Shown: piece after piece, positions 1 to 29,520 of the stretch
How positions within the stretch are numbered: the stretch's first letter is position 1
Layout of the letters: each line of letters starts with the position of its first letter
IMG/VR virus record: IMGVR_UViG_3300030060_000546
Location: 1 to 29,520 of that record
Direction: 5' to 3' (one strand)
DNA from: a virus
DNA length: 29,520 nucleotides
Made by a program: the position numbers and the translations under genes
Notes under the pieces: model-generated
What the model was told of the DNA's origin: nothing
The model's input: the letters and a program-made list of their open reading frames with translations, nothing else
The model's database searches: none

Positions 1-545
1 TCTGGATACTGATGCTTTAGTGTATCCATTGCTTCATCAGGCAAACTATCGTTTACCCTGTAAAGTTCGCGCATAGTTGTAGCTGTATCAATCAAAGTTT
101 TACAGCCGTTGACGTAATCTTGCCATTGCTGTTTAATATTATTTTCCGTGATAGCCTGGTCATTGTGCTGCGCTACATCTATCTCAAAACTTGATGCGTA
201 GCTGCCACCATGTAAACCCAGACTTGCCAATGCTCTCCCGATAGCAGAAGTTTCTCCATTTTCTAATGCAGACGTTCTATTGACATGTGATGAGCCCCTT
301 ATCTCTTCAGCTAATCCAGAGCCTATAACAGCGCCGTTTTTGTCAACAACTTTGGCCTGGACAACAACACGCTGACCATCATCAACAAGTATCTGTGTAT
401 CGATGCCTAGTTCAGTTCCAAATGCTTTACGGAAAGCTTCTACACGTACAAACACTTCTGTGTACTTTCTGCCACCTTGTTGTTTTACACCGTGCGATCT
501 ATTGAGGTCATTAACCTCAGACATTGCATTAATTAATTCTTTCAT
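1..545 (-). CDS. ERF-family single-strand annealing recombinase (3' part cut by window)
   Basis: The minus strand is open from an ATG at 545-543 to the window edge (181 codons visible, C-terminus missing). Residues about 28-110 contain a compact domain, and residues 93-108 carry the segment ALENGETSAIGRALAS, which I recognise as the signature of ERF/Rad52-like phage annealing proteins. Such proteins coat single-stranded DNA and anneal complementary strands during phage recombination and replication. Its start overlaps the stop of the exonuclease gene (ATGA), so the two are probably translationally coupled and form an exonuclease-annealase pair like lambda Exo/Beta. The family call rests on motif memory; the exact subfamily is not certain. 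No catalytic residues are expected in this family. Confidence 0.75.
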   Translation of the reverse strand, partial: MKELINAMSEVNDLNRSHGVKQQGGRKYTEVFVRVEAFRKAFGTELGIDTQILVDDGQRVVVQAKVVDKNGAVIGSGLAEEIRGSSHVNRTSALENGETSAIGRALASLGLHGGSYASSFEIDVAQHNDQAITENNIKQQWQDYVNGCKTLIDTATTMRELYRVNDSLPDEAMDTLKHQYP

Positions 546-1525
546 TTCTTACTCCCAAATAGTTGTTTAGCTTTTATCAATATATCTGGGTTGAGATCTC
601 GCCATACAAAACTCTCGGCAAACTGTGGGTCTGTTAACGATAACAATTCTGGCAAATCATCTGCAACCTGCATTAGTTTTTCTCTACGTTTACAGGCTTG
701 CACAATGTTATCTAAAGCAAACTGAAGCTCATCAAGCGTAGGTTCCAGTATTACATAGCCAAGTCGATTTGCATACACAATTTTAGGAACAATCTTTGAC
801 AAGTGCCAGTAGCCGGCAAGCTGCATCAAATGCGGTGCTTTTATTTTCTTTGGCAAAGAGTTTGCTCTAGGACTATCTGTATCAGCAGCCTGATCCCATT
901 GTGTCTTTAGTTCTACACGACCCTCACCATAATCAGGCTTACCAAAGTAAGGTAGCTGACAGTGCGGTATGTGACCAAACAGATCTATTTCACCTATTAT
1001 CCTGTTGGCGCCCTGCATGGCCTCTCTCACGCCTTGTGCTGCGTTGTCACACACCAAAGAGAACTCAGACTGTACAAGGTCACCCTTTTTACTACGCTTA
1101 CCCTCAGCATCATAATAGATCCTCTCTCGGTGTGCGATAATAAGATTATCTTTATCAGCATCACGCCAGTGACCACCCTGGAAACCTTGCAGTAAGTTTA
1201 TTGCATCACCCATAGCTTCATTAGGTGACGCATCATCCACTAGTAACCGGTCAGCATACACTTGTGCAGCGCGTCCAGACACCATGTTTGGATTATCTTT
1301 ATACTGCGACAATCCCAGGCAGTCTTTGTAATGCCCAGAATCACGCAATATCTTTCTAGCTTCTTGTTCATCACCCTTTATCTTACCAGTAAGTATCTGC
1401 CATGCTTTATTGTGTTGCACACGCAGGTACGCTTTATCAAAAAACGTCCATGCATCTGGCGTTGATGGATTACTGTGATGCTTATAATTGAACCTGTCGG
1501 CCCATCCTGTTTTTTTCAATCCCAT
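542..1525 (-). CDS. RecB/Cas4-like PD-(D/E)XK exonuclease of a phage recombination pair
   Basis: A protein of 327 residues with the ordered PD-(D/E)XK nuclease motifs. They are GEID (acid at about 181), VELKTQ (E205, K207) and MQLAGYW (Q235, Y239), the last matching the QxxxY motif of RecB/Cas4/lambda-exo-like nucleases. It probably resects double-stranded DNA ends to load the annealing protein encoded immediately downstream, with which it shares an ATGA overlap. The frame is open upstream to an ATG at 1558. I prefer the ATG at 1525-1523, because AAGG lies eight bases upstream and the longer form would run through the divergent promoter region. Alternatives are another PD-(D/E)XK nuclease role; the recombination role follows from the neighbour. 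Confidence 0.75.
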   Translation of the reverse strand: MGLKKTGWADRFNYKHHSNPSTPDAWTFFDKAYLRVQHNKAWQILTGKIKGDEQEARKILRDSGHYKDCLGLSQYKDNPNMVSGRAAQVYADRLLVDDASPNEAMGDAINLLQGFQGGHWRDADKDNLIIAHRERIYYDAEGKRSKKGDLVQSEFSLVCDNAAQGVREAMQGANRIIGEIDLFGHIPHCQLPYFGKPDYGEGRVELKTQWDQAADTDSPRANSLPKKIKAPHLMQLAGYWHLSKIVPKIVYANRLGYVILEPTLDELQFALDNIVQACKRREKLMQVADDLPELLSLTDPQFAESFVWRDLNPDILIKAKQLFGSKK

Positions 1526-1592
1526 ATCTATACCCTTGACATATTGTGTCACGAACATATGCTAACGATAAATTTTTGCAAGGAGAAATTTT
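1526..1592. promoter_or_regulatory. Divergent control region with overlapping promoters
   Basis: Rightward candidate: TTGACA (1536-1541), 16 bp, TATGCT (1558-1563), reading into the HTH gene. Leftward candidate: TTGCAA (1581-1576), 16 bp, TATGTT (1559-1554), reading into the exonuclease gene. The two -10 boxes overlap at CATATG (1556-1561), so the two promoters could hardly be occupied at once. A short dyad GACA-N5-TGTC lies at 1538-1550, inside the rightward promoter, and could be an operator for the adjacent HTH protein. AAGGAG at 1580-1585 is the ribosome-binding site of the rightward gene. The -35 box of the rightward promoter is a full consensus match; the rest is weaker. Confidence 0.55.
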
Positions 1593-1796
1593 ATGAAACT
1601 TGAACAATGGCGCAAAGAAAAGGGGTATAGTTACCCTCAGTTGGCGCAGCGACTAGATGCCAAGCATGGCACTGTCGTGCGGCGTTGGTGTTTAGATAAA
1701 GATCATAAAGATTACAAGATACCATCAACTAAGTATATGTTAATTATACAAGAAACTACGATGGGCGCTGTAACACCTAACGACTTTTATAGGTGA
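1593..1796 (+). CDS. Cro-like helix-turn-helix regulator
   Basis: A 67-residue protein with a helix-turn-helix at about residues 13-33 (YPQLAQRL, then GTVVRRWCLD). Its C-terminus ends in IPSTKYMLIIQ and GAVTPNDFYR, a form typical of small Cro/YdaS-like phage regulators. It is the first gene of the rightward early operon and lies next to the divergent promoter region, so it probably represses or switches those promoters. The start is supported by AAGGAG seven bases upstream. No second, CI-like repressor is visible in the window, so whether this is a lysogeny switch or only an early-gene timer cannot be told. Confidence 0.7.
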   Translation: MKLEQWRKEKGYSYPQLAQRLDAKHGTVVRRWCLDKDHKDYKIPSTKYMLIIQETTMGAVTPNDFYR

Positions 1797-1799
1797 TTT

Positions 1800-2129
1800 A
1801 TGGGTGGCAAGGCGAGTAGAGATAAGGGTGCAGCGTTTGAACGAGAGATCGTAAACTGGCATCGAGAAAAAAATGTAGAGGCAGAACGCATACCTTTGTC
1901 AGGAAGTGTCAAGGGTTCGTTTGCAGGTGACTTAATTATAGGACCAGAGAAAGCGTTGCTTGCAGAATGTAAGAGAAGGGCCAGGGCGTGGCAAGATTTG
2001 TATGATGCCCTGGACCAGGACGGCAGCGATATGCTGTTCATTAGAAAAGACAGGGAGCGCACGTTAGTTGTGTTACCGTTAGAAACTTATGAAGCATTCC
2101 TTGAATGGATAGGCTGGAAGGAGAACTAA
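1800..2129 (+). CDS. Holliday-junction-resolvase-like PD-(D/E)XK nuclease
   Basis: A 109-residue protein of the Hjc-like nuclease type. The conserved pattern is visible: KGAAFEREI (E14), ERIPLSGS, FAGDLII (D44) and AECKRR (E56, K58), giving the E...D...ExK metal site. It would resolve branched DNA formed during recombination or replication and so fits with the leftward recombinase pair, or it trims concatemers before packaging. The ATG at 1800 lies three bases after the preceding stop, with AGGTG just before it acting as ribosome-binding site. A different endonuclease specificity is possible, since the fold is shared by many nucleases. Confidence 0.65.
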   Translation: MGGKASRDKGAAFEREIVNWHREKNVEAERIPLSGSVKGSFAGDLIIGPEKALLAECKRRARAWQDLYDALDQDGSDMLFIRKDRERTLVVLPLETYEAFLEWIGWKEN

Positions 2130-2130
2130 T

Positions 2131-2418
2131 ATGCCATATACACAAGAAGGTGTTGGATACCAGAAAACAGATACTAGTCGTGCAGCAGCACGTAGCAATT
2201 ACCCAGGCAAGCTAAGTGCGCGTGACCGTGTGTTGCAGTTGTTGCAGAAAATGCAGTTGTCTTTAACGTCACATGAGATTGCTGACGTACTGCAAATACC
2301 GGAAGTAACAGTGCGTCCAAGGTTGTCGGAGTTGCGTAACGAAGACAAGATTGTTGACAGTGGTGAGCGTGGACAAACGCCCTGGGGCAAGAAGTGTATC
2401 AAGTGGAGATCAGCATGA
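2131..2418 (+). CDS. Winged-helix DNA-binding protein
   Basis: A 95-residue protein. Residues about 31-92 form a winged helix: RDRVLQLLQ (helix 1), LTSHEIADVLQ (helix 2), PEVTVRPRLSELRN (recognition helix) and KIVDSGER...KCIKW (wing). The TVRPRLSELR segment is common in phage and bacterial wHTH proteins. The N-terminal 30 residues are polar and probably disordered. It follows the nuclease gene by one base, with GGAG ten bases upstream, and is followed by an ATGA overlap, so it belongs to the same operon. It may be a transcription or replication accessory factor; target unknown. Confidence 0.6.
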   Translation: MPYTQEGVGYQKTDTSRAAARSNYPGKLSARDRVLQLLQKMQLSLTSHEIADVLQIPEVTVRPRLSELRNEDKIVDSGERGQTPWGKKCIKWRSA

Positions 2419-2663
2419 GTAGAATAAGTTTCAATCGTGAGCAAGCGCGTGATCTCTATTACGCATTACAATGGGGTATGTCTGAAGTTGGCAATAGAAT
2501 AGCACAAGAAGATTTTTATGAATTTGAATACCCAGACCAGGTAACAGAAGATAAAAAAGAAATGGAACGTCTTAAAAAAATAAATAAAAGGTTAAAGTCG
2601 TTTTTGGAAAAACCAAATTCTCAAGTCAAGACAAAATCTAATATATTTTTGGAGTGGGATTAA
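2415..2663 (+). CDS. Small early protein of unknown function
   Basis: An 82-residue protein that I do not recognise. It is highly charged, with a lysine/glutamate-rich helical stretch (residues about 40-65) likely to form a coiled coil. The start is taken at the ATG at 2415, which overlaps the preceding stop by ATGA; an upstream ATG at 2394 in the same frame would overlap the winged-helix gene by 25 bases and is less likely. It lies in the compact early operon between the winged-helix gene and the first zinc-finger gene. No motif assigns a role. Confidence 0.55.
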   Translation: MSRISFNREQARDLYYALQWGMSEVGNRIAQEDFYEFEYPDQVTEDKKEMERLKKINKRLKSFLEKPNSQVKTKSNIFLEWD

Positions 2664-2908
2664 TGAGATACGGTGGTTTAGAAGTCAAAGGCAGTGAAGC
2701 AAACTTTGTGTTTTACAGTGCTGACGGACAAAGGTTCTATGAACCTGCAAAGAAATGCCCTGATTGCGATGCAAGCGGTCAGGTAATGGGAGAGAAGGCT
2801 GTCATTGATTATGTTAATGGTGGCTCACTTGTTGAAGTTGTAGCAACATGCCTGGAGTGTGAAGGTTTAGGTTTTGTTGTCGATGACATACTGAGCGAGG
2901 ATCTATGA
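2663..2908 (+). CDS. Small zinc-finger protein with DnaJ-type CxxCxxxG pairs
   Basis: An 81-residue protein with two CxxC pairs in a DnaJ-like setting: CPDCDASG (C32, C35) and CLECEGLG (C63, C66). One zinc ion bound by the four cysteines is likely. In DnaJ such repeats bind unfolded protein; in phages similar short zinc ribbons occur in proteins of unknown role. I chose the ATG at 2663 (TAATG overlap with the previous stop, GGAG eight bases upstream) over an in-frame GTG at 2654. The next gene starts by an ATGA overlap. The function is not established by the motif alone. Confidence 0.6.
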   Translation: MRYGGLEVKGSEANFVFYSADGQRFYEPAKKCPDCDASGQVMGEKAVIDYVNGGSLVEVVATCLECEGLGFVVDDILSEDL

Positions 2909-3180
2909 AACATCAATTAGGTTATAAATTTTTTGTTCCGCATGACTATCAAAGCGATGTGTTACATCAGCTTCTGCATGATAACAGGGTTAAATTATTA
3001 TTTAAAAATTTTGATGAATTTAAATGCCTAGAGTGCGGCAAACAATTTAAAGCACAAAACAAAGGCACTGGTGCAAAATATTGCAATGGAACGTGCAGAA
3101 ACAAAGCTAGCCGCAAAAGAAACTTTGATAGGCATGTCGAAGAGGAAATAGCGCGTAGGAAAGCACTGGGGCTGCTATGA
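2905..3180 (+). CDS. Small zinc-finger protein, CLEC...YCNGTCR type
   Basis: A 91-residue basic protein. Residues 41-64 hold CLECGKQF and YCNGTCRNKASRKR (C41, C44, C60, C64), a treble-clef-like zinc finger followed by a basic helix, of a kind often seen in small phage and bacterial nucleic-acid-binding proteins. The N-terminal 35 residues are hydrophobic/aromatic and unrecognised. The start overlaps the preceding stop by ATGA, and its own stop overlaps the next start, so it is translated as part of the early operon. DNA or RNA binding is inferred from the basic tail; nothing more specific can be said. Confidence 0.6.
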   Translation: MKHQLGYKFFVPHDYQSDVLHQLLHDNRVKLLFKNFDEFKCLECGKQFKAQNKGTGAKYCNGTCRNKASRKRNFDRHVEEEIARRKALGLL

Positions 3181-3425
3181 GTACGCATAGCCTTAAATCA
3201 AAGCGTAGGCATCCAGCTGCGCCGCGAGAACGCATAGAAGTCGGGCATATTACTTTTGAGTTGTGTCCGACAAATGCAACGTTTGCATTAATAGCCGGCA
3301 ACGCAGTACAGTCAAAAGATAGGCGCCCATTGTTCTCTGGTATGATAGAGCCCGAAATGGAAAAAGAACTACGCAGGGTAGCGTTTAGAATGAAGCATAT
3401 TCTAAGCAGTAAAAAAGGGGATTGA
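3177..3425 (+). CDS. Small early protein of unknown function
   Basis: An 82-residue basic protein that I do not recognise. A central segment (residues about 20-45, with GHITFELCPTNATFALIAGN) looks like a small beta-rich core, and the C-terminal third (EMEKELRRVAFRMKHIL) looks helical. The start overlaps the previous stop by ATGA. It lies between the second zinc-finger gene and the repeat-bearing gene. Reading direction, tight spacing and the absence of a better frame support it as a real gene. Confidence 0.5.
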   Translation: MSTHSLKSKRRHPAAPRERIEVGHITFELCPTNATFALIAGNAVQSKDRRPLFSGMIEPEMEKELRRVAFRMKHILSSKKGD

Positions 3426-3428
3426 CAA

Positions 3429-3800
3429 ATGCCACTGAAGAAGTACGCTAACGCGAGCCCACCAGGGCGAGATAGTAACTTACAAGTTACTACTACCAGT
3501 AACTACAGTAGTTACTGTAAAGAAACTAACAATAACTATATAACTAGTAATAACTACAAGATCTTACAGGAGACACTGAGTCGGATGTCACCGGCGTACA
3601 GGATGGGTAAGAAACGTAGACAAGAAGATCCTTTGTCGTGGAGAATACAGAAAGTCAGTAGCAAGATGAGGCCAATGATGTCTGTAGATAAATTTTTAGA
3701 AGTTTCTAAAAGTATCGCAGTGGCTAGCCCAATGGAGCAAGTAGAGATTATACATCAGCTAGAGATCTGGCTAGACAAGGTGCATGGTATCAAGTTATAA
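3429..3800 (+). CDS. Last early-operon protein; N-terminal part encoded by a palindrome array
   Basis: A 123-residue protein that I do not recognise. Residues about 16-45 are low complexity and rich in Asn, Ser, Thr and Tyr; they are encoded by an unusual cluster of inverted repeats. The C-terminal half is ordinary and helical: WRIQKVSSKMRPMMSVDKFLEV and an amphipathic helix EQVEIIHQLEIWLDKV. It may be a replication or DNA-binding accessory protein whose gene carries its own binding sites, as lambda O does, but no initiator domain can be named. AAGGGG lies about eight bases before the ATG. It is the final gene before the leader and terminator at 3801-3947. Confidence 0.55.
   Translation: MPLKKYANASPPGRDSNLQVTTTSNYSSYCKETNNNYITSNNYKILQETLSRMSPAYRMGKKRRQEDPLSWRIQKVSSKMRPMMSVDKFLEVSKSIAVASPMEQVEIIHQLEIWLDKVHGIKL
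3473..3558. repeat. Cluster of inverted TAACT/AGTTA repeats (candidate origin or operator array)
   Basis: Two adjacent perfect palindromic arms are seen. TAGTAACTT (3473-3481) is separated by two bases from AAGTTACTA (3484-3492). CAGTAACTA (3497-3505) is separated by three bases from TAGTTACTG (3509-3517). Downstream to 3558, three more TAACT copies follow in direct orientation in an AT-rich stretch (ATAACTATATAACTAG and ATAACTAC). About seven half-sites occur within 86 bases, all inside a coding region. Spacing and symmetry are what protein-binding iterons or operators look like; function is inferred. Confidence 0.6.
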
Positions 3801-3807
3801 CAAACTA

Positions 3808-3891
3808 GAAGTATGAGTTTCATCGCTTGTAAACTGCTCGCATACTTCTCCTGATGGGCCTTAGTTCTCAGTCTGTCTGGTTAACTGGCCC
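3808..3891 (+). ncRNA. Structured leader with a possible anti-terminator stem
   Basis: GAAGTATG (3808-3815) pairs perfectly with CATACTTC (3841-3848). GGGCC-tt-AGTT (3856-3866) pairs with AACTGGCCC (3883-3891), with a two-base bulge. The second stem uses bases 3888-3891, which are also the first bases of the terminator stem that follows, so the two structures exclude each other. This is the layout of an attenuator. No known riboswitch was recognised. Confidence 0.4.
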
Positions 3892-3935
3892 TTGCCTAGT
3901 TAGGTCACGCACTGTCTTGGCGAGGGCGTTTTTTT
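3888..3935 (+). terminator. Intrinsic terminator directly before TerS
   Basis: GCCCTTGCC (3888-3896) pairs with GGCGAGGGC (3919-3927) in a nine-pair stem with one G-U pair, followed by a G and seven T (3929-3935). Only twelve bases separate the T run from the TerS start, and they contain its ribosome-binding site (AAAGGAAG). Any mRNA able to translate TerS from this site must have crossed the terminator. Confidence 0.8.
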
Positions 3936-3947
3936 AAAGGAAGACAC

Positions 3948-4400
3948 ATGGGCAAAAGCAGAACAATTACTACACAAATAATGGAAAAGATTGTTGATCG
4001 ATTAGCTCAAGGCGAAACACTTGTAGATATTACAAGCGATAACAACATGCCTACTTACAGAGCAGTAACAAGAGCAGTCGCAGGTGACGATGACATGTTT
4101 GAGTTGTACAGGCGTGGACGCATACTACAGGCAGAGTTCTACAGCGATAGAATAAACAAGCTAGCAATGGAGCCCTTACCAGAAGATGGTGATGTCAGGC
4201 ATCTCAATGCAGAGGTCAATAGACGTAGACTAGAGATAGATACGCTGAAGTGGACTACAGCCAGGAACCAGCCGTTTGGTATACGTGACAAGAAAGAAGA
4301 CCAGCCACAAGCGCAGCAGTTTACCATTAGCTGGCAAGGTGGCGATGTGGCAGTCAACGCGCTGGAAGAAGAAGAACAAGATACAATGGTTAAACACTAA
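3948..4400 (+). CDS. terS: Terminase small subunit
   Basis: A 150-residue protein. The N-terminal 70 residues are helical with a helix-turn-helix (IMEKIVDRLAQGETLVDI, then MPTYRAVTRAVAG). Residues about 90-115 carry RRLEIDTLKWTTARNQPFGI, the conserved C-terminal segment of Sf6/Bcep22-type small terminases. It recognises the packaging site, forms a ring and presents DNA to the large subunit encoded downstream. The acidic tail (EEEEQD) is common in such proteins. The start follows AAAGGAAG by four bases. Its position just after a strong terminator suggests that its expression depends on read-through. Confidence 0.85.
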   Translation: MGKSRTITTQIMEKIVDRLAQGETLVDITSDNNMPTYRAVTRAVAGDDDMFELYRRGRILQAEFYSDRINKLAMEPLPEDGDVRHLNAEVNRRRLEIDTLKWTTARNQPFGIRDKKEDQPQAQQFTISWQGGDVAVNALEEEEQDTMVKH

Positions 4401-4735
4401 TGCATAACAATACTTGGCATGGACCTGTACCGTTCAATCCTTCTAAGCATAAACCTGTTAAGCTTAAAGACGGTAAGTTTATGACAGAGCGATTGATAAG
4501 CATAGACGCACCAGACGGTAAAACATGGGCAATACCTACAGTGTGGTTTGACCAAGAAGGTAAGCATTCCCAAGTAGACAACGCAACAGCATCAATGGTT
4601 GCCGAAATGTACGAAGAAGCAACAGGTGTTATCTTTCCACGTTTTGATACTGTAGCAGACGCTGAAGCGTTTATACGTAAACGTTCTGCAATGGGTGGAG
4701 CAAGTAAGTCAATGCTAACAAGAGGTGGTAAGTGA
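4400..4735 (+). CDS. Small phage protein with an IPTVW-type domain, function unknown
   Basis: A 111-residue protein, overlapping the TerS stop by one base (TAATG). Residues about 28-95 contain ISIDAPDGKTWAIPTVWF...FPRFDTVADAEAFIRKRS. A similar small domain (an IPT[IV] strand, then a helix, then FP-x-F-x-T-x-x-x-AE) occurs, as I remember it, at the ends of large phage virion and lysozyme-like proteins and as stand-alone small proteins. No catalytic residue can be named. Its place between TerS and TerL suggests a packaging or virion accessory role, but this is inference only. Confidence 0.6.
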   Translation: MHNNTWHGPVPFNPSKHKPVKLKDGKFMTERLISIDAPDGKTWAIPTVWFDQEGKHSQVDNATASMVAEMYEEATGVIFPRFDTVADAEAFIRKRSAMGGASKSMLTRGGK

Positions 4736-4896
4736 AGCGTGTATTTGTGTATACTACACATCCTGAGCGTCCGATCTACGCGCGTGAAATTCATACATTC
4801 ATATGCTTGAATATGTACAGTCAAAGAGCAGGGCAACCACTACATCTTGTGGTTTGCAAAAACTGCATAGCTCCTACAAAAGCTAAGTCGTTGTAA
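4732..4896 (+). CDS. Small GTG-initiated protein (54 aa), function unknown
   Basis: An open frame of 54 codons starts at a GTG that overlaps the previous stop as GTGA, the same coupling used by the TerL and Bbp19-like genes here. The product (KRVFVYTTHPERPIYAREIH..., then LHLVVCKNCIAPTKAKSL) has a CxxC pair near the end and looks like a folded protein rather than a chance translation. No family is recognised. GGTAAG precedes the start. Its small size and lack of homologue knowledge keep confidence moderate. Confidence 0.5.
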   Translation: MKRVFVYTTHPERPIYAREIHTFICLNMYSQRAGQPLHLVVCKNCIAPTKAKSL

Positions 4897-4911
4897 TGAT
4901 TAAACAATATT

Positions 4912-5020
4912 GCATAGTTAACATAATGTTTATTATGCGAATTAGGATTTGCTATGCGTTTTGTGCATACCATACCCCCACCCCCCGACATTTTTGGGGC
5001 GCTCTGTATACACGTATAAT
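4912..5020 (+). promoter_or_regulatory. AT-rich palindromes and possible promoter before TerL operon segment
   Basis: The 142-base gap 4897-5038 holds nested palindromes: GCATAG (4912-4917) with CTATGC (4952-4957), and inside it CATAAT (4922-4927) with ATTATG (4932-4937). Further on lie a C-rich tract (4976-4986) and a perfect TATAAT (5015-5020). No good -35 lies at the right distance (only TTGGGG or TTTTGG), so a promoter here would need an activator. It would read into the 5039 gene and TerL. Confidence 0.4.
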
Positions 5021-5038
5021 ACATGCAAGACAGGTAGT

Positions 5039-5236
5039 ATGATCCACTCTGACTTAACCCCTGACCAGCATGCAATGCTTGGACACCTTACAGAACTACG
5101 TAGGGGCGTTGTAGATAGCGATAGTGCGTCTAAGCAGTTAGAGTGTGCGGTATTGCTTTTGGATTTGTACGAAGCTATCCTTGAGTTACATGGCATATTG
5201 ATTTACGAGGATCAAAAAGAGGTTACGAAGCAGTGA
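5039..5236 (+). CDS. Small protein upstream of TerL, function unknown
   Basis: A 65-residue protein starting at ATG 5039, preceded by AGG; the frame is open further upstream but that part is encoded by the C-rich, promoter-like gap and reads as non-protein-like. The product (MIHSDLTPDQHAMLGHLTEL..., LECAVLLLDLYEAILELHGIL) is predicted to be all helical, with an amphipathic C-terminal helix. Its stop overlaps the GTG start of TerL (GTGA), so it is co-translated with the packaging motor. Not recognised; a TerL regulator is a guess. Confidence 0.5.
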   Translation: MIHSDLTPDQHAMLGHLTELRRGVVDSDSASKQLECAVLLLDLYEAILELHGILIYEDQKEVTKQ

Positions 5237-6510
5237 CGCATATTGAGATACCGTATGAGCCCAGGCCGTTACAGATGTCTTTGCATAATGAGATGCAGGT
5301 AAAGCGGTGGGGTGTTGTTGTATGTCATCGTAGGTTTGGCAAGACTGTATGGGCTATTAATCATTTATTAAGGGATGCATTAGTTTCTGGTAAGACTAAC
5401 CCCCGATATGCTTATATGGCGCCCACCTATCGCCAGGCAAAGAATGTAGCTTGGGATTATATAAAACATTTTGCTGGTGGTATACCGAATGTAAAGTTTC
5501 ACGAGACAGAGCTTAGGTGTGATTTACCTACAGGGGCTCGGATAAGCTTACTGGGTGCTGAGAACCCTGATAGTTTACGTGGTATATATTTAGATGGTTG
5601 TGTTATGGACGAGGTTGCTGACATGCCTGAGAATGTATTTCCGGAAGTGTTGAGGCCGGCGTTATCTGATCGTAAGGGGTTTTGTATATTTGTGGGTACG
5701 CCAAAAGGTCATAATGCTTTTTATGATTATTATGAACAAGCGTCTTCTGATGAAGATTGGTTGAGTGCGGTGTATAAAGCTTCTGAGACAGGGTTGTTGG
5801 ACAAGGAAGAATTAGACGCTGCCAGGGGTATGATGACCAATGATCAGTATATGCAAGAGTTTGAGTGTAGCTGGAATGCGAATGTGCCAGGCGCTATTTA
5901 TGGCAAAGAGTTAGAAGAGGCCACGACAAGTGGCAGGGTATCTAATGTACCTTATGATCCAGCGCACAAGGTAGACACCTGGTGGGATCTTGGGATTGGT
6001 GACTCGACATCAATTTGGTATACGCAGACGGTTGGCAGGGCTGTACATGTTATAGATTATTATGAAAATAGAAATCAGGGTTTGCCGCATTACTGTCAAA
6101 TTTTAAATCAAAAGAATTATTTATATGGTACGCATAACGCGCCGCACGATATAGAGGTGCGTGAATTGGGTAGTGGTAAGAGCCGAAGAGAAGTTGCCTG
6201 GGATCTAGGATTAAATTTTAGGGTGGTTCCCAAGCTTCCTATAGAGGATGGCATACATGCGGCGCAAATGTTGATACCTAGGTTGTGGTTTGATCGTGAG
6301 AAGTGCAAGCAGGGTTTAGAGTGTTTGCGCCAGTATCATAGATCTTATAATGATAGGACAAGATCATTTAGGGCTAATCCGGTGCATGATTGGTCATCGC
6401 ATGCGGCTGATGCATTTAGATATTTTGCTGTAGGGCTTAGGGAAAGTGGGCCTATGATGAAAGCGCCACAAATGCAAGCGATGTCTGATTATGACCCCTT
6501 TGCAGCTTAG
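5233..6510 (+). CDS. terL: Terminase large subunit (packaging ATPase/nuclease)
   Basis: A 425-residue packaging motor. Residues 31-38, CHRRFGKT, are the Walker A motif; 123-127, CVMDE, the Walker B motif with the catalytic glutamate; 154-159, VGTPKG, the coupling motif. The C-terminal RNase-H-like nuclease has WDLGIGDSTS (D252, D257), VIDYYE (D275) and DWSSHAADAFRY (D386, D393). It powers DNA entry into the procapsid and cuts the concatemer. It begins with GTG, in a GTGA overlap with the previous gene; length is normal for the family. It ends inside the GNAT gene by a 20-base overlap. Confidence 0.95.
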   Translation: MTHIEIPYEPRPLQMSLHNEMQVKRWGVVVCHRRFGKTVWAINHLLRDALVSGKTNPRYAYMAPTYRQAKNVAWDYIKHFAGGIPNVKFHETELRCDLPTGARISLLGAENPDSLRGIYLDGCVMDEVADMPENVFPEVLRPALSDRKGFCIFVGTPKGHNAFYDYYEQASSDEDWLSAVYKASETGLLDKEELDAARGMMTNDQYMQEFECSWNANVPGAIYGKELEEATTSGRVSNVPYDPAHKVDTWWDLGIGDSTSIWYTQTVGRAVHVIDYYENRNQGLPHYCQILNQKNYLYGTHNAPHDIEVRELGSGKSRREVAWDLGLNFRVVPKLPIEDGIHAAQMLIPRLWFDREKCKQGLECLRQYHRSYNDRTRSFRANPVHDWSSHAADAFRYFAVGLRESGPMMKAPQMQAMSDYDPFAA

Positions 6511-6958
6511 GTATAAGGTAGCCAGGTATATTGATGCTGCTGAAGTAACAGAAGTTTGTGCAATGTTTCATGCGGAAAGTTGGCAACGATTTGCAAAATT
6601 TGATTTTGACAAAATGCAACAATGGATAGAAGAACGTATTGATATGGATGACAGTGATATATTCACTGCCTGGGATAATGATTTATTAGTTGGATGTCTT
6701 GTTGGCATGGCTTATTATTACCCATATTCAAAAACACTAGTCGCCGGTGATTATATCTGGTATGTTATACCTGAGTATAGAGGCGGCATGATAGGGGTGC
6801 GGCTGATGAAGATGTTTGAGGAATGGGCGCGAGGTGTTGGTGCAGCAAACATTTGCACTGGTGCAACATCTGGCATAAATAGTGAAAGGGGCGCGTTACT
6901 ATTGCAGCGCCTGGGTTATAGTCCGGTAGGGCTTTCTATGCAGAAGGATTTAATATAA
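6491..6958 (+). CDS. GNAT-family N-acetyltransferase
   Basis: A 155-residue protein with the GNAT fold. After the strand DYIWYVIPEY comes the acetyl-CoA pyrophosphate loop RGGMIG (R97-G102) and its helix VRLMKMFEEWARGVGA; a late LLLQRLGYSPVGLSMQKDL is the usual C-terminal strand pair. The substrate is unknown. It overlaps the end of TerL by 20 bases and the next gene by TAATG, so it is translated together with packaging and head genes. Similar acetyltransferases are found at this place in many marine podoviruses and may modify a virion or host protein; I cannot say which. Confidence 0.8.
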   Translation: MTPLQLRYKVARYIDAAEVTEVCAMFHAESWQRFAKFDFDKMQQWIEERIDMDDSDIFTAWDNDLLVGCLVGMAYYYPYSKTLVAGDYIWYVIPEYRGGMIGVRLMKMFEEWARGVGAANICTGATSGINSERGALLLQRLGYSPVGLSMQKDLI

Positions 6959-7605
6959 TGGGTGGTTTTTGTAGTGGGCCAACGCCAAGTCAAAAGCAAG
7001 ATATAGATACTGGAAAATTTTCTAGTTCGCAAGCGCCAAAAAATTCAGCGTTAGATGATTTGCAAATGGATTTAGGTATGAAACCTAAAAACCAAGTTTA
7101 TTTTCGTGATTTAGAAGATAGGCAAAATCGCGCTAAAAATGCTATGAATAATCTTGGAAAAGATATTTTTGGTAATCCAGCTTCTGAAGATAAACCGGCT
7201 GCTACACCTGAGCCAGTTGTAGAAACAACAACAACGCCTGTAGATACAACAGCAGAAGAAATTATAGAAACTATTCCTGATCCAACACAAATAACAAATA
7301 TGGAACCATTAGCTGATTTAGAAAAGCTTGATGAAGACATTAAAGCAGATCCTGATAAAGCTGGTAAAGGTGAAGGATTAGATGCTCCTACTGAACCTGA
7401 CGTTGGAGCAGGTACGACAACTGCGCTCGGTGGCGAAGAAGAAGCTGCTAAATTAGAAGAAATAGCAGAGGGTGATGCTGAATTTGCTGTTGCTGATACT
7501 ATTAGAAAAGGGCGTAGATCTACAGTTCAAACAACGCCTCAAGGTTTATTATCATCTGCACCCACGCGCACACGTAGATCACTAATGGGTAAAATGATTG
7601 CATGA
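6958..7605 (+). CDS. Acidic head-region protein with C-terminal RKGRRST motif
   Basis: A 215-residue protein. It starts MGGFCSGPTPS, has a long acidic, Pro/Thr/Glu-rich and probably disordered middle (residues about 75-170), and ends with RKGRRSTVQTTPQGLL...TRRSLMGKM. This N- and C-terminal pattern is familiar from small proteins that lie just before or near the portal in short-tailed phages, but no function is established to my knowledge. A minor virion or assembly protein is likely from position. It overlaps its neighbours at both ends (TAATG and ATGATG). Confidence 0.6.
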   Translation: MGGFCSGPTPSQKQDIDTGKFSSSQAPKNSALDDLQMDLGMKPKNQVYFRDLEDRQNRAKNAMNNLGKDIFGNPASEDKPAATPEPVVETTTTPVDTTAEEIIETIPDPTQITNMEPLADLEKLDEDIKADPDKAGKGEGLDAPTEPDVGAGTTTALGGEEEAAKLEEIAEGDAEFAVADTIRKGRRSTVQTTPQGLLSSAPTRTRRSLMGKMIA

Positions 7606-7802
7606 TGTACAGCAGAAAAAATATTGCCGGTGAAATGGGGGCTCGGTCATCGCAACCAGCCAAGCGCCGCGCAGAAATGACTGTAGATCCTTTAGAAAGA
7701 TTAAATCAAAAAATGGCTGGGCGCACACATGGCGGTTTGGCTATGGGTAAAGATAAAAAAAAGAAAAAACCTTCTTTAATGAATAGTATTGGAATGATGT
7801 AA
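7602..7802 (+). CDS. Small basic protein before the portal
   Basis: A 66-residue lysine/arginine/methionine-rich protein with a run of lysines near the end (GKDKKKKKPSLM). It starts at ATG 7602 or the next ATG at 7605, overlapping the preceding stop, and ends in a TAATG overlap with the portal gene. It follows an acidic protein, so the two might interact, or it might bind DNA; both are guesses. Not recognised. The close fit into the operon is the main support for it. Confidence 0.5.
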   Translation: MMYSRKNIAGEMGARSSQPAKRRAEMTVDPLERLNQKMAGRTHGGLAMGKDKKKKKPSLMNSIGMM

Positions 7803-9403
7803 TGGTACAAGTAAATCCGCTTATTGCACAGTTAGACCGTAGGTTTAAGACGTTACAAACGCAAAGATCTAATTGGGAAAAGCATTGGCAAGAGCTTGCG
7901 GATTTTATGTTACCGCGAAAAGCTGACATCACAAAGAAGAGAACCCAAGGGGATAAAAGAACTGAGCTAATTTTTGACGGTACAGCAGTACACGCTGTAG
8001 AATTACTTTCGTCCTCTTTGCATGGTATGCTCACTTCTCCTAGCTCCCCTTGGTTCTCGATGCGATACCGCGATCCAGCATTACAAAATAATGACATGGC
8101 TAATGAGTGGTTAGAACTATGCATGGATCAAATGTATAAAGCTTTTAACCGGTCAAATTTTCAACAAGAGATCCATGAGTTGTATTATGACCTTGTTGTT
8201 TTTGGTACGGCTGCTTTGATGGTTGAAGGTGACAAAGATGGCATTAGGTTTTCTGCGCGACATATTGCAGAAATAACTGTAGCTGAAGACGCAAACGGTT
8301 TGGTTGATACTGTATACAGAAAATTTAAAATGACTGTTCGCGCTGCTGCTCAAAGATTTGGTGAAGATAAATTACCTCAGCAAATGTCTAAAGATCTTAA
8401 AAACGATCCACACAAAGAACATGAGATAGTCCACGTTGTATATCCTAGAGGAGAAACAAAAACAAAATTATCTAGAGGTAAACCAATAGCTTCTGTTTAC
8501 TATCATGGTGACTCAAAGCACATGTTATCAGAAAGTGGTTTTGACGATTTTCCATTTATGGTTCCACGTTTTGTAAAAGACAGTGTAAGTACTTATGGAC
8601 GTTCACCGGCTATGAACGCGCTGCCAGATGTTAAGATGCTTAACAAAATGTCTGAAACAACAATACGTGCAGCGCAAAAACAGATTGACCCACCGCTGAT
8701 GGTTCCAGATGACGGTTTCGTGTTACCGGTAAGAACAACGCCTGGCGCACTAAACTTTTTTCGTACAGGTACAAGAGATAGACTAGAGCCGTTGCAGATC
8801 GGCGCTAACAATCCGCTAGGTTTAAACATGGAAGAGCAAAGGCGTAATGCAATACGCCAGGCATTTTATGTTGATCAGTTGCTTATGTCACAAGGCCCAG
8901 CCATGACCGCGACTGAGGTGTTGCAGCGCAATGAAGAAAAAATGAGGCTTCTCGGACCTGTTTTAGGCAGGTTGCAATCGGAACTGTTGCAGCCTTTGAT
9001 TTCGCGGTCTTTTGCGTTGCTGCTCCGGAACGGTCTCCTCCCTGTCGCTCCGGAGCAACTACAAGGCCAAGACATTGATATTGAGTATGTATCGCCATTG
9101 GCAAAAGCGCAGAAACTAACTGACTTGCAGTCTGTACTTAGAGGTTTTGAAATAATGATGCAGGTAGCAGAAATAGCGCCTGTTATGGATTATCTCGATA
9201 GTGACAAGTTGGTGCAGTATTTAGTCGATGTAACAGGTTTACCTGCGCGTGTTATAAGAAGTGATGAGGAAGTAGCGCAGATGCGAAGAGAGCAAGCTAG
9301 AGCCGCTGAAGAGCAAGCTGCAATGCAGCAACAAATGATGCAAGCAGAACAGGCCAATCAAGTTGCTCCATTAGTTAAGGCAGTAGGTGGTCTAGAGCAG
9401 TGA
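7802..9403 (+). CDS. Portal (head-to-tail connector) protein
   Basis: A 533-residue protein of the podovirus connector family (T7 gp8-like). Near the N-terminus is RSNWEKHWQELADFMLPRK, and residues about 55-90 carry FDGTAVHAVELLSSSLHGML and SSPWFSMRYRD, strong family landmarks. Further on, TATEVLQRNEEKMRLLGPVL (residues about 365-390) is also conserved. The C-terminal 40 residues are a glutamine-rich coiled coil. Twelve copies form the ring through which DNA is packaged and ejected and on which the tail is built. Length is normal. It is coupled to the next gene by GTGA. Confidence 0.93.
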   Translation: MVQVNPLIAQLDRRFKTLQTQRSNWEKHWQELADFMLPRKADITKKRTQGDKRTELIFDGTAVHAVELLSSSLHGMLTSPSSPWFSMRYRDPALQNNDMANEWLELCMDQMYKAFNRSNFQQEIHELYYDLVVFGTAALMVEGDKDGIRFSARHIAEITVAEDANGLVDTVYRKFKMTVRAAAQRFGEDKLPQQMSKDLKNDPHKEHEIVHVVYPRGETKTKLSRGKPIASVYYHGDSKHMLSESGFDDFPFMVPRFVKDSVSTYGRSPAMNALPDVKMLNKMSETTIRAAQKQIDPPLMVPDDGFVLPVRTTPGALNFFRTGTRDRLEPLQIGANNPLGLNMEEQRRNAIRQAFYVDQLLMSQGPAMTATEVLQRNEEKMRLLGPVLGRLQSELLQPLISRSFALLLRNGLLPVAPEQLQGQDIDIEYVSPLAKAQKLTDLQSVLRGFEIMMQVAEIAPVMDYLDSDKLVQYLVDVTGLPARVIRSDEEVAQMRREQARAAEEQAAMQQQMMQAEQANQVAPLVKAVGGLEQ

Positions 9404-9609
9404 AGCAATTAGAAGAATTAAAACTATCTTATCGCCGCACGTTTAATACAGATGACGGTCAAAAAGTATTACAAGATCTCAAATCAAGGTTTGGTTATGA
9501 GACAACAACATTTTCGGACAACCCACATGTAACATCATTTAATGAAGGTCAGCGAGCAGCAGTGTTGCTAATTGTCCGAATGCTGACCGAAGGGAAGGAA
9601 CCGCAATGA
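9400..9609 (+). CDS. Bbp19-like small head protein
   Basis: A 69-residue protein starting with GTG in a GTGA overlap with the portal stop. The pattern LKLSYRRTFNTDDGQKVLQDL, then FNEGQRAAVLLIVRML, matches the Bbp19-like family first seen in Bordetella phage BPP-1, where the gene also lies between portal and capsid genes. Its exact role in the virion is not known to me. A purine-rich GAAGGGAAGGAA at its end serves as the ribosome-binding site for the scaffold gene, which overlaps by ATGA. Confidence 0.75.
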   Translation: MKQLEELKLSYRRTFNTDDGQKVLQDLKSRFGYETTTFSDNPHVTSFNEGQRAAVLLIVRMLTEGKEPQ

Positions 9610-10406
9610 GCGAAGAGGCAATCCAAGATACAGGATCTCAAGAAGGTGCAGTAGCAGATGCAGCACCGGTTAGTTTTTTAGAAAGTCTACCAGAAGAAAT
9701 TCGCAACGAGCCAAGCCTAAGAACTTTTACAGATCCAGGCACATTAGCTAAAAGTTATGTTAGCGCTCAACGTATGATAGGCGCAGACAAAGTTGCTATA
9801 CCTGGGAGTTCGGCAACTGCTGATGATTGGCGAGAAGTATATACAAGACTTGGGGCTCCAACAGAAGCTAGCCAGTATGAGCTTGGTAAAGATATACCAT
9901 TAGATGATTCATACGTAAATTCTTTTAGAGAACACGCATTGAATGCTGGTCTTAACGGACAACAAGCAAACACAATGATGGAGTTTGTAAAGTCTGCTGT
10001 AACGAGTATGAATGATAATTTTACGCAAGGCACAGAAGAAGCGCAGTATGCTGCTGAACAAGAATTAAGACAAGAATACGGTCAAGCTTTTGAGCAGCGT
10101 TTAGAGGTTGCACAATTAGCTGCAAATCAGTTATTAGGCGGCACAGAAATGTTTGATGAAATAATTCTTGCAGATGGGCGCATGTTAGGCGATCATCCAG
10201 ATATAATACGGATGTTTTCTAATTTAGCTACGCAAATTGGAGAGGATAATATTGAGGGTACACCTACAGAAATGATTATGACACCAGAGGAAGCAAACAG
10301 ACAACTTGCTGACATCACTAGACTTGATGGCCCATATGGTGATAGGATGCACCCACAACACGATGAGTACGTGCAAACAGCGTTACGACTTCGTGAGTTC
10401 TTATAG
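9606..10406 (+). CDS. Scaffold / capsid assembly protein
   Basis: A 266-residue, strongly acidic protein lying immediately before the major capsid gene. The segment VSFLESLPEEIRNEPSLRTFTDPGTLAKSYV (residues about 22-53) is the characteristic N-terminal landmark of T7-gp9-like scaffolds, here followed by long helices (residues 100-200). It guides coat assembly into a procapsid and is released before maturation. The ATG overlaps the previous stop. It is separated from the capsid gene by 128 bases that form a structured leader. No protease domain is visible. Confidence 0.85.
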   Translation: MSEEAIQDTGSQEGAVADAAPVSFLESLPEEIRNEPSLRTFTDPGTLAKSYVSAQRMIGADKVAIPGSSATADDWREVYTRLGAPTEASQYELGKDIPLDDSYVNSFREHALNAGLNGQQANTMMEFVKSAVTSMNDNFTQGTEEAQYAAEQELRQEYGQAFEQRLEVAQLAANQLLGGTEMFDEIILADGRMLGDHPDIIRMFSNLATQIGEDNIEGTPTEMIMTPEEANRQLADITRLDGPYGDRMHPQHDEYVQTALRLREFL

Positions 10407-10418
10407 TGGATAACCGTA

Positions 10419-10477
10419 AGGCCCACTAGCAAGCTTGTAATCAAGCGGAGTAGCTACCCTAAGTAGCAGCACGGCCT
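10419..10477 (+). ncRNA. Structured leader of the capsid gene, three-way-junction-like
   Basis: In the 128-base gap before the capsid gene, AGGCC (10419-10423) can pair with GGCCT (10473-10477) and enclose two hairpins. These are GCTTG-TAAT-CAAGC (10433-10446) and GCTAC-CCTAA-GTAGC (10453-10467). All stems are only five pairs, but both inner hairpins are perfect. No promoter was found in the gap, so the element is probably a processed or stabilising mRNA leader; no known RNA family was recognised. Confidence 0.4.
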
Positions 10478-10534
10478 CGCAAGAGACAACCAAGCGCATA
10501 AATCTTTAACTGAAACAAAAGTAGGAGAGACAAC

Positions 10535-11395
10535 ATGTCTACCCAAATTACTACAGCTTTTGTCAACCAGTTTAGCGCTAATGTCCAAATGCTATCGCAG
10601 CAGATGGGTTCTTTGCTGCGTAATGCAGTAGATACAGAAAGCGTTAATGGTGAGAAAGCTTTCTTTGACCAAGTAGGACAAGCTGCTGCTGTTCTACGCA
10701 CAAGTAGGCATCAGGATACGCCTTTAGTTGAAACCCCACATACCAGGCGAATGGTGACAATGTCGGACTATGAGTACGCTGACTTGATCGATGATAGCGA
10801 TAAAGTACGTTTGCTAGTAGATCCAACATCTACTTATAGCCGTGCAGCCGCTGCTGCTATGGGCCGCGCAATGGATGATGTTATCATCACTGCTGCTTTA
10901 GGTTCATCGCAAACAGGTAAAGACGGTTCAACAACAACAGCGTTACCTGCTGGACAAAAAATTGCTCATGGTTCTGCTGGCTTGACTATTGCTAAACTAG
11001 TATCTGCTAAAGAGTTACTAGATGCAGCAAGTGTTGATCCATCAATTCCACGGCACATCATTGTTTCGCCAAAGCAGGTTTCTGATTTGTTGAACAACAC
11101 AACTGTCACAAGTTCTGATTTCAACACCGTCAAGGCTCTGGCTCAAGGTGAGGTTTCATCGTTTGTAGGGTTTAACTTCATAGTAAGTAACCGTTTAAAC
11201 ACTGATTCAAACTCTGATCGCCAGGTCATTGCGTTCGCGCAAGACGGTCTGAAGCTTGCAGTTGGCAAAGAGCCGGCTGCACGTATTGATGAACGTGCTG
11301 ACAAGTCATACTCAACGCAAGTCTATTACTGCCAAACCATCGGGGCAACTCGCATGGAAGAGGAAAAAGTAGTAGAAATTGCGTGTAACGAATAA
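10535..11395 (+). CDS. Major capsid protein
   Basis: A 286-residue coat protein. Its place directly after the scaffold, its strong ribosome-binding site (GTAGGAGAGACAAC) and a long structured leader indicate high expression. The segments SRHQDTPLVETPHTRRMVTM, YEYADLIDDSDKVRLLVDPTS and the C-terminal DERADKSYSTQVYYCQTIGA are typical of the HK97-fold coat family found in BPP-1/Bcep22-like podoviruses. It builds the icosahedral shell. It is somewhat shorter than T7 or P22 coats. It is followed at 12 bases by a cement-like protein. The family assignment is from motif memory. Confidence 0.88.
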   Translation: MSTQITTAFVNQFSANVQMLSQQMGSLLRNAVDTESVNGEKAFFDQVGQAAAVLRTSRHQDTPLVETPHTRRMVTMSDYEYADLIDDSDKVRLLVDPTSTYSRAAAAAMGRAMDDVIITAALGSSQTGKDGSTTTALPAGQKIAHGSAGLTIAKLVSAKELLDAASVDPSIPRHIIVSPKQVSDLLNNTTVTSSDFNTVKALAQGEVSSFVGFNFIVSNRLNTDSNSDRQVIAFAQDGLKLAVGKEPAARIDERADKSYSTQVYYCQTIGATRMEEEKVVEIACNE

Positions 11396-11407
11396 GGAGA
11401 TTGACTA

Positions 11408-11869
11408 ATGGCTACTGTTTATTCAACACAACGCACTAACACACGCGCTATTCCAGCCGTGATGAATAAGGCGAATGAGCTTGGCGGTAGAATCCGTGTA
11501 GCTCATGGTGTCTATGAGGCATCTTCACTAGCATCTGGTGATGTTATTGAGATGTTTATTCTACCAGATGGCGCAAGATTGCTTGAAGGGTCACTAGCAC
11601 ATGATGCTATGGGTTCATCAACAACCTTGTCAGTAGGTTATGCCGCGCATACTAATGCGGCTGGAACCGCTGTTGCTGCTTCTGCTGCGGCTTATAAGGC
11701 TGCTGCTGCATCAACATCTGCTCAGAAAGTGGACATCCTTGCAACACTGGCTTTGGGCTCAGGCACAGAGACAGACACAAACGAAGATGGAGTTGCTGTT
11801 ACCGCAACTATGGGTGGTGCTGCTGGTACAGGCACTATCGAAGTAACTATCAAGTATGTGGTTGACTAA
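11408..11869 (+). CDS. Putative capsid cement/decoration protein
   Basis: A 153-residue Ala/Thr/Gly-rich protein right after the capsid gene, with AAGGAG nine bases before the ATG. Visible segments are GGRIRVAHGVYEASSLASGDVIEMF and LPDGARLLEGSLAHDAMGSSTTLSVG, then an alanine-rich linker and beta-rich end TGTIEVTIKYVVD. Such a protein follows the coat gene in BPP-1-like phages, where the neighbour is a capsid-stabilising cement protein, so the same role is inferred. A terminator follows, so capsid and cement probably form the end of a highly expressed mRNA. Confidence 0.65.
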   Translation: MATVYSTQRTNTRAIPAVMNKANELGGRIRVAHGVYEASSLASGDVIEMFILPDGARLLEGSLAHDAMGSSTTLSVGYAAHTNAAGTAVAASAAAYKAAAASTSAQKVDILATLALGSGTETDTNEDGVAVTATMGGAAGTGTIEVTIKYVVD

Positions 11870-11876
11870 TTAGGTT

Positions 11877-11901
11877 GGGGCGGTTCGCCGCCCCTTCTTT
11901 T
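11877..11901 (+). terminator. Intrinsic terminator after the capsid block
   Basis: GGGGCGG (11877-11883), a TTCG tetraloop (11884-11887) and CCGCCCC (11888-11894) are followed by TTCTTTT (11895-11901). This is a very stable UUCG hairpin with a T-rich tail. Only 15 bases separate it from the tail-tube A start, so tail genes must be reached by read-through, as with T7 T-phi after gene 10. Confidence 0.88.
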
Positions 11902-11916
11902 ACAGGATAGGTAAAG

Positions 11917-12522
11917 ATGACTAGTACAGTTGATATTGCAAACTTTGCGCTAAACAATCTAGGCGCTTCTAATATTTCTTCATTAGATGAAAACAGTAAA
12001 GCAGCAAGAGTAGTTAATCAGCGTTTTGAATCTGTAAGAGATGCTGTTTCTCGCGCACATCCTTGGAATTGTTTAATTAATCGTGCAACTTTGGCGCAAG
12101 ACACTGTTGCTCCTACGTTTGGTTATGCTTTTCAATATTCTTTACCAACAGATCCTTTTTGCTTACGTGTGTTAGAATTTAGCAATGGATCTCTTTCGTA
12201 CCCACAAGACAATATTACCAGTAACTCAGGTGGTCCGGTTTTTGTAATTGAAGGTAGAAAACTACTTACTGATGAGGGTTCTGCACAGATTAAATATATT
12301 GGGCGTATAACAGATCCACAACAATTTGATGCAAGTTTAATAGAAGCAATAGCTGCTAGATTAGCTGCTGAAATTTGCTATGCAATAACAGGATCAACAA
12401 GTATGGTGCAGATACAAACATCTTTGTATGAAGCTAAAATTAATGAAGCACGATTTAACGATGCAACAGAGGGCGCAACGCAACGTCTAGAAGCGAGTGA
12501 CTTTATTGAAAGCAGGTTATAA
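11917..12522 (+). CDS. Tail tubular protein A (adaptor, T7 gp11-like)
   Basis: A 201-residue adaptor protein. The N-terminal ANFALNNLGASNISSLDENS and VRDAVSRAHPWNCLINRATL are clear signatures of podoviral tail tube A, which forms a ring under the portal. The middle (YAFQYSLPTDPFCLRVLEF) is the family's conserved strand. The ribosome-binding site is GGATAGG. It ends in a TAATG overlap with tube B, as in most podoviruses. Length is normal. Confidence 0.9.
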   Translation: MTSTVDIANFALNNLGASNISSLDENSKAARVVNQRFESVRDAVSRAHPWNCLINRATLAQDTVAPTFGYAFQYSLPTDPFCLRVLEFSNGSLSYPQDNITSNSGGPVFVIEGRKLLTDEGSAQIKYIGRITDPQQFDASLIEAIAARLAAEICYAITGSTSMVQIQTSLYEAKINEARFNDATEGATQRLEASDFIESRL

Positions 12523-14561
12523 TGGCACGGTCAGCACCAGCATTTAGTTCTTTTACAGCAGGTGAAATTAGCCCAAGGTTAGAGGGCCGTACCAATATAG
12601 AAAAATACCGTGAGGGTTTGTCCGATCTTACCAATATGGTTGTTATGCCTCATGGCGGTGTGACACGTAGACCAGGCACAGAGTTTTTAGGGCAGTGCGC
12701 TGGTAGTAGTAATGCTGCTGGAAATCATTTTGTAAGATTAATACCGTTTCAATTTAAAACATCAGACACGTATATTTTAGAATTTACCAATGAAACTATG
12801 CGTGTGTTTCGCAATGATTTGCAAGTTTTAGAATCATCAGGCGTGTCAATTTCTGGCGCTAGTATACTTGGTGATGGACGCCTTGAGATAACAACAAGTA
12901 GCGCTCATGGATTTGGTGGTGGCGATCAAGAAATATTTATTTCTGGCGTTAATGGTATGACAGAACTTAACAACAGAAACTTTCGAGTTTCTGGCAACCC
13001 ACAACCAACAAGTACTACTTTTATCTTAGACGAGGTGATTGGTGGGCGTGTAAATGCATCTGGATTTACTGCTTACACTTCTGGAGGCACTGCAACAAAA
13101 ATATATGAAAAAACTACACCATATCAAAATGTTTTTCTTAAAGATTTAAGATTTGCTCAATCTGCTGATACAATGTTTATTGTTCATCCAAACTTTGCAG
13201 TAAGAACTCTTACTAGATCTGATCACAATAATTGGACTTTTGCGGCTGTATCTTTTACTGAAAACAGCACTCCAACACTTTCTAGCTCTAATAATTTTCC
13301 AAGTGTTGTTTCGTTTTTTGAACAGCGTTTAGTGTTTGCTAATACAAACAATAATCCGCAAACGATTTTTTTTAGTAAAAATGGAGACTACACAAATTTT
13401 ACTACAGGCTCCAATGCTGACGATGCTTTAATTTATACAATCGCTTCAAATCAGGTAAATGCTATTCGTTTCCTTTCTGCTACTCGCGTTTTAACTGTTG
13501 GAACGTCTGGCGGTGAGTACGTTGTTACATCAACAAACGATGGACCAATAACGCCTACAACAACCCTTATACGTAAATATTCTAACTATGGAAGTGCAAA
13601 TATAGAGCCTGTACAAGTTGCTGATGTTACATTGTTTGCTCAACGTGGTAACAGAAAAATACGCGAGTTTAAATTTGTGGGTGATGTAAATACAGGCGGT
13701 TACTCAGCGCCAGACATGACTATATTAGCTGAACACATTACAGATGGCGGTATAACGCAAATGGCTTATCAGCAAGAGCCTGATAGTGTTGTGTGGTGTG
13801 TTAGAAATGATGGTACACTTTTAGGATTGACATACCGCCGTGAAGAAGAAGTTGTTGCTTGGCATAAGCATGTAATTGGTGGCACGTTTAGTGGCGGTCA
13901 AGCTGTAGTTGAAAGTATTGCTACACTTCCAACTGATACAGGCGAAGATGAATTATATATGGTTGTAAAAAGAACAATTAATAGTGTCCAAAGAAAATAC
14001 GTTGAAAAATTAAAAGTTTTTGATTTTGGAAGTAATACAGTAAATTCTTTTTTTGTTGATAGCGGTTTATCTTATTCTGGATCATCAGCTAATACCTTGT
14101 CAGGTTTAGCTCACTTAAAAAATGAAAGTGTACAAGTACTAGGAGATGGTGCATCGCACCCTGATAAAACAATATCTGGCAATGCTCTTACTTTAGATTA
14201 TCCAGTAACAAGTGCTGCTGTTGGTTTTGGATTTGAAAGCAGTATGCAAACCTTGCGTGTTGACAGTGGATCTGTAGATGGAACAAGTCAAGGTAAACCA
14301 AAACGCATACACGGTATAACTGTTAGATTTTTTGAAACAGTTGGTGCTGAAGTTGGCAACGATAGTGGAGAAGTAGATAGGATATTTTTTAGAGATAGTT
14401 CTATGGATATGGACACTGCTGTTCCTATGTTTACTGGTGATAAAGATATAGAGTTTCCTGGTGGTTTTGATGATGACGATAGAATTTTTATAAAACAAAA
14501 TCAGCCGTTACCGTTAACAGTTCTTGCGTTCTATCCACGCATGAACACGTTTGATAAGTGA
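12522..14561 (+). CDS. Tail tubular protein B (nozzle, T7 gp12-like)
   Basis: A 679-residue tail nozzle. The N-terminus, SFTAGEISPRLEGRTNIEKYREG and NMVVMPHGGVTRRPGTEFLG, is the hallmark of the family. The body is beta-rich (SAHGFGGGDQEIFISGVNGM, FAQSADTMFIVHPNF, FPSVVSFFEQRLVFAN), as expected for a six-fold nozzle. It also forms the attachment platform for fibres. Residues about 495-610 (TVNSFFVDSGLSYSG..., with SAAVGFGFESSMQTL) are also typical. It lies directly after tube A; no anomalies are seen. Confidence 0.92.
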   Translation: MARSAPAFSSFTAGEISPRLEGRTNIEKYREGLSDLTNMVVMPHGGVTRRPGTEFLGQCAGSSNAAGNHFVRLIPFQFKTSDTYILEFTNETMRVFRNDLQVLESSGVSISGASILGDGRLEITTSSAHGFGGGDQEIFISGVNGMTELNNRNFRVSGNPQPTSTTFILDEVIGGRVNASGFTAYTSGGTATKIYEKTTPYQNVFLKDLRFAQSADTMFIVHPNFAVRTLTRSDHNNWTFAAVSFTENSTPTLSSSNNFPSVVSFFEQRLVFANTNNNPQTIFFSKNGDYTNFTTGSNADDALIYTIASNQVNAIRFLSATRVLTVGTSGGEYVVTSTNDGPITPTTTLIRKYSNYGSANIEPVQVADVTLFAQRGNRKIREFKFVGDVNTGGYSAPDMTILAEHITDGGITQMAYQQEPDSVVWCVRNDGTLLGLTYRREEEVVAWHKHVIGGTFSGGQAVVESIATLPTDTGEDELYMVVKRTINSVQRKYVEKLKVFDFGSNTVNSFFVDSGLSYSGSSANTLSGLAHLKNESVQVLGDGASHPDKTISGNALTLDYPVTSAAVGFGFESSMQTLRVDSGSVDGTSQGKPKRIHGITVRFFETVGAEVGNDSGEVDRIFFRDSSMDMDTAVPMFTGDKDIEFPGGFDDDDRIFIKQNQPLPLTVLAFYPRMNTFDK

Positions 14562-14569
14562 GTTAAATA

Positions 14570-15106
14570 ATGTGTAATCCTTTAATGCTTTTATCAACAG
14601 TTTTACAGGTTGGTTCTGCTGTTTCATCTAAAAATGCTGCTGACAAAGCTGCTGCTAAAGCATTAGAAGCTGGAAATTTTAATGCAGAAATAATTGAACG
14701 AGATATTGATTTATTAGAAAAATCGCAAAATATTTATAATGCAAATTTTCTTGTATCACAAAATAGAGCCGCAATAAATTTTGAAAGAGATATACAATCG
14801 CAAGCAAGAGTTGGTTTTGGTTATGCTGGCGTTGACATGAGCCAAGGAACGCCAATAGCTGTTTTAAGACAAAGCGCTAGAGAATTTGATTACGAGCAAA
14901 AAGTTAGAGAATTTGATAACTCCGTTGTAAATATGCAAATTGACGATGAACAAGAAAGCTTGCAAATGGCTGCTGATTTATCTCGCATGGAAGGTGGAGC
15001 GCAAGCAGCCGGTCTAAGGGCTCAAGGCACTTCATCTTTATTAACAAGTCTAGCTAACACCGCTTCAACTGTTTATGAATATCCTGGAGCATTTAGAAGA
15101 ACATGA
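14570..15106 (+). CDS. Internal virion protein, T7 gp14-like
   Basis: A 178-residue protein with a hydrophobic N-terminus (MCNPLMLLSTVLQVGSAVSS) followed by long helices. The segment IQSQARVGFGYAGVDMSQGT and EFDYEQKVREFDNSV is typical of gp14-like ejection proteins, which leave the capsid and form a pore in the outer membrane of the host. It starts eight bases after the nozzle stop and overlaps the next gene by ATGA. Assignment follows from sequence style and gene order. Confidence 0.8.
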   Translation: MCNPLMLLSTVLQVGSAVSSKNAADKAAAKALEAGNFNAEIIERDIDLLEKSQNIYNANFLVSQNRAAINFERDIQSQARVGFGYAGVDMSQGTPIAVLRQSAREFDYEQKVREFDNSVVNMQIDDEQESLQMAADLSRMEGGAQAAGLRAQGTSSLLTSLANTASTVYEYPGAFRRT

Positions 15107-16866
15107 AAATACCTACTTACACAAGCACGGCTGTTCCGCAACAAACAAAAACAGGAACTGAGCGTAGAAATATCGTAAGAATGAATGGTTCGCTATTAGC
15201 AGAGGCAGAGTTACAAAAAGCGAAACCTCTAACAGCATTACTAAGTGGTGCGGCACAATTTGCAACTGTGCGCTATCAGGCTGGTCAAGAAGCACAATAC
15301 AATCAAGCAGCTTTAGCTATTGAAGAAGGTATGACTGAAGCAGAGTACGCACTGTCTAACTCTACAGATATTTATAATGTTCTTGATGGCAAGAATAAAT
15401 GGAACGAATTTATGACAGAGTTGCGTGATAAAACGATTAATTCTGTAGACAGTAAGACTATGCGTAGAAAATTAAGTTACGCATTTGAGCAAAATGAAAT
15501 TGCAACACGATTTAGATTACGCGCAATAGTCGATGATAAAATTTTAAAAGCTGAACAGGCAGCAATGGCTGCTCGTATGAAAAGACTTAAAAATGAATTG
15601 ATACAAGGCCCAGGCGCAACTGTAGAAAATTACAATTCTAAACTTGGTATTTTAGCTAACGATCAAGACAAAGGTGTCAAAGGAAATAGATATAATGCTG
15701 ACAAAGTTGCCGAAGCAAATCAAAGTTTACGTGCTGATATTGCATCTGGTTACATTTCAAACACATACGGTTTTGATCCTAATACAGCTTCTCAGCTTTT
15801 TAAAATGCTTGATTTACAAGATGAAGTTAAGGCTGGCACTATAACTGAACAAGAAGCAATGTTGCTAACTGGTATTAATGATCCCTACGCGCTGCATGTA
15901 TTGTACAACATTGATCGAAATGTGGCTACGAAACTGATACAAGACAATTTAGCTTTGTCATTAAAATTTTATGATGCAGAACAAAAATTAGAAAAAGATC
16001 AAGAAGATGACATTAACGCTATGCACACTAAAGCATATAACTTTGTCATATCTGTTCAAGATGCAGATGAGGTCAGTGCAACAACTCTGCAACAATTAAT
16101 GATCCCACAAGCTTATGATAATCTTACAGGTTCTGACAAAGCAGAAACAATACCTGGAGTGCGAGCAAAAACAATTTTACGTGATTATTTAAATGCACAA
16201 ATGTGGGCAAACCCAGCGCAACAAGAGCGCATGAATCAAGAAATTGATAGAGCTACAGAGTTTAAGTTTGCGCCGGCTGGTGAAGGTAGCCAAGCACGTT
16301 ACAGCGAACTTTATGCCTTAGCAGAGCGTGGGCAACTTACAGTTGATGAGCTTAACACAGATACATTTAGAATAACTGGCGAGCAACATAGAGCTTTGTA
16401 TATGAAAATTTCTAACGAGTCAGACGAGGCTCTCAACGAGGGCTCTAAGCTTTTAAAAAGACAATTTAGGTACAACGAACAAGCAGCCGCTGATGGTAAC
16501 GACAGGTTGGCGCAAGCATCTAAGACTGCTTTTGAAGCCGCTGACTTTGAGTTACAAAATGAGCATATGCGGCGTCAAGCTGCTGGCGATCCTATGACAA
16601 GGACACAAATACAAGAATTTGCTTTGAAACAAATAGAGTTGTTCGGCGAATCTTATCGTGCAGAATTACAAATAGAATACGAAGCTGACATTGCTTCAAT
16701 ACAAGTAAATCTCCCTGGTTTAACTATTAATCCTAGTGATCCCTTAACATCTATGGATGTATATTTTAATGGTTTGCCAGAAGCAGTACAAGATCAACGT
16801 AGAACTGTTTTTGCAGCTTCTAAAGCAAGATTGCGCGGTAAGTACTCTAATCAAGGATTGTTTTGA
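15103..16866 (+). CDS. Internal virion protein, T7 gp15-like
   Basis: A 587-residue, mostly helical protein in the place of T7 gp15. It shows long coiled-coil-like stretches rich in Ala, Gln and Glu (residues about 50-180), with FMTELRDKTINSV and SKTMRRKLSYAFEQNEIAT. Proteins in this position are ejected with the genome and span the periplasm. No enzymatic motif is visible. Overlaps: ATGA with the previous gene and TGATG with the next. The assignment depends on order and general similarity, not on a catalytic signature. Confidence 0.7.
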   Translation: MKIPTYTSTAVPQQTKTGTERRNIVRMNGSLLAEAELQKAKPLTALLSGAAQFATVRYQAGQEAQYNQAALAIEEGMTEAEYALSNSTDIYNVLDGKNKWNEFMTELRDKTINSVDSKTMRRKLSYAFEQNEIATRFRLRAIVDDKILKAEQAAMAARMKRLKNELIQGPGATVENYNSKLGILANDQDKGVKGNRYNADKVAEANQSLRADIASGYISNTYGFDPNTASQLFKMLDLQDEVKAGTITEQEAMLLTGINDPYALHVLYNIDRNVATKLIQDNLALSLKFYDAEQKLEKDQEDDINAMHTKAYNFVISVQDADEVSATTLQQLMIPQAYDNLTGSDKAETIPGVRAKTILRDYLNAQMWANPAQQERMNQEIDRATEFKFAPAGEGSQARYSELYALAERGQLTVDELNTDTFRITGEQHRALYMKISNESDEALNEGSKLLKRQFRYNEQAAADGNDRLAQASKTAFEAADFELQNEHMRRQAAGDPMTRTQIQEFALKQIELFGESYRAELQIEYEADIASIQVNLPGLTINPSDPLTSMDVYFNGLPEAVQDQRRTVFAASKARLRGKYSNQGLF

Positions 16867-19730
16867 TGGCTGATTTATTAAGCAACGATACAGATCTAGA
16901 AATGGAAAAATATTTTGAAGCAGAAACGCTTTCGTTTGCAGGTTTAGATCCAGCTATTATAAAAAACAAACAAAGTATTTTTAATCCAGAAACAAAAACA
17001 AATGAAATACTTACACCTATGGATAAAGGTGGTTACTTTAAAATTGGTGAAGAGCCGGTAGAGGTTATGTCGGAAGCACCGATGCAACCGGCTATGCCAG
17101 GCAATAACATTGATCAAATACCTTTAGATCTAGCAGCACAAGAGGTTGCAGAGTATGCAAAAAGATTAGAAAACGATGTTGGAAAATTTGACGTAGCAGA
17201 TCTAGAGGCAGCAGGTTACACTGGCGAACAAATAGAAGCTGGTATGAATTTAATGAAACCAGCAGAAGAAACTCCTACAGTACAACCTATGACATCAGAA
17301 GAGCTTGCTACGGCAATAGCTAATGGCGAGCCTATGATAGGGCCATACGATCCTACCTTACGTGAGGAAGGTGTCGTTGCTATAAAAAGTTTTGTTATAG
17401 ATCTTGCGGTAAATGGTTTGCGTGATGAGTTACTAGAAGCAAATCCAAATTTGACTGAACAACAAATACAACAAGAGATAGAAGCTCGTATGCCTGAGTT
17501 TGAAAACAATGCTGGTGTCTACAGCAATATGTTTTTTGGTACAGGCAATCCATTAGGTGTTGGTATTGCTGACTTTGCAACTCTTGGACTTATGGATATG
17601 CAAGAAGGTGCAAGAATGTTTGCACAAGGCCGTGATCGGGGCGAAGGTGGTGACGTAGTTAAAAGAGCCCTAGGTGCAGCATTAATGCTTGCCGGCGCTG
17701 CTGAGGCTACTGGTGTTGGCTATGGTTTTGGTAAATTGTTAAAACGTGGCATTAAAGCTATCGAACCTAAAATTTCAAACATGGGTAATGTTGTTAAACA
17801 AAGAATTAACCAGCCTGGAGAAATGCCTACAGTAGGTATGTTTGGCGGTAATTTTCAAAACATGTTTTTAGGACCAGGTCAAAAGAGATCTTTTTATGTA
17901 GGTGCTAGAGCAGGTGGCGATCAAAACGCTAACGCAGTAAATCGTGTGCAAGAAATTTCTAAAACTAAAGGAAATAAAAGAGTAAAAATTGAAGATCTTG
18001 CAGATTATTTTGAAGAAAACCATTTACAAATTTACGGTAGAAAACTTAATCCAGATGTAGATAAAGACTTCAATTTAGCTGCTGATGCAGCTGCTGATGA
18101 AATTTTGTATCAAATGGATCAAGCTGTAAACGGTATTGGCTGGTATGATAAAGATGTTAAAAAAACATTTGCATTAATGGCGCAAACACCAGGGCTGGAA
18201 GAATTAGCTGATAATGAAACATTGCGAGTCATTTGGTCAGCTATTGCTGCTCCTACATCAATAGGAAATAAAGTTAATAATAATACTCGTGCAGCAACGG
18301 CTGCATTTTTGCAATATTTAAAAACAGGTAAAGTTCCAATTAATCCACCCTTAAAAGGTGCAACAACAGAAGGTATTTCTGGAGCAGGGTGGGGATTAAA
18401 ACAGCAATCGGTTGCTGCTGGCATGAAAGTAATATCTTATCTTATTGACACAAAAGGACCAGAGGGTTTTGCAGATTGGTGGTTATCTCCGCACACATTA
18501 GCTGAAATTACAGCAGTTAGAAAAGCAGCCGGTCTAAGCAGTGGGCCAGTAGGCGTTGGCGGTGGTAAAGATAGTGTTCATTTAGGAGCTATGGTTTTAG
18601 GTGATAAAACTGGACCTTATTCACTTAACATAAATGGTTATGAGGGAACAACAAAAGACATTTGGTTTTCTAGATCTTATAACAGACACTTTGGTAACAT
18701 GAAAAACCCAGACGGTTCTGTAGCCGGTCAACCACGTAATCAAGTAGAACGAAGACGTATGGAGCAATTTACATTAAAAGTAATTGACAATTTAGAAGGT
18801 TTAGGATTATCAGAGCAAGACGCTCAAGCGGTACTGTGGTTTTATGAGCAAGGCCTATTTACAGATTTAGGTGTTGTTTCTCGTCCAGGTTCGTTTTCAG
18901 AAGCAATGGAGAAAATATCTAATGAGTTACGATCAGGAGTTCGCGCAAGCGATGAAAATAAAATTGGAACTGAATCGGCAACAGCGGAAATCTCAGGGTT
19001 CAGATCAGTCAGTCAACCAAAGAGGACCGTTCGATCGACAAGAAGAAATCAACAAATTGATGACGAACAATCCAGGCCTTACGCGCGAGAAAGCGGAGAA
19101 GGGTCTGAAGGAACTGGGCTTTTAGTTTTAAGTCCAAACGAAAATTTACAATCTATATACAATAAATCTAATTTAGCTTTACCAAAAATTTCCGAAACAA
19201 AAGCTAGTGATACTGCTAATCAATACAATTTAGACATGACAAGTGCTATGTCTAATCATGAATTTGCAGCACAAGTTGAAATAAAATCACCACAAGATCT
19301 TGCAGATGCAAGGTTGTTTAGAACAGAAAACGGCAGTGGTTTTGCCATAAAATCAGATGGTGATATTGTTGCAGTATTTCAATCTGCAAACGAAAATCAA
19401 AGTGTTGGCTATGCAATGATTCAAGCAGCAGTAGAAGCTGGTGGAAGAAAGCTAGATGCTTTTGAAACATTTTTACCAGGCATATACGAAACGGCTGGGT
19501 TTAGACCGGTTGCTCGTTTAGGTTGGAGTGATGAGTTTGCCCCACCAAATTGGAATAAAGAAACATTTAAAGATTTTAATAATGGCGAACCTGATGTAGT
19601 ATTCTACGTGTATGATCCAGATTATTTTGGCGGCGCTACAGATGTTGTTAAGTTTAATAGTTATGATGAAGCTGTTGCCGCACAAGAAAAAGAAATTTCT
19701 AGATTGAGAGAAACAATAGATGGCTATTGA
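16866..19730 (+). CDS. Large ejection protein with polyvalent-protein domain and C-terminal GNAT-like domain
   Basis: A 954-residue protein. The N-terminal third is acidic and low complexity, followed by a glycine/alanine-rich helix that could enter a membrane (residues about 265-295). Residues about 390-655 (GWYDKDVKKTFALM, ETLRVIWSAIAAPTSIGNKV, HLGAMVLGDKTGPYSLNING, KDIWFSRSYNRHFG) match a domain found in phage polyvalent proteins. A linker (about 687-754) is overprinted by a second frame. Residues about 785-920 (SVGYAMIQAAVEAGGRKLDAFETF, YETAGFRPVARL, PDVVFYVYDP) look like a GNAT-fold domain. It is probably ejected into the host. I chose the ATG at 16866 rather than an in-frame TTG at 16863. 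Confidence 0.7.
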   Translation: MADLLSNDTDLEMEKYFEAETLSFAGLDPAIIKNKQSIFNPETKTNEILTPMDKGGYFKIGEEPVEVMSEAPMQPAMPGNNIDQIPLDLAAQEVAEYAKRLENDVGKFDVADLEAAGYTGEQIEAGMNLMKPAEETPTVQPMTSEELATAIANGEPMIGPYDPTLREEGVVAIKSFVIDLAVNGLRDELLEANPNLTEQQIQQEIEARMPEFENNAGVYSNMFFGTGNPLGVGIADFATLGLMDMQEGARMFAQGRDRGEGGDVVKRALGAALMLAGAAEATGVGYGFGKLLKRGIKAIEPKISNMGNVVKQRINQPGEMPTVGMFGGNFQNMFLGPGQKRSFYVGARAGGDQNANAVNRVQEISKTKGNKRVKIEDLADYFEENHLQIYGRKLNPDVDKDFNLAADAAADEILYQMDQAVNGIGWYDKDVKKTFALMAQTPGLEELADNETLRVIWSAIAAPTSIGNKVNNNTRAATAAFLQYLKTGKVPINPPLKGATTEGISGAGWGLKQQSVAAGMKVISYLIDTKGPEGFADWWLSPHTLAEITAVRKAAGLSSGPVGVGGGKDSVHLGAMVLGDKTGPYSLNINGYEGTTKDIWFSRSYNRHFGNMKNPDGSVAGQPRNQVERRRMEQFTLKVIDNLEGLGLSEQDAQAVLWFYEQGLFTDLGVVSRPGSFSEAMEKISNELRSGVRASDENKIGTESATAEISGFRSVSQPKRTVRSTRRNQQIDDEQSRPYARESGEGSEGTGLLVLSPNENLQSIYNKSNLALPKISETKASDTANQYNLDMTSAMSNHEFAAQVEIKSPQDLADARLFRTENGSGFAIKSDGDIVAVFQSANENQSVGYAMIQAAVEAGGRKLDAFETFLPGIYETAGFRPVARLGWSDEFAPPNWNKETFKDFNNGEPDVVFYVYDPDYFGGATDVVKFNSYDEAVAAQEKEISRLRETIDGY
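18922..19125 (+). CDS. Possible overprinted small gene (67 aa) inside the large ejection protein
   Basis: In the +1 frame relative to the host gene lies an ATG preceded by GGAG ten bases upstream (18908-18911), opening a 67-codon frame. The product (MSYDQEFAQAMKIKLELN..., FDRQEEINKLMTNNPGLTRE, KAEKGLKELGF) reads as a real hydrophilic helical protein with a UBA-like NPGLTREKAEKGLKELGF end. I recall similar ends on small phage proteins, but not securely. The host frame here is an Arg/Ser/Gly-rich linker without a domain, as expected of overprinting. It could also be chance. Confidence 0.45.
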   Translation: MSYDQEFAQAMKIKLELNRQQRKSQGSDQSVNQRGPFDRQEEINKLMTNNPGLTREKAEKGLKELGF

Positions 19731-22700
19731 TCCAACAGAAGTAGCAGAACAACAAGAGCAGCAACAGCGCATTAACATTGCTGGGGCTCCTAAAGAGTTT
19801 GCTAAAGGACCAGATAGAGAAGGTGAGTTTGAAGTAGCATTTGGTGCTGGCGGTGTTTTGAACCTTTTGAAAAAATTAGATGGCCCTAGTGCAAAACCAG
19901 ATGTTCCTATTGATGATACTGGTGTTGTAAAAGAAGGTCCAAGAATACCTACGCCACAAGAAAAAGGACTTGTGCAAGACGGTCAGTTTTCTGAAACTGC
20001 AACAAAAAGATCTTTAGCTCCTAAGCTTATGTCTCCAGAAGGTGTAGAAAAGTTTGAATCACAAGGATTAAAAGCACCGGCAATAGGCGAAGAAGTTCCA
20101 ATAAATGCAATACAAGACGCGCAACAAGCGCTAGATCAAGAAGCTTTAGATGCAGAAGCATTAGCTGTTGACGTAAATAAACAAGCGCAAAACGCGATGA
20201 ACGCGCAAGCTAAAGGTTACAAAGCAGAAACAGCCATTGCTGATGAAACAAAAACTGATGAAGTGTTAACTTACATTGCTAGCAAAGAAACAAACATCAA
20301 AGCATTAAAAGACGGTGGTGATTTTAGTTTTGATTTTATCGATACAGATGACGATGTTAAAAAAATTATTACTGCTATTGGTGAAGTTTACTCTGATGAA
20401 ACTGTTGCGCGAACACGAGGCAAGATTAGCAATAATGTTACTATGGATGAGGCGCATGGTTTAGTTGCTGATGAAATTGGTTTTTCTAGATCTTTGTTAA
20501 ATAGAAAAATTGGTGATAGGCCGTTGACCGCTGCTGAGTTTGTTGGGGCTCGCGAGTTGTTAGTTAAAAGTGCAGCTAGGTTAGAAGAACTGGCAAGACT
20601 TATAAAAGCTGGCGGTACAGATGCAGCAACACGTTTAAAGTTTCGTAGGCAGTTATCTATTCATACAGGCATACAATTACAATTAAAAGGCGCACAAACA
20701 GAAGCAGCGCGAGCGTTACAATCTTTTCAAATAAAAGTAACTGGAGAAATGGACGCTACAAGGTTTAGCGAAGAAGCTCAAAGAGTATTGAATGAAAGTG
20801 GCGCTGGAGAAATTACTGAAGCATTAGCAGATAGATTGTTAAAAGTCGGTGCTAATGGCAAAATAAATAATAATTACATGGAAGCTATTAATGATTTTAC
20901 GAGAGTTGGTAGCTACGCAAAAAGCAAAAGAATGGTACACGAAGCGTACCTAGCAGGGCTCTTGTCCTCGCCAGCTACGCAGTTTAAAAATTTTATAGGC
21001 ACTGCATCATTTATGTTGTTTCAGCTACCTACAGAAATAGTAGCCGGCGTGTATGGAGATGTTATCAGGGGTGGACGTAAGCAGTTAGGTATGCAGTACC
21101 CAATCAGTGAAGATCAAGTATATGTTGAGGATGCTTTTCTTAGAGTAAAAGGATGGAGCGATGCGTTTGGTGACGCTTTAAAAGCTGCATCTATTGCCTG
21201 GCGAACAGAAATGCCAGCCGGTGCTAGTAAGTTAGATGTTGAACAATACGCTGCAACTGTTGGTGAAAGTAATAGTTTCTTTAGCAAATCACTAGATGAG
21301 CTTGGCAAGCGCATGCGAATACCATTTAGGCTATTGCTAGCAGCAGATGAATTTACAAAAACAATTTCTCAGCGTGGTGAATTTTATACATTACTAAATA
21401 AACGTTATCAGCATTCGTTACGTAATGGCATGACAGAACAGCAAGCTTCAGATGAGGCAGCTATGTTGTTACTAGATCCAACGGCTGTTGCTGATGATTT
21501 AAATAACAAAGCAAGGTTTGACACTTTGCAATCTGACTTAGGGTTTTTTGGACAAATAACCGGACGGTTTCAAAGAACTTTGTTTGGTAGGTTTATATTA
21601 CCGTTTGCTACGGCTCCTACAAATGCGTTGCTTAGAACTATGGAATATACACCATTTAGTAAAACAGCTATAGATTTATTGGGTAGAAACGGTCCACAAA
21701 AACAACAGCTAGCTATGGGTAAATTAACCCTTGGTTCTGCTATCCTATTTAAAACGCAACAAGCTGCAATGGATGGCAAAATAACTGGTGGTTTTCCAGA
21801 AACAGCAGCGCAAAGAAATGCATTACCTAGGGGTTGGCAACCTTATAGTTTTGTTCTTAAAGGTGAAGGTTTTCCAGAGGGTAAACCTTTGTACGATAGG
21901 TTCGGTGTTCCTAATGGTCCATTAATATACATGAGCTATGCAGGGTTTGAGCCTGTTGGTGGGTTGTTAGCTATAAGTGCTGACACAGTACAACGCTTGA
22001 ATAGCACTGATGATCCAGGTTTACGTAATACGTTTGTTGGTGCTGCTGCAATAGCAACAGCAGAATATTACAAAGAGTTGCCTATGCTGCAAGGTATAGC
22101 CGATACACTTTCATTTTTAGATGGTTTTGATCCAGCAAAACTTGCAAGAAGTTATGCAGAAAATACAACTATTGTTCCTGGTTTACCGCACCCATTAAGT
22201 TCGTTGCAAAGAATGTTTACGCGAATAGCTGATCCTACAAAAACAAAACCAAAAGGTGATTTTGAATATTATACACTTGATGATGTTATGGAACAGTACA
22301 CAGATGAAGATGGAGTTATAAAATACTTTTTTGAAGATGCTGAAGGTAAACCAAGATTAGATTTAGTAGGTTTGCCAAAGACTGACTCTGGTAGACAGAT
22401 ATACGAATTTTTTACAACAATGAACTCAATGCGCCGGCAAGATACATTTGTTCAAAGTGAAAGAGATCTTAACGCAATAAAATATGATACGTTTGGTGTG
22501 CCTCTAGGATCAGATGAATTTAGTTTTGCTAACAATCCTATTGCTGCAATATTTGGTAATATTACTGGTTTACGTATGAAAGCTAGTGGTGAATTACAAA
22601 ACTATGAAAAAGAACTTTTACGTTTGCATGATGTTACAGGTGATTGGCCTCTTACAAATCCCAGAGAATATAAAGGTGTGCCGCTTACATATGGTATGCA

Positions 22701-22977
22701 ATCAGACTTAGTTAATCTTGCAAAAAACACTGTTAGGGTTCGTAGAAGTGGTTATGGAGATTTATCATTTAAAGAAACTTTAGCGGCTGTAATTATGGAA
22801 CCTTCATTTGAAATGTTAAACGCAAGACAAAGAGTTACATTATTTAGAAAGATAAATAACGATTTTATTGATGCAGGGTTTCTATCATTGATTGAATTGC
22901 CAGAATATGCGAATATGCGCCAAGCATTCTTAGACAGACAAAGTGTAAAGGAACAGCAAAAAGAGGAAGATCGATAG
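19720..22977 (+). CDS. Large internal virion/ejection protein (DNA ejectosome component)
   Basis: A 1085-residue protein, the largest in the window, in the place of T7 gp16. The N-terminal 190 residues are Gln/Ala/Glu-rich and probably disordered. From about residue 400, AYLAGLLSSPATQFKNFIGT begins a conserved region with several amphipathic or membrane-prone helices (SFMLFQLPTEIVAGVYGDVI; FFGQITGRFQRTLFGRFILP; NTFVGAAAIATAEYY). Such proteins are ejected and thought to help genome transfer across the inner membrane. No transglycosylase motif is visible. The start overlaps the previous gene by 11 bases; the stop directly precedes the fibre ATG. Confidence 0.75.
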   Translation: MAIDPTEVAEQQEQQQRINIAGAPKEFAKGPDREGEFEVAFGAGGVLNLLKKLDGPSAKPDVPIDDTGVVKEGPRIPTPQEKGLVQDGQFSETATKRSLAPKLMSPEGVEKFESQGLKAPAIGEEVPINAIQDAQQALDQEALDAEALAVDVNKQAQNAMNAQAKGYKAETAIADETKTDEVLTYIASKETNIKALKDGGDFSFDFIDTDDDVKKIITAIGEVYSDETVARTRGKISNNVTMDEAHGLVADEIGFSRSLLNRKIGDRPLTAAEFVGARELLVKSAARLEELARLIKAGGTDAATRLKFRRQLSIHTGIQLQLKGAQTEAARALQSFQIKVTGEMDATRFSEEAQRVLNESGAGEITEALADRLLKVGANGKINNNYMEAINDFTRVGSYAKSKRMVHEAYLAGLLSSPATQFKNFIGTASFMLFQLPTEIVAGVYGDVIRGGRKQLGMQYPISEDQVYVEDAFLRVKGWSDAFGDALKAASIAWRTEMPAGASKLDVEQYAATVGESNSFFSKSLDELGKRMRIPFRLLLAADEFTKTISQRGEFYTLLNKRYQHSLRNGMTEQQASDEAAMLLLDPTAVADDLNNKARFDTLQSDLGFFGQITGRFQRTLFGRFILPFATAPTNALLRTMEYTPFSKTAIDLLGRNGPQKQQLAMGKLTLGSAILFKTQQAAMDGKITGGFPETAAQRNALPRGWQPYSFVLKGEGFPEGKPLYDRFGVPNGPLIYMSYAGFEPVGGLLAISADTVQRLNSTDDPGLRNTFVGAAAIATAEYYKELPMLQGIADTLSFLDGFDPAKLARSYAENTTIVPGLPHPLSSLQRMFTRIADPTKTKPKGDFEYYTLDDVMEQYTDEDGVIKYFFEDAEGKPRLDLVGLPKTDSGRQIYEFFTTMNSMRRQDTFVQSERDLNAIKYDTFGVPLGSDEFSFANNPIAAIFGNITGLRMKASGELQNYEKELLRLHDVTGDWPLTNPREYKGVPLTYGMQSDLVNLAKNTVRVRRSGYGDLSFKETLAAVIMEPSFEMLNARQRVTLFRKINNDFIDAGFLSLIELPEYANMRQAFLDRQSVKEQQKEEDR

Positions 22978-24363
22978 ATGACAGTTAGCAGTACAACCAA
23001 TAAGGTAAGTGCAAATGGGAATGGTTCCCAAACTGTATTCCCTTATTCTTTTAAAATTTTTGATCAAGACGATCTAACGGTTATCTTACGTAACGCTAGT
23101 GGTGGTGAGACAACAAAAACCATTACTACTCACTATACTGTTTCTGGTGTTGGGTCTGCGTCTGGTGGTAATGTTACTATGGGTACAGCCCCAGCAAGCG
23201 GTGAAAGCTTAACAATTATTCGTGAGCAACCATTAACACAAGGTTTAGATCTTGTTCCGAATGATCCATTCCCTGCTGCAAGTTTTGAAGATCAGCTAGA
23301 TAAATTAACGTTTATGGTGCAGCAGCACCAAGAAGAACTTAACCGATCTGTTAAAGGCTCTAAAACAACTACAATTACAGATCCTACATTTACTGAGGAT
23401 GCAACAGCCAGGGCAAATAAACTGTTTGCTTTTGATGGATCTGGTAACATTGATATTACGCAAGAGATTGGTGTTTTTAAAGGTAACTGGGGTTCTGGTA
23501 CAACCTACGCTGTGCGTGACATTGTAAAAGACACAAGCACCAATAACATATTTATTGCCACAACAGCACACACATCGAGCGGTGGTCAGCCATTAACGAC
23601 AAACACTGATAGCGCTAAATGGTCATTGCTTGTTGATGCTGCCTCTGCAACTGCCAGTCAAAATGCGGCGGCTTCTAGTGCTACGGCATCGGCTAATTCT
23701 GCTACTGCATCAGCAAACTCAGCAACTGCATCAGCAAGTTCTGCAACTAGTTCAGCAAATGAAGCAACTAACAGCGCAAATTCAGCTACTGCAAGCGCAA
23801 GTTCAGCGACATCAGCGGCTGCTTCAGCTGCAATCATATCGCCAGTTCAAAACGAAATAACAACTCTATCGCAAAGCATAGCCACACTAAATGGCCTGGC
23901 TGCAATATTCTCTGGCACAACATCAATAACAGTGACTGTTGTAAATGATGGCGGCACAAATAAGTTTGCAATTAATGGCGTAACCGCACCAGCTTTAACG
24001 CTTGTTCGAGGCCATACTTATACTTTCGATGTCAGTGACTCTAGTGTGTCAGGGCATCCTTTGGTTTTTGAAAATGGGGGTAGCAGTTACACCACTGGAG
24101 TTACAACAAATTATTCAGCTGGATCTACTGGGGCAAACGTAGTTTTCGCAGTGCCAAGCGATGCGCCAGCAACAGGCTTAATATACAAGTGTTCAACGCA
24201 TGGTAACGCGATGGGCAACAACATTAGTACAATCGCTAACGACATTAAGACGGTGGCTGATAACAGCGCCAACATTACGACAGTAGCAACCAATATCGGT
24301 ACAATAGCGCAGAAGGCAACGGTAGACGAGGCAACTGCATTAGCCATAGCGTTAGGAGGCTAG
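22978..24363 (+). CDS. Virion-attached tail fibre with carbohydrate-binding-like and cupredoxin-like modules
   Basis: A 461-residue fibre. Residues 1-125 (GSQTVFPYSFKIFDQDDLTV, LDLVPNDPFPAASFEDQLDK) form a T7-gp17-like N-terminal domain that anchors fibres on the tail. Residues about 168-220 (GNWGSGTTYAVRDIVK, then KWSLLVD) resemble a CBM5/12-like module. Residues about 222-285 are SATASAN-type repeats, likely a trimeric coiled coil. Residues about 315-416 resemble a cupredoxin, with H360, C405, H408 and M412. The end (ISTIANDIKTVADNSANITT) is again heptad-like. It probably adapts the other fibres to the tail. Confidence 0.75.
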   Translation: MTVSSTTNKVSANGNGSQTVFPYSFKIFDQDDLTVILRNASGGETTKTITTHYTVSGVGSASGGNVTMGTAPASGESLTIIREQPLTQGLDLVPNDPFPAASFEDQLDKLTFMVQQHQEELNRSVKGSKTTTITDPTFTEDATARANKLFAFDGSGNIDITQEIGVFKGNWGSGTTYAVRDIVKDTSTNNIFIATTAHTSSGGQPLTTNTDSAKWSLLVDAASATASQNAAASSATASANSATASANSATASASSATSSANEATNSANSATASASSATSAAASAAIISPVQNEITTLSQSIATLNGLAAIFSGTTSITVTVVNDGGTNKFAINGVTAPALTLVRGHTYTFDVSDSSVSGHPLVFENGGSSYTTGVTTNYSAGSTGANVVFAVPSDAPATGLIYKCSTHGNAMGNNISTIANDIKTVADNSANITTVATNIGTIAQKATVDEATALAIALGG

Positions 24364-24366
24364 ACA

Positions 24367-24714
24367 ATGGCAAATACATTTAAAGTAATAACTAGGGATG
24401 TAGCGCCAGCCAGTGCTGGTACTCCCGAAACTATATACACAGTACAGACAGGTAGTACGCTTGTGGTGCAAAGTATATTTCTAACAAACGTGCATACGGC
24501 TCAAGTTGATGTAACTTTGCAGTTGGTCAGTACAACAACACAAACAAACCAAACTCAAAACACAACAGCGCACTTTCTTAAAGATGTTCCTATACCAGCC
24601 AAAAGTTCACTAGAACTAAATAAAATAAACATGAACGAGGGTGATATTATTAAGGTAGATTGCTCCGTTGCTGACAAAGTTTCTGTGATAATGAATTACA
24701 TGGAGATAACCTAA
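24367..24714 (+). CDS. Small tail/fibre-associated structural protein
   Basis: A 115-residue beta-rich protein with AGGAGG (24354-24359) before its ATG, the best ribosome-binding site in the tail module. The pattern ETIYTVQTGSTLVVQSIFLTN, then LKDVPIPAKSSLEL and NEGDIIKVDCSVADKVSVIM, matches small proteins found next to fibre genes in cyanophages and other marine phages. Their role is not known; a fibre tip or collar component is likely. The strong translation signal suggests a virion protein of high copy number. It overlaps the next gene by TAATG. Confidence 0.6.
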   Translation: MANTFKVITRDVAPASAGTPETIYTVQTGSTLVVQSIFLTNVHTAQVDVTLQLVSTTTQTNQTQNTTAHFLKDVPIPAKSSLELNKINMNEGDIIKVDCSVADKVSVIMNYMEIT

Positions 24715-25829
24715 TGGCTGGATATATTGGTGCAAAGGTTGGTACGGTCACTGCTAATGCTGCTGATATAAAAGGTGACATAAGCAGCACTGATACGTCA
24801 CCAGATCTTACTCTCAAAAATACAACCCAAGAGGACACAGATGGTGGGCGTGAAAGTACAATTACTTTTAAAGGTGAGCAAACTGGCGGCGAAGAAAGTA
24901 CTTTAGCTGAAATACGAGCCAGCCATGACGGTACATCAGACGATGAAGCTGGGGATTTGATATTTAAAACTAATGACGGTTCTGATGGTGCTAGTCCAAC
25001 TGAACGCATGAGAATTGATAGTGCGGGAGAAATTACACTTACTGGAAATATAGCTAATACTTCTGGCGATTTTACTCTTGATGTAGATGGAGATATTATT
25101 CTTGATGCTGATGGTGCAGATGTAATTCTAAAAGATGGTGGCACATCATTTGGAAGATTTACAAAAAGTGGAGATAATTTTGTAATTGAGTCGCAAATAT
25201 TTAATGGCGATTTAACTATCAGTGGTAATGATGGTGGTTCTCCTGTTTCTGCACTTACCTTTGATATGAGTGACGCAGGAACAGCTACTTTTAACCACGA
25301 TATATTCCTTGCTGCAAATGGAAATGTAGGAGTAAATGCAAGCAATGCAATACAGTTTACTTCAAGTAGTAAGGCAATAGTAACGTTAGGTGGTAATGAA
25401 ATATCACGTTTTCTTGATACTGGAGGCATAACCTTCAACGGAGATACTGCTGCTGCAAATGCTCTTGATGATTATGAGCAAGGAAGTTGGACACCTACTT
25501 TTATTGGGGGTATTCCTATACAGGTAAATACAAGCACAGTTGCTAATAAATATGCTAAAGTTGGAAGAATTATTCATGTAACTTTTGATGTTACTGTAGG
25601 AACTACTTCTTCTGGAACTCATTTAGGAATAGATTCTTCAAGTCTTCCATTTAGTACAGCAAATTATTCAGCAGGTGTTATAGGATGGACAGATTACCAA
25701 ACCAAGCCAATACAAATTTTAGTAACTGGGTCTGGTCTTCAAACTTATGCAGATGGAAATAGCACATTTTCAGCATCTACTTTATCAGGAAAAAGATTAA
25801 TAGGAACAGCAACCTATTTTACATCATAA
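24714..25829 (+). CDS. Tail fibre paralogue 1
   Basis: A 371-residue fibre. It starts MAGYIGAKVG; the shared shaft module (residues about 37-105) contains TDGGRESTITFKG, SHDGTSDDEAGDLIFKTNDG and PTERMRIDSAG. The FNGDTAAANALDDYEQGSW segment (about 241-260) introduces a C-terminal domain unlike those of the other two fibres (VANKYAKVGRIIHVTFDV...), probably the receptor-binding part. No chaperone domain (S74) is seen. It is followed by the motif AACACCCCAGTTGGAAA (25828-25844), shared with the other fibre genes. Confidence 0.75.
   Translation: MAGYIGAKVGTVTANAADIKGDISSTDTSPDLTLKNTTQEDTDGGRESTITFKGEQTGGEESTLAEIRASHDGTSDDEAGDLIFKTNDGSDGASPTERMRIDSAGEITLTGNIANTSGDFTLDVDGDIILDADGADVILKDGGTSFGRFTKSGDNFVIESQIFNGDLTISGNDGGSPVSALTFDMSDAGTATFNHDIFLAANGNVGVNASNAIQFTSSSKAIVTLGGNEISRFLDTGGITFNGDTAAANALDDYEQGSWTPTFIGGIPIQVNTSTVANKYAKVGRIIHVTFDVTVGTTSSGTHLGIDSSSLPFSTANYSAGVIGWTDYQTKPIQILVTGSGLQTYADGNSTFSASTLSGKRLIGTATYFTS
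25425..25478 (+). repeat. Near-identical DNA repeat in fibre 1
   Basis: These 54 bases differ from 27971-28024 at only three positions, and bases 25437-25474 are identical over 38 bases. The same residues in fibre 2 (26646-26696) use different codons. The repeat lies exactly where shared shaft meets variable tip. Confidence 0.85.
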
Positions 25830-25844
25830 CACCCCAGTTGGAAA
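25828..25844 (+). repeat. Motif following fibre gene, copy 1
   Basis: AACACCCCAGTTGGAAA begins with the last two bases of the fibre 1 stop. Related copies follow fibre 2 (27106-27120) and fibre 3 (28409-28425). It is a conserved border between fibre cassettes. Confidence 0.6.
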
Positions 25845-25859
25845 CAAGGAGATTAATAA

Positions 25860-27107
25860 ATGGCTTACATAGGTAGCACACCAGTACCACAGGGGATAAA
25901 AGAAACGCAGTCTTTTACAGCTACTGCTGGGCAGCAAACCTTTAACACTTTTGGATATTCGGATGGTAATAATATCTCTGTATTTCTTAATGGTGTACGT
26001 CTTATAAATGGCACTGATTATACGGCTACTAATGGTAGTGACATTGTTCTCACAGCAGCTGCTAGTGCCAGTGATGTGTTAGACTTTGAAACATTCAATG
26101 AGGTTTCTTTAGTAAATCAAGAATTTACAAATTCTATATCGGTAGAAGGTGACGGTACTTCTGACACAGCAGTTGTAACTGTTCAAAACAGCACCAAAGA
26201 AAATACAGAAGGTGGTCGAGAGTCGAGACTAAGATTTAGAGGTTTTAAGTCTGGTGATCTTAGCCCTCATACACTAGCTGAAATACAAGGATCACATGAC
26301 GGTACTTCCAATGATCAGAAGGGGGATCTGATCTTTAAGACCAATGATGGTAGTGACAATGCTGCACCTACGGAAAGGGCTAGGTTAGATTCTTCTGGCA
26401 ATTTAGGTTTGGGAACAAATGATCCTACATCTATTCTTCATGTTAAAGGTAGAACATTGGCGGTTGATGGAGCTGCTGCTTCTGACAGTCCTAGATTAAA
26501 TTTAGATTTAGATGGAACAAACAAAGCATCTATTTTGTTGAATAGAGTAAGTGAAGATTTGCAAGTTACTGTTGCTGGTGACAATCTCATAACTTTTACA
26601 GCCAACTCATCAGAGAAAGTTAGAATTGACGATGATGGTCTTAAATTCAACGGAGATACCGCAGCCGCCAATGCTTTAGATGATTATGAAGAGGGCGATC
26701 ATGAAGTTACATTAACACCATCAGGCAGTGGTTCTATTTCAGTAAGTGGTAGTAATAATGATGTATCTTATACAAAAATAGGTAATCGTGTTCATATAAC
26801 TGGACAAGTTTTAGTTTCTGGTTCTTCAAGCCCAGTAGGTTATATAAAGGTTTCATTACCTTTTCCTATAAAAAATTCTGGAACAGCAAACACTTCTCGC
26901 AGAGTAGGAGGACTTGTAAGTGTTAGGTATACTTCGTTAAACACAAATCAATACTCATTGTTAGCAGTGGAGAATGAAGCTTTTATAAGAATATATCGTG
27001 CTGATAGCACTGACATACTTTCTACTTCGGCAAATCAATTTGCTTCAGTACCTGCATCAACTGGAATAAGTGTATTGTTTAATTTTACATATCCAACAGA
27101 TTCATAA
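25860..27107 (+). CDS. Tail fibre paralogue 2
   Basis: A 415-residue fibre. The N-terminal 85 residues (MAYIGSTPVPQGIKETQSFT, SVFLNGVRLINGTDYTATNG) are a common marine-phage fibre head. The shaft repeats the module of paralogue 1 (TEGGRESRLRFRG, SHDGTSNDQKGDLIFKTNDG), followed by NLGLGTNDPTSILHVKG and FNGDTAAANALDDYEEGD. The C-terminal 130 residues (DVSYTKIGNRVHITGQVLV..., GYIKVSLPFPI) form another tip domain. AAGGAG lies nine bases upstream. Paralogy with its neighbours is seen directly in the protein sequence; receptor binding is inferred. Confidence 0.75.
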   Translation: MAYIGSTPVPQGIKETQSFTATAGQQTFNTFGYSDGNNISVFLNGVRLINGTDYTATNGSDIVLTAAASASDVLDFETFNEVSLVNQEFTNSISVEGDGTSDTAVVTVQNSTKENTEGGRESRLRFRGFKSGDLSPHTLAEIQGSHDGTSNDQKGDLIFKTNDGSDNAAPTERARLDSSGNLGLGTNDPTSILHVKGRTLAVDGAAASDSPRLNLDLDGTNKASILLNRVSEDLQVTVAGDNLITFTANSSEKVRIDDDGLKFNGDTAAANALDDYEEGDHEVTLTPSGSGSISVSGSNNDVSYTKIGNRVHITGQVLVSGSSSPVGYIKVSLPFPIKNSGTANTSRRVGGLVSVRYTSLNTNQYSLLAVENEAFIRIYRADSTDILSTSANQFASVPASTGISVLFNFTYPTDS

Positions 27108-27126
27108 CACCCCATCTGGAGGATGG
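27106..27126 (+). repeat. Motif following fibre gene, copy 2, extended to a hairpin
   Basis: AACACCCCATCTGGA begins with the end of the fibre 2 stop; here CCCATC and GATGGG form a six-pair stem with a TGGAG loop. There is no T run, so it is not an intrinsic terminator. It may be a vestige of cassette duplication. Confidence 0.55.
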
Positions 27127-27161
27127 GTAGTCAGTCCAACCAGCCATAAAGGAGATAAACA

Positions 27162-27422
27162 ATGGCATTAACAGAAGAAACAGTACAAGACAAAATCGAG
27201 GTAGTTGGTGAGTTTAAGCATATTCAAGTGCGAACAGCTACCGTTATTAAGAAAGATGGTGTTGAGATTAGCAGATCATTTCACCGTCATGTTGTATCGC
27301 CTGATATAAGCACAGACGATTTGAAAAAAGAAAGCGCAGATGTTCAAGGCATTGCTGCACAAGTACATACTAGTGATGTCAAAGCAGCTTACACTAAGCA
27401 CTTAGAAGATAGCGCACCTTAA
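27162..27422 (+). CDS. Small conserved-style phage protein between fibres, function unknown
   Basis: An 86-residue protein (MALTEETVQDKIEVVGEFKH, then IQVRTATVIKKDGVEISRSFHRHVV). This form, with an IQVR...T.I..DG.EI..SFHRHV core, is familiar from cyanophages and other marine phages, where it also sits near tail fibre genes; its role is not known to me. AAAGGAGAT lies six bases upstream. It separates fibres 2 and 3 and may be a fibre assembly factor or small structural protein. The next gene follows after eleven bases, with AAGGAGAT. Confidence 0.6.
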   Translation: MALTEETVQDKIEVVGEFKHIQVRTATVIKKDGVEISRSFHRHVVSPDISTDDLKKESADVQGIAAQVHTSDVKAAYTKHLEDSAP

Positions 27423-27433
27423 GGAGATAACCC

Positions 27434-28405
27434 ATGACCAGAGCTAGAGATTTAGCAGCCTTTGTATCTAATGCAGATGGCGACATTAAGTTTGATACAG
27501 ATACCCTGTTTATTGATAGCTCTGCTAATCGGGTGGGTATTGGGACTACAACAGTAAGTGATGCTTTGCACATTGCTGCAGCAGACCCTGCTATTCGATT
27601 TGAAGATACATCTAGTGGTATAACAGGTCATTCACGCATTTTTACTGATAACAATAATGCTATGACATTTGACATTGATGCAGGGGATAATCGTGGGTCA
27701 ACTTCTGCACAATTTAAACTTGATGGCGCAGAACTTATGCGTATTGATAGCAGTGGTGAATTATTATTAGGAACAACGACTGCCCCTTCTGGTGGTTCGG
27801 TACATATGGTTGTTAATAGCTCTGGAGGCGGTGGTATTCAGCATACTCGTAGTAATGACGGTGGTGTTGTAATGGATGCCATTCAAGGTGGAGGTGCAAG
27901 ATTTTTTACCTTTACTGGTGCTATAGGTTCTGAAACTTATTCCGAAAAACTTCGTATACTTGAAGGGGGTGGCATAACTTTTAACGGAGATACTGCTGCT
28001 GCAAATGCTCTTGATGATTACGAGGAGGGCGCATGGACACCTCAAGTAACTATTGATGGCTCTAATGTTACAACAACATCTAGTGGTAATAGATATACCA
28101 AAATAGGAAGGCAAGTTTTTTTACAAGCCAGTATTGTTTTTGCATCGGGAACAAGCAATGGGTTTGTAAATATAACAGGTGTTCCTTTTAACCCAAGTAT
28201 TAATTCTTATTTTCGTGGTATTATGGCAAATGACCTTTTTGATGAATCTGGAAACTATTACGGTATTATTAACACTGGTGGTACTATATTACCTAGAGTT
28301 GGGCCAGTCAGTCAATCTGATGGTAGCAGAACATTAGCTGGAACAGATATTCCCAATAGTGTTAATTTAGGTTTGTATATTGGCTTCGTTTATACTGTAG
28401 GATAA
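27434..28405 (+). CDS. Tail fibre paralogue 3
   Basis: A 323-residue fibre. It has a different head (MTRARDLAAFVSNADGDIKF, NRVGIGTTTVSDALHIAAAD) typical of marine-phage fibres. The segment GGITFNGDTAAANALDDYEE (about residues 179-198) is encoded by DNA nearly identical to that in fibre 1. A third type of C-terminal tip follows (NRYTKIGRQVFLQASIVFAS..., SVNLGLYIGFVYTVG). The tip shares only the Y-x-K-x-G-R/N-x-V core with the other fibres. It probably gives a different binding specificity. Confidence 0.75.
   Translation: MTRARDLAAFVSNADGDIKFDTDTLFIDSSANRVGIGTTTVSDALHIAAADPAIRFEDTSSGITGHSRIFTDNNNAMTFDIDAGDNRGSTSAQFKLDGAELMRIDSSGELLLGTTTAPSGGSVHMVVNSSGGGGIQHTRSNDGGVVMDAIQGGGARFFTFTGAIGSETYSEKLRILEGGGITFNGDTAAANALDDYEEGAWTPQVTIDGSNVTTTSSGNRYTKIGRQVFLQASIVFASGTSNGFVNITGVPFNPSINSYFRGIMANDLFDESGNYYGIINTGGTILPRVGPVSQSDGSRTLAGTDIPNSVNLGLYIGFVYTVG
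27971..28024 (+). repeat. Near-identical DNA repeat in fibre 3
   Basis: Partner of 25425-25478 in direct orientation, 51 of 54 bases identical. Recombination between the two would join the head of fibre 1 to the tip of fibre 3 and delete the genes between. Confidence 0.85.
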
Positions 28406-28408
28406 CTT

Positions 28409-28425
28409 AACACCCTAGTTGGAAA
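28409..28425 (+). repeat. Motif following fibre gene, copy 3
   Basis: AACACCCTAGTTGGAAA lies four bases after the stop of fibre 3 and differs from copy 1 by one base. It marks the end of the fibre block. Confidence 0.6.
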
Positions 28426-28431
28426 TTAAAC

Positions 28432-28833
28432 ATGGATCTACCCAAGGTAAACATATTAACCGCTGGAACGATGGTAGTGGCTACTGTGGGAACCATAAGT
28501 GGTGCCATATGGTATGCCTCTTCTCAAGCCTCAATTATTGAAGGGCTTACAGAACAGGTGGAAACTCTGACCATTGAAAACAATGCAACGGATCGCACAA
28601 ATCTTATTCGTGATGTAGAAGCAAACACTGATCAAATAGATGAGATTATAGATTACATTATAGAAGTTGAAGAGGACGGTGGCGAAACCATTGATGAAAT
28701 CTATGAGGAGATCGATGCGCTACACGAAGAGGCTGCATCAATGGCGCAACACATGATGGCTATAATTAAGTTGCAAGCAAGGGTAGCAGTTATTGAAAAG
28801 ACAATGCAGTACACAAAAAATGATGGAATGTAA
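28432..28833 (+). CDS. Membrane-anchored coiled-coil protein, holin/spanin-like by form
   Basis: A 133-residue protein with one N-terminal membrane segment (residues about 9-28, ILTAGTMVVATVGTISGAIW). An acidic coiled coil fills the rest (EQVETLTIENNATDRTNLIR, IDEIYEEIDALHEEAASMAQ). Proteins of this form follow the fibres in many marine podoviruses and are often suspected lysis proteins, but neither holin nor spanin function is shown. No clear ribosome-binding site precedes it (GGAAATTAAAC). It is followed at once by the gene that seems to start with ATC. Confidence 0.6.
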   Translation: MDLPKVNILTAGTMVVATVGTISGAIWYASSQASIIEGLTEQVETLTIENNATDRTNLIRDVEANTDQIDEIIDYIIEVEEDGGETIDEIYEEIDALHEEAASMAQHMMAIIKLQARVAVIEKTMQYTKNDGM

Positions 28834-28835
28834 AA

Positions 28836-29291
28836 ATCGATCCTTTAACAATTCTTGCAGGCATAAAAACTGGTTTAGCAGCAGGCAAATCAATAGCTGG
28901 GCTGTCAAAGCAAATAGGTCAATTTTTTGACGCAACTGACCAAGCAAAGAAAACTCTACAGAAAAAAGGTGTATCAAGCAAAAGCGCAAATTCTACAGCG
29001 TTGGATCGCTGGGCTAAAATTAGACAAGCAGCAGAGGCTGAAGAACAGCTTAAAGAGTGGATTACTCAAACCTACGGAAGGTCAAAATACCTAGAGCTTT
29101 TAAAAATACGCAGAGAAGTGCTTGCAGAAAAAAGGGAAGCGGAAGCCCAAGCTCGAAGAGACGCTATACAAAGACAAGAGGTGGCTATTACTGTCGTGGG
29201 TATAATTGTTTTGTTAATTTTTACATTTGTTGGCGCTACTGGATACCTTCATTATATGGGGTGGCTAGATGTTAGGGATTATTTTAGATGA
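28836..29291 (+). CDS. Helical protein with C-terminal membrane segment; apparent ATC (AUC) start
   Basis: The frame is open from 28824 to the TGA at 29289-29291, but no ATG, GTG or TTG occurs before 29001. The translation from 28836 (IDPLTILAGIKTGLAAGKSI, then AGLSKQIGQFFDATDQAKKT) is a coherent helical protein. I recall homologues in marine phages starting with MDPLTIL, so the ATC at 28836 occupies the place of the expected ATG. The rest is charged and helical (EEQLKEWITQTYGRSKYLEL, LAEKREAEAQARRDA) and ends in a membrane segment (VAITVVGIIVLLIFTFVGAT). 151 residues in this form. An in-frame TTG at 29001 would give only 96. Confidence 0.6.
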   Translation: MDPLTILAGIKTGLAAGKSIAGLSKQIGQFFDATDQAKKTLQKKGVSSKSANSTALDRWAKIRQAAEAEEQLKEWITQTYGRSKYLELLKIRREVLAEKREAEAQARRDAIQRQEVAITVVGIIVLLIFTFVGATGYLHYMGWLDVRDYFR

Positions 29292-29461
29292 TTTATGTTT
29301 TAATTTTTTTGCACTTTATAAACACAGATAACTTGCACTACTATCAAATCGGCACTTATTCGGATAAACAACAATGCCTAGATCAAGCGGAAAAGGCAAA
29401 AATACTAGTAACGCACAGATCAATGAAGGTAAGTTGCCTCGAAGTAAACGCCCAACAATAG
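29288..29461 (+). CDS. Small protein with hydrophobic N-terminus (57 aa)
   Basis: An open frame of 57 codons starts at an ATG overlapping the previous stop by ATGA. The product (MIYVLIFLHFINTDNLHYYQ, then IGTYSDKQQCLDQAEKAKIL, ending MKVSCLEVNAQQ) has a hydrophobic first ten residues and two cysteines that could form a disulfide. This looks like a short exported or membrane protein. I recall similar small proteins in marine phages but cannot name a role. Its 3' half overlaps another open frame. Confidence 0.55.
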   Translation: MIYVLIFLHFINTDNLHYYQIGTYSDKQQCLDQAEKAKILVTHRSMKVSCLEVNAQQ

Positions 29462-29520
29462 TGGAGCGAGGTAAGAAGTTTGCAGCTTACGACAAACATG
29501 GTAAACTAATAATATTGGGA
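29374..29520 (+). CDS. Basic open frame running off the window (partial)
   Basis: A frame starting at ATG 29374 stays open to the window end (49 codons visible). The product (MPRSSGKGKNTSNAQINEGK, LPRSKRPTIVERGKKFAAYD) is basic. It overlaps the 57-residue gene by 88 bases in another frame, which is much for this genome. No ribosome-binding site is obvious upstream (AAACAACA). It may be real with a start further on, or only a shadow; the sequence beyond the window would decide. Confidence 0.35.
   Translation, partial: MPRSSGKGKNTSNAQINEGKLPRSKRPTIVERGKKFAAYDKHGKLIILG

Follow-up and report, generated by a model that had tools for sequence, protein, structure and literature searches.

An in-gene array of hairpins and repeats as a candidate replication origin in uncultured relatives of HTVC010P-type pelagiphages

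The last early gene of an uncultured pelagiphage relative carries in its 5′ third an array of tandem hairpins, symmetric and direct repeats and AT-rich DNA in which synonymous sites are frozen among relatives. We consider a replication origin embedded in the gene to be the best explanation of this array, with a probability of roughly 60%. The analysis yields a precise 120-bp candidate element and a small partner protein, both open to direct testing, and it shows how a DNA element can be read from uncultured virus contigs through synonymous-site freezing and compensatory hairpin changes within a gene. How replication starts in podoviruses without a DNA polymerase is openly discussed; alternative hypotheses have been listed for MPP-C cyanophages (PMC9860041), and use of the host polymerase has been inferred for Skadi (PMC10504331).

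Results

Genomic context and anatomy of the array

The window, by which we mean the whole stretch of DNA analyzed, comprises the 29,520 bases of the virus record IMGVR_UViG_3300030060_000546. Its sequence places the source virus among the uncultured relatives of HTVC010P-type pelagiphages, to which it has about 66% nucleotide identity in terL and portal. Its early region is divergent, with annealase and nuclease genes running leftward and, running rightward, genes for HTH, Holliday-junction resolvase, winged-helix and zinc-finger-like proteins, several small genes and finally the array gene, which is followed by terS, terL and portal. The array thus lies in the last early gene, where the original prediction, made from the letters of this sequence, had placed it.

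The dense array of palindromes and TAACT/AGTTA half-sites that had been described in this coding gene is confirmed and exceeds both Markov and codon-matched chance. Seven half-sites fall within 91 nt, the highest number at any place in 200 windows simulated under Markov-1 being five. When the protein was recoded synonymously 20,000 times, no recoding reached the observed palindromes or the half-site count. Of the two nine-base palindromes that had been reported, the coordinates of both and the arm length of the first hold, but the second has 10-bp arms, and the two are separated by 4 nt (3493-3496) rather than five bases. Three direct TAACT copies in AT-rich DNA are present as described, starting at 3533, 3541 and 3551. 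Directly upstream of the palindromes lie two hairpins that had escaped the earlier description (Table 1). The AT-rich core that contains the direct copies is the least stable 50-bp duplex within 1500-5000, and the 50-bp stretch from 3520 ranks among the least stable 0.09% of the window. An Rfam gathering scan of the window gave no match.

Table 1. Coordinates of the array gene, its elements and compared features (window positions unless a locus is named)
Feature	Position	Strand	Description
Array gene, 123 aa	3429-3800	+	ORF; last gene in rightward early cluster
Hairpin 1	3446-3455		CGC-TAAC-GCG; within 13-nt block TACGCTAACGCGA (3444-3456)
Hairpin 2	3457-3468		GCCC-ACCA-GGGC; 4-bp stem; sequence changes among relatives, pairing kept
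Palindrome 1	3473-3492		TAGTAACTT-AC-AAGTTACTA; 9-bp arms, 2-nt spacer; near-perfect
Palindrome 2	3497-3517		CAGTAACTAC-A-GTAGTTACTG; 10-bp arms; near-perfect
AT-rich core with three direct TAACT copies	3518-3567		Candidate unwinding element (duplex stability)
Coding part of helical C-terminal domain (residues 40-119)	3546-3785	+	Candidate DNA- or replisome-binding domain (AlphaFold2)
Small terminase subunit (Sf6-type)	3948-4400	+	phrog_1482 E 5e-18; PF20901 E 3.6e-19
Palindrome TTGACAYATYGTGTCA	1536-1551
Palindrome TTGACAYATYGTGTCA, locus L019	8058-8073
Palindrome TTGACAYATYGTGTCA, locus L044	6650-6665
O-like gene, HTVC010P-type isolate L020	31592-32278
O-like gene, HTVC010P-type isolate L126	4318-4992	-
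O-like gene, HTVC010P-type isolate L125	16659-17357	-
O-like gene, HTVC010P-type isolate L127	22819-23511	-

Relatives were collected as 19 loci by protein and then as further loci through the C-terminal part and the repeat DNA pattern, giving 48 distinct gene sequences, some of them truncated. That all matches to the array pattern arise by chance was rejected: among 50 contigs matching AGTGATTACAGTGTWARYR, every one with multiple copies proved to carry the array gene, and each of the others has one chance match in an unrelated gene. About 45 gene versions share a single layout, which runs 5′ to 3′ from TACGCTAACGCGA with hairpin 1 through hairpin 2, an invariant GAGATA, the left repeats and the AT-rich core to further repeats on the right in most types, type A (that of the window) being the one without them. 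The TACGCTAACGCGA block, which occurs once in the window, is unchanged in all full-length relatives; the regular expression with which the gene list was drawn contained part of this block, although the loci themselves had entered by other routes, and the block is also present in all complete genes inspected in two other sets of relatives. Other types likewise have GAAACTA..AATAATATA, or AT-rich DNA resembling it, as their core. The repeat unit differs among types, being AGTAACT/AGTTACT dyads in type A and AGTGATTACAGTG in the others; in our reading of the sequences, both fit CAGTRAYTACAGTR. Copy number of the repeats changes in frame.

Hairpin 2 occurs in nine distinct versions (stems include GCCC/GGGC, CGCC/GGCG, GGCC/GGCC, GGGT/ACCC and GGTC/GACC), in which all 36 of 36 cells are paired, all four pairs have changed on both sides and the encoded amino acids change, whereas slid controls are only 8-50% paired. 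This covariation implies that the pairing itself matters. In the palindromes, L010-L013 carry paired G>A and C>T changes that preserve the symmetry of palindrome 1, and they lack the inner pairs of palindrome 2 while retaining its outer half-sites; a one-sided G>A is found in palindrome 1 of L006, L009 and L014-L016.

Constraint on the DNA of the array

The substitution pattern indicates that the constraint on the array acts on DNA. Among 17 close relatives, codons 16-46, which encode the array, show no synonymous change in 15.6 sites, compared with 34 in 46 sites in the C-terminal part, while the nonsynonymous rates are alike (0.065 and 0.059, respectively). At the C-terminal rate about 11.5 synonymous changes would be expected in the array, a Poisson probability of about 1e-5 that is approximate given the relatedness of the sequences. 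The C-terminal part, with 11 nonsynonymous changes in 185 sites against the 34 synonymous ones, is under purifying selection. When 25-codon windows were compared over about 9 kb in as many as 18 sequences, synonymous diversity was zero in a single one, codons 12-36 of the array gene. The pattern also holds between types: in pairs at 75-90% protein identity, the codons for an unchanged residue differ in 36% of cases in the C-terminal part, against 2% for the array and 0% for the region of the hairpins. Codon choice is extreme in the array (Ser AGT 72/78, Thr ACT 39/41, Tyr TAC 33/34) and not elsewhere in the gene (Ser AGT 4/38, Thr ACT 11/47). Together with the predicted disorder described below, these results strongly support the earlier suggestion that the Asn/Ser/Thr/Tyr stretch is dictated by the DNA. 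Alignment of relatives had been proposed as a check, with amino acids kept and inverted repeats lost as the adverse outcome; the opposite was seen.

The encoded protein

AlphaFold2 predicts residues 1-38 mostly below pLDDT 50, so that the array-encoded stretch is disordered, and predicts a mostly confident helical domain at residues 40-119, in which residues ~61-120 form five helices at pLDDT 86-94. The protein has no family by sequence in Pfam, PHROG, NCBIfam or PDB, and profile searches matched it to no replication-initiation or HTH family. Foldseek found no matching fold in PDB and one weak match in BFVD (A0A516LVE7, E 3e-3, TM 0.51). Relatives of the gene were found neither in named phages by tblastn nor in one scan of GTDB genomes. 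Comparison of the C-terminal domain with O-like proteins was not significant (hhalign P 0.02, probability 2%). The N-terminal winged helix by which lambda O binds its iterons is absent, residues 1-39 being mostly disordered, and for want of this DNA-binding domain we do not file the gene as a lambda O protein. For the 95-aa winged-helix protein encoded separately upstream, homology to the O-like N-terminus is not supported, no relation being detectable. Divergence of the C-terminal part does not follow the repeat unit, since types D and E share a unit despite divergent C-termini.

Discussion

Of the two functions that the original prediction offered for the array, a lambda-O-like origin or a cluster of operators, the origin is the better fit by anatomy and synteny. 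Repeated, partly symmetric candidate initiator sites lie inside an early coding gene and adjoin an AT-rich, easily unwound stretch, an AT-rich core being present in all types, and in every context examined the gene closes the early cluster. GC skew, which had been proposed as a check, lends the origin no support, since its sign changes at about 1.5 kb, at the divergent promoter, and not at the array. Genes for a helicase, a primase, a polymerase and an O-like initiator were looked for and not found, either in the window or in the early region of a relative of 33 kb (IMGVR_UViG_3300025759_000369), where only annealase, nuclease and resolvase genes were seen; the remaining gene set in the window is structural. 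We infer that the 5′ third of the gene (~3444-3567) would act in cis as a DNA element whose tandem hairpins and symmetric repeats are bound by an initiator, that the AT-rich core next to them would melt upon this binding and that helicase and replisome would load there, presumably those of the host because no phage-encoded ones were found. The first candidate for the initiator is the helical C-terminal domain of the array protein itself, which may be left free by the disordered linker that the array encodes, because this domain is always inherited together with the array, as in lambda O. We speculate, tentatively, that the element might be a stripped-down in-gene origin of an undescribed kind, in which the initiator gene would have lost its N-terminal DNA-binding domain, the origin would sit at the beginning of the gene and the host replisome would be recruited by a small, new helical domain; its parts would be the covarying tandem hairpins, the switchable repeat unit and the AT-rich core.

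Other explanations of the array have to be weighed against an origin. If the symmetry of the DNA were a by-product of a low-complexity repeat selected at the protein level, the stretch would be in frame and its units would change by multiples of three, as they do. This is nevertheless extremely improbable, given that the array varies in its amino acids but not at its synonymous sites, that the hairpin is kept across residues as different as SPPGR, TPPGG, RPTGR, RVTTR and RSTDR and that the stretch is predicted to be disordered. The array might instead be a pac or cos site, at which the small terminase subunit binds the repeats and the large subunit cuts nearby. In-gene terminase-binding repeats are known, the pac site of P1 being a repeat-rich packaging site within a gene; in the window, terS starts only ~150 nt past the array gene, and the GC-rich symmetric hairpin resembles a cutting site. 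The variable distance to terS weakens this reading: it ranges from ~0.15 to 2.8 kb across 40-odd loci, other types having 0.9-2.8 kb of other genes before terS, while the array gene remains with the early cluster, behind the HTH, resolvase and winged-helix genes. Moreover, the TerS is Sf6/headful-like, an AT-rich core of the unwinding type is unexpected at a packaging site and contig ends do not pile up, the six near the gene (about 4.5 expected) all being at different positions, so that we consider packaging unlikely. A cos site with fixed genome ends was rejected, as most contigs pass through the array and nearby ends vary.

The early transcript could also be the functional molecule, its tandem hairpins acting in cis on transcription, by antitermination as in the put RNA of HK022, or on translation before the late genes. 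The element does sit at the early/late junction, hairpin 2 covaries, the loops are tetraloop-like and the plus-strand RNA folds better than shuffled sequences to a greater degree than the other strand (z -3.5 versus -2.1). As ssDNA, however, the two strands fold about equally, both far better than shuffled sequences (z -4.7 and -4.1), G-U pairs are found in none of the 36 cells, the AT-rich core remains unpaired and no second copy lies near the early promoters; in types B-F the repeats are mostly direct and unpaired, yet their sequence is kept. We judge an RNA element, too, to be unlikely. In another reading, one of the small DNA-binding proteins from the upstream genes would bind the array as a cluster of operators, the second function in the original prediction, or of partition-like sites. 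This is disfavored and in our view rather improbable, even though several HTH and winged-helix proteins are encoded nearby and the sites are dyads. The cluster lies within a coding sequence, distant from promoters, with no other copy in the window. Nor does the upstream winged-helix protein track the repeat unit: it is 97-98% identical between types A and B and only ~45% in type C, even though B and C have the same unit. A better operator candidate is the separate conserved palindrome TTGACAYATYGTGTCA, which in type A contigs shares bases with a -35-like hexamer of the divergent early promoter. Several type B and C contigs have an exact TTGACAYATYGTGTCA between the array gene and terS instead, and the palindrome is likely the operator/promoter of an early regulator.

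Within the origin reading, the least explained part is the hairpin, which as extruded DNA or as RNA would have a role foreign to lambda-type origins; we know of no covarying hairpin in those origins. The array gene otherwise resembles the O genes of lambda and Stx phages and ori lambda in holding symmetric repeats and an AT-rich stretch within an early coding gene, in a variable repeat number that adds residues to the protein, extra iterons in those genes adding 13 aa (PMC7466680), and in dependence on the host replisome, which is presumed here. It differs in the missing N-terminal winged helix, with ~15 residues preceding the array, in the additional hairpin, in the repeats that flank the AT-rich core on both sides in most types and in the lack of a recognized helicase loader (P) gene.

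The nearest counterparts are the O-like initiator genes of HTVC010P, HTVC024P, Skadi-8 and Lederberg (31592-32278, gp16, Skadi8_29 and Lederberg_38, respectively), which match phrog_678/270 with weak to moderate E-values (best E 6e-7) and of which several are annotated as "transcriptional regulator." Like the array gene, they come last in the early cluster and lie upstream of terS, and they contain two or three repeat copies 22 bp apart in mid-gene, followed by AT-rich DNA. The array gene thus occupies the slot that in these relatives holds the initiator and a candidate origin. Their ~230-aa proteins have an N-terminal winged helix, in contrast to the 123-aa array protein, and show no significant sequence relation to it. 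The repeat in HTVC010P, HTVC024P and Lederberg, with 22-bp spacing in all three, is AAGATAGCC or near to it and is translated in two different frames, which points to the DNA as the thing conserved. The in-gene repeats and AT-rich DNA of the O-like genes are candidate origins in cultured pelagiphages. RepL of phage P1 is, to our knowledge, unrelated to the array protein. Its gene contains oriL, likewise an AT-rich origin element inside a coding gene, and synonymous changes in the AT-rich stretch impair replication; the part of that report cited here describes an AT-rich element and not hairpins and repeats (PMC9948254).

Several further features of these genomes deserve mention. Type B and C relatives carry an island of 1.5-2.8 kb, mostly of leftward small genes, between the array gene and terS (L019 5430-8050; L080 5040-6800), which is absent in the window. 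At window 4732-4896, between terS and terL, pi_S is 0.055, against 0.10-0.45 in other genes, and this stretch may be a non-coding or cis-acting element. Synonymous diversity is also low (0.023) at window 5311-5385 (terL codons 27-51), where the start of terL possibly holds an embedded site. In a tail-fibre-like gene, window 23679-23793 consists of tandem 21-bp repeats that encode an Ala/Ser/Asn repeat.
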